Origin: a virus | Reading direction: 5' to 3' (one strand) | Length of the DNA: 40,936 bases | IMG/VR virus record: IMGVR_UViG_3300045612_000139 | Coordinates: 1 to 40,936 of that record | Shown here: positions 1 through 40,936 of the stretch, piece by piece | Layout of the letters: each line of letters begins with the position of its first letter | Position numbering within the stretch: the first letter of the stretch is position 1 | The notes under the pieces: model-generated | Seen by the model: the letters and a program-made list of their open reading frames with translations, nothing else | What the model was told of the DNA's origin: nothing | Databases searched by the model: none | Program-made: the position numbers and the translations under genes

Positions 1-17
1 CAAGGGGAGGCCGCCTG

Positions 18-314
18 ATGTGCGACTTGAAACCGGGCGATGAGGTGGTGCGCTACAGGATGGGCCCGGCTGGGCCGCACCCCTTGTCGAGAACGCCTGA
101 TCCAGAGATCGGGCACGTCGGCATCGTCACCGCTGTTGGAGAAACAGTGTGCGGCGGCTTCTGGATTGAGCTGGACAACTGGCCTGCGGACCCGCTGTGC
201 GGGCTTCCTGCGGAGCACTTCCGCAAGGTCCAGCGCCGCGACCTGACCGCCTGGCTGGCGACCAAGGACACCATCGAAGACCCGAACCCTCTTCCTGTGA
301 AGGAGGGCGTCTGA
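18..314 (+). CDS. small hypothetical phage protein
   Basis: A 98-residue protein of unknown function. Its ATG overlaps the TGA (16-18) of an upstream gene whose last codons (Gln-Gly-Glu-Ala-Ala) enter at the window edge, and a GGGGAGG ribosome binding site sits just before it. The N-terminal half (about residues 5-65) has a Gly/Trp-rich pattern (GHVGIVTAV, GGFWIELDNW) that looks like a small beta-barrel of the kind found in short phage early proteins. No catalytic motif or membrane segment is visible. It belongs to the rightward early gene set and converges with the zinc-ribbon gene on the other strand. The coding call is good; the function is unknown. Confidence 0.7.
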   Translation: MCDLKPGDEVVRYRMGPAGPHPLSRTPDPEIGHVGIVTAVGETVCGGFWIELDNWPADPLCGLPAEHFRKVQRRDLTAWLATKDTIEDPNPLPVKEGV

Positions 315-360
315 CGTGGCGGACCTGTCTGAAACCCTGGAGCAGATCGCGCTCGAGGCG

Positions 361-573
361 CTATCGCTTGCCGAACGTGCGGAACGATTTCCGAAGGTCA
401 TCGACGGCCTTCTCAGCGCGACGCAATCCTTCGTCGAGATCACCGTCCGGGACGATGGTCGATCCGCATCCGGCGCACTGAAACTCGGTCTTGGTGCGAA
501 GGCTTCCGATCGAGCGGACATTCTGCTGACCGCACTTCGGGCAGGGAACGCCAATCTCGGCATCATTGAACAT
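361..573 (-). CDS. zinc-ribbon protein
   Basis: A 70-residue protein with two knuckles, CPKCG near residue 11 and CAGCG near residue 33, spaced as in a classical zinc ribbon. A charged helix follows (about residues 43-70, DEGLRRAEKAVDDLRKSF). An AGAGGAAAG ribosome binding site lies just upstream of the ATG. The plus strand also has an open frame here (316-705, GTG start with a fair Shine-Dalgarno), but that frame ends in low-complexity Pro/Arg sequence and lacks any motif, so I take the minus-strand gene as real. It is the only leftward gene in the early region. It could be a small regulator, but the sequence does not prove that. Confidence 0.72.
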   Translation of the reverse strand: MFNDAEIGVPCPKCGQQNVRSIGSLRTKTEFQCAGCGSTIVPDGDLDEGLRRAEKAVDDLRKSFRTFGKR

Positions 574-648
574 CTGCTTTCCTCTTCAGTGGGTGGTGAC
601 ACGTCCACTGTAGCGGCGCGGCGGCCTTTCCCCAAGGCGGCGCCGTCT

Positions 649-690
649 GCTCCGGCGGGGGTCGCCCTCCCCCTCCGCCCCCGCCGGAGC
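649..690. promoter_or_regulatory. 13-bp perfect inverted repeat between divergent genes
   Basis: GCTCCGGCGGGGG (649-661) pairs perfectly with its complement at 678-690 across a 16-nt pyrimidine-rich loop. It lies in the 222-nt gap between the leftward zinc-ribbon gene and the rightward regulator at 796. There is no T tract, so it is not an ordinary terminator. It could be an operator or a structured leader. The rest of the gap (691-795) shows no gene; promoters for both directions should lie in it, but I cannot identify -35 and -10 boxes with confidence. Confidence 0.5.
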
Positions 691-795
691 ACCCCCTCTT
701 CGTAACCCATACGCCTACTCCCAAACGCCACTCACAGGCTGGACGGTACGGGGTTTCCCCTAGCCGGTCAGCAAAACTCAGCCGAGGAACATTTC

Positions 796-1254
796 GTGCC
801 CGACCTGAACGAAGACGCAGCGCGCGAACTCGTGAAAATCACGGTTCAGAAGATTTCGGAGGACAAGGGGGCGAAGCTCGCCGCCAGCGCCGCCGGGGTC
901 TCTGAAGGCCGCTGGAGCCACTACGGAAGTTTGGAGCATCCGAGAGAGCAACTGCCGTTCTGGCGAGCCCTGATGCTGGAGCAACGGCTGGGCCGAAACG
1001 ACTTCTCCGCTTTGATGGGGCAAGGCGTCGGCAAGTCCAACGACGGTTCCGACCCCCGCAAGATCGCAGGAAACGCCCTGTCCATTCTTGCCGCCCTGAC
1101 CAACGGCCTGAACGAAGCCCTGGACGACGATGAACTGACGGAGAACGAGCGCCGGGAGCTTTTGCCCCTTGCCGACCGTCTGGCGGACGCGGGTGCCCAC
1201 ATCAAGCAGCGCCTCGTCTCAAACAACGTCACCAGCCTTAAGCGGGGTGCGTGA
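796..1254 (+). CDS. CII-like phage regulatory protein
   Basis: A 152-residue protein with a GTG start and a GAGG motif 8 nt upstream. Residues 15-60 (KLAASAAGVSEGRWSHYGS followed by a short hydrophobic segment) read as a helix-turn-helix in which the protein 'counts' the host state, as in CII/Cro-type phage regulators. The C-terminal half is acidic and helical (about residues 95-140). It is the first gene of the rightward early operon, directly after the hairpin-rich gap, which is the usual place for such a regulator. The family assignment comes from position and pattern only. It could also be an unrelated small DNA-binding protein. Confidence 0.6.
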   Translation: MPDLNEDAARELVKITVQKISEDKGAKLAASAAGVSEGRWSHYGSLEHPREQLPFWRALMLEQRLGRNDFSALMGQGVGKSNDGSDPRKIAGNALSILAALTNGLNEALDDDELTENERRELLPLADRLADAGAHIKQRLVSNNVTSLKRGA

Positions 1255-1275
1255 TGGCACGCGCCTTCAAGTTTC

Positions 1276-1339
1276 TCCGCTCCGGCGGAAACAGAAAACC
1301 CGCCGTTCCTAGCGGCGGGTCTCCCGAGCCTGCGGGCTC
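1276..1339. promoter_or_regulatory. three tandem stem-loops; the central one is a leftward terminator
   Basis: Three hairpins follow one another: TCCGC/GCGGA (1276-1289), ACCCGCCG/CGGCGGGT (1298-1320, 8-bp stem, 7-nt loop) and GAGCC/GGCTC (1326-1339). Read on the minus strand, the central stem is followed by TTTTCTGTTT, which makes it a good rho-independent terminator for leftward transcription. On the plus strand it has no T tract. It lies between the regulator stop (1254) and the chosen start of the next gene (1368). Confidence 0.6.
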
Positions 1340-1367
1340 TGTCTCTAGCAAAAAGGACGAGACGACT

Positions 1368-2261
1368 ATGGCCGTAACAGCTCTTAAATTCAAGGCGACC
1401 ACCACGCCCGAGCAACAGCTCGCCGAGTGGATCGAGCGCGGCAAGCGCGAGGTCTTCACCGTCACCACCATGCTCACGCCTGCGTTGGCACGCCTTCTTC
1501 TGGCGAACAATCCGAACAACCGCCCGCCGCAATGGGGAAGCAACCGGGGCACCCGGTCCATCGCCGCCTACGCCGCCATGATGGCGCGCGGCGAGTGGAT
1601 GCTTAACGGGTCCACCCTTGTGGTCGCTTCGTCCGGCGAGCTGAACGATGGCCAGCACCGCTGCGAAGCTGCGATCCTCGCTGAAGCCGCCGTCCCGGTT
1701 CAGATCGTTTTCGGTGTCGAGCGCGCGACGCGAGCCACCCTGGATCAGGGGATAGCCCGCACCGGCGGGAATGTGCTGGCGATGGAGGGCGTCAAAGACG
1801 CCAACAACGTCGCCGTTTACCTACGTTTCCGCATCGCTGTGGCGCGGGGAGGACACCCTTCTACCACTGTCGCGCCTGACGAACTGTTGAGCGCGCTTAA
1901 CACCTTCGCGCCGTTCGAATCTTACACCGTTCCGATCAAGGGATGGGCTTCGCGCAACAAACTGTCGAACGGCTTTATGGTCGGCGCCCATGCGATTTGC
2001 GCCGAAGCCAACCCTCTGGCCGCGCAGGCATATGCGGATCAGGTCGCCACCGGCGTCGGCCTCGCCACGGTGAATGCCCCGGCCGCGCGGTTTCGCAAAC
2101 TGGTCGAGGATATCCGCCTCGGGCGCGTCCGGCGTACCCCCTATGAACTCGCCGCCCACTATGTCGTCGGGTTCAACAACTTCTGCCGGGGACGCACCGG
2201 CCCGCTTGGTTGGCGAGACAAGGACGTTCGCGAGCCCTTCCCGACCCCGGTGCGCGCATGA
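1368..2261 (+). CDS. DGQHR/ParB-superfamily phage protein
   Basis: About 297 residues. The signature NDGQHRCEA (about residues 88-96) places it with the DGQHR group of ParB/sulfiredoxin-like folds, which are common in phage early regions. The exact role is unknown; nucleic-acid binding or nicking is the usual guess. I chose the ATG at 1368 (AAGGA about 10 nt upstream) over the ATG at 1254, which would abut the previous stop. The extra N-terminal stretch from 1254 would be translated straight through three hairpins and is Pro/Gly/Ser-rich. Translation from 1254 is not excluded. The 3' end overlaps the next gene by ATGA. Confidence 0.8.
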   Translation: MAVTALKFKATTTPEQQLAEWIERGKREVFTVTTMLTPALARLLLANNPNNRPPQWGSNRGTRSIAAYAAMMARGEWMLNGSTLVVASSGELNDGQHRCEAAILAEAAVPVQIVFGVERATRATLDQGIARTGGNVLAMEGVKDANNVAVYLRFRIAVARGGHPSTTVAPDELLSALNTFAPFESYTVPIKGWASRNKLSNGFMVGAHAICAEANPLAAQAYADQVATGVGLATVNAPAARFRKLVEDIRLGRVRRTPYELAAHYVVGFNNFCRGRTGPLGWRDKDVREPFPTPVRA

Positions 2262-3079
2262 CACCGGAGTCCATTCTTCTGCTGGACATCGAAACCGGCG
2301 ACCGCCTTCGGGCGGTCGATCCGGCTCGCGTGTCTGCATTGATCGCCTCTATAACCGACCTAGGGCTTCGGACTCCGATCACGGTTGTTCGGGCGCAGCG
2401 GGACGGCGACGAGTGTTTCCGTTTGGTGGCCGGAGCGCATCGGCTTGAAGCGGTTCGCCAGTCCGGAGAGGACTATATCGACGCCTTCGTCATGGAGGGC
2501 GACGCAGACGACGCCGCCCTGTGGGAGATCGACGAGAACTTCGCCCGCGCCGAACTGACGGACGCACAGCGCGCCGAACACCACGTCCGCCGGGAGGAAA
2601 TCCTTGTCCGCAAGGGTGCGGTTGCCAAGGGCGGGAAAGGGGGCGACCGCCGATCAACGGACAAAATGTCCGTTGGTTACGCCAAGTCGGCCGCCGCAAG
2701 CCTCGGCGTTGACGAGCGCACCGTCCGCCGCGACCTCGCCCGAGGCAAGAAGATCACCCCGGACGTTCTGTCTGAAGTCGCCGGAACGGATCTCGACAAG
2801 GGCGTGGTGCTGGACGAACTGGCCCGCACCCCGGCTGAGGAACAGCGGGCAAAGCTGGCCGAAATCACCCTACGACGCCAAGAGGCCGAACGTGTGAAGA
2901 AGGACGCCGAGGCCGCCAATCGGGCGACTGATCGCGTGATCGCCATGACCGAAGCCGAACGCTTCGCCGAATGGATCATGAACCGGACGGACCTGGGCGA
3001 ACTACCCGTCATCATCGGGTGGCTGACGGCCGCCAAGAGCGCCGACATAGCCGCCGCCCTGCGGAGGATAGCCCAATGA
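2258..3079 (+). CDS. ParB/Srx-type nuclease or DNA-binding protein
   Basis: A 273-residue ParB N-terminal-domain protein. Residues 1-75 contain the ParB-like beta structure with the GAHRLEA box (about 54-60), and the DENFARAEL segment (about 90-98) is typical of the family's helix 1. A basic Gly/Lys-rich linker (about 118-130) precedes a helix-turn-helix (SAAASLGVDERTVRRDLARG, about 146-165) and a long coiled segment (about 190-240). No ParA partner is nearby, so a plasmid-style partition role is not indicated; phage ParB-like proteins often act in replication or transcription. It overlaps both neighbours by 4 bp. The family call is firm; the role is inferred. Confidence 0.85.
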   Translation: MTPESILLLDIETGDRLRAVDPARVSALIASITDLGLRTPITVVRAQRDGDECFRLVAGAHRLEAVRQSGEDYIDAFVMEGDADDAALWEIDENFARAELTDAQRAEHHVRREEILVRKGAVAKGGKGGDRRSTDKMSVGYAKSAAASLGVDERTVRRDLARGKKITPDVLSEVAGTDLDKGVVLDELARTPAEEQRAKLAEITLRRQEAERVKKDAEAANRATDRVIAMTEAERFAEWIMNRTDLGELPVIIGWLTAAKSADIAAALRRIAQ

Positions 3080-3318
3080 TTGGCTACATCCTGGATCGTG
3101 CCCACGTCGCTTTCCAAGCCATCACCCGGCCGCTCCGTGAGCGTCGGTCCAACAAGACGCTGATCAAATGCCTCGCCGCCGTTTCTGACGCCAAGGACGC
3201 GCTTCGTCGAGCAAAGGTCCGGGGCGACACCCGAGCCCAGCACTACGCCTACGAACGGCTGTGCAAGGCCACGACGGATCTGCTTCGCGCCGAATGCAAA
3301 TGGAGGGCGGCGCGGTGA
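3076..3318 (+). CDS. small basic hypothetical protein
   Basis: An 80-residue basic, mainly helical protein (many Arg/Lys, AKDALRRAKVRGDTRAQ). It starts at an ATG overlapping the ParB-like stop (ATGA) and ends overlapping the resolvase start (GTGA). No domain is recognised. Its place between the ParB-like and RusA-type genes and its charge suggest DNA binding, but this is inference. A longer open frame to the left (from 2971) lies inside the ParB gene and is not needed. Confidence 0.65.
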   Translation: MIGYILDRAHVAFQAITRPLRERRSNKTLIKCLAAVSDAKDALRRAKVRGDTRAQHYAYERLCKATTDLLRAECKWRAAR

Positions 3319-3746
3319 TCAGTTTCACGGTTCCCGGCGAGCCCCAGGGTAAGGGACGGGCTAGGACCGGCCGTAGCGGTCGTCACTACACGCCCGCTAA
3401 GACCGTTGCCTATGAGGGCCTAATTGCTCTGGCTGGCGCCCAAGCGATGAACGGGAAGCCGCCGTTTTCGGGGCCTGTCAGCTTGGCCTTCACCGCAGGG
3501 TTTTCGATCCCAGCGAGCGCATCAAAGTCCAAGCGCGCGGCAATGCTCAACGGCGAAATCCTTCCGACCAAAGCCCCCGATTTGGACAACATCATGAAAG
3601 CCATCGGGGATGGCCTGAACAAGGTCGCCTTCAACGACGACTCGCAAATCGTCAGGCTCGGCATCGTTCAAAAGATCTACGTCGAGACACCGGGCCTGTT
3701 TGTGTCGGTCGAGCCCATAAACTTCACGGCCGGGAGGCCCGCATGA
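3315..3746 (+). CDS. rusA: RusA-family Holliday junction resolvase
   Basis: A 143-residue RusA-type structure-selective endonuclease that cuts Holliday junctions using Mg2+. The N-terminal FTVPGEPQGKGRARTG and the acidic cluster are characteristic: Asp89 and Asp91 in PDLDN, and Asp108/Asp109 in FNDDSQI. The length fits the family (about 120-145). The GTG start at 3315 overlaps the previous stop, with GGAGGG upstream. In phages RusA resolves recombination or replication intermediates before packaging, which agrees with its place in the replication operon. Confidence 0.9.
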   Translation: MISFTVPGEPQGKGRARTGRSGRHYTPAKTVAYEGLIALAGAQAMNGKPPFSGPVSLAFTAGFSIPASASKSKRAAMLNGEILPTKAPDLDNIMKAIGDGLNKVAFNDDSQIVRLGIVQKIYVETPGLFVSVEPINFTAGRPA

Positions 3747-4516
3747 TCCCCGACAAGATCAATCAGAACGCATTCGAAGCTGACTGGACCAAGGGCGTCG
3801 GCATTCGAGCAATGGCGCTCAAGTACCGGGTCAGCCAGACGACCATTCGCAAGGTCCGCCTGCAAATGGGGCTTCCTGATCGCGGCAACGAGACGCCGGC
3901 CCATCCGCCGGAAACGATCAGGCGCATCGCCACGCTGTGGGCCGAAGGCAAATCAGCCTCAGAGATCGCCAGGGCGTTCGGAGGGCGCTGGACGCGCAAC
4001 ATGGTGATCAGCCTCGTGCACCGGCAGAACCTCAGCACCCCGGAGCGGAAGTTGGCGGCAATGAAGGCCAGCGCCATCCGCAGACCTAAGCCGGTCAGGA
4101 TCAAAAAGGAGCGGTGCGTCATGGACGCGGCTATCAGGCCGCAGAAGGTCAAGCCCGAGACGATCAAGACTGAAGGCCCCATGCTGGGCGTCCCCTTCCC
4201 CAAGCTCTCTCCAGAGAAGACCGACGAAGTCCGAGCCGCACGGGCGGCGACAGGACGAAGAGCGATCACTGGCATGGACGCCGTCGCCAACGACAACGCC
4301 GTCCCCCTGATGGAGCGGCGCTTCGGTCAATGCGCCTGGCCTGTTGGAACGCCGGTTCGGCCCCGCGATCAACTCGTCTGCGGCGCCTCGACCTATGAAG
4401 GGGTCGAGAACTGCCCCTACTGCGTCACACACGCCAAACGGGCCTTTGCCCGTGATGTGACCCAGCCGAAGCCCAAGGACAATCTGGACCGGGCTGCGCG
4501 GAGGTGGGCCGCCTAA
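3743..4516 (+). CDS. GcrA-family cell cycle regulator, phage-encoded, with extra N-terminal HTH
   Basis: A 257-residue protein. Residues 60-92 (ATLWAEGKSASEIARAFGG then TRNMVISLVHR) match the GcrA DNA-binding helix region. The C-terminal part has the GcrA sigma-binding signature: CAWPVG (Cys197), CGAS (Cys213), CPYC (Cys224/227), then a final THAKRAF. In Caulobacter, GcrA binds RNA polymerase sigma-70 and activates promoters carrying CcrM-methylated GANTC. Unlike host GcrA, this protein has a second helix-turn-helix first (about residues 10-45, MALKYRVSQTTIRKVRLQMG) and a long basic linker (about 95-175). It starts with an ATGA overlap. The family call is strong; its phage role (redirecting host cell-cycle transcription) is inferred. 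Confidence 0.85.
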   Translation: MIPDKINQNAFEADWTKGVGIRAMALKYRVSQTTIRKVRLQMGLPDRGNETPAHPPETIRRIATLWAEGKSASEIARAFGGRWTRNMVISLVHRQNLSTPERKLAAMKASAIRRPKPVRIKKERCVMDAAIRPQKVKPETIKTEGPMLGVPFPKLSPEKTDEVRAARAATGRRAITGMDAVANDNAVPLMERRFGQCAWPVGTPVRPRDQLVCGASTYEGVENCPYCVTHAKRAFARDVTQPKPKDNLDRAARRWAA

Positions 4517-4878
4517 TGACCCGCCGCGAATCCTACATGGTCGAGAAGATCGACCGAGCCCGCGAAGCCCCCGCTATCAAGGCCGAACGCCAACGCAGGG
4601 CAATGTATCTGAAGGCCCAGGCTCGCCGGGCTGTGACCTCGATCCTTGCCGACATCGAATGTGCCGATGAGCGGGCCGCTATCCTTGGCGACCTGATCGA
4701 CGTCGCCGCCGAATACCGCTGGCCTATCCTGGGCCGGGTGGAAACCGCAACCGCCCTGAACAGCGTCGCCGCCGGTGTGTGCGCCGTCTTCCGGCTCCCG
4801 CGCGCCATCAAGAATGCGGCCGCAGAACAGGCCTTCGCCAAACTGACGGCGGCGGCGAATGACAGGGGCGACGCATGA
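4516..4878 (+). CDS. hypothetical helical protein
   Basis: A 120-residue protein starting at an ATG that overlaps the preceding stop (TAATG). It is Ala/Arg-rich and almost entirely helical (RRAMYLKAQARRAVTS, then ECADERAAILGDLIDVAAEY). No recognisable domain, signal peptide or membrane helix. It lies between the GcrA-like gene and the SNF2-type helicase and overlaps the latter by 4 bp, so it is translated with the replication genes. The function is unknown. Confidence 0.7.
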   Translation: MTRRESYMVEKIDRAREAPAIKAERQRRAMYLKAQARRAVTSILADIECADERAAILGDLIDVAAEYRWPILGRVETATALNSVAAGVCAVFRLPRAIKNAAAEQAFAKLTAAANDRGDA

Positions 4879-6269
4879 CCTCCTACCTCGAACTGATCGC
4901 CGCCAAGCGCATCGCCTTGGAGCCGCGCGGCCTCGCCAACACGCCGACGCTCAACCCCGCGCTGAACCCGCACCAAGAGCACGTCGTTGATTTCGCCCTG
5001 CGCCAGGGCTGCGCGGCGATGTTCTTGGATACGGGGCTGGGTAAGACGCTGTGCGCCCTCGAATGGGGCCGCGTCGTCGTCGAGTTCAGCAACAAGCCTG
5101 TTCTGATGCTGGCGCCGCTCGCCGTTGCGGCACAGCACGAGCGCGAGGCCGTCAAGTTTGGGATCGACGCCAAGGCCATTCGTGAGCCGGAAGAGATCAC
5201 CGGAGCCCGCGTTTACATCACGAACTATGAGCGCCTTGCCAAGTTCGACCCGTCTGTGTTTGCCGGCGTCGTCTTGGACGAGAGCTCGATCCTAAAGAGC
5301 TTCAACGGCAAAACCACACGGGCATTGATCCAGGCGTTCGCAAAGACGCCCTTCCGCCTGGCCTGCACCGCCACGCCTGCCCCTAACGATCACGCCGAAC
5401 TCGGTCAGCATAGCGAGTTCTTGGGAGCCATGTCGCAGACGCAAATGCTGACGCGCTGGTTCCTCCACGACAGCGCCGACACTGGCAACTGGCGCATGAA
5501 AGGCCATGCCGTCGAGGACTTCTGGAACTGGGTAGCTTCCTGGGCGCGGTGCGTCTCGAAACCCTCGGATCTTGGGTTCTCGGATGACGGATTCATTCTC
5601 CCCGAGCTCAGCCTGCTTCGTCACCGGGTGATGGCCGACCGATCGGTTGACACGGGGTCTGAAAAGGACGGTCAGGCCCGCCTGTTCAGAATGCCCGACA
5701 CATCCGCGACCGCGATCCACCGTGAAAAGCGAATGACGACGGAAGCGCGGGCCGACTTGATCGCCGCGACTGTCGAAGACGAGCCATCCGAGCCTTGGGT
5801 CGTGTGGTGCGACACTGACTATGAGGCCGACGCTCTGGCGGCCCGGATGCCTTTCGCCGTCGAGGTTCGCGGGTCCATGACCGCCGACCAGAAGGAAGAG
5901 CGCCTGACCGCGTTCTCGACTGGAACTGAGCGCGTCATCATCACTAAGCCGTCGGTCGCTGGCTTCGGTCTGAACTGGCAGCATTGCGCCCGCATGGGCT
6001 TTATCGGCCTCAGCTTCTCCTACGAAAGCTTCTACCAGGCCGTCCGCCGTTGCCATCGGTTCGGACAGACCCGGCCGGTTAAGGTGCATGTCGCCTGCGC
6101 CGACACCGAGGAAGCCATCTGGAACGTCGTGAGCCGCAAGGCCGGCGACCACGAAGGCATGAAGCGCGAAATGGCCGCCGCCATGTCCCGCGCCGTCAAT
6201 ATCGTCCACGAACAAGCGCCCTACGCGCCGACCGTGCCCCTGCAACTCCCCTCATGGATCGCCGCATGA
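4875..6269 (+). CDS. SNF2/DEAD-like phage helicase
   Basis: A 464-residue superfamily 2 ATPase. Walker A is DTGLGKT (52-58), the Walker B variant is DESS (135-138), motif III is TATPAPND (about 160-167), and the C-terminal helicase signature CHRFGQTRPVKV carries the arginine finger (about 393-404). The DESS in place of DEAH and the HRFGQ box are typical of compact SNF2-like phage helicases that remodel or unwind duplex DNA during replication or recombination. It is paired with a DNA methylase gene directly behind it (4-bp overlap), an arrangement I know from many phages. Confidence 0.88.
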   Translation: MTSYLELIAAKRIALEPRGLANTPTLNPALNPHQEHVVDFALRQGCAAMFLDTGLGKTLCALEWGRVVVEFSNKPVLMLAPLAVAAQHEREAVKFGIDAKAIREPEEITGARVYITNYERLAKFDPSVFAGVVLDESSILKSFNGKTTRALIQAFAKTPFRLACTATPAPNDHAELGQHSEFLGAMSQTQMLTRWFLHDSADTGNWRMKGHAVEDFWNWVASWARCVSKPSDLGFSDDGFILPELSLLRHRVMADRSVDTGSEKDGQARLFRMPDTSATAIHREKRMTTEARADLIAATVEDEPSEPWVVWCDTDYEADALAARMPFAVEVRGSMTADQKEERLTAFSTGTERVIITKPSVAGFGLNWQHCARMGFIGLSFSYESFYQAVRRCHRFGQTRPVKVHVACADTEEAIWNVVSRKAGDHEGMKREMAAAMSRAVNIVHEQAPYAPTVPLQLPSWIAA

Positions 6270-7171
6270 CCCAAGTTCTCGATGCCGTTCAGGGTGAGCG
6301 CTTCTACGCCGTAAACGCCGACTGCGTGGAGTTCGCTGCCAGCCTTCCCGACAACTCTGTCGGCTTTTCCGTCTACAGCCCGCCATTCGCTCACCTGTTC
6401 GTCTACTCGGACAGCGAACGCGACATGGGAAACGTCAAGGACGAAGCCGAGTTCAAGGCGCTCTACCGACACCTCGTCCGCGAGAAGTTCCGCATCACGA
6501 AACCCGGCCGCCTGACGGCCGTACACTGCTCGGACCTCCCACGCACGAAGGCGGCTCATGGGACCGTCGGCCTCTACGATTTCCCTTCCGACATTCGCGA
6601 GGTCCACGAGGCCGAGGGCTGGACCTACCACAGCCGCATCACGGTCTGGAAAGACCCCGTCGTGGAGATGCAGCGCACGAAGGCCCTAGGCCTGCTCTAC
6701 AAGCAGATCCAAACCGACAGCACCCGCAACCGCCAGGGCATGCCCGACTATGTCCTCGTGTTTCGCAAGACGCCGGCGGACGAAAAGGAAGCCGACAAGG
6801 TAGGCCAAGACGCCAGGCTATTCCCTGTCAGCCAGTGGCAGCAGTGGGCTTCGCCCGTCTGGATGGACATCGACCAGACCAACGTCTTGAACGTGAAGGT
6901 CGCGCGCGAGGACAAGGACGAGCGTCACCTGTGCCCGCTGCAGTTGGATTTGATCGAGCGCGCCATCCGCCTCTGGACCAACCCCGGCGATACCGTGTTC
7001 TCGCCCTTCATGGGGATCGGTTCGGAAGGATGGGCCGCGCTGCGAGCTGGGCGCCGGTTCGTCGGCTCTGAGTTGAAGGACGCCTACTTCCGTCAGGCGG
7101 CGAAGAACCTAGCAGAAATGGAGGCTCAGTCGTCGGCGCCCAACCTGCTCGACTTGGCAGGTGTGGCATGA
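6266..7171 (+). CDS. beta-class DNA N4/N6 methyltransferase
   Basis: A 301-residue SAM-dependent DNA methylase. The catalytic motif IV is SPPF (38-41) and the SAM-binding motif I is SPFMGIGSEG at the C-terminal side (246-255). This IV-before-I order defines the beta class, which also contains CcrM. SPPF rather than DPPY leaves the target base open (cytosine N4 or adenine N6). No restriction endonuclease is adjacent, so it is probably a stand-alone modifying enzyme that protects phage DNA or alters methylation-sensitive transcription. I start it at the ATG at 6266 (ATGA overlap) rather than 6254. Confidence 0.88.
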   Translation: MTQVLDAVQGERFYAVNADCVEFAASLPDNSVGFSVYSPPFAHLFVYSDSERDMGNVKDEAEFKALYRHLVREKFRITKPGRLTAVHCSDLPRTKAAHGTVGLYDFPSDIREVHEAEGWTYHSRITVWKDPVVEMQRTKALGLLYKQIQTDSTRNRQGMPDYVLVFRKTPADEKEADKVGQDARLFPVSQWQQWASPVWMDIDQTNVLNVKVAREDKDERHLCPLQLDLIERAIRLWTNPGDTVFSPFMGIGSEGWAALRAGRRFVGSELKDAYFRQAAKNLAEMEAQSSAPNLLDLAGVA

Positions 7172-7350
7172 ACCGAAAGGATCTCGTCGCCTTCGAACTG
7201 TTCTACGCCGAGACGGTAAGGCGGGAAGCGAAGGCTCGTGCCAAGCGATACCCGGAAGCGGCCGCCCTGCTCCAGCGCCATGCTGACGCTGCCGTGGCGC
7301 GCGCTGAGGCGATCCGTTGCGGCCCTCTGTTCTCGGAGAAGGCGGCATGA
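7168..7350 (+). CDS. small hypothetical protein
   Basis: A 60-residue, Ala/Arg-rich helical protein between the methylase and DnaB genes, overlapping both by 4 bp (ATGA at each end). No domain is recognised. Its conserved gene spacing supports translation; its function is unknown. Confidence 0.6.
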   Translation: MNRKDLVAFELFYAETVRREAKARAKRYPEAAALLQRHADAAVARAEAIRCGPLFSEKAA

Positions 7351-8810
7351 TGGACCCCCGCGACCAAGGCGAGGCCATCAAGAGCCTGCCCTCCAACATC
7401 GAAGCCGAGCAAGCCCTTCTCGGCATCCTCATGTTTGACAACGAGGCGTTCTACAGACTGGACCGGATGGAGCCGGGCCAATTCTACGAGCCGTTCCATC
7501 AGCGAATCTTCGCCGCCATCGTTCAGTGCATATCGTCCGGTCTTCTCGCCGAGCCGACGACGCTCGTTGACAAGCTGAAATCCGACCCAGCCTTTGAGCA
7601 GTTCAAGGGCCTGAAGTATCTCGCCGATCTGGTGGACTATGCGCCCCCAGCTGCGAACGCTCCATCCTATGCGCGGGCGGTCATTGACAACGCTCTAAGG
7701 CGCCAGATCGCACAGTTGGGCGACCTGCTGAGGGGCCAAGCCCCAAATACAGACGAAGACCCTAGGGAGATCATCAGCACCGCCGAGGCATCCCTACTGG
7801 CGATGCAGGTCAGCAACCGGGAAACCCGCCTTGTCAGCGCCGCTGAGGCTTCTTCGCGGGTACTGTCGGAGATCGACGCGCCGAAAGAGCAGCGTCACGG
7901 CATCCTGACCGGATTGGAGCCGTTGGACCATATGCTAGGCCCCCTGCTGCCCGGAGACCTCGTCCTGCTGATGGGCAGGCCTTCTATGGGCAAGAGCGCG
8001 GCTGCGGAGTGCATTGCCATCAACATCGCGGCCCCCGGCTGGGCTGAGTACATTAACCAAGCCGACATGATGCCAGAGGCCACGAACGGCGTCATACAGA
8101 TCAACGGCGAAATGTCGCCTGAACAGATGGCTCGACGCCACCTGACCGACATCGCCTTCAGTGCCTGGATGAGCCAAGGGCCGAAATATTCCGACATTCG
8201 CAAGGGCGATGTTTCTTACGATCAACGCCAGATGTTGGGCCGCGCCGACGAGGTTCTGAGGCGTATGCCCATGACCATGCTGCGTCGCCGGCTGAAGATG
8301 TCCGAGCTTCGATCCCTGGCCCGACGACAGGCGTCAGAGTGGCATCGCAAGGGCGTCAGCCTGTCGGCGCTGATCATCGACCACGTCGGCCTTGTGAAGC
8401 CCGATGGCGGGCGTATGGACCGGTACGAGGCCCAGACCGAAATCAGCAACGGCCTGAAGGAAATTGCCGAAGAGCTTCAGTGCGTCGTCATCGGCCTGAA
8501 CCAGATGAACCGGGAGAACGAGAAGCGCGAGGACAAGCGGCCCCAGCTTTCGGACCTGCGGGATTCGGGTTCGTGGGAACAGGATGCTGACTTCGTGATC
8601 GGTTTCTATCGCGAGGCCTATTACGCCCAGCGTCAGCCCGAACCTAAGAAGGATCTGGAATGGGACGCCTGGGACCGAGCCAGAAAGTCCCGGACCATCG
8701 AGGCCATCGTCCTGAAGGCCCGCGAGGGCGAGTGCGGGACCGCCATGCTCTGGGGCGACGTGGCCCGCAACGCAATCCGTGGCGCCGAGCCCAAGGGGTG
8801 GTTTGTATGA
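7347..8810 (+). CDS. dnaB: replicative DNA helicase DnaB
   Basis: A 487-residue DnaB-family helicase. The N-terminal domain starts with the diagnostic LPSNIEAEQALLGILMFDNEA (about 14-34). The RecA-like domain has Walker A GRPSMGKS (210-217), a Walker B LIIDHVGL (about 345-352) and the RDSGSWEQDADFVIGFYR box (about 408-425). It unwinds the phage fork ahead of host polymerase. An insertion of about 20 residues after the Walker A region (about 232-250) is longer than in the bacterial enzyme. It starts at the ATG overlapping the previous stop. The DUF1376 replication protein follows, and probably acts as its loader or origin-binding partner. Confidence 0.93.
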   Translation: MMDPRDQGEAIKSLPSNIEAEQALLGILMFDNEAFYRLDRMEPGQFYEPFHQRIFAAIVQCISSGLLAEPTTLVDKLKSDPAFEQFKGLKYLADLVDYAPPAANAPSYARAVIDNALRRQIAQLGDLLRGQAPNTDEDPREIISTAEASLLAMQVSNRETRLVSAAEASSRVLSEIDAPKEQRHGILTGLEPLDHMLGPLLPGDLVLLMGRPSMGKSAAAECIAINIAAPGWAEYINQADMMPEATNGVIQINGEMSPEQMARRHLTDIAFSAWMSQGPKYSDIRKGDVSYDQRQMLGRADEVLRRMPMTMLRRRLKMSELRSLARRQASEWHRKGVSLSALIIDHVGLVKPDGGRMDRYEAQTEISNGLKEIAEELQCVVIGLNQMNRENEKREDKRPQLSDLRDSGSWEQDADFVIGFYREAYYAQRQPEPKKDLEWDAWDRARKSRTIEAIVLKAREGECGTAMLWGDVARNAIRGAEPKGWFV

Positions 8811-9772
8811 AGAAAGGCGAGAACTTCTATAGGCGCGAGCCGTCCAAGGCGCTCTCCGGCATGATCGGCCTGAGCTTGGAGGAGCGCGGCGTCTACAACA
8901 CCGTCTTGGACCTGCTCTACAGCACCTGGCGCCCTCTTGAGGACGATCGCGCCTTCCTGGCCGGATGGTGCGGCTGCGCGGTCCAAAAGTTGAACCCAAT
9001 CGTCCGCAGACTGATCGAGAAAGGGCGCCTTGTGACGTTCATCGAGGGAGGCCGAACCTACCTGTCAGACGAGGCCTTCGAAGCCGAGCGCGCCAAGGTC
9101 AAAGGGGACAAATCGAGCCGCTCCGGACGGGGTCAGATCGTGGAGAAGTCGGCAGGTGTCGAGGAGAAGTCGGCAGGTGTCGGACAGAACCTAGGACTTC
9201 TCGACACTGAAAACACCGAAAAACAATGCGTTACGGATCTAGATAAGAATAGAGAAGAGAAGAATACCGTTCCTAACGGAACGGGCGAAACGCCGATTTC
9301 GAATGAGCATTCGGATGACCTTGCAGAGCTTCGTGGTCTGGAGCCCAAGGCTGCAGCCTGGGCGATTTCGAGGAAGGTTCTCTGTGAGCGTGGTGGACTG
9401 ACCCGAGCGAAGGCCGGAGAGATCGTCGGGAAGCTGTTCAAGGACCACGGCCTAAGCCCCGGCGAGCTTTGGGAAGCTGCCGAGGCGACGTGGAAGGCTG
9501 GGACTGAAAACCCGATCCCGTACCTGACCCGGCTTTGCGCTTCTGCGGCAAGCAAGCGCGGCGGGGCCGACAACCTGGAACCCAGCGAGCGGCAACAGAT
9601 CGCTTGGATGCAGGACTGGGTCGAGTCGCCATCGAACTGGCGCGGGACACGCGGGCCAAGGCCGGGCGAAGTCGGATGCCGGGTCCGCCCCGAAATCCAG
9701 TACCGTTTCGGCATTCAGCCCACGCCAGCGAACGACACGGAAACCAAAACCTCAACCGGAGCCGCAGCATGA
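8807..9772 (+). CDS. DUF1376-type replication initiation protein
   Basis: A 321-residue protein. Residues 1-85 (YRREPSKALSGMIGLSLEERGVYN through LIEKGRLV) match the DUF1376 winged-helix domain found in phage replication proteins next to DnaB. The middle (about 100-165) is low-complexity and contains a repeated EKSAGV. The C-terminal region (about 185-260) is helical and may contact DnaB. Its role is probably origin binding and helicase loading, by analogy with lambda O. The middle of the gene contains tandem DNA repeats and an A-rich stretch (see the origin entry). It overlaps DnaB by 4 bp. Confidence 0.82.
   Translation: MKKGENFYRREPSKALSGMIGLSLEERGVYNTVLDLLYSTWRPLEDDRAFLAGWCGCAVQKLNPIVRRLIEKGRLVTFIEGGRTYLSDEAFEAERAKVKGDKSSRSGRGQIVEKSAGVEEKSAGVGQNLGLLDTENTEKQCVTDLDKNREEKNTVPNGTGETPISNEHSDDLAELRGLEPKAAAWAISRKVLCERGGLTRAKAGEIVGKLFKDHGLSPGELWEAAEATWKAGTENPIPYLTRLCASAASKRGGADNLEPSERQQIAWMQDWVESPSNWRGTRGPRPGEVGCRVRPEIQYRFGIQPTPANDTETKTSTGAAA
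9142..9270. other. candidate phage replication origin inside the replication gene
   Basis: Two exact 20-bp copies of GGAGAAGTCGGCAGGTGTCG (9142-9161 and 9163-9182, period 21) are followed by a related inverted segment GGACTTCTCGACAC (9194-9207) and then a stretch unusually poor in C and rich in A (9208-9266) with an ATCTAGAT palindrome near 9237. Iterons followed by an easily melted tract within the initiator gene is the layout of lambda ori in gene O. Only two perfect iterons are present, so this is a hypothesis. Confidence 0.4.
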
Positions 9773-10125
9773 CCGATTACAGCAAACCCCTCCCGACCCG
9801 CCAATGGCCGAACGAGATCACGGACCCGGTCTATTTCGTGAACGACCAATGGGCCGTGACCGGATACGGCCTGGAGCGCGTCACCGAGGATCACCCCTAC
9901 GAGTGGGACGCCGACAGGCTTCTGGCCACCCACGACAGCGGCATGGGCCATCCGCCCGGATCCGCTGTTCTACAGCACATCGGGCAAAAGACGTGGGTCG
10001 ACGCCAACCTGCTGATCGAGGCCTTCCGCGTGGCGATCAACGTTCACTGCCAGGGCCAGGCGCTGCCCTTCGACCTGGAGGCGGAAGAGCGGTCTTTGTG
10101 GACCTACAAGAGCGCCAAGCCGTGA
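9769..10125 (+). CDS. hypothetical protein
   Basis: A 118-residue acidic, aromatic-rich protein (TRQWPNEITDPVYFVNDQWAV near the N terminus, EAFRVAINVHCQG near residue 85). It begins at an ATG overlapping the previous stop. No known domain is recognised. It lies between the DUF1376 gene and the QueD/DpdA pair. The function is unknown. Confidence 0.7.
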   Translation: MTDYSKPLPTRQWPNEITDPVYFVNDQWAVTGYGLERVTEDHPYEWDADRLLATHDSGMGHPPGSAVLQHIGQKTWVDANLLIEAFRVAINVHCQGQALPFDLEAEERSLWTYKSAKP

Positions 10126-10187
10126 CCTCGAACCCAGCCAACGACACCCCCAAGCCTGACCTGTTTGCAGAAGGAGCGGCGGCATGA
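10122..10187 (+). CDS. possible 21-codon bridging ORF
   Basis: A GTG-started frame of 21 codons whose start overlaps the upstream stop (GTGA) and whose TGA overlaps the downstream ATG (ATGA). The peptide contains SNPANDTPKPDLF. It may be a true microprotein or only a translational bridge that keeps ribosomes running to the QueD-like gene. AGAAGGAG inside it is the ribosome binding site for the next gene. Confidence 0.3.
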   Translation: MTSNPANDTPKPDLFAEGAAA

Positions 10188-10504
10188 GCAAGGCGGTCGA
10201 TTGGACCGAGACTACCTTCGACGCCGCCCACAAGGGCGAGTTCGCCGAACAGGTTCACGGTCACACCTGGCACGTCCGCGTCTTTTGGGCTGCCGATCCG
10301 GTCAGGGACGCGCGGTTCATGCACGCCCGCCTGCGCCAGTATTTGGAAGCCGCCTTCGAACACCGGCTGCTGGACGATGTGATCGCGGAGCCGACCAACT
10401 ACGGCGTGGCGAAGGCCCTGCTCCAGCTCATGGGCGACGACATCACAGTCATCGAAGTTTGGCGCGGCGGCATCTGCCCTTGCGGTGTGAGGGTAGAGCG
10501 ATGA
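10184..10504 (+). CDS. queD: QueD-like 6-carboxy/6-pyruvoyl-tetrahydropterin synthase homologue
   Basis: A 106-residue T-fold protein. The FDAAHKG box with His16 and HGHTWHVRV with His25 and His27 give the three zinc-binding histidines of the QueD/PTPS family. EHRLLDD (about 64-70) and PTNYGVAKALLQL (about 74-86) match the downstream conserved segments, and VIEVWRGGICPCG replaces the usual final box. QueD makes 6-carboxytetrahydropterin in 7-deazaguanine (preQ0) synthesis. The catalytic Cys that normally precedes HGH is not visible, so activity is uncertain or uses another residue. It sits directly before a DpdA-like gene (4-bp overlap), which supports a role in DNA modification. Confidence 0.8.
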   Translation: MSKAVDWTETTFDAAHKGEFAEQVHGHTWHVRVFWAADPVRDARFMHARLRQYLEAAFEHRLLDDVIAEPTNYGVAKALLQLMGDDITVIEVWRGGICPCGVRVER

Positions 10505-11283
10505 GGACGCTTGCGCCCGCCGCCTATCACGGCACGCCGATCACCCCGTATTCAGTCCTGCACGCTCTTGGGTGTCGAGATTACTTCGTGTCCTACTTCC
10601 GACCCGATCAGGTCGAGTGGATCGACGCCAATGCCCGGTCTTGGGTTGCCGACAACGGCATCTTCTCGGCATGGATGAAGGGGATCGAGTTCAGCGACGC
10701 TTACTGGCAGGGCTATTACGATTTCTGCCGCCGTTGGTGTCTTGGCGGGAACTGCGCATGGGCAGTCATCCCCGATCCCATCGGAACGGGAACGCAGGAA
10801 CTCGACTACTTCATCCGCGAATGGCCGGCCGACCTGAAGGACTACGGCGTTCCGGTCTATCACCTCGACGAGCCTATAGACCGGGCCATTGCCTTGCTGG
10901 AGCGGTTCGGCCGCCTATGCGTCGGCGCCACCGGCGAGTATCGCGCCATCCTATCGCTTCCGTTCTGCGAGCGGATGGACGATCTGTTCAACGCGATCCA
11001 TGCCGCATTCGGTCGGATCCCGCCGATCCACTTCTTCCGTGGCCTCCAGCTTCTGAAGCCCGGCTGCGATTGGCCCATCACATCGGCCGACAGCACCGAC
11101 ATCGCCCGCAATCACAACCGCCGGAAGGCTCTCGGCCCCCAATATCTCTGGGCCGTTCAGCAAGCTGCCGGGCGATGGGACGCCATGGCCGCAAATCGTG
11201 ACCTGTCATGGCCACCTGAGCGTCGCGCTCAACTCCACCTATTCACCGCCAACGACAATCCCCGCTCGGAGATCGCAGCATGA
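10501..11283 (+). CDS. DpdA-like deazaguanine DNA transglycosylase
   Basis: A 260-residue protein resembling the DpdA/TGT-like TIM-barrel family that exchanges guanine in DNA for a 7-deazaguanine. Visible landmarks in order: ADNGIFSAW (50-58, Asp51), WAVIPDPIG (87-95, Asp92), VYHLDEP (119-125), VGATGEY (141-147), FFRGLQLL (178-185) and SADSTDIARNH (195-205). The pair of conserved acidic loops fits the two catalytic aspartates of TGT enzymes, but I cannot assign them with certainty. The adjacent QueD-like gene supports the call. Modified DNA would resist host restriction enzymes. Some databases may still label such proteins hypothetical. Confidence 0.68.
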   Translation: MRTLAPAAYHGTPITPYSVLHALGCRDYFVSYFRPDQVEWIDANARSWVADNGIFSAWMKGIEFSDAYWQGYYDFCRRWCLGGNCAWAVIPDPIGTGTQELDYFIREWPADLKDYGVPVYHLDEPIDRAIALLERFGRLCVGATGEYRAILSLPFCERMDDLFNAIHAAFGRIPPIHFFRGLQLLKPGCDWPITSADSTDIARNHNRRKALGPQYLWAVQQAAGRWDAMAANRDLSWPPERRAQLHLFTANDNPRSEIAA

Positions 11284-12092
11284 GCAAGGCCGACCGCATC
11301 AAGAAGCGCCTCCGCAAGGGCCGCTTCGCCAAACCCTCCCTCCCCCGCATGATCGGGGCCAATGACAATCACCCGGCGGCGGTGAACGATAACCTGGCCC
11401 CTGTGTCCATCAAGGGCGTGTCCCTGACGGACGGCCAGCTTCGCCGCTACTACATCGCCCTCCGCAACATCGAACAGCCTGGCCTTGAGGTTCAAAGGGC
11501 CGGGCACGTCGTGCTGGAGACGATAGAGCGGGAAATAGACGCCGTTCTAGCCGAGCGCCACGCCGCCGAAGGGATCGAGGAACGGCGAGGACTTGAGGCC
11601 CTTCGCGGATTGGAGATCGGCCGCTCCGATGTTGAGGGGGCCAAGGGCGCGCCCCGGCTTCATGTCGATGGGCTGGAGACCCTTTGGAGTTCCAAGGCCA
11701 TCACGACGAACCAACGGGCCGCCGGACTCCGCTACAGGCTGGACTATGAGCGGATTGACCCGGAGAAACAGTTGACCCCGCCCGAGGCCAAGGACGTCCG
11801 CCACGGCTACGGCGGCGAGGGCTGGGATGACAAGCGGCGTGAGATCGAGGAACGGGTCTTCAGGGTCAAGCTGATGATCTGCGGCATCGACAACCTACCG
11901 GGCTCACGCGGCGCCCTCCCCAACCTCCCCAAAGGCCACCCCGCCATGAGGGCGATCTATGCCTTAGACGAAGTCGCCGGAAAGGGCCGGATCATCGCCT
12001 ATATGAGCGAGAGCGGGTCTGTGCGGGCCAGGATCAGGGAAGACTTGATCTTCGCCCTAGACGCCTGCGAGATCGTGTATGGGATAGGCTGA
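11280..12092 (+). CDS. DUF6456-like protein, possible late regulator
   Basis: A 270-residue protein with a basic N terminus (SKADRIKKRLRKGRF). Residues 135-160 (ITTNQRAAGLRYRLDYER) resemble the helix of DUF6456 proteins, which occur in alphaproteobacterial phages and host regulators. No catalytic motif is seen. It is the last gene of the early operon and stands just before a strong terminator and the packaging genes, where a late-gene activator or antiterminator is usually found. That role is inferred from position. The 5' end overlaps the DpdA-like gene (ATGA). Confidence 0.5.
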   Translation: MSKADRIKKRLRKGRFAKPSLPRMIGANDNHPAAVNDNLAPVSIKGVSLTDGQLRRYYIALRNIEQPGLEVQRAGHVVLETIEREIDAVLAERHAAEGIEERRGLEALRGLEIGRSDVEGAKGAPRLHVDGLETLWSSKAITTNQRAAGLRYRLDYERIDPEKQLTPPEAKDVRHGYGGEGWDDKRREIEERVFRVKLMICGIDNLPGSRGALPNLPKGHPAMRAIYALDEVAGKGRIIAYMSESGSVRARIREDLIFALDACEIVYGIG

Positions 12093-12159
12093 TCAACACC
12101 ACATCTTGACGCGGAAGAGTAAATCGTCGCATACGGCAAACAGGGCGTTTCGCCCACAC

Positions 12160-12190
12160 AGGGCTCCCGGCAACCGCTAGGAGCCCTTTT
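12160..12190 (+). terminator. rho-independent terminator ending the early operon
   Basis: AGGGCTCC pairs with GGAGCCCT (8 bp) and is followed by TTTTCC. A smaller hairpin (GGGCG/CGCCC, 12143-12155) precedes it. The whole gap from 12093 to 12280 has no gene. It holds this terminator and presumably a promoter for the late genes, which I cannot pinpoint. Confidence 0.8.
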
Positions 12191-12280
12191 CCGTTTCCAA
12201 CCCCTCCACGCAATGAGCTACGGCGATAAGGCTGGCTGGGGTGGTGAGAGACGGGGAGACAGACCCGAACATCGGAGGCG

Positions 12281-12499
12281 ATGATGACCGCAGCCATCGT
12301 CGAAACGAAGATCAGCGTTGGCAAGGACGCCTATGGCCGCCCCGTCACCGCCACCCGCACGAAGTCCTATGACGGCAAGATCGTCTGGACCATTCGCAGC
12401 GAGCCGATGAACCAGCGCGACGACGGCGAGCGGATGACCGGCCTCACCGATGAAAACCTGCGCTCGCTCGTGGAAGCGGTCGGGCTGATTCCAGCCTAG
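12281..12499 (+). CDS. small hypothetical protein
   Basis: A 72-residue protein with a good GGAGG ribosome binding site and a double ATG (12281 and 12284). It contains KDAYGRPVTATRTKSYDGKIVWTI and looks like a small beta-rich domain. It is the first gene of the late transcript, ahead of the HNH nuclease. The function is unknown. Confidence 0.65.
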   Translation: MMTAAIVETKISVGKDAYGRPVTATRTKSYDGKIVWTIRSEPMNQRDDGERMTGLTDENLRSLVEAVGLIPA

Positions 12500-12555
12500 C
12501 CCACGACCCACAGGGACAACCCGCCCCCAAAAGGCGTTGATACAGCGGAGCCCGT

Positions 12556-12927
12556 ATGGCCCGGCCCGACTATCGCAGCACTCAGGCCGCCGAGTATCGG
12601 CATTGGTACAACAGCGCGCGATGGAAAGGCCCTCACGGTCGCCGTGCCGAGCAGCTAGCTCGCGAGCCGCTGTGCCGCATGTGTGCAGCAGAGGGGCGAG
12701 TGACCGCTGGGACAGTAGCCGACCACATCATCCCTCATCGAGGCGATCCCCGCCTGTTCTGGGAAGGTGAGCTGCAAACCCTTTGCGACGCCCTCCCCTG
12801 GCGCTGTCACTCAAGCCGCAAGCAGAAGATCGAGACGCTCGGCTATGAGCCCGGCTGCGACCTCGCTGGGCGCCCCAAGGACATCGGGCATCCCTGGAAC
12901 CGACCGAAGGCGCGGGCGGGGGGCTAG
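12556..12927 (+). CDS. HNH endonuclease of the packaging region
   Basis: A 123-residue HNH nuclease. Residues 39-45 (PLCRMCA) and 79-90 hold the zinc-binding cysteines (LCDALPWRCHSS), with the catalytic ADHIIPHRGD (about 54-63) between them. HNH proteins next to terminase genes assist genome cleavage in many HK97-type phages. A CGGAG ribosome binding site precedes the ATG. The final Cys pair is spaced more widely (LCDALPWRCH) than the common CxxCH, a small deviation. Confidence 0.88.
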   Translation: MARPDYRSTQAAEYRHWYNSARWKGPHGRRAEQLAREPLCRMCAAEGRVTAGTVADHIIPHRGDPRLFWEGELQTLCDALPWRCHSSRKQKIETLGYEPGCDLAGRPKDIGHPWNRPKARAGG

Positions 12928-12983
12928 GAAAAGTCTGGAGCCTTCGCCTTGAAGACCGGCGACCAAGCTGCGTTCGCACCGAG

Positions 12984-13028
12984 ATGAGTTTCAAAGCAAA
13001 AAGTTGGGAGCACCCCCGTAGGGGGTGA
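12984..13028 (+). promoter_or_regulatory. 14-codon leader ORF ending in a hairpin ahead of terminase
   Basis: ATG at 12984 opens a 14-codon frame (MSFKAKSWEHPRRG) that stops at 13026-13028. Its 3' part forms CACCCCC/GGGGGTG (13011-13027, 7 bp, 3-nt loop). The G-rich arm is the only Shine-Dalgarno-like sequence before the terminase small ATG at 13035, so the hairpin could hide it until the leader is translated. The gap 12928-13034 otherwise holds nothing recognisable. Confidence 0.4.
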
Positions 13029-13034
13029 TGCTGC

Positions 13035-13472
13035 ATGAACGAGGTGCAGGGCACCGGGTCCATCCTTCCGGAGCCCGACTGGCGTATTCTGTTGACCGAC
13101 GATTTGGAGATTGAGGCGGCGGCCGAGCATTGGCGCCGGATCACCACGGAAATGCGGGAGCGGAACACCCTCGCGCCGTCGAACGGGCATGCTGTCCAGC
13201 GCTTGGTTCTGTCGTACATCCTCTACGACCGCTGCGCGCGTGAAGTCGCGGAGAACGGCGCTGTCACTAAGCCGAAGCGCGGCAACCCGAAGGCCATCAC
13301 GCGGCTTAGCCCTCACTTCACCGCCATGCGCGAATCCGGTTCAGACGCCGCCACCATGGAGTCTGAGCTGGGCCTTTCGCCGCGCCGGCGCAGCACGGCC
13401 GCCAAGGTCGAACGGAAAGCGAGGTCGACTCGTGCGTCGGACTCGTACCTCAAACCCGTCGCGCGCGGCTGA
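13035..13472 (+). CDS. terS: terminase small subunit, P27 family
   Basis: A 145-residue P27-type small terminase. The pattern EPDWRILL, then AAAEHWRRITTEMRERNTL and SNGHAVQRLVLSYILYDR (about 30-75), matches the family's helical core, which recognises phage DNA and regulates the large subunit. The C-terminal part is basic and disordered (SPRRRSTAAKVERKARS). It overlaps the large subunit start (13432). Confidence 0.87.
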   Translation: MNEVQGTGSILPEPDWRILLTDDLEIEAAAEHWRRITTEMRERNTLAPSNGHAVQRLVLSYILYDRCAREVAENGAVTKPKRGNPKAITRLSPHFTAMRESGSDAATMESELGLSPRRRSTAAKVERKARSTRASDSYLKPVARG

Positions 13473-15243
13473 TCCGACAACCCGCTGGGCGCAGGATGTC
13501 GTCGCTGGACGGATCATTGCCGGCGAGTTGACCGGACTGGCGGCGGAGCGCCACCTTCGCGATCTGGCCGACGGCCAGTCGCGAGGCCTGCACTTCGACA
13601 CGGAGAGCGCGGCGCGCGCCCTGGGGTTCTTCCCGGCGGTTCTGACCATCACGGCCGGCGCCAAGGAGGGCGAGGCCTTCCATCCTCTGCCCTGGCACGT
13701 ATTCACGATCGGGTCGCTGTTCGGGTGGAAGAAGGACAGCGGACGGCTTCGGTTTAGGCAGGGGTGGCTGGAGACCGGAAAGGGCCAGGCCAAATCGCCG
13801 CTTATGGCGGCGATCGGCCTCTACCTGATGGGCTGGCACGGGGTGAAGCGTTCCGAAGTCTACGCTATCGGCCAGGACCGGGCGACGGCTAACGTCCTGT
13901 TCAAGGATGCGGTGGCCATGTGCCGGGCCGATTTACCGGACACACCGGAGGACGAAACCGACAGCCTAGCCAGCCGCGGAGAGGTCCTGATCCGGGGCGA
14001 AGGTGACAACGCCTGGAAGATCGAGCACCCGGGAACCGGGTCAAAGTTTCAAGCGCTGGCCAACGGAGAGGCAATCTCGGGTCCACGGCCCACACTGGTG
14101 ACGGCGGACGAGATCCACGAGTTCAAGTCGGGCGCGTCGATCGAGACATGGCGCCGGGCCATCGCCAAGATGCCGGGCGACGCGCTGATGTTGCTGGGGA
14201 CCAACACGCCGGCGACGACTCAACTGGTCGGCACGGCATACAGCGAGTTTTTCCAGCGGGTGCTGAAGGGTGACGTGACGGACGACGAGGCGTTCGCTTT
14301 CATTGCCCGGGTCGACAAGGCTGACCGCGAGAATATCTTCGACAACGAGGCGGCTTGGGTGAAGTCCTTGCCCGCGTTGGACATCACCTTCCCGATCGAG
14401 AACATCCGGGGCGAGGTAAACACCGCCCGGGTGCTGACCTCGACGGCCATGTCCGTGAAGCGCCTGTATTTTGGCATCCCCACGGGCGCGGCTGACTTCT
14501 GGATTGAGGAAGACGCCTGGGCCGCGGTTCAGGGCGAGTTCGACGAAGCCGATATGAAGGGCTGCCCGTGCTGGCTTTCCCTCGACCTGTCGCAGAAGAA
14601 CGACCTTACGGCGCTGACGGAGGTGTGGCTGAAGGACGGAAAGCTCTACGCGAAGACTTGGTATTGGACGACGCGGAGCGGACTGGCCGAACGAGAGCGC
14701 GGCGACCAGGCGCCCTACTCACAGTGGGAAGCGGACGGCTGGCTGAACGTCGTGGATGGCGCAGTCATCGACAAGTCGTTTATCGCAGCAAAGGTTGCGG
14801 AGATCTACGCCGAGCATGAGGTCCAGTTCCTAGCCTTCGACGTCGCTGGCATGGCCGATTTCGAGGCTGCCTGTGAGGAGATCGGCTTTCCGGTGTGGCG
14901 CTGGAAGGGCGACAAGGAGCCCATGGGAACCGGACTAAAGCTGGTCGCCCACGCGCAGGGCACGCGGGTCGTGTTCGAGGACCGGCAGCTCTGCATGCCC
15001 CGCTCCGTTGAGCGGCTTGAGGACGCCATTCTGAACAAGACCATTACGGTCGAGGCCTCGCCGGTGACCTACTGGTGCGCGGGCAATGCGCTGCTGATCG
15101 CGGACGGACAGAAGAACCGGGCATTCGACAAGAAGCGCTCGCGCGGACGGATCGATGGCCTTGTCACCTTGGCGATGGGAACGGGCGCTGCGACCTACAC
15201 AGGTGAGGCCAAGGCTCCCCAGTTCCAAATGTTCTTCGCCTGA
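13432..15243 (+). CDS. terL: terminase large subunit
   Basis: A 603-residue packaging ATPase/nuclease. The Walker A region is the P-loop variant GKGQAKSPL (about 119-127), Walker B is VTADEIHEF (about 222-230), and GTNTP (about 256-260) is the coupling motif. The nuclease domain begins with LSLDLSQKNDL (about 382-392), and AFDVAGM (about 469-475) supplies another acidic residue. It packages DNA into the prohead with the P27 small subunit. The frame runs further upstream, but the GTG at 13432, with a GCGAGG ahead of it and inside the small subunit's end, gives a normal family length. Confidence 0.92.
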   Translation: MRRTRTSNPSRAADPTTRWAQDVVAGRIIAGELTGLAAERHLRDLADGQSRGLHFDTESAARALGFFPAVLTITAGAKEGEAFHPLPWHVFTIGSLFGWKKDSGRLRFRQGWLETGKGQAKSPLMAAIGLYLMGWHGVKRSEVYAIGQDRATANVLFKDAVAMCRADLPDTPEDETDSLASRGEVLIRGEGDNAWKIEHPGTGSKFQALANGEAISGPRPTLVTADEIHEFKSGASIETWRRAIAKMPGDALMLLGTNTPATTQLVGTAYSEFFQRVLKGDVTDDEAFAFIARVDKADRENIFDNEAAWVKSLPALDITFPIENIRGEVNTARVLTSTAMSVKRLYFGIPTGAADFWIEEDAWAAVQGEFDEADMKGCPCWLSLDLSQKNDLTALTEVWLKDGKLYAKTWYWTTRSGLAERERGDQAPYSQWEADGWLNVVDGAVIDKSFIAAKVAEIYAEHEVQFLAFDVAGMADFEAACEEIGFPVWRWKGDKEPMGTGLKLVAHAQGTRVVFEDRQLCMPRSVERLEDAILNKTITVEASPVTYWCAGNALLIADGQKNRAFDKKRSRGRIDGLVTLAMGTGAATYTGEAKAPQFQMFFA

Positions 15244-15276
15244 AGGCGATCCCTGAAATCGGAAACGGAGGCCGCC

Positions 15277-15318
15277 ATGCAGGATCGGGCCTACAGGCTT
15301 GGGACTCAACCGAACTAG
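15277..15318 (+). pseudogene. orphan 13-codon ORF with strong RBS
   Basis: GGAGG five nt before an ATG opens MQDRAYRLGTQPN and then a stop. It lies in the gap between terminase and the GIY-YIG gene and may be the start of a gene cut off by insertion of the endonuclease, or an unrelated leader. The rest of the gap (15319-15392) shows nothing recognisable. Confidence 0.25.
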
Positions 15319-15392
15319 GCTATAAAGATCGGGGCCGCGAGGTGCGTCAACACCGCAGCGACCCCTAACCAACCGAGCGATTGAGGCGCCCG

Positions 15393-16265
15393 ATGGCTAC
15401 CGAACCACGTAGTGGAATCTACGAGATCGTCAACACGATCAATGGAAAGCGATACGTGGGGAGCGCGGTTGCGATTTCGCAGCGCTGGCGACAGCACCGA
15501 TGCGAGTTGGCAAAGGGTCGTCACAACCCGCACCTCCAGAGCGCGTGGAGGAAGTATGGGGCGGAGGCCTTTGAGTTCCGAGTGCTGGAGTTGGTTTCCG
15601 ACCCCGCGAAGCTGATCGAGCGCGAGCAGCATTACATCGACACGCTGAATCCGGAATACAAAGTGGCGAGAGTCGCCGGGTCGAACCTTGGGGTGAAGTG
15701 GAGCGACGAAACCCGAGCCCGCATGGGAGAGGCCAGCAGGCGCGTGTGGTCTTGCCCTGAGCATCGGCAACGAATGTCAGAGGCGCACAAGGGCCAAAGG
15801 GCGACACCCGAGCAAAGGGCCAAGGCGTCCGAGGTCATGACAGGGCGAACCCTCTCGCCGGAACACCGAGCCTCCGTGGCGGCCCGCAACGCGGAACGCA
15901 ACGCCTCGCTGGAACATCGCGCGAAGGTATCGGCGCACTTCAAGGGGCGGCCAAAGACGGCAGAGCAGATCGCCAAGATGGCGGCCTCGAAGCGTGGAAA
16001 GCCCGCTCACAACAAGGGCGCCCCTCCGACGGCCGAGCAGCGGGCGAAGCAGTCCGCGACCATGCGGGCCAGATACCAGAGCGACCCAGCATCTCGTAAG
16101 GCAATCAGCGCCGCCACGCGGGCCGCCATGAACACGCCGGAGATGAGGCAGCGCCTCAGCGAAGCGGCGCGAGGGCGAACGCACGACGAAGAGACCCGCC
16201 GCAAGATGTCGGAATCTCATAAGCTGGCGTGGGCCAGACGGAAGGCCGCCGCGCCCTCCGAGTAG
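15393..16265 (+). CDS. GIY-YIG homing endonuclease with NUMOD3 repeats
   Basis: A 290-residue free-standing homing-type nuclease. The GIY-YIG domain is at the N terminus: GIYEIVN (8-14) and KRYVGSA (about 19-25), with Arg in RWRQHR (about 31-36) and the acidic IEREQHYID (about 76-84). From about residue 100 to the end it carries repeated DNA-binding NUMOD3-like units (SDETRARMGEASRRV, SPEHRASVAARN, TAEQIAKMAASKRG, DEETRRKMSESH). It sits between terminase and capsid genes as an invader of the head operon and probably cuts copies of this locus that lack it. Confidence 0.9.
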   Translation: MATEPRSGIYEIVNTINGKRYVGSAVAISQRWRQHRCELAKGRHNPHLQSAWRKYGAEAFEFRVLELVSDPAKLIEREQHYIDTLNPEYKVARVAGSNLGVKWSDETRARMGEASRRVWSCPEHRQRMSEAHKGQRATPEQRAKASEVMTGRTLSPEHRASVAARNAERNASLEHRAKVSAHFKGRPKTAEQIAKMAASKRGKPAHNKGAPPTAEQRAKQSATMRARYQSDPASRKAISAATRAAMNTPEMRQRLSEAARGRTHDEETRRKMSESHKLAWARRKAAAPSE

Positions 16266-16278
16266 GAGGCAACCCAAG

Positions 16279-18309
16279 ATGAACAGAGCAGCCATCGCCT
16301 TAAGCATCAAGGCGGTTGACGACGACGCGCGCCGCATTGAGGGATGGGCATCGACCGTTGATCTGGACCGTATGGGAGACATCGTTCTTCCGCGCGGTGC
16401 GATCTACGAACTTCCCCTGCCCTTCCTGCTGGATCACGATCACAAACAGGCCGTGGGCGAGGTTGACCGCGTTGAGGTCACCGACAAGGGCATCAAGTTC
16501 TGGGCTCATATCAAGAAGATCGCCGAGCCTGGCGAGGTTAAAGACCTCTGCGACAAGGCGTGGTCCTTGGTCAAAAACGGCCTCCGCAAGGCAGTCTCCA
16601 TCGGGTTTGCAGCGCGCGAATTCGATGTGCTGCCGAGTGGCGGTCTGAAGTTCACATCGTGGGAATGGTTGGAGTTATCTGCGGTTACCGTGCCGGCAGC
16701 GGCTGGCGCACGGATCACCGGAGTCAAGAACTTCAATGTAGGCGACCGGTTTACCGCAGACGATCCCCGCGAAGACATCGACGCAGACGCTCAGGCCGCG
16801 ACGGGCCGCAAGAGCGCGAGCGGAGACCCGCCCGGCGCTCCGGGCAAGCCCGCGACGGCCATTCCGGCCGCCGCTGAACGCCAGACAAGGAGCATTCCCA
16901 TGGCGAACCGTACCGTGGCGGAACAGATCACCGCCTATCAATCCGCCCGTGAGACGAAGGCCGCGCGCATGACCGAAATCATGCAAGCCGCCGCTGACAA
17001 GGGCGAAACCCTCGACGCTGAGGCGACCGAGGAATACGACGGCCTCGACGCCGAGGTGAAGTCCATCGACGCCCACCTGAAGCGTCTCGACGCACTGGAG
17101 AAGGCCAACGCTGCGACCGCCAAGCCGGTTGACGGCGCCCTGGACACCAAGAGCGGTTCGGAGGCCCGCGCCCCGGCCCGCGTCGAGGTGAAGGCCGCAA
17201 ACCTGCCGAAGGGCACCGCCTTCACCCGCTATGCGATGGCGCTGGGCCGGTCGAAGGGCAACCTGATGCAGGCCGCTGAGATCGCCAAGGGCTGGGCGGA
17301 CTCGACCCCTGAAGTCGAGACCGTCCTGCGCGCCGCTGTCGCCGCCGGCACCACCACGGACACGGCCTGGGCGAAGCCCCTCGTCGAGTACGAAAACATG
17401 GCTTCGGAGTTCGCCGAACTTCTCCGCCCTCAAACCATCATCGGTCGCATCCCCGGCCTGCGTCGCGTTCCCTTTAATATCAAGGTTCCGCGTCAGACCG
17501 CCGGCTCGTCTGCCTCCTGGGTCGGGGAAGGCAAGCCCAAGCCGGTTTCGGCCCTGGCGTTCGATCAACTGACCCTGGGCCACACCAAGCTGGCCGGCAT
17601 CGTCGTTCTGACCGATGAACTGGTCCGCTTCTCGAACCCGGCCGCAGAGTCGATCGTTCGCCAAGACCTGATCGACACGATCGTGGCGACGATGGACAAG
17701 GACTTTGTGGACCCTGCCAACTCCGGCACCACGGATGTCAAACCGGCCTCGATCACCAATGGCGTGACCCCCGTCACCGCCTCCGGCACTGACGCCGACG
17801 CCGTCCGGGCCGATGTTAAGGCTCTACTGTCGAAGTTCCTGACCGCCAACCTGTCGCTGTCGGGCGCCGTGTGGATCATGAGCGAAGTGCAGGCCCTGGG
17901 CCTCGCCCTGATGCTGAACCCGCTCGGTCAGCCGGAATTCCCCGGCATCTCGATCAACGGCGCGTCCGGCGGCACCTTCTTCAATCTGCCGGTCGTCCTG
18001 TCCGAAAACGTCGTCGCCAATCCGGGTTCGGGCTCGCCCGTGACCGGTGACGGCGGCCGGATCATCCTGGCGAAGGCGAATGAGATCATGCTCGCCGACG
18101 ACGGTGAGGTGATGCTGGACGTCAGCCGCGAAGCCTCGCTCCAGATGGACAGCTCGCCGGATAGCCCGGCTGACGGCGACACCGTTCTGGTCTCGCTGTG
18201 GCAGCACAACATGGTCGGCATCCGCGCCGAACGCTTCATCAACTGGAAGAAGCGTCGCGCCGGGGCTGTCCAATACATCGACAGCGCCAACTACGGCGAC
18301 GCCGCCTAA
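16279..18309 (+). CDS. fused prohead protease and HK97 major capsid protein
   Basis: A 676-residue fusion. Residues 1-150 are an S78-type prohead protease (RIEGWASTVDLDRMGD; His53/His55 in LLDHDHK; Ser107 in RKAVSIGF). Residues 160-205 are a low-complexity linker. Residues 208-310 form the coiled scaffold-like delta segment, and the remainder (about 310-676) is the HK97-fold coat (VPFNIKVPRQT, SWVGEGKPKPVS, VVLTDELVRFSN). In most relatives protease and coat are separate genes. An internal AAGGAG and ATG at 16900 could also give the coat alone (469 residues). AGGAGG precedes the full-length ATG. Confidence 0.9.
   Translation: MNRAAIALSIKAVDDDARRIEGWASTVDLDRMGDIVLPRGAIYELPLPFLLDHDHKQAVGEVDRVEVTDKGIKFWAHIKKIAEPGEVKDLCDKAWSLVKNGLRKAVSIGFAAREFDVLPSGGLKFTSWEWLELSAVTVPAAAGARITGVKNFNVGDRFTADDPREDIDADAQAATGRKSASGDPPGAPGKPATAIPAAAERQTRSIPMANRTVAEQITAYQSARETKAARMTEIMQAAADKGETLDAEATEEYDGLDAEVKSIDAHLKRLDALEKANAATAKPVDGALDTKSGSEARAPARVEVKAANLPKGTAFTRYAMALGRSKGNLMQAAEIAKGWADSTPEVETVLRAAVAAGTTTDTAWAKPLVEYENMASEFAELLRPQTIIGRIPGLRRVPFNIKVPRQTAGSSASWVGEGKPKPVSALAFDQLTLGHTKLAGIVVLTDELVRFSNPAAESIVRQDLIDTIVATMDKDFVDPANSGTTDVKPASITNGVTPVTASGTDADAVRADVKALLSKFLTANLSLSGAVWIMSEVQALGLALMLNPLGQPEFPGISINGASGGTFFNLPVVLSENVVANPGSGSPVTGDGGRIILAKANEIMLADDGEVMLDVSREASLQMDSSPDSPADGDTVLVSLWQHNMVGIRAERFINWKKRRAGAVQYIDSANYGDAA
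16887..16902 (+). promoter_or_regulatory. internal ribosome binding site and start codon for the coat
   Basis: AAGGAG (16887-16892) lies 7 nt before an in-frame ATG (16900-16902, codon 208 of the fusion), exactly at the linker between protease and delta/coat domains. It would let coat be made in excess over protease-coat fusion, as structural needs require. Confidence 0.6.
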
Positions 18310-18316
18310 GCCTGAC

Positions 18317-18340
18317 GGGGCCGATCTTTGGATCGGCCCC
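18317..18340 (+). terminator. stem-loop after the capsid gene
   Basis: GGGGCCGATC pairs perfectly with GATCGGCCCC (10 bp, 4-nt loop) immediately downstream of the capsid stop. The tail GCTTCTCTTC is pyrimidine-rich but not a clean T run, so it is a partial terminator or an RNA-stabilising 3' end that raises coat mRNA over downstream genes. Confidence 0.6.
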
Positions 18341-18367
18341 GCTTCTCTTCGATAGGAGGGCCGCCAT

Positions 18368-18646
18368 ATGGCCGATGCGAAGACCAATCTCATCGCGACG
18401 AAATCGCTGCGCTACGGCACCCGCCGCCTGATGGCGGACGATGGTTTCCAGGCCCGTCCGCGTGACGCCCGTCTTTTGGTCGCCATCGGCAAGGCCCGGT
18501 ATGCGACCCAGGACGCCAAGCCGGCTGACGAGCCCGTCGTGGATGACCTGTCCGATCTGCGGGCCGAATATCAGGCCAAGGCCGGCAAGAAGCCCTACCA
18601 CGGCTGGGATGCGGACACCCTGCGCGCCAAGATCGCCGAGGGCTGA
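18368..18646 (+). CDS. small head protein with HeH/LEM-like C-terminus
   Basis: A 92-residue protein with GGAGGG upstream. The N-terminal part (SLRYGTRRLMADDGF) is basic; the C-terminal part (DLRAEYQAKAGKKPYHGWDADTLRAKI, split about 63-90) resembles the helix-extended-helix fold seen in phage head-completion or structural proteins. It lies between capsid and portal. Its precise role is unknown. Confidence 0.65.
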   Translation: MADAKTNLIATKSLRYGTRRLMADDGFQARPRDARLLVAIGKARYATQDAKPADEPVVDDLSDLRAEYQAKAGKKPYHGWDADTLRAKIAEG

Positions 18647-18649
18647 CTG

Positions 18650-20005
18650 TTGCGCCTCTTTGGCCTGACGATCACCCGCGAAAAGTCGCTTGCGTCGGTT
18701 GACCAGCGCGGCGGCTGGTGGCCGATCGTTCGCGAGTCCTATGCCGGTGCATGGCAGGAGAATGTCGAGGTCAAGCTCGACTCCGTACTGTCGCATTCGG
18801 CCGTCTTCCGCTGCGTCTCGCTTATCGCGTCAGACGTGGCGAAGATGCGGATTCGTCTAGTCCAGGTCGATGACGACGGTATCTGGTCGGAGACCACCAG
18901 CCCTTCCTATTCCCCGGTCCTGCGTAAGCCGAACCGATTTCAGAACCGCATCCAGTTTTTCACGAACTGGATGGAGTCGAAGCTGACGCGCGGCAACACC
19001 TATGTGCTGAAAGAGCGCGACAATCGAGGCGTCGTGATCCGCCTTTATGTCCTCGACCCGGCGCGCGTGAAGCCGCTCGTGGCCGATGACGGGTCGGTAT
19101 ATTATGAACTGCGACAGGACACCCTTTCAGGGCTGACGGAGAGCGCCGTCGTGGTCCCCGCCAAGGAGATCATTCACGACCGCTGGAATACGCTTTTCCA
19201 TCCTCTGGTCGGCCTCTCCCCGATCTTCGCCAATGGCCTCGCCGCAACGCAGGGCCAAGCCATTCAGAATATGTCGGCGGGCTTCTTCCAGAACGGCGCC
19301 CAGCCCGGCGGTGTCCTGACCGCTCCAGGGGCCATCGCCGACGAAACGGCCGCTCGTCTGAAAGCGCATTGGGACGCAAACTATACAGGCAAAAACCGGG
19401 GCAAGGTCGCTGTTCTTGGCGACGGCCTCAAATACGAACCGATGACCGCCAAGATGGTCGACTCTCAACTGGTCGAACAGTTGAAGTGGTCGGCTGAAAC
19501 GGTGTGTTCTGTCTTTGGCGTTCCGGCCTACAAAGCAGGCGTCGGCCCTGCCCCGGCCTACAACAACGTCGAGGCTCTGAACCAGCAATACTATTCGGAC
19601 TGTCTCCAGATCCATATCGAGAGCGTCGAGCTTTGCCTTGACGAGGGGCTGGAGATGAAGCCGCCCTATGGGACGGAGTTCGACATTGACGACCTCCTCC
19701 GCATGGACACCGCGACGCAGATTGAGGCGCTGACCAAGGCGACGACCGGCGGGCTCATGAAACCGGACGAAGGGCGCAAGAAGCTGGGTCTGAAGCCAGT
19801 GGAGGGCGGCGACGCGGTTTACCTCCAACAGCAGAACTACTCGCTGGCCGCCTTGGCACGACGTGACGCTCAAGTTGATCCGTTTAATCCGGCGCCTACT
19901 GACACGCCCGCCGTGACGCCCGAACCGGCGAACGATGATGAAGCCCAGGCCCGCGCCTTAATTGCGCTCCTGGAGAAAGATTTCCGGGAGGCGCTGAATG
20001 CTTGA
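18650..20005 (+). CDS. portal protein, HK97 family
   Basis: A 451-residue portal, the dodecameric ring for DNA entry and tail joining. The core SAVFRCVSLIASDVAKM (about 47-63), FFTNWMESKLTRGNTYV (about 103-119), WNTLFHPLVGLSP (about 179-191) and ETVCSVFGVPAYKAG (about 282-296) are typical of the HK97 type. It starts with TTG at 18650, close behind the preceding stop and with GAGGG upstream; no ATG gives a better fit. The C-terminal tail is Pro/Ala-rich and acidic. It overlaps the collagen-like gene by 8 bp. Confidence 0.92.
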   Translation: MRLFGLTITREKSLASVDQRGGWWPIVRESYAGAWQENVEVKLDSVLSHSAVFRCVSLIASDVAKMRIRLVQVDDDGIWSETTSPSYSPVLRKPNRFQNRIQFFTNWMESKLTRGNTYVLKERDNRGVVIRLYVLDPARVKPLVADDGSVYYELRQDTLSGLTESAVVVPAKEIIHDRWNTLFHPLVGLSPIFANGLAATQGQAIQNMSAGFFQNGAQPGGVLTAPGAIADETAARLKAHWDANYTGKNRGKVAVLGDGLKYEPMTAKMVDSQLVEQLKWSAETVCSVFGVPAYKAGVGPAPAYNNVEALNQQYYSDCLQIHIESVELCLDEGLEMKPPYGTEFDIDDLLRMDTATQIEALTKATTGGLMKPDEGRKKLGLKPVEGGDAVYLQQQNYSLAALARRDAQVDPFNPAPTDTPAVTPEPANDDEAQARALIALLEKDFREALNA

Positions 20006-20903
20006 CACCAAGGCTATCGTCAGCGCCCTGGCGCCGATTGTGAAATCCCATGTCGCAGAGGCGACGGCTCCGCTTCTCGCGCGGATTGCGGAACTGGAAA
20101 AGCGCCAGCCTGAGCGGGGCGAGCCTGGTCAAAACGGCCGCGACGGCAAAGACGGCGCGGATGGCCGCGACGCAGAGCCGGTCACGGATGAACAGATCGC
20201 CGCCGCTGTCGAACGCTTCTTGACCGCCAATCCGCCCCCTGCCGGCAAAGATGGACGCGACGGCATAGATGGTAATGATGGTGCACCGGGTCTCGACGCC
20301 GACATGGACGCGCTCAAGGCTCATTGCGAGGGCCTTATCGCCGCCCTGCCGAAACCTGAGAACGGCAAAGACGGTCGCGATGGAATCGACGGCAAGGACG
20401 GCGCACCTGGCGAAAAAGGTGCTGACGGTCTCGACGGCAAGGATGGCGCCGACGGTGTCGGCCTCGCCGGGGCTATGATCGACCGCGACGGCGAACTGAA
20501 TGTCACCCTGACGAACGGCGAAGTCCGCAGGCTTGGGCCGGTCGTCGGTCGTGACGGTAAGGACGGGGATCGCGGCGAGGCCGGGTTCTCCCTGACGGAC
20601 TTCGACACTGACTGGAGACCGGATGAAAAGATTCTTGTCCTCTCCTGGGACGCCGGGGATTACCGCTACAGCCATGAACTGTTCATCCCGTACCTTCGCG
20701 ATGCTGGGGTCTGGAGCGAAGGCGCGACCTATCTGAAGGGTGACGGCGTTACCTGGGGCGGCTCGCTCTGGATCGCTCAGGACGACACGGCAGACCGTCC
20801 CGAAGCGGGCAAGTCGTGGCGGCTGGCGGTGAAGCGCGGCCGTGATGGCAAGGACTTTGCCGGACCCCAGCCCTCGACGCCGACAACGGTCAAGGTGTCC
20901 TGA
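19998..20903 (+). CDS. collagen-like fibre protein with C-terminal binding module
   Basis: A 301-residue protein. After an N-terminal coiled coil (1-35) it has two collagen-like Gly-X-Y blocks (about 41-55 and 76-95, mainly GRDGKDG), a third longer block (about 118-150), a small beta domain, and a C-terminal module (about 230-285, VWSEGATYLKGDGVTWGGS with aromatic residues) like carbohydrate-binding domains of structural phage proteins. It lies between portal and connector genes, so it is probably a head fibre that helps the particle stay near surface sugars. It overlaps portal by 8 bp, with GGGAGG before the ATG. Confidence 0.8.
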   Translation: MLDTKAIVSALAPIVKSHVAEATAPLLARIAELEKRQPERGEPGQNGRDGKDGADGRDAEPVTDEQIAAAVERFLTANPPPAGKDGRDGIDGNDGAPGLDADMDALKAHCEGLIAALPKPENGKDGRDGIDGKDGAPGEKGADGLDGKDGADGVGLAGAMIDRDGELNVTLTNGEVRRLGPVVGRDGKDGDRGEAGFSLTDFDTDWRPDEKILVLSWDAGDYRYSHELFIPYLRDAGVWSEGATYLKGDGVTWGGSLWIAQDDTADRPEAGKSWRLAVKRGRDGKDFAGPQPSTPTTVKVS

Positions 20904-21208
20904 TGGTCGCCCTCGTCACGGTGGATCGCGCCAAGGCTCACCTTCACATCGAAGGTGAAGATCAAGACGATGAACTGGCCTTGAAGGTCAGCGACGCCTC
21001 CGAAACGGTCATCGACTATCTGAAGCGGCCCGACCATGGCTGGACCGATGAAAGCGCCCCCGGTCAGGTCCAAGCCGCCGTTCTTCTCGTCCTGGGCGCC
21101 CTTTGGTCTCAGCGCGAAGGTGTAGGTCAGAACGCCGAAGACCTTGATCCTATCTCTCCCGCCGTTGTCTCGCTGTTGCGCCGTATGCGCGACCCGGCGA
21201 TTGCCTGA
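20903..21208 (+). CDS. head-tail connector (gp6-like)
   Basis: A 101-residue helical protein. VDRAKAHLHIEGEDQDDELALKVSDASETVIDYL is divided between the typical connector helices (about 6-40), and VQAAVLLVLGALWSQRE (about 56-72) is the family's central helix. It docks to the portal to form the neck. The start overlaps the previous stop by one base. Confidence 0.85.
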   Translation: MVALVTVDRAKAHLHIEGEDQDDELALKVSDASETVIDYLKRPDHGWTDESAPGQVQAAVLLVLGALWSQREGVGQNAEDLDPISPAVVSLLRRMRDPAIA

Positions 21209-21219
21209 AGGAGTCCGCG

Positions 21220-21420
21220 ATGCGTGTCCGCTTCACCGCACCTTTCGATTACACCCCGGCTGAAGAGCCCCGCGTTCTGGTCGCCTATTCGCCATCTGGC
21301 GGGGCTGACAAGGACGGGGAATACACCGTGCGCCGTGAATGCGGCGAGGCGGCCGTGGCGCAAGGCAAGGCGGTTGAGGTCGAAGCTCCGTCCCGCAAGG
21401 CTGACAATGCCGAAACCTAA
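21220..21420 (+). CDS. small hypothetical neck-region protein
   Basis: A 66-residue protein with AAGGAG upstream. MRVRFTAPFDYTP and EYTVRRECGEAAVAQGKA resemble small phage proteins found between connector genes; no assigned function. It overlaps the head closure gene. Confidence 0.7.
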   Translation: MRVRFTAPFDYTPAEEPRVLVAYSPSGGADKDGEYTVRRECGEAAVAQGKAVEVEAPSRKADNAET

Positions 21421-21766
21421 AGGCGCGGGCGACCTTCGTCACAGGGTCTATTTCGAGCGTCGGGCTGAAGGTGACGACGAATACGGAAACCCGGTTCAGG
21501 ATTGGGCCGCGCTTGGCATCAGCCGGGCCGCGAGCCTGACACCGACGCGGGGCTCTGAAACGGTCCAGTCGGATCGTCTTTCAGGCCGGGTCCAATGGGA
21601 TTGCTGGGTCAGGTCAGACAGCGGGACGCGGACGATCCAGACCGGCGACCGGATGGTGGATGAGCGCGACCCTACCCGGACATTCAATATCGGCTTCATT
21701 GGGGACATGGACGGCGACCGGACCTGGATTCTAATCCAGGCGATGTCGGGAGTGGCGGATGGGTGA
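21407..21766 (+). CDS. head closure / head-tail adaptor protein
   Basis: A 119-residue protein of the phage head-tail adaptor family: GDLRHRVYFERRAEG near the N terminus, a central WDCWVRSDSGTRTIQTGDRMV and a C-terminal ILIQAMSG, the usual beta-barrel. It closes the neck after packaging. The frame extends further upstream, but the ATG at 21407, 14 bp inside the preceding gene, gives the normal family start. Confidence 0.85.
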   Translation: MPKPKGAGDLRHRVYFERRAEGDDEYGNPVQDWAALGISRAASLTPTRGSETVQSDRLSGRVQWDCWVRSDSGTRTIQTGDRMVDERDPTRTFNIGFIGDMDGDRTWILIQAMSGVADG

Positions 21767-21983
21767 GATCGAAACCCTGCTGATCAAGGTGGAGGCCAAT
21801 CAGCGGCAGTTCGACGCTGCCCTGAAAGGCTTGCGTGTCCACCCTGCCCTTACTCGCCAGCCCATCAGCGGGAAGCCCGTCACGACGGGAGACGAGACCT
21901 TCTTCCCGACGATTGGTTATCGCTGGCGGTTCAGCTTCAAGACCTATTTCCGAAACCTCTGGCGAGCGCTTCTCGGTGGCTAA
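21759..21983 (+). CDS. small protein with tape-measure-like N terminus
   Basis: A 74-residue protein. Its first 24 residues (IETLLIKVEANQRQFDAAL) closely resemble the start of the tape measure protein at 25270 (IERLLVRVEANASQFEAQM). The remainder is unrelated and ends in an amphipathic, Trp/Arg-rich segment (YRWRFSFKTYFRNLW). It overlaps both neighbours by 8 bp. It could be a decoy or companion that binds tape-measure chaperones, or a fragment left by recombination. Neither is established. Confidence 0.6.
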   Translation: MGEIETLLIKVEANQRQFDAALKGLRVHPALTRQPISGKPVTTGDETFFPTIGYRWRFSFKTYFRNLWRALLGG

Positions 21984-22395
21984 GGGCGGGCTTGAAGGCG
22001 TCGAGCGTCTGACCCGCAAACTGGCCGCCATGACCCCCTCCGTCAGGAAGGCGGCGGGGCAGGAGGCGTTTCTTCAAGCCGAAGAGATGGCCGCCCAGAT
22101 GCGCCGGATCGCCCCTCGGGATGAAGACCCGAACAACGGCGAGCAAGTCCGCGACCATATCCACGTCGAGGAAGGGCGTTTGGGTGACGTGTCCTATGTC
22201 GTGATCAGCGACGCAAAGGACGCCAAGGGCCGGCCGAAAGCGTCTCGCGTCGAGTTGGGCCATGTCGCCGTCAACGGCCGATACGTCGAGCCCAGCCCGT
22301 CCTTCTACCCCGTCGTCCGCTCCAGCCAGCGCAAGGTCAAGCGGCGGATCGCCAACGCCATGCGCCGGGCCATCAAGGCAGAGGCCGCCAAATGA
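21976..22395 (+). CDS. HK97 gp10-like tail completion protein
   Basis: A 139-residue protein with a GTG start 8 bp inside the previous gene. LEGVERLTRKLAAMTPSVRKAAGQ (split about 5-28) and EVEFGH-like RVELGHVAVNG (about 95-105), followed by PSPSFYPVVRSS, are signature segments of the HK97 gp10/tail completion family. It caps the tail tube at the head side. Overlaps the DUF3168 gene by 4 bp. Confidence 0.85.
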   Translation: MAKGGLEGVERLTRKLAAMTPSVRKAAGQEAFLQAEEMAAQMRRIAPRDEDPNNGEQVRDHIHVEEGRLGDVSYVVISDAKDAKGRPKASRVELGHVAVNGRYVEPSPSFYPVVRSSQRKVKRRIANAMRRAIKAEAAK

Positions 22396-22814
22396 TCGAC
22401 CCGCAACTTCCGCTCCAGGCGGCCATCGTCGCGGCCGTGAAGGCCGACGCTGAACTGAACACCCTGATCAGCGGACGCATCTTCGACCGGGTGCCGGTCA
22501 ATCAAGACGGAAGCCCACAGGGACCGTTCCCCTATCTGAGTTTCGGGGCGGCCGACACGACAGACGAAGGCGTGTCCTGCGTCGGGCCATCGGATTGCTA
22601 CATTGATCTCAACGGCTGGTCCCGCGCGGTCGGCTATCCCGAGATCAAGCGCATCGGCGCCCGCGCCGCCACCGTCCTGAACGCCAGGCTCACGGTTGCC
22701 GGGTTCGAAGTCGTGACGCACCGGGTAGAGCGTCTTTCCTATCAGCGTGAACAGGACGGGCTCACCAGCCGGGCCATCCTTCGTCTGCGCTACGGCCTCC
22801 GCAAGGCCGCCTGA
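22392..22814 (+). CDS. tail completion protein, DUF3168 family
   Basis: A 140-residue DUF3168 protein: LQAAIVAAVKADAELNTLISGRIFD (split about 6-30), then FPYLSFGAADTTDEG and the C-terminal SRAILRLRYGLRKAA. It acts as the tail terminator between neck and tube. ATGA overlap with the gp10-like gene. The 64-nt gap that follows contains no other gene. Confidence 0.87.
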   Translation: MIDPQLPLQAAIVAAVKADAELNTLISGRIFDRVPVNQDGSPQGPFPYLSFGAADTTDEGVSCVGPSDCYIDLNGWSRAVGYPEIKRIGARAATVLNARLTVAGFEVVTHRVERLSYQREQDGLTSRAILRLRYGLRKAA

Positions 22815-22878
22815 TCCCGCACTCAGCGGGCTATCCCGCCCCTTCCTGGGGTTTCCTTCGACAGAGAAAGGCATCCGC

Positions 22879-23313
22879 ATGTCGGACGTTTTCGTGAGCG
22901 TCGTCTCGGGCGAGGAAATCCTCGTTCAGATCGGCGACGGTGCAGACCCCGAAGTCTTCACCCATGACTGCATGATCAACGGCTCGCGCGGTTTCAACCG
23001 CACGGCCACCACGACGGATCAACAGATCCCAAACTGCACTGATCCGTCAAAGCCGCCCAAGACGATGCGCCGGGTGGACTCGACGGACACCACCATTTCG
23101 GGCGAGGGGCTTCTTCACTCGACCTCGACCTTGGCCTGGCTGAACCGTGTCGGGCAGACCATCAACTGCCGTGTCCGCAAAGCCGGCGCCTTTCAAGTCG
23201 AAGGGCCGTACATCCTCACGGAGTTCAGCCTGACCGGAAATGCCCGTGAATACGCCACGGCCTCGATCACTCTGGTCCAGGCCGACGAACCGACGATCAC
23301 GGCTGGCAGCTGA
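22879..23313 (+). CDS. major tail tube protein
   Basis: A 144-residue beta-rich protein. SGEEILVQIGDGADPE at the N terminus, GFNRTATTTDQQIPNCTD in the middle and the repeated hydrophobic-alternating strands resemble TP901-1/GTA-type tail tube proteins. Its position, after the tail terminator and before the chaperones, is diagnostic. Ribosome binding site AGAAAGG about 8 nt upstream of the ATG. Confidence 0.85.
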   Translation: MSDVFVSVVSGEEILVQIGDGADPEVFTHDCMINGSRGFNRTATTTDQQIPNCTDPSKPPKTMRRVDSTDTTISGEGLLHSTSTLAWLNRVGQTINCRVRKAGAFQVEGPYILTEFSLTGNAREYATASITLVQADEPTITAGS

Positions 23314-23768
23314 TGAGCCGCAGCGCCCGCATCACCGCTCCCTTCGGCGATGGAACCTACACCTTCCGGCTCGACATCAGCGGGCTGGAAGAGTTGCAGG
23401 AGAAGACCGACGCCGGGCCGGAGCAGATCTATGCCGACATCGCGTCAGGCCAGTGGAGGGTCGCTCACCTGAGAGAGACGATCCGCATCGGTCTGATCAG
23501 GGGCGGCATGGAGCCGGTGCGGGCGCTCGCCATGGTCGCGCGATATGCGGCCGAGGGCTATCTGGCGGACCTCAAACCCCTGGCCCTCAACATCATCGCC
23601 GCCGCCCTGGTCGGCGCCCCTGATGAGGACAAGCCAGCGGGGGAGTCCGAGGCGGGGGCGAAAGACCCCTCCCCCGCCGGAAGATCAGATTCGGCGAGTT
23701 CTACGCAGCCGGAGCGCAAATCGGCCTCGCCCCGAGCCAGGTCGAAGAAAGTAGCATCTGGCAGCTAG
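23313..23768 (+). CDS. tail assembly chaperone, frame-0 product
   Basis: A 151-residue protein of the gene-transfer-agent/phage tail chaperone kind: the N-terminal beta strand FGDGTYTFRLDISGLEELQ (about 9-27), then IRIGLIRGGMEPVRALAMV. Residues 1-105 look coherent. From about residue 106 the in-frame sequence becomes low-complexity Ser/Pro/Lys, while the -1 frame reads a sensible protein (see next entry), so this product is the short form. It binds the tape measure during tail assembly. Start ATG overlaps the tail tube stop. Confidence 0.85.
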   Translation: MSRSARITAPFGDGTYTFRLDISGLEELQEKTDAGPEQIYADIASGQWRVAHLRETIRIGLIRGGMEPVRALAMVARYAAEGYLADLKPLALNIIAAALVGAPDEDKPAGESEAGAKDPSPAGRSDSASSTQPERKSASPRARSKKVASGS

Positions 23769-23878
23769 GCGAGGCTCATCGGGGCTGGCGCCGAGCCCAG
23801 GGCATCGAGGAGAAGGCGGGCGCTCCGTCGATTGACGCTTTCGAGGCGGCGGTGAAGCGGGCTAGGCTCGATCCCTGA
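23627..23878 (+). CDS. tail assembly chaperone, -1 frameshift extension
   Basis: The -1 frame is open from 23627 to the TGA at 23876-23878 and encodes a conserved-looking segment (KIRFGEFYAAGAQIGL, IWQLGEAHRGWRRAQG, FEAAVKRARLD). No ATG, GTG or TTG occurs in this frame before the conserved part, so it can only be made by ribosomal frameshifting from the preceding gene, as in lambda G/GT. The slip must occur between 23627 and 23768. No textbook X_XXY_YYZ heptamer is present; C-runs near 23666-23675 and GGGG runs near 23639 and 23654 are candidates. Confidence 0.7.
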   Translation, partial: GQASGGVRGGGERPLPRRKIRFGEFYAAGAQIGLAPSQVEESSIWQLGEAHRGWRRAQGIEEKAGAPSIDAFEAAVKRARLDP

Positions 23879-23894
23879 AAAGGGAGAGATTCAC

Positions 23895-24446
23895 ATGCTG
23901 CGCATTACGGCGATTGTAACGTGTCTGGCTGTCCTGGCCTGCCCGGTGGCATCGCAGGCGCAAACGACGTTCTCTGTGGGGCCGGACTTTACGCCACAGG
24001 TGAAGCAGCTTAGCGATGATTTCAGCGCCGCTCGAGTGGCGGAAGTCGAAGTGGGGAGCTTTTCGCACCCATCCTTCGATCGTCTTGAGGTCAGCATCAA
24101 TGTTTCCAAGGGCGGCGGTCAGACGCTCTATGGGCTTCTGCTGACCTTTCGCGAGATGCGTATGCCCGGTGAGGTGTATTCCGTGGCCGCAAGGGGCGGC
24201 TTGAGCTTTGAGCCGTTTTCATCAGGACGGTCGGGCCGTCTGAACTGTAGTGTTCGGCGCAGAAGCTATTGCACGTCCTTCTTCTTGCAAACTTTTTTGA
24301 TCCCCGAAGAAGTTCTCGCTGACTTAGCTGCTGGCCGGGACGTAGATGTACAGGTTCGAACCAATGAACCCCACGAGGGAACCGTGATCATTAGCGTTCC
24401 GCATTCTGCCCACGAAGCGCTCCGGCAGTGGGCAGCGGATCACTGA
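23895..24446 (+). CDS. exported accessory protein (moron)
   Basis: A 183-residue protein with a Sec signal peptide: a hydrophobic core ITAIVTCLAVLACPV followed by a likely cleavage after AQA near residue 22. The mature part is beta-rich, with two cysteines (in NCSVRRRSYC, about 118-127) that could form a disulphide. No family is recognised. It interrupts the tail operon between the chaperones and the tape measure, and converges with a minus-strand repressor gene, so it is likely a lysogen-expressed 'moron' that alters the cell envelope or blocks superinfection (inference). Confidence 0.72.
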   Translation: MLRITAIVTCLAVLACPVASQAQTTFSVGPDFTPQVKQLSDDFSAARVAEVEVGSFSHPSFDRLEVSINVSKGGGQTLYGLLLTFREMRMPGEVYSVAARGGLSFEPFSSGRSGRLNCSVRRRSYCTSFFLQTFLIPEEVLADLAAGRDVDVQVRTNEPHEGTVIISVPHSAHEALRQWAADH

Positions 24447-24640
24447 TCGCCCAGGCCACCCGCCTCTAACGCCGCCAGGATCATAGCGCGTATCGCTTCA
24501 GAGCGGTTAGCTCCCCGCTCCACGGCCCACTTATCGATTTTCTCAACTACGTCGGGGGGGAGGCGAACCCCTACTAAGGGATCACGACCCGTCGCGGGCC
24601 GTCCTCTTCTTTTCGGTTTAACCGCTATTGACGAAGCCAT
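24440..24640 (-). CDS. ribbon-helix-helix (CopG-like) DNA-binding protein
   Basis: A 66-residue RHH protein. A basic N-terminal arm (VKPKRRGRPATG) is followed by the strand LVGVRLPPDVV (about 22-32) and the helices EKIDKWAVERG and NRSEAIRAMILAALE (about 45-59). Such proteins bind palindromic operators as dimers and usually repress their own gene. It is the only leftward gene in the tail region and overlaps the exported protein's end by 7 bp. No Shine-Dalgarno is visible before its ATG, so it may be leaderless. Confidence 0.85.
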   Translation of the reverse strand: MASSIAVKPKRRGRPATGRDPLVGVRLPPDVVEKIDKWAVERGANRSEAIRAMILAALEAGGLGDQ

Positions 24641-24704
24641 GATTGCGGTTTAACAAAAAGTCAGCCCGGCGGGAAGCGCCAACTTCCTCACCGGGCCTAA
24701 CCGC
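24614..24704. promoter_or_regulatory. repeated GCGGTTTAAC operator-like motifs
   Basis: The palindrome CGGTTTAACCG (24614-24624), a second GCGGTTTAAC (24645-24654) and a third in reverse, CTAACCGC (24697-24704), flank the RHH gene's ATG and reach toward the endonuclease gene. A fourth related GCGGTTAG is at 24503-24510. Repeats of this kind next to an RHH gene suggest autoregulation. Confidence 0.45.
24664..24696 (-). terminator. stem-loop upstream of the RHH gene
   Basis: GCCCGG/CCGGGC with an inner GGAAG/CTTCC forms an interrupted stem. On the minus strand it is followed by TGACTTTTTG, so it can end leftward transcription arriving from the tape measure side. The gap 24641-24728 holds this, the operator repeats and nothing else. 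Confidence 0.45.
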
Positions 24705-24728
24705 AACGGATCGCAAGAGGATCACGTC

Positions 24729-25307
24729 ATGGCTTCCACAGCCAATAGCACACGCGTGCCGCCTGGACGTAGGGCGGTAAACATGGGTGATGTCGTCACA
24801 TGCTCCCGCTGCAAAGCGGGCCTGCCTAGATCAGCCTTTTACAAGTCAACCTACAAGAAAAACGGCCTCCAATCGGCCTGCAAATCGTGTAGCGATGCCT
24901 GGCGCGCAGAGAAAAAGGCCCAGAGCGAAGAGTTCAGAGATCGTCAGCGCGCGTACTCGCGTAAGTGGGCGGCGGCAAACCGCCAACAAATGCTCGACCT
25001 CTATCGATGCTATAACATGAGGCGGAAATACGGGCTTTCCGCTGAGGATGTGACCGCGTTCCATTCGGCACATGATGATGGGTGCGCCATCTGCGGTGAA
25101 AAGAAGCCGCTGTCGATCGACCACAACCACGCGACCGGTCAGGTGCGGGGTTCGCTTTGCGCAGATTGCAATTTCGGCATCGGCAACTTCAAAGACTCTA
25201 TACCGCTGCTTGCTAGGGCGGTTCTGTACCTTTCCATGCAGCCAGAACACTCGGAGGCGGTGAATATAAATGTCCGACGAGATAGAAAGGCTTCTAGTAA
25301 GGGTTGA
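24729..25307 (+). CDS. HNH endonuclease, recombination endonuclease VII type
   Basis: A 192-residue protein. An N-terminal zinc module (CSRCK about 26-30, CKSCSDAW about 51-58) is followed by a basic helix and the endonuclease VII domain: CAICGEKKPLSIDHNHATG (about 117-135) and GSLCADCNFGIGNFKDS (about 139-155). The DHNH is the catalytic site. In T4 this fold cuts branched DNA; free-standing copies in phages often act as homing nucleases. It overlaps the tape measure start by 38 bp, which suggests it entered by insertion. Confidence 0.87.
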   Translation: MASTANSTRVPPGRRAVNMGDVVTCSRCKAGLPRSAFYKSTYKKNGLQSACKSCSDAWRAEKKAQSEEFRDRQRAYSRKWAAANRQQMLDLYRCYNMRRKYGLSAEDVTAFHSAHDDGCAICGEKKPLSIDHNHATGQVRGSLCADCNFGIGNFKDSIPLLARAVLYLSMQPEHSEAVNINVRRDRKASSKG

Positions 25308-28041
25308 GGCCAACGCATCTCAGTTCGAGGCGCAGATGCGGAAGCTCAACAAGAGCCTCTACGCATCGCAGGCCGAAAACCGGAAGACGCTGAACGCGAT
25401 TCAGAAAGACACTGAGGCGGCTTCGCGGCGGATGTTCACTCCCATCGGGGATGGACTCCGTAGGGAAGTGGCTAGCCTTGCCGGCGTTTTCGCTGGGCTG
25501 TTCACCACGCAGCAAGTTGCCCGTTACGCCGACCAATACACGAGCCTCCAGAACAGGTTGAAAGCGGCGGGGCTTGAGGGCGAAAATCTCAAGCGAGTGG
25601 AGGACGCCCTTTATGAGACGGCAAACCGGAATGGGCTTCAGGTCCAGGCCACAGCCGAACTGTATCAGCGCGCCTCTCTTTCACGGCAACGTCTGGGCGC
25701 CAGCGAGCAGCAACTCCTAGCTCTGGTCTCTGGCACAGCGGCCGCGCTGAAGGTGCAGGGCACTTCTGCTGAGGCGGCATCTGGCCCTTTGCTTCAGTTG
25801 GGGCAGGTCCTTGGCGGGGCGAAGGTCCAAGCCGAAGAATACAATAGTTTGATCGACGGCTTGCCGGTTCTGCTCCAGGCTGCAGCCAAAGGCTCCGATC
25901 GTTTCGGTGGCGATGTGGCAAAGCTGACTGAGGCGGTGAAGTCGGGTTCGGTCAGCAGCCAAGAGTTTTTCCAAGCCTTGCTCAAAGGCTTTCCCGAAAT
26001 CCAGAAGCAGGCTGAGGGCTCGGCGACCACCATCAGCAGCGCACTGCAAACGCTGGACAATGAGTTCGGTCGGTATATCGGCCGAGCCGATGAAAGCCTG
26101 TCGGCATCACAGCGCGTTGCCCAGGGTATTCAGGGTCTCGCGGAGAACCTAGATCAGATCATTCCAGTTGTCGGCGTGTTGGCTGCGCTGATTGGTGGTG
26201 GGTACGTCGCTTCGCTCACTATGGCTGCGAGCCAAATGGCGATAGCGGGCTTGAACGCCGCCCGGCTGACCGCTTTCAACATCGCTATGACAGCTAGCAT
26301 GACAGGGGCCACTCGCGCTCAGGTCGCGCTCAACCTGGCAATGGCGGCGAACCCCGTAGGCCTTGTCGTCACTGTGGTTGCGGCACTGGCGGCAGGCCTT
26401 TACGTCCTGGCAACCAGATACAACACGACCGCCATCGCGGCGCGTGAACTAGATAAGGTTGTCGGTGCGGCCGACACGGCTTTGGAGGACTATCGAAAGG
26501 CAGTCGACGCGGCCAAAAACGCCTCAGCTGCTGAACGTGTGGAGCTGGACAAAAAGGCTCAGGCACTACGCAATGTGACCTTAGCGCGCATCAACGATGC
26601 TAAGGTCGCTGCCCAAAAGCAGATCGATGAGGCAGTCGCAGCGCGTCAGCGGGCCGACCGATCAATAGGCGATTCCGCAGACGCAAGATCTCGCGCCTTC
26701 GCTAACCCGAACAATGCCAACGCGGCCTTGGCGGGTGGCGCGTCCTCCCAAGCACGCGCCAATATCTCGCTAGCCGTGCGCGCTAGGCAAGAAGCAGACA
26801 CGGCTATACGAGCATATGAACGCCTCAAGGGCGCGATGGAGAACATTGATAATCCGCGTTCTGGCGGTGGTGCTCCCCCAGCTCCCTCCCCGGACGCAGG
26901 ATCGTCGCGCGGATCCTCAGATGCCAACCGTACATCTGATCTTCGTGAGCGCCTTTCTCTGGAAGAGGATCTAGCGCGTGTCCGCGCGACTGGCGACGAA
27001 GCCGCAATCAAGCGCGAGGAAGAGCGCCAGCGGATCATCGAAGCGACGGAGCGCTATCGCGAGGCCGGATATGAGGACGCCGCCCAGCGCGCAATCAATC
27101 TCATCGCGGCCGAGAACCAGGCTGAAGACGTCGCGGAGCAGCGCGAGCGGACACAGACCCGTATTCGTGAAGGCATTGAGCGCGAAGCCGAACTGAAGCG
27201 CCAGGCTGCGGACTGGACAGAGCGCCAGCACAGCGCAGAACTTGAAATCGCTCGGCTTCGCGGAGACGACGCAGCCATCCGGCGCTTGGAACGCGAAGCT
27301 GCTCTTCGTCAGCGGATCGCCGAATATGTTGAGCGGTATGGTGTCGCGGGCGTCGGCCTGGCCGTTGCTGAGCAACTGAAGTTCGACCAAGCCGCGTCGG
27401 AAGGCGACATGAACTATGCCGCCGAGAACGCCGCCCGAACCTTTGTCGATGTCATCGCGGCTGATGATCCGTGGGAGGCGGCGGGCAATGCATTCAAACG
27501 CGCCGCCTTCGACAATCTGGAGAGCCTCTTCTCAAACGTCTTCAAGTCGTTGATGAGCAATAACAAGGACGGCGGCGGCCTGCTAGGTTCCATCGCCTCG
27601 GGCCTCCAGTCATGGTTCGGCGGCAAGGGCAGCTTTGACAGCGGCGGCTATACCGGTCCTGGCGGCAAACACGACGTTGCGGGATTGGTTCACCGTGGCG
27701 AGGTGGTCTTCTCGAAAGCCGATATCGCCCGTCATGGCGGCGTCGGGGCGGTCGAAGCCATGCGCAAAGGCCTTCCGGGATACGCTGATGGCGGAGTGGT
27801 TACGGCTCGACTGAACAGTTCCATCCTGACCAACGGGCAGATGCGCGGGCTCCAGACAGGAAGCGTTCGCACCAGCGGCGGCGTTCTCGCCGTTACGGTA
27901 GATGTGTCGGGCGCCAACGGCGACGCAGCCGTGGCGGCCATTGCGGAAGCTGCGGCGCGGCGGGGTGCAGAGGCGGCGGTCGCCCAATCCCGCGCCGATC
28001 AAGCCCAGGCCAATGCAGCGAAGCGGTACAGGCTGAAATGA
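25270..28041 (+). CDS. tape measure protein
   Basis: A 923-residue protein that sets tail length and helps DNA ejection. The N-terminal part (1-75) is helical with the family's VEANASQFEAQMRKLNKSL. The region 85-215 is the tape measure domain (LYETANRNGLQVQATAELYQRAS). Hydrophobic segments at about 300-330 and 355-380 are the membrane-spanning portion. A long coiled coil (about 540-680) and a Gly-rich C-terminal stretch (SGGYTGPGGKHDVAGLVHRGE) follow. It has GAG-rich upstream sequence and lies over the end of the HNH gene. Confidence 0.93.
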   Translation: MSDEIERLLVRVEANASQFEAQMRKLNKSLYASQAENRKTLNAIQKDTEAASRRMFTPIGDGLRREVASLAGVFAGLFTTQQVARYADQYTSLQNRLKAAGLEGENLKRVEDALYETANRNGLQVQATAELYQRASLSRQRLGASEQQLLALVSGTAAALKVQGTSAEAASGPLLQLGQVLGGAKVQAEEYNSLIDGLPVLLQAAAKGSDRFGGDVAKLTEAVKSGSVSSQEFFQALLKGFPEIQKQAEGSATTISSALQTLDNEFGRYIGRADESLSASQRVAQGIQGLAENLDQIIPVVGVLAALIGGGYVASLTMAASQMAIAGLNAARLTAFNIAMTASMTGATRAQVALNLAMAANPVGLVVTVVAALAAGLYVLATRYNTTAIAARELDKVVGAADTALEDYRKAVDAAKNASAAERVELDKKAQALRNVTLARINDAKVAAQKQIDEAVAARQRADRSIGDSADARSRAFANPNNANAALAGGASSQARANISLAVRARQEADTAIRAYERLKGAMENIDNPRSGGGAPPAPSPDAGSSRGSSDANRTSDLRERLSLEEDLARVRATGDEAAIKREEERQRIIEATERYREAGYEDAAQRAINLIAAENQAEDVAEQRERTQTRIREGIEREAELKRQAADWTERQHSAELEIARLRGDDAAIRRLEREAALRQRIAEYVERYGVAGVGLAVAEQLKFDQAASEGDMNYAAENAARTFVDVIAADDPWEAAGNAFKRAAFDNLESLFSNVFKSLMSNNKDGGGLLGSIASGLQSWFGGKGSFDSGGYTGPGGKHDVAGLVHRGEVVFSKADIARHGGVGAVEAMRKGLPGYADGGVVTARLNSSILTNGQMRGLQTGSVRTSGGVLAVTVDVSGANGDAAVAAIAEAAARRGAEAAVAQSRADQAQANAAKRYRLK

Positions 28042-28628
28042 CGATCACGCTTCAGGCGCTGCCCAGCACCACGACCTATGAATTCCGGGAGGTCGCGGCG
28101 GGGAATGTCCTGCGCCCGGCCTTCGGCGGGTCGAACCAGCCGCTGGCCCGAAAAGGCGATCATTGGGCGTGGGACGTGACCATTCCGGCGCTTGATGCGC
28201 GCGCCTGTGGCATGGGCCTGTTCGCTGATCTGACACGCGGAAAGCGTGAACCGATCGTCATGGCGGTGCCGGACTATGCCCCCCCTCAGTCCTATGGCGC
28301 CGCCCCGGTCTGCAACGGGGTTGCGATGGGAAACGCCGTACCGGTTCGGGGCCTGACGCCATCGGTCCCGATCCAAAAGGGCAAGTGGATGTCTCTGGTC
28401 CTGAACGGTCAGCGGTACCTCTATCTGGTCGCGGCCGATGTCGTGGCGGATGGATCTGGAGAGGCGCTTATTGAAGTGACCTCGCTTCTGCGGCGTCCGA
28501 CGATTGACGGGGCGGCGGTTGAACTCGCCACGCCCAAGGTCGAGGGCCTCGTTCCGGCGAACCAGTCAGCGTCTCTGGCGACGCTGCCGGCCGTTGGCCT
28601 TCAGTTCACGATCGAGGAGCGGGACTGA
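28038..28628 (+). CDS. distal tail-like protein
   Basis: A 196-residue, mostly beta protein directly behind the tape measure (ATGA overlap). It contains RPAFGGSNQPLARKGDHWAW (split) and ISVPDYAPPQSYG, and fits the position of a distal tail (Dit) ring protein that links tube and tip. The assignment is by position and predicted fold. Confidence 0.65.
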   Translation: MTITLQALPSTTTYEFREVAAGNVLRPAFGGSNQPLARKGDHWAWDVTIPALDARACGMGLFADLTRGKREPIVMAVPDYAPPQSYGAAPVCNGVAMGNAVPVRGLTPSVPIQKGKWMSLVLNGQRYLYLVAADVVADGSGEALIEVTSLLRRPTIDGAAVELATPKVEGLVPANQSASLATLPAVGLQFTIEERD

Positions 28629-29267
28629 ATGGACTCCGCCCTCATCGCGGCTTTTCAGCAGCCCGCGCCGATCAAATGCACCCTGGTTCGCTTCGAACTG
28701 CCGGGCGAGGCCCTGTGCCTGACAGACGGCGGGTTCGCGCTGTTCGACGCCGGTGAAGGTGAAGGGACCGAGACCTATCTGGGCCGTCATCCGACCTATG
28801 GGGTTTTGAGCCGGGTCGGGAACGCCAAGGACGGGGCGGACAGCGGGACGCCGCGCGTCGAGGTCGAGATATTACCTGCCTCGGATATCGCGGCGGCGGC
28901 TCTGGGATCGCCCAACGTCCAGGGCGGCCGGTTCCAATGGTGGGAGGGCGTGGTCGATCCCGTCTCGGGCCTACTGATCGGGACGCCGGAACTGAAATTC
29001 GACGGCGAGATCGACAAGCCGCGCCTGTCGGTGGACGGCGAAGGCTGGAGCCTGACGCTGGAGTGCGGCACCCAGGCGGAGCGCCAACTGGAGCCGAACG
29101 CAGACTGGCGCCTGAACAACGCCTTTCATCAGCTGATCTGGCCTGGAGAGTTGGGTCTGTCGTTCGTGGACGGCGTGACCCGCAAGAAGGAATGGCGGAG
29201 CCGACCGGAGAACCCCGGCGTGTTCAAGCGCCTGCTGAAGACCTTCGTCCCGTTCCTGCCCGACTGA
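28629..29267 (+). CDS. DUF2163-like tail tip protein
   Basis: A 212-residue protein. Landmarks: VRFELPGEALCLTDGGF near the start, TYLGRHPTYGVLSR, RFQWWEGVVDPVSGLLIGTP, and a basic C-terminus. It resembles baseplate/hub proteins between Dit and the peptidase in siphoviruses related to gene transfer agents. The start abuts the previous stop. Confidence 0.6.
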   Translation: MDSALIAAFQQPAPIKCTLVRFELPGEALCLTDGGFALFDAGEGEGTETYLGRHPTYGVLSRVGNAKDGADSGTPRVEVEILPASDIAAAALGSPNVQGGRFQWWEGVVDPVSGLLIGTPELKFDGEIDKPRLSVDGEGWSLTLECGTQAERQLEPNADWRLNNAFHQLIWPGELGLSFVDGVTRKKEWRSRPENPGVFKRLLKTFVPFLPD

Positions 29268-29278
29268 GGGACTGATCC

Positions 29279-29704
29279 ATGAAAACCATGTTGGACCGGG
29301 CTGCGGCGACGCAAGCCTGTATGGATCGCTTTGCCTACAAGCCCGTCGAACCCGGTGTGCGCGACTGCGGCAAGCTGGCGGCCCACGCCCTGCACAAGAT
29401 GGGCCGGTCGGCGAAGCTGCTGAACGCCTCGCGCCACAAGAGCTGGAAGGGCGCCCTGGCCTATCTGGAGCGAACCGGGTTCGCATCTCTGGTGGATCTG
29501 ATTGACGCGATGGGCCTGGAGCGGATTCCGCCGGCCGCCGCCCTGCCCGGCGATCTGATCGCCCTGCCCGGCGAAGAAAACGACGGGTTCGGATGCTCTC
29601 TTGCCGTCGCGCTGGATAACGGCCGGGTGCTGGCGCTGAACCGCGCATCTGGCCTGATCGAGCCGATGATCCCTCACCTCTTCGTCTGCGCCTGGAGGGT
29701 GTGA
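29279..29704 (+). CDS. DUF6950-like tail peptidase candidate
   Basis: A 141-residue protein with DCGKLAAHALHKMG (about 29-42), where the Cys stands as in NlpC/P60-type cysteine peptidases, and LPGDLIALPGEENDGFG (about 88-104) in the middle. It lies at the place held by the cell-wall peptidase in related tails, so it may open the peptidoglycan. Residues equal to the catalytic His are not clear, so activity is inferred. GAGGG precedes the ATG. Confidence 0.6.
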   Translation: MKTMLDRAAATQACMDRFAYKPVEPGVRDCGKLAAHALHKMGRSAKLLNASRHKSWKGALAYLERTGFASLVDLIDAMGLERIPPAAALPGDLIALPGEENDGFGCSLAVALDNGRVLALNRASGLIEPMIPHLFVCAWRV

Positions 29705-32700
29705 ATGGCATTCGCCCTGCCCGCCGCCGCCAGCGCCATTTCAGCCGCCGCACCGGCCGCCGCCGCACCGGCCGCCGCCGCGACGGCCGCCAAGGCGACG
29801 TTGATGACCACGCTCAAGTCTGTGGCCTTCAACGCCCTGACCAATCTGGCGATCAGCGCGGCCCTGTCGGCGTTTCAGCCCCAGGTCGGGCAGTCGGGCC
29901 GAACCTTCGAGTTCGTCATCGACCCGGACGGCCCGATCCCGTTCGCGGCCGGGCGTGTGGGCGTCGCGGGTTCGGTCATCCACCGGGACACCTTCGGCCC
30001 GGACCTGATGTATTACGGCATCCCGTTTGTCCTGTCGGGCGCGGGGCCGATCGACGGGATCGAGTCGTTCAAGGCCGACGACTATCCGATGCTGTTCGAC
30101 GCCAACGGTGGGGCGACGACGGAGCCGTATCGGCAGGAACTGTTCTTCCGGTCCGTGCTGGGTCATCAACCCGCGCCGGTGGCCCTATCCACACCGTCAG
30201 GACTGAAGAACGGGGCGACCCTGCCGGGCTGGACGGCGGCGCACAAGCTGTCGGGCAAGGCCGCCGGTCTGATCGTCATGGCCGAGAACTCCAAGGGTTC
30301 GGCCTTCCCGACCGGCGAGATCAAGCCGCTGATCACCTTCCGGGGCTTGAAGGTCTATGACCCTCGCCTGGACAGCACCTATCCAGGCGGGTCCGGCTCT
30401 CATCGGCTGAACAACGCCGCCACCTGGACCTACTCCGCCAACCCGATCCTGTGGGCGCTGAAGTGGACCCTGGGTCTCTGGGAAGGCCCGACCGGAAAGG
30501 GCGCGCCCCAGGTTGACTATCAGGTCGGCGGGATCGGGGCGAAGCTGTCGGGGATCGACGTTCCGGCCTTCGTCGCCGCTGCCAATGTGGCGGACGCCAA
30601 CGGCTGGACGGTTTCGGCCTATCCGAACACGGACGACGACAAGCACCAAGTGCTGGAGACCTTCCTGCAAGCGGGCGGCGCCATCTATTCCCAGCGCGCG
30701 GGCAAGATCAGTTGCATTCAGCGCGCCGCGCCCCGGACCAGCATCGTCACGATTTCCGCCGCCGACACGGCCGGGCCATTGGAGATCGACACGGCGGCCA
30801 GCCGGATCAACCGGATCAACACCCTGCGTCCCCGGTTCTGGAGCCCGGCGCACCGTTGGCAGATGACCGCCCTGGACGGCGAAGTCACGGCGACGACCTA
30901 TCGGGAGCAGGACGGCGCGGTTCGGTCGCGCGGGATCGACTATCCCTATGTCTCTGACGCCCGTCAGGCGGCGCAACTGGCGGCCCTTCAGATCGCCCAT
31001 ACACGCGAGGGGATCGCAGGCGTCATTCCGCTGAAGCCGCACCTGCAACGCATCCGGCCGGGGGACGCCTTCACCATCACGGAACCGGGCTTTGTTCTGA
31101 ACGGGCTGAAATGCCTGTGCCTGAACACCGACTATGATCCGGCGACAGGCGTGGTGCGGGTATCGTTCGTCAGTGAGACGGACGCCAAATATCCGTTTGC
31201 CCTGGGGCAAGACCCGACCCCGCCCGAACCGCAAGTGCTGGAGCCGGTTGACCCTCGCTACGTCACCCCGCCCCTACCGGGCGACTGGACCGTGACGCCC
31301 CGCCCCCCGGCGCCGGGCGGCCAGCTTCCCGGGTTCGACCTGGGCGGCGTCGTCTCCAACGACACGGCCACCTCCATCATCGTGGAGCATGGCCCGACCG
31401 ACGAAGGGCCGTGGAAGCAGGCCTATGAGGGTCCGCCGACGGTCACGAATATCCCGATCGATGGGCTTCAGCCGGGCGCGATCTATTACATCGCCATCCA
31501 GTATCGCCGGGACAACAACTACTCGGCGCGTCACGTCTATGGGCCGTATGAAGCGCCTGCTCTGATTGGCGACGTCGACCCCAACGCCCCTGGCCTCTCG
31601 GACATCAAGGCCGACATCGCGGCGGCGTTCGGCGACATTTCCGACGTGTCGGATGAGTTGGCCGATGCTCGCGCCGATCTGGAGGCGGCGGATGCGGCCC
31701 TGGGGTCGGCCATCGGGTCGCTGGACAACCGGGCCGACACGCTGGAGAGCCAGACCGCAAGCCTGGAGACGAACAAGGCGTCGGTTTCGTCGCTGAACGC
31801 ACAGGTCGCCCGGATCGACGGTGTAGAGGCCGTCAATGCGACCCAGGCCCTGGCCCTGGTCGATCTGGCGAACGGCAAGGTCGCGCTGAGCGAATACAAT
31901 ACGCTCAAGGGCGAAGTGACGGCGGCGCGGGATGGGGCGCCATCGCTGCTGGGTCAGATCCAGAATCTGAAGACCGTCGATTTGGACCTTCAGAACAACA
32001 AAGCCAGCGTCGCCTCGGTCAACGCACTGACGGCGCGCACGGCGAACACCGAAGCCGACATCATTGATCTGGAGAACGCCCTAGCGACTGAGACGGGCGC
32101 GCGGGCGCAGGCGATCCAGCAAGTCACCGCCCGGCAAAACATCAATCCGAACCTTTTCCCCGGCGGCTCGGGCGAACTTGGCGTAGGCGGATGGGGCGGC
32201 AGCGGCGGCCTGTTGGTCGGCAACTATCCGAACGTCGGTCCCTCCTATTTCTTCAAGCCATTCCCGGCCGGCGTCGCTGTAGACGATTATCAGGTCTCGC
32301 CACGCTTCAAGGTGGAGGGCATCCCGGTCATCACGGCGCAGTGGACGGGCTTTGCCTATCTCGGCGCCACGACTGAGGTCTGGGTAGCCTGGTACGATGC
32401 GGGAGGCGCCTATGTCAGCGAGACGCCTCATGTTTCGTTGGCTTCTGGCTCACCTCAGACATTCACGCGCCCCTCGACCGCCATCTTCGCGGAGTGGGTG
32501 CTGCGAACCTACGGCCCCGCTCCAACCGGCTATGCCGATGTCGTCTTCCATCAGATCAAGTTCGAGCGCGGTTCGGTCGCAACGATCTACTCGAACGACG
32601 CGTCGCAGAAGGCGATCAGCGCCTCGGTCACCGAGCATTCCCTCGCCATCATCGATCTGGAGCTTCAGCAGGCGTTAGCGTCCTATCAGCTGATCGCGGC

Positions 32701-33418
32701 GGCGACGGGGGGTAAGCCCGCCCGCTTCGCCCTCGTGTCGTCAACGGCCGGCAGCTACGTCGCGATCGATGCGCCTTATATCTTTTGGGGCGACAACACC
32801 GTCTTTGATGACGCTTCGGACACGCTCCAGACCGTCATCGGCAGCAATATCCGCGTCCTCGCGCTGGGCGCCCCGTTCGGCGCCGGCGGCAAGCTTCTGG
32901 AATGGTGGGGGCCGTCCAGTGTGGCGCTCGGGACCATGTCCTCGACGAACGGCTTCAATGGCCGGATCATCGAGCCGCCCTATGTGTTCGACACCGTCAC
33001 GGCAAACCAAGCGCCTCGCGTGGCCTCGGTGCCGATCGATGGCCGGATTGGCTATAATCAGGCCCTGAATACCGCCGCCTTGACTGCGGCTCTGGCTGTC
33101 CCGGCGTTCGGCAAGTTCGTCCTGTCGGTCCAGCTGTTCAGCACCAGCGACAACGACGGGTCGGTCATTAGCGCGACCGGCACCGCCAGCTTGAAGCGAC
33201 TGAACGGCGCTTCGGAAACCACGCTTGTCTCAGGCGTGAACGTCTCGGGCCAAACCGTCGATCCGGCCGCGAAGAACACCTCGGCATTGAACGTCACCGT
33301 CGCCAACAGCTTCGCCGGAAACGTCACCTTCCGCCTGGACGTCCAGGGCGGGGGCGGCCCTTCGACCTCTCACGGCACGGTCCAGGGCACCCTGACCGTG
33401 ACCTGGTATCCGATCTAA
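29705..33418 (+). CDS. tail tip / host-specificity protein (J-like)
   Basis: A 1,237-residue tail tip protein. The N terminus is an Ala-rich hydrophobic stretch (about 5-55), from near-repeats of GCCGCCGCACCG in the DNA. A hub region (about 60-470) includes WGSGLWEGPTGKGAPQ-type segments, a fibronectin-like repeat (about 535-600), a long coiled coil (about 630-790, LDNRADTLESQTASL), a jelly-roll-like module (about 800-960) and a final beta domain. It recognises the host and forms the distal tip. ATG abuts the previous stop. Confidence 0.85.
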   Translation: MAFALPAAASAISAAAPAAAAPAAAATAAKATLMTTLKSVAFNALTNLAISAALSAFQPQVGQSGRTFEFVIDPDGPIPFAAGRVGVAGSVIHRDTFGPDLMYYGIPFVLSGAGPIDGIESFKADDYPMLFDANGGATTEPYRQELFFRSVLGHQPAPVALSTPSGLKNGATLPGWTAAHKLSGKAAGLIVMAENSKGSAFPTGEIKPLITFRGLKVYDPRLDSTYPGGSGSHRLNNAATWTYSANPILWALKWTLGLWEGPTGKGAPQVDYQVGGIGAKLSGIDVPAFVAAANVADANGWTVSAYPNTDDDKHQVLETFLQAGGAIYSQRAGKISCIQRAAPRTSIVTISAADTAGPLEIDTAASRINRINTLRPRFWSPAHRWQMTALDGEVTATTYREQDGAVRSRGIDYPYVSDARQAAQLAALQIAHTREGIAGVIPLKPHLQRIRPGDAFTITEPGFVLNGLKCLCLNTDYDPATGVVRVSFVSETDAKYPFALGQDPTPPEPQVLEPVDPRYVTPPLPGDWTVTPRPPAPGGQLPGFDLGGVVSNDTATSIIVEHGPTDEGPWKQAYEGPPTVTNIPIDGLQPGAIYYIAIQYRRDNNYSARHVYGPYEAPALIGDVDPNAPGLSDIKADIAAAFGDISDVSDELADARADLEAADAALGSAIGSLDNRADTLESQTASLETNKASVSSLNAQVARIDGVEAVNATQALALVDLANGKVALSEYNTLKGEVTAARDGAPSLLGQIQNLKTVDLDLQNNKASVASVNALTARTANTEADIIDLENALATETGARAQAIQQVTARQNINPNLFPGGSGELGVGGWGGSGGLLVGNYPNVGPSYFFKPFPAGVAVDDYQVSPRFKVEGIPVITAQWTGFAYLGATTEVWVAWYDAGGAYVSETPHVSLASGSPQTFTRPSTAIFAEWVLRTYGPAPTGYADVVFHQIKFERGSVATIYSNDASQKAISASVTEHSLAIIDLELQQALASYQLIAAATGGKPARFALVSSTAGSYVAIDAPYIFWGDNTVFDDASDTLQTVIGSNIRVLALGAPFGAGGKLLEWWGPSSVALGTMSSTNGFNGRIIEPPYVFDTVTANQAPRVASVPIDGRIGYNQALNTAALTAALAVPAFGKFVLSVQLFSTSDNDGSVISATGTASLKRLNGASETTLVSGVNVSGQTVDPAAKNTSALNVTVANSFAGNVTFRLDVQGGGGPSTSHGTVQGTLTVTWYPI

Positions 33419-33437
33419 CTCAGCACTGGAGACCTCT

Positions 33438-34061
33438 GTGTCAGAGCCTTCGACCTCCTACCCCAACCGCGCCGCCGTCGAGGCCGCCGTGCGGGCCTGC
33501 TTCACCGAGGTCGCCACCATCCTCGGCGCGGCGAAGGCGGATATGGCCCTCTATCCCGAGGGCTTGCCGGCGCACATCGACAGGGCCTTGCGCTTCTCTT
33601 CGACCATGGCCTCCACCCTGGCCCCGGCCGAACCGGCGACGCCGGAAGAAGTCGTGGCCAGCCTGTGCACCGCCGTGGACGCGGAGCGGGACCGTCGCCT
33701 GGCGCTGGACTTCACCTATGACTTCGGCGACACGCAGGCCGTCGATGATGGCGGCGTCGTGATCGAAGCGGGCGAACGTCACCTCCAGATGCGCGAGAGC
33801 GACCGCGCCAACTGGCAGGCGCTGCAGGGCGCGGCGCTGACGGCCATCGTGTCGGGCCAGCCCAGTACGGTCCTGCCGATGCGCGCCGAGGACAACTGGA
33901 ACATCCAGACGACCGCGACACAGGTGCTTCAGGTGCTGGCGGCCATGACGGCCCAAGGGGCAGCGCTGCTCTTCCACGGCGGCGCGCTGAAGAGCGCCAT
34001 TCGGGCGGCGGAAGATCCAGCATCCATCGACATTCTGACTGGCTGGCCTGAGGCCTCGTGA
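33438..34061 (+). CDS. DUF4376-like protein
   Basis: A 207-residue protein started by GTG with CTGGAG upstream. Residues 85-170 (DAERDRRLALDFTYDFGDTQ, then the block with HLQMRESDRANWQAL) match DUF4376, which is widespread behind phage tail fibre genes. A possible chaperone or tail-associated role is inferred. Confidence 0.7.
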   Translation: MSEPSTSYPNRAAVEAAVRACFTEVATILGAAKADMALYPEGLPAHIDRALRFSSTMASTLAPAEPATPEEVVASLCTAVDAERDRRLALDFTYDFGDTQAVDDGGVVIEAGERHLQMRESDRANWQALQGAALTAIVSGQPSTVLPMRAEDNWNIQTTATQVLQVLAAMTAQGAALLFHGGALKSAIRAAEDPASIDILTGWPEAS

Positions 34062-34432
34062 GCCGCTTCACCGAGGCGACCTGGGCGCTGACTGGCGAGA
34101 CGAAAAACGGCCGGCCCGTCGTCTGCCTGACCTCGCCGCTGGCTTATCAGGTTGGCTTTCTTGGATCGGGGTGGACCATCACGGCGCCCGAAGGGTTCTG
34201 CACCGACCTGACCAGCCTGCCGCTCTGGTTCGCCCGCACGTCCCTCGGTTCGAGCCTCGGCGTCCGCATCGCCCGCGCCGCCGTCGTTCATGACCGAATG
34301 CGCGACGACCGACGCTGGCCCAAGCTGCTGGGCGACTACGTTTTCTTCGAAGCCATGGGCGTGGATGGCGTGTCGCTGGGCTGGCGGCTGATCTGCTTCG
34401 TCGCCGTGCTGATCAACTTCCGCCGGGACTGA
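34058..34432 (+). CDS. DUF1353 protein
   Basis: A 124-residue DUF1353 protein, identified by EGFCTDLTSLPLWFART (about 45-61) and RAAVVHDRMRDDRRW (about 71-85). This family is common in phage late regions, near the lysis genes; its function is not known. GTGA overlap with the DUF4376 gene. Confidence 0.8.
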   Translation: MSRFTEATWALTGETKNGRPVVCLTSPLAYQVGFLGSGWTITAPEGFCTDLTSLPLWFARTSLGSSLGVRIARAAVVHDRMRDDRRWPKLLGDYVFFEAMGVDGVSLGWRLICFVAVLINFRRD

Positions 34433-34469
34433 CCGGCCCCCTTTCAGCATTCCAGTACCGGAGGGGCGG

Positions 34470-34829
34470 ATGCCCGATGAGATCGTGACGGCCGTGCCCA
34501 AGGCCGAAGCCGTCAGCATGGCCGAAATCCATGCCTTGCGTGGCCTGACGGATGCAGTTGGGACCCTGACCCGTCAGGTCGAGCGGCTGAACTCCAAGGT
34601 GGATGACGTGCGCGAGCGGGTGATCAAGCTGGAGGCTCGCGAATACGAGCGCCAGATCGAAGGGCTTAACGACCGCCTCGGCCTTGCCCTGAAACGCATC
34701 GACGACCTGGAAGGCACGCGAGACCAACAGAAGGGCGCCAAGGCCTTGGTCGATTGGGTTCGCCTGACTGCCCCGTGGCTTCTGGCGGTCGTCATGGCCA
34801 TCGCGGCCGGCTTCGGCCTTAAGCGCTAA
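34470..34829 (+). CDS. coiled-coil membrane protein, possible holin
   Basis: A 119-residue protein with a strong GGAGGGG site. A coiled coil (about 20-85, TLTRQVERLNSKVDDVRERV) is followed by one hydrophobic segment (about 97-116, APWLLAVVMAIAAGFGL) and a basic end. It stands two genes before the endolysin, so it may be the holin, though only one helix is visible and it could instead be an accessory lysis protein. Confidence 0.55.
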   Translation: MPDEIVTAVPKAEAVSMAEIHALRGLTDAVGTLTRQVERLNSKVDDVRERVIKLEAREYERQIEGLNDRLGLALKRIDDLEGTRDQQKGAKALVDWVRLTAPWLLAVVMAIAAGFGLKR

Positions 34830-34846
34830 CCTTCGGAGACATCCCC

Positions 34847-34957
34847 ATGCCGACCACGCCCGTCTCCCCGGAGCGCCGCATCGTGCTGACCGAGCGGCAA
34901 TATGCTGGGGTCCAACGCCCTGGCGTCGTCTCAGACGGTCGTCACCGGCCGCGCTGA
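34847..34957 (+). CDS. 36-residue small protein
   Basis: An ATG with CGGAG upstream opens 36 codons (TTPVSPERRIVLTERQYAGV within it) and is not in any longer gene. It lies between the membrane protein and the endolysin. It resembles short lysis-region proteins but nothing more can be said. No other gene lies in the gap 34830-35010. Confidence 0.4.
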   Translation: MPTTPVSPERRIVLTERQYAGVQRPGVVSDGRHRPR

Positions 34958-35010
34958 GACCATGACACAGCGGCGTGCGGCCGCAACCCCCACAATCTGG
35001 AGCCTAACCC

Positions 35011-35808
35011 ATGCGACCGATTCCTGATCGGGCGGCGAGCTTCATCGCCCGACACGAGAGCCTGCGCCTTGTGGCGTATGACGACCTGAACCCGAACCGG
35101 CGCTCCTTCGCCTCGGTCGCGGACGTGAAGGGCAAGGCGACCATCGGCTGGGGCCACACCGCGACGGTCTCTCCGCAGGACGTGGTTGATCGCCGCCGCA
35201 TCACCCAGGCCGAGGCCCGCGCCCTGCTGCTGCAAGACCTGAACGAGGCTCGCCGCAAGCTCTATCAGGTGGTGAAGTCGCCCGTCATCGACAGCCTGAC
35301 CGAGAACCAATACGCGGCGATCCTGTCGTTCGTGTTCAACCTGGGCGCCAACCCCGGCTGGACCATCTGGAAGCGGCTGAACGCGCGGCAATACGATCAG
35401 GTGCCGGCGCAGATGGCGCGGTTCGTCAATGCGAGGGTCAACGGCAAGCTGAAGAAGCTGGACGGCCTGGTCGAGCGCCGCAACGCCGAGATCGCCCTAT
35501 GGTCCACCGCTGAGCCTGGCTCCTTGGCGGAAAGCCCGCCGTCGTCCGTCACCCGCGCGATACCGACGCCGCCGACGCCCGTCGAGGCCAAGCCGCTGGT
35601 CCAGTCCAATACCGCCATCACGGCCGCCACTCAGGTCGTGACCGGCGTGTCGGCTGGCGCCGTGGCGATCCAGCAGACGGTCGCGCCACAAGCCATGCAG
35701 GCCGAGGTGCTTCAGAAGCTGGTCTCGATCCTCGCCATCGTCATCACCGTGTGCGGAGTTCTGCTGCTGGTCTTTCAGTGGATGAAGCGTAGAGAGGCCA
35801 AGCGGTGA
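35011..35808 (+). CDS. GH24 endolysin (lysozyme) with C-terminal membrane helix
   Basis: A 265-residue muramidase. Residues 1-160 are T4/lambdoid-type lysozyme: catalytic Glu16 in RHESLRL, the Asp24/Asp25 pair and KATIGWGHT (42-50). A Pro-rich linker (about 178-200) and a Gly/Ala-rich weakly hydrophobic segment (about 205-225) precede a strong membrane helix (about 231-256, SILAIVITVCGVLLLVF) and a basic tail KRREAKR. There is no N-terminal signal. C-terminal anchoring is unusual for a phage endolysin. Overlaps the next short frame by GTGA. Confidence 0.88.
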   Translation: MRPIPDRAASFIARHESLRLVAYDDLNPNRRSFASVADVKGKATIGWGHTATVSPQDVVDRRRITQAEARALLLQDLNEARRKLYQVVKSPVIDSLTENQYAAILSFVFNLGANPGWTIWKRLNARQYDQVPAQMARFVNARVNGKLKKLDGLVERRNAEIALWSTAEPGSLAESPPSSVTRAIPTPPTPVEAKPLVQSNTAITAATQVVTGVSAGAVAIQQTVAPQAMQAEVLQKLVSILAIVITVCGVLLLVFQWMKRREAKR

Positions 35809-35876
35809 CCTTCCTCCCCCTCATTCTTCGCAACTGGGGCCTGATCGCGCGCGCGGGCGCACGCCTCCCCTTCTGA
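35805..35876 (+). pseudogene. 23-codon remnant, membrane-protein-like start
   Basis: A GTG overlapping the endolysin stop opens VTFLPLILRNWGLIARAG and ends after 23 codons. It reads like the beginning of a small membrane protein (an Rz-like spanin start) cut short. The gap to 35912 contains nothing else but the GGAGG before the next gene. Confidence 0.3.
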
Positions 35877-35911
35877 CTAACCCCAAAATCTGATTTGATC
35901 CCGGAGGCCCC

Positions 35912-36259
35912 ATGGTGGTGCAACCCTACGTCTTCACGCGCGGTGAAACCGTGTCGGTGGCGCTCGAAAACATGGACGGAGCGGAAGTCACCGACTTCGC
36001 GGCTGGGCTGAAGCGCCGCGACAGCCCCTTCGCAGACCCCAAGGGCGCTGTCCTCGCCTACATGACCGCAGAGGCCCGCCAGAGTCTCGGAGACGGCCTT
36101 GGGGGGGGCTGGCTGCTGTCGCTCACCCCGGCGCAGTCCCTGGCCCTCACGCCAGGCTTCTACGCCCTCGACGCCCGCCTGACGATTGGCGAGTTTGTCG
36201 AGATAACCGACACCGTGACGATCCAGATCAAGGCCGGGGTCATGGAGAGCGCCAGATGA
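35912..36259 (+). CDS. hypothetical fibre-region protein
   Basis: A 115-residue beta-rich protein ([37 protein letters not shown]) with CGGAGG upstream and an ATGA overlap with the fibre gene. The pattern suggests an immunoglobulin-like domain of the tail fibre complex, but the family is not recognised. Confidence 0.65.
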
Positions 36260-38043
36260 TCGCGCGGTTCCGCTGGATCGCTCAGCAAGGCCCGACGCTT
36301 CCGGTGATCGCCGCCGTGATCGGTCCAAGAGGCCCCCAAGGCCCCCAGGGCGAAACCGGCCCCCAAGGCCCCCAGGGCGAAACCGGCCCCCAGGGCGTCC
36401 AGGGCGAAACCGGCCCCCAGGGTCCGAAGGGCGACACGGGCGACACCGGTGCGCAGGGGCCGAAGGGCGACACGGGCGTCCAGGGCGAACCCGGCCCCAA
36501 GGGCGACACCGGCCCCAAGGGCGACACGGGGGCGCAGGGGGTGAAAGGCGATAAGGGAGATGCCGCCTGGTCGCCCGTCTACGCCAACGTAGCAGACGGA
36601 ATCCGCCGTGTGCTGCGCGTCGTGGATTGGACGGGCGGTCAAGGGACCAAACCCGCGACGGGCAAATACCTCGGCCCCGCTGGTTTTGTGGACACGGCGG
36701 CAGAGGCGACGGACATTCGCGGCGCGTCTGGCGCAGGCACCGGCGACATGCTGGCGTCCTACAACCTTAGCGACGTCACCAACAAGGAGATTGCTCGGCA
36801 GAACCTGTCGGTGTGGTCCCGTGCGGAAATCGGCCCGGTTGACGCCGACTATCTGTCCATCATCGACGCCGCTGATCAGGCGGGGCTGTCATTTGCGCCC
36901 ACGGGGATCAACTTCGCCAAGAACACGGGGCGGCTGGATTATGTGGATGCGGCGTCGGCGGCGGCTGTTCCGGGCCTGACCTATACCCGCACGGGCGCTG
37001 CTACGGCATGGCGGAAAGACGGGACGCTGCAAGAGTTCGCGCCGAACGTCATGCGGCGCACCGACGCGGGCGTGACGATTGAGGGGCAGCGGACGAATCT
37101 GTTTGCGCGGTGGGACCCGACAGCGACTCAGATTGGGACGAAGAACAACTGTGCCGACGCGACGGCTCCGGCAGTCGCGCCGCTGGCTGGGCGCAACTGG
37201 ATCGCGCTGGATAATACAAGCGCCATTGCCTATGCGTATGCAGCTGGCTCAGTGGCGGCCTCGACGCAAGTCACCTTTACGTTTTTGGTAGAAACAAGCG
37301 ACGGCTCTCAGCCAGTTTTCGGTGACGGACCAGCCGCTGACTTTCATATTGGCATGGCCGGGGGTAACAGCCCCACGGCTACTAGCGCCAAATATACGAG
37401 ACGTGCAGGAAATGTTTGGGAAGTAAACGTAACAGGGACATCTCCGTCTTCGGGAGCGACGACGGCCTGCGGGCCGCTGCGGAGAACCACCCACTCCACC
37501 CGCCCCCTCAAGTTCTCCGGCTTCCAGCTTGAGCAGGCCTCCACCGCCTCCAGCCCCATCATCACCACGGGCGCAGCGGCGACGCGGGGGGCGGACGTAC
37601 TGTCGCTAAGCAGGCCGCTCGGAGCGGCGGAGGACTTCACGCTGATCGGCGAGGCCGAGTTCCTGACTTCCGGAGACGGGGTGACCCCTTCGCGCCTTTT
37701 CGAATGGGATGACGGCAACGCGACCAATCGTCTGGTGGTTCAGAGAAGCCCCAGCGGAAACTTCTCCGGTATTGTCGTCCGAAGCGGCGCGAACACTGAG
37801 ATACCTGGTGCCCAAAAACAGGGCGCTCGGATCGTGCGCTTTGCCGTGAGCCGGTCGGGTAAGGCGACGAAGCTTGCTCTGGACGGGGTGGTGAACGCGT
37901 CCGTTGAGACTGACTTGGCTGCGCTCACTACCCTGTTCATCGGTTCTGGCCGTGGAGGAGCCCCAAGCAACGCCTTCGTCCGCCGCCTCGTCATCCTGCC
38001 CTACGCCCTGACCGACGCCGAGCTGATGGAGATGACCAAATGA
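36256..38043 (+). CDS. collagen-repeat tail fibre / adhesin
   Basis: A 595-residue fibre. Residues 25-100 are a run of about 25 Gly-X-Y triplets ([22 protein letters not shown]), forming a collagen-like shaft. Then come a shoulder domain (about 105-215), a beta domain (about 220-440) and a LamG/concanavalin-like C-terminal region (about 445-590, [35 protein letters not shown]). It probably binds surface sugars. The middle part of the DNA (37,230-37,460) is less GC-rich than its surroundings, as expected of a swapped receptor-binding domain. Confidence 0.85.
36331..36558 (+). repeat. tandem collagen-coding repeats
   Basis: Repeated 18-bp-based units (GGCCCCCAGGGCGAAACC and variants with AAGGGCGACACC) encode the Gly-X-Y shaft. 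Such repeats can expand or contract by slippage, changing fibre length. Confidence 0.85.
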
Positions 38044-38315
38044 TCGACATCGACATCATCGGCGCCCTATTCGAGCCGCACCCGACCAACCCCGAGGGTG
38101 AGCCCGTGCTGCTGCCCGGCTTCCACGTCAACGTCACACCGGACTTGATGGCGGAGCGGCCCGAGCTTGAGGCTTTTCGCGTAGAGCCCTCTCCGCTCCG
38201 CCGTGTCTGGGCCGGTGACGACCCCGACAACCCAATCGTGACTGTCCCGCTGCGTTTCGACGACGAGGCCGAGGGCCGCACCTACTTTCCGGAGGCTGAA
38301 CATGGCGATGTCTGA
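38040..38315 (+). CDS. small hypothetical protein
   Basis: A 91-residue acidic protein ([28 protein letters not shown]) overlapping the fibre stop by 4 bp. It looks like the short fibre-accessory proteins found behind phage tail fibres. The function is unknown. Confidence 0.7.
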
Positions 38316-38721
38316 TAATATCAGCGCGGCCCTGAGCGCGGTAATGCGGGCCATCAGCCTAAACCGCATACAGGTGGATCAAGCCATCGCTAAAAAGCAG
38401 GATGCCCTGCCCCCGATGGTAGTCCTGCCCGACGCCGCCACCATCGCTGTCGATCTGGCGTCTGGGACCAACTTCGTCGTCACGCTCGCCGGCAACCGCA
38501 CCCTGGACGCGCCGTCGAACGCCAAGCCGGGGATGACGGGCATGATCCTGATCAAGCAGGACGCCACAGGCTCCCGGACGCTGGCCTACAACGCGGCCTG
38601 GAAGCCGTTCGGATCGACGCCCGCCCTGTCCACGGCTGCCAACGCCGTCGATCTGCTGACCTTCATCGTCGAGGACAGCGGCAAGGTCCGCTTCACCCTG
38701 GACAAGGGAGGGGCGGCCTGA
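38302..38721 (+). CDS. small tail-fibre-associated protein
   Basis: A 139-residue protein. TIAVDLASGTNFVVTLAGNR (about 48-67), followed by KPGMTGMILIKQDATGSRTL, is a beta-sandwich repeatedly found at the end of phage fibre genes. It may be a fibre tip or chaperone. It overlaps its upstream neighbour by 14 bp. Confidence 0.78.
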   Translation: MAMSDNISAALSAVMRAISLNRIQVDQAIAKKQDALPPMVVLPDAATIAVDLASGTNFVVTLAGNRTLDAPSNAKPGMTGMILIKQDATGSRTLAYNAAWKPFGSTPALSTAANAVDLLTFIVEDSGKVRFTLDKGGAA

Positions 38722-39179
38722 TGCTGCATATGCCGACACCGATGCTGATGACATCTTTCCTCTGGCGCTTCCGTGGTCCGCTGGTGCTGACGGTCGCGGT
38801 GCTGGCGTCGATCACGTCCGTCACCGCATCCTTCAAGGCCGGTCAGGAAGCCCGCGCGCGCCGTGTGGCTGAAGGTCAGGTTGCCGTGCTGGACAAGGCC
38901 ATCAACGAGCCCGTCGTAGGCCTCCGAGACCGCCTGTCCGCCTGCACGGTGGACCTGGGGAACGCCACGACCGCGATAGGCCGCCAGAACGAGGCCGTGG
39001 ACGCCCTCAAGGCCGAAGCCGACGCCAGAGACGCTCGCGCCCGTGAAGCGGTCTCAGCGGCTCAGAACCGGGCAAGGACGGCGGAACGTCGTGTCCAGGC
39101 CCTGCTGCAATCCTCTCCCCGTGAAGGCGAGACGCCGTGTGTCGCTGCGGAGAGGCTTATCCGGGAGGAACTACGATGA
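38721..39179 (+). CDS. i-spanin (Rz-like)
   Basis: A 152-residue inner-membrane spanin. The N-terminal helix (about 17-38, GPLVLTVAVLASITSVT) is the anchor, followed by a long coiled coil rich in Ala/Arg/Glu (about 40-130). Rz-type spanins join an outer-membrane partner to fuse the two membranes in the last step of lysis. The start overlaps the previous stop by one base, and the o-spanin starts inside its end (ATGA). Confidence 0.83.
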   Translation: MLHMPTPMLMTSFLWRFRGPLVLTVAVLASITSVTASFKAGQEARARRVAEGQVAVLDKAINEPVVGLRDRLSACTVDLGNATTAIGRQNEAVDALKAEADARDARAREAVSAAQNRARTAERRVQALLQSSPREGETPCVAAERLIREELR

Positions 39180-39463
39180 AGCGCGCTGCCATCCTGATCG
39201 CCCTGTCCCTGACCGCCTGCGCCACGAAGCCCGAGCCGGTGATCCGCACGGTTGTCCAAGAGGTGCGCGTTCCGGTGTCCGTGCCCTGCGATCCCGACAT
39301 CGGACCCGAACCGACCTACGCCGCGTCCCCCGAGGCCATCCAGTCCGCCCCAGACATCTTCCGGCTGACCGTCCTCGTCCTCGCCGAGCTACAGCAGCGC
39401 AAGGCCAGGGACGAGGTGAAGACCGCAGCCATAGAGGCCTGTCGATCTCCACGGCCGGGTTAG
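39176..39463 (+). CDS. o-spanin (Rz1-like) lipoprotein
   Basis: A 95-residue lipoprotein. MKRAAILIALSLTAC gives a short signal and a lipobox ending in LTAC (Cys15). The mature part is Pro/Val-rich with a coiled-coil-like end. It is the outer-membrane partner of the i-spanin at 38721 and overlaps it by 4 bp, with GGGAGGA upstream. The longer frame from 39137 is not needed. Confidence 0.83.
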   Translation: MKRAAILIALSLTACATKPEPVIRTVVQEVRVPVSVPCDPDIGPEPTYAASPEAIQSAPDIFRLTVLVLAELQQRKARDEVKTAAIEACRSPRPG

Positions 39464-39490
39464 AAACCTTCGGACCTACTCCGGGGGTTT
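39464..39490 (+). terminator. terminator of the late operon
   Basis: AAACCTTCGGA (39464-39474) pairs with TCCGGGGGTTT (39480-39490) over 11 positions (two G-U) around a 5-nt loop, right after the o-spanin stop. Confidence 0.7.
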
Positions 39491-39928
39491 AGAGTTCAAA
39501 CCTTCGGACCGCGCGTCGAGCTTCGGCTCCGCTATCGAGGCCGCTCCGGTTCGTCCGGGGCGGCCTTTCGTCGTTTCAGCCCCATAGGTCGGCGCCGGAG
39601 GCGGTCGCCACTTCCCCATCTCAAGCCACCACCCAAGCGCATAGAGCCGGGCCTTCTCTGCTTCGTTGTAGGCCCACCATGCGGCGTCTCGATCCGTGAT
39701 CGTGTCCAGCGACTTAGGCCAGACGGAGGTCATATCCACGAATCTGACGCGGCCGGGGCATCCCAGCACACGGCAGGACGGACGTCGGTTGGCTAGGGTG
39801 TAGTCCCCGCCCTTTGCCCTGGCGATGGCGTGGAGATCAGCCTGGGCGCTGTGACTTAGGGGCGCAACCTCGCACTCAGCCCGGACATTCGCCCCGCGTT
39901 CGATCATAGAGTGAACGGTCTCGTGCAT
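39476..39928 (-). CDS. hypothetical accessory protein with Cys motif
   Basis: A 150-residue protein transcribed toward the lysis genes. It carries CEVAPLSHSAQADLHAIARA (about 19-38) and CRVLGCPGRVRFVDM (about 52-66); the two Cys pairs may bind a metal. WWAYNEAEKARLYALGWWLEMG (split) follows. The C-terminal 35 residues are low-complexity and run over two terminator hairpins. It is probably a lysogen-expressed gene near the attachment end. The function is unknown. Confidence 0.6.
   Translation of the reverse strand: MHETVHSMIERGANVRAECEVAPLSHSAQADLHAIARAKGGDYTLANRRPSCRVLGCPGRVRFVDMTSVWPKSLDTITDRDAAWWAYNEAEKARLYALGWWLEMGKWRPPPAPTYGAETTKGRPGRTGAASIAEPKLDARSEGLNSKPPE
39539..39565 (+). terminator. 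second strong hairpin, backup terminator
   Basis: GGCCGCTCCGG pairs with CCGGGGCGGCC over 11 positions (one G-U) and is followed by TTTCGTCGTTT. It backs up the terminator at 39464 and lies inside the 3' end of the minus-strand gene. Confidence 0.65.
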
Positions 39929-40069
39929 CTGTCGTCTCGGTCAGCGCCACCGACCGGGCGAGACGTATGACGGAAGCTGAAACGGCGAGCAATGGGGGCG
40001 GACTGTGGGGTGATCTGTGGAGACGACCGCCATAACCTCATGTTCCCAAACAGGAAAACATCAACGTCT
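39929..40069. other. right end of the prophage, non-coding
   Basis: About 140 nt between the minus-strand accessory gene and the tRNA 3' end. No gene is seen; the promoter of that accessory gene and the attachment core next to the tRNA should lie in it. The exact att core cannot be set without the left end. Confidence 0.4.
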
Positions 40070-40146
40070 TGGCGACCCCGGCAGGACTCCAACCTGCGAC
40101 CTCGGCTTTAGGAAAGCCTTGCTCTATGCAGCTGAGCTACGGGGCC
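40070..40146 (-). tRNA. tRNA-Arg (anticodon CCT)
   Basis: A 77-nt cloverleaf with encoded CCA. The acceptor GGCCCCG pairs with CGGGGTC (one G-U), the D arm is GCTC/GAGC, the anticodon loop is TTCCTAA between GGCT and AGCC, giving anticodon CCT, and the T arm is GCAGG/CCTGC around TTGGAGT. Its 3' end points toward the phage, the common arrangement for integration into a tRNA gene that leaves the gene intact. Confidence 0.93.
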
Positions 40147-40293
40147 CGCAGGGGTGAACTAGCGGGTCGGGGCGGAGGGGGGAAGACGGTGGGTGCGGCG
40201 AACTGCATTTTCTTGGCCGCGTCGTCGGAGCCGCCTGAACTCAATTGTGGTTAATCTGTCTTAAGATACAATATCTTGGGGTGAACAAAGGCT

Positions 40294-40327
40294 GAATCGG
40301 CGCGAGTCCGTGATTCGGTCCTGATTC
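40294..40327. promoter_or_regulatory. cluster of four GANTC sites
   Basis: GAATC (40294), GAGTC (40304), GATTC (40312) and GATTC (40323) fall within 34 bp in the intergenic region 40147-40361. GANTC is the CcrM methylation target in Caulobacterales. The same gap also has a palindrome AAGATA/TATCTT (40263-40277) and no gene. Its regulatory meaning is inferred. Confidence 0.5.
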
Positions 40328-40361
40328 GTTTCGTCCCTGTTCCGCCGGCTGCGGATCGCGC

Positions 40362-40859
40362 TTAACCGGGCGCGGGCGTGCGGTCCACGACGGCGCGCAG
40401 ACCGGCCAGCAGGGTCGAATTGGCGTCCGAGGCGCCGCCCCCCTCGCCGAGGATCAGCGACAGGGCGTGGACATGGACGTCGATCGAGGGCCAGGACCAG
40501 GCCTCGGCCGCCGACATCCGGCTGACGACCTCGCACAGGCTGTAGGCGGCCTCGTAGAAGGCCGGCATGTCGAGAAAACCCGCCGTATCCACCAGAACGG
40601 AGGCGATGGCGTAGAGCTCGGCCTCCGGGGCGGCGGGCCGGCCGGCGCAGAAGGCCGCCAAGGCCTGGACCTTGTCCTGGATCACCCGCAGGGTTTCCTC
40701 CCGGCGCCCCTCCAGTCCCTGTTCGGCGGCGGCGACGGCGGCCTCGATATCTATGCCGCCGGGGCGCGCCATCTGCCGCTGAAGCGAGGTGGTGATGTCG
40801 CGAATCCGCACGGCGGGCTTTGAGACATCCTGAGAAACGGCTTTGGAGGCGGCGGTCAC
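40362..40859 (-). CDS. host protein, possibly chemotaxis/motility related
   Basis: A 165-residue helical protein with a GTG start that overlaps the stop of the upstream gene. Segments AFYEAAYSLCEVVSRM and IDVHVHALSLILGEG (about 109-145) remind me of alphaproteobacterial CheE-like proteins; this is a weak similarity. It is chromosomal, next to the prophage. Confidence 0.7.
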   Translation of the reverse strand: MTAASKAVSQDVSKPAVRIRDITTSLQRQMARPGGIDIEAAVAAAEQGLEGRREETLRVIQDKVQALAAFCAGRPAAPEAELYAIASVLVDTAGFLDMPAFYEAAYSLCEVVSRMSAAEAWSWPSIDVHVHALSLILGEGGGASDANSTLLAGLRAVVDRTPAPG

Positions 40860-40936
40860 AGGTTCACCTTCATCGGCTTCAACAGCATGTCGATATCGTC
40901 CTGGTTCATGTTTTCGCCGACCGCCTCGCCGACCTC
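40856..40936 (-). CDS. 3' end of a host gene, possibly CheZ-like
   Basis: The last 26 codons of a minus-strand gene continue past the window edge. They end with NQDDIDMLLKPM, which resembles the CheY-binding tail of CheZ phosphatases. It is too short for a firm name. GTGA overlap with the following gene. Confidence 0.45.
   Translation of the reverse strand, partial: EVGEAVGENMNQDDIDMLLKPMKVNL

Follow-up and report, generated by a model that had tools for sequence, protein, structure and literature searches.

Tail assembly chaperones produced with a programmed frameshift have long been known, including in phages of alphaproteobacteria. The cited portions of this literature describe lambda gpG and gpGT as tail assembly chaperones made with a −1 programmed frameshift (Levin 1993, Xu 2004), with the short form pairing with the tape measure protein and the extension with the tail tube subunit (PMC5009743). 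They list lambda, P2, L5, TM4, phiC31, HK022 and HK97 as confirmed cases (PMC5313236) and give measured rates of 6% and 7% for two genes from an HK97-like chaperone cluster (PMC3711429), which we take as a guide to the expected rate. In the same excerpted literature, phiCbK-like Caulobacter phages use AAAAAAC or GGGAAAC (PMC3556154), and the usual frameshift is noted as missing from one Rhodobacter phage, in contrast to most others covered there (PMC8601537). The excerpt on PRFect reports that all of the approximately one thousand 'fivetwo' motifs in the SEA-PHAGES data are GGGGGAA (PMC10885494).

The window (the whole stretch of DNA that was analysed, 40,936 nucleotides) has the gene content of a tailed phage, with portal, capsid, tail tube and tape measure matches. 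It contains a GTA-gp10 (Phage_TAC_11) family gene, very probably a tail assembly chaperone gene translated with an ordinary programmed −1 ribosomal frameshift, a reading to which we assign a probability of roughly 0.95. The features of the locus are the following:

22879–23313, plus strand: tail tube protein gene (PF06199, E 4.5e-11), its stop overlapping the start of ORF1
23313–23768, plus strand: ORF1, zero frame, 151 aa, tail assembly chaperone of the GTA-gp10/Phage_TAC_11 family with a gpG-like product (PF11836, E 2.4e-20; phrog_8985, E 1.7e-30)
23625–23629, plus strand: Shine-Dalgarno-like GAGGA, 10 nt upstream of the heptamer
23627–23878, plus strand: open −1 frame relative to ORF1, with post-slip reading from 23645 to the stop at 23876–23878 (predicted 188-aa fusion)
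23639–23645, plus strand: proposed slip heptamer G_GGG_GAG, zero-frame codons GCG GGG GAG
23651–23678, plus strand: possible stimulatory hairpin, an 8-bp stem of 23651–23658 with 23671–23678, 5 nt past the heptamer; a candidate confined to the window's close kin
23684–23845, plus strand: conserved core of the second domain, a gpT-like extension, limits approximate (alignment A2; phrog_18467)
25270–28041, plus strand: tape measure protein gene (PF20155, E 2.3e-46)

ORF1 occupies the usual place of frameshifted tail assembly chaperones. It runs from an ATG at 23313 to a stop at 23766–23768 and is flanked by the tail tube and tape measure genes, with further ORFs intervening before the latter. 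The intervening stretch (23895–25307), where close relatives have other reading frames at the same place, holds an ORF without a Pfam or PHROG match (23895–24446), a minus-strand ribbon-helix-helix (CopG-like) ORF within 24440–24649 and an endonuclease VII-like gene (24729–25307). Elsewhere in the window, the beginning of a 676-aa ORF (16279–18309) matches prohead protease (Peptidase_S78) and the end of the same ORF matches phage capsid, and the two seem to be fused. Collagen-repeat matches are found in two further ORFs, one at 36256–38043 and one at 19998–20903, the latter starting at the end of the portal gene, which is an unusual place. A near-identity DNA search of positions 20000–28600 against a phage collection returned no match.

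The family of ORF1 is probably better described as tail assembly chaperone than as tail tube protein. ORF1 scores 72.9 bits against PF11836 (Phage_TAC_11), above the curated cut-off of 27.8, and is thus a member of a family that both Pfam and PHROGs label as tail tube protein. Gene order and the conserved frameshift speak for the chaperone assignment, as does, more tentatively, a fold match at E 7.1e-4. This fold match, between the confident ORF1 structure model (pLDDT 87.3) and an annotated tail assembly chaperone, is followed in the list by weaker matches labelled chaperone or tail tube protein; N15 GT is matched at E 0.33 only. No PDB match to the ORF1 model was found at E 0.001, and profile searches with both ORF1 and the second domain gave no convincing solved relative. 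The paper on the RcGTA structure (PMC7296036) makes no mention of a chaperone, g10, Rcc01693 or a frameshift.

The second domain lies in a −1 frame without a start codon of its own. The first-pass annotation had described an extension of the chaperone gene in a −1 frame open at 23627–23878, lacking ATG, GTG or TTG before its conserved part and facing a low-complexity end of frame 0, and it is borne out in all three respects: the sole such codon, a GTG at 23852, is located past the conserved part, and S, P, A and K abound in frame 0 after about codon 111. The second domain product matches phrog_18467, a family without an assigned function, with an E of about 1.7e-6 to 1.9e-6 for the window, and 28 of the 30 members of alignment A2 match it. 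Its structure model is moderate (pLDDT 73.9) and has no viral match at E 0.001. No Pfam family is common to the second domains, the five single matches being at chance level.

A heptamer within the overlap represents the candidate slip site. The same annotation had seen neither GGGAAAG nor a clear X_XXY_YYZ here; the overlap in the window indeed contains no strict in-phase XXXYYYZ heptamer, but G_GGG_GAG, one base off XXXYYYZ, had been overlooked. It spans ORF1 codons 109–111 and starts 12 bases after the opening of the −1 frame, and both its phase and its position are conserved among relatives. The accompanying suggestion of P-site slippage on C- or G-runs is supported for a G-run, that of GGGGGAG, but not for the C-run, which lies after the heptamer. 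Slippage on the C-run and on a second G-run was rejected: both are located 3′ of the heptamer, frame 0 in other relatives stops soon after the heptamer, and L005 and L006 no longer have the second G-run. The motif GGGGGCGA at 23654–23661, which we take to be the −2 slip motif of phage Mu, lies 8 bases past the heptamer and overlaps the possible hairpin. A Mu-type −2 (equivalent to +1) frameshift was also rejected, given that such a shift would miss the −1 frame of the second domain and that GGGGGCGA is lost in L005 and L006.

The −1 arrangement and the slip site are conserved across related loci. A first survey of zero-frame codons at the overlap covered 41 entries (the window, L001–L031 and L036–L044) and identified G_GGG_GAG as the recurring element, with other relatives carrying the canonical G_GGA_AAA or G_GGA_AAG at the same place. 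A listed heptamer is present in 39 of these entries, window included, the exceptions being L030 and L041; in two of the 39, L036 and L043, the heptamer is C_GGA_AAA with an A-run. For a larger set, 80 more loci, the best-ranked 80 among 560 confirmed ones, were added and profiles of the two domains were used. Both domains were found in 124 of 125 entries, and L073, whose contig ends inside ORF1 and has no second domain, was dropped. Removing duplicates with identical DNA from ORF1 through the end of the second domain reduced the 124 entries to 96 distinct loci, window included; L125–L128 were examined and are outside the counts. One of the six patterns in the first locus search spans the site peptide, which introduces a small bias, while the pattern of the later 80-locus search does not. 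Many of the 96 loci are close kin and the counts are therefore not independent.

Of the 96 loci, 93 place the second domain in the −1 frame, two (L041 and L110) have it in frame and one (L091) in the +1 frame. The proposed comparison with homologous phages shows a conserved overlap, with an in-phase heptamer in 90 of the 93 −1 loci. Directly joined frames, which on resequencing had been named in advance as evidence against a frameshift, are confined among the relatives to the two natural in-frame fusions. A-runs are observed at the homologous domain junction of L091 and L110, possibly reflecting transcriptional slippage or indels. The 90 heptamers comprise GGGGGAG (51), GGGAAAA (24), GGGGGAA (6), AAAAAAA (5), GGGAAAG (3) and AAAAAAG (1). 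No slip site was found in the overlap of L030; L081 and L082 have only G_GAA_AAG at the site, and in L029 the −1 frame ends after 40 codons. As a control, in-phase codons further upstream in ORF1 carry one of these heptamers in 5 of 9628 cases. Around the site they occupy 100 of 1898 in-phase positions, and in each of the two remaining phases the corresponding numbers are 5 and 3 of 1898. The glycine codon is GGG in 57 of 84 cases at the site and in 177 of 979 upstream, a comparison that is partly circular because sites were picked by their heptamer.

Selection follows the frame change. We calculated pN/pS for the 28 pairs among eight close relatives of equal length (the window and L001–L007). 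Before the heptamer, ORF1 codons 1–104 show a frame 0 value of 0.25. After the heptamer, values are 1.06 for frame 0, 0.28 for frame −1 and 1.34 for frame +1, and past the ORF1 stop frame −1 reaches 0.14. The constrained frame switches between the 20-codon blocks starting at codons 101 and 111. The tail of frame 0 is therefore hardly constrained, and the −1 frame is protein-coding from the heptamer onward. Stop codons bound both frames closely and thereby pin the location of the site: the −1 frame opens at most four codons (1–4) before the heptamer in 35 of 90 loci, and frame 0 ends at most 12 codons after it in 22 of 90. In phage HMSP1-Susan (L128, outside the counts) the sequence reads ACG GGG GAG TAG, placing a frame 0 stop directly 3′ of the heptamer, and the −1 frame extends over 79 codons, starting at the heptamer and reaching into a second domain that is divergent. 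On comparative sequence evidence the −1 arrangement is more than chance, the relation being kept in 93 of 96 loci and the −1 frame being under purifying selection.

Start codons and database annotations bear on whether the second domain could be a separate gene with its own start, for example a non-standard ATC at 23684, translated through coupling or re-initiation. Several GenBank relatives do have a short second ORF annotated, and in 13 of 90 loci the core edge falls on an ATC codon. In Labrenzia phage vB_LagS-V1 the annotated second ORF starts from a GTG at the core edge that overlaps the ORF1 stop, so coupling could work there; this phage also retains GGGGGAG, and a separate gene leaves the conserved heptamer unexplained. 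An independent start in relatives was looked for, and ATG, GTG and TTG are absent before the domain core in 92 of the 93 −1 loci, L040 having a TTG adjoining the core. Together with the frame counts this supports the earlier claim that the extension is reached by a −1 shift only. The near-cognate codons ATT, ATC, ATA and CTG are also absent in 40 of 90 loci and none is common to all loci; just four such codons overall have a Shine-Dalgarno-like box, that of the window not among them. Among ten GenBank records, no joined gene across the site is annotated in the stretches shown. Judged by position, six of them (16-3, RHph_TM3_3_14B, vB_MseS-P1, RHph_X2_25, Nsp-JY10 and HMSP1-Susan) start the second ORF well inside the conserved domain, while ppBeUSDA76-1 and NV1.1.1 have no second ORF annotated. 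RHph_X2_26 has both domains in one gene of 190 aa, compared with the predicted 188 aa in the window. We consider a separately started gene very improbable.

Equally improbable is transcriptional slippage, in which RNA polymerase would drop or add bases at a run and join the frames in some mRNAs. Such a mechanism would suit the few relatives with A-runs at the site (AAAAAAA in 5 and AAAAAAG in 1 of 90) as well as the junctions of L091 and L110, but the run in the window consists of five G's only, and GGGGGAR or GGGAAAR, as expected when tRNAs slip, makes up 84 of 90 sites. Short runs of G generally serve poorly as sites of transcriptional slippage. A single gene broken by sequencing or assembly error or by mutation in the window phage is the least probable explanation, since, although two of 96 relatives do have both domains in one frame, a −1 relation in 93 of 96 distinct loci on many separate contigs, with a conserved overlap, makes a local error impossible for the family.

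Two possible stimulators of the proposed −1 frameshift were considered, a downstream hairpin and an upstream Shine-Dalgarno-like box. The hairpin of the window has a G-C stem with z-scores of −2.14 on 45 nt and −0.82 on 100 nt. It shows no covariation or compensatory change across 12 rows, and one of the slid controls forms pairs just as well. As a general signal the hairpin was rejected, with a median z of −0.13 over 90 loci and 15 of 90 below −2. Strong predicted hairpins are located directly 3′ of the heptamer in Rhizobium phage 16-3 (L037:2466–2510, z −6.2) and Sinorhizobium phage NV1.1.1 (L044:2798–2842, z −4.8). P2-like chaperone sites are described as being without a hairpin in the cited part of PMC3091744. 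Shine-Dalgarno-like boxes upstream of the heptamer are present in 57 of 90 loci, compared with a mean of 10.1 for 74 control boxes; one control box does as well, reaching 62, and the upstream box is kept as a candidate element.

We propose the following course of events at this locus. Most ribosomes would read ORF1 to its stop and yield the 151-aa chaperone, similar to lambda gpG. A minority would slip back by one base on G_GGG_GAG and continue in the −1 frame to 23878, yielding the predicted 188-aa fusion, similar to gpGT. During the slip, the P-site tRNA-Gly would re-pair perfectly from GGG to GGG, and the A-site tRNA-Glu would re-pair from GAG to GGA with a single G-U at the middle position. 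As in lambda, the short form may bind the tape measure protein and the extension may bring in the tail tube subunit. That the slip takes place, how often it does so and what the two products do are inferred.

More tentatively, and with somewhat less than even confidence, we suggest that G_GGG_GAR, with A-site re-pairing via a middle-position G-U, could be the commonest chaperone slip signal in related phages. It would have been swapped with G_GGA_AAR repeatedly at a single fixed position, no conserved hairpin being present, and slipping would be driven mainly by P-site re-pairing on the G-run. If this is true, the family offers a natural series for measuring which tRNA decides −1 slippage. In any case, the slip heptamers of these loci make up a natural series at a single homologous position. 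The analysis also supplies the missing half of the chaperone, which is missed or truncated in the annotations compared, that of Rhizobium phage 16-3 included.

In layout, the locus resembles lambda gpG/gpGT in its place before the tape measure gene, the −1 frame, a second domain without a start and the expectation of two nested products. It differs in its heptamer, GGGGGAG; lambda's GGGAAAG is found in 3 of 90 loci at the homologous place. A phage paper pairing GGGGGAG with a frameshift was not found among the titles and abstract openings considered. GGGGGAG departs by one base from a known class, the SEA-PHAGES 'fivetwo' motifs being GGGGGAA. Compared by motif letters, and as far as the excerpt on those motifs goes, both systems have a G-run heptamer in the tail chaperone overlap, and GGGGGAA itself occurs in 6 of 90 loci; the heptamer of the window differs in ending in G, a change at the wobble position of the A-site codon only, and the hosts differ. 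With the phiCbK-like phages, as portrayed in the cited excerpt, the locus shares an alphaproteobacterial setting and a −1 frameshift, here a proposed one, in a chaperone gene before the tape measure gene, while the heptamers used are different.
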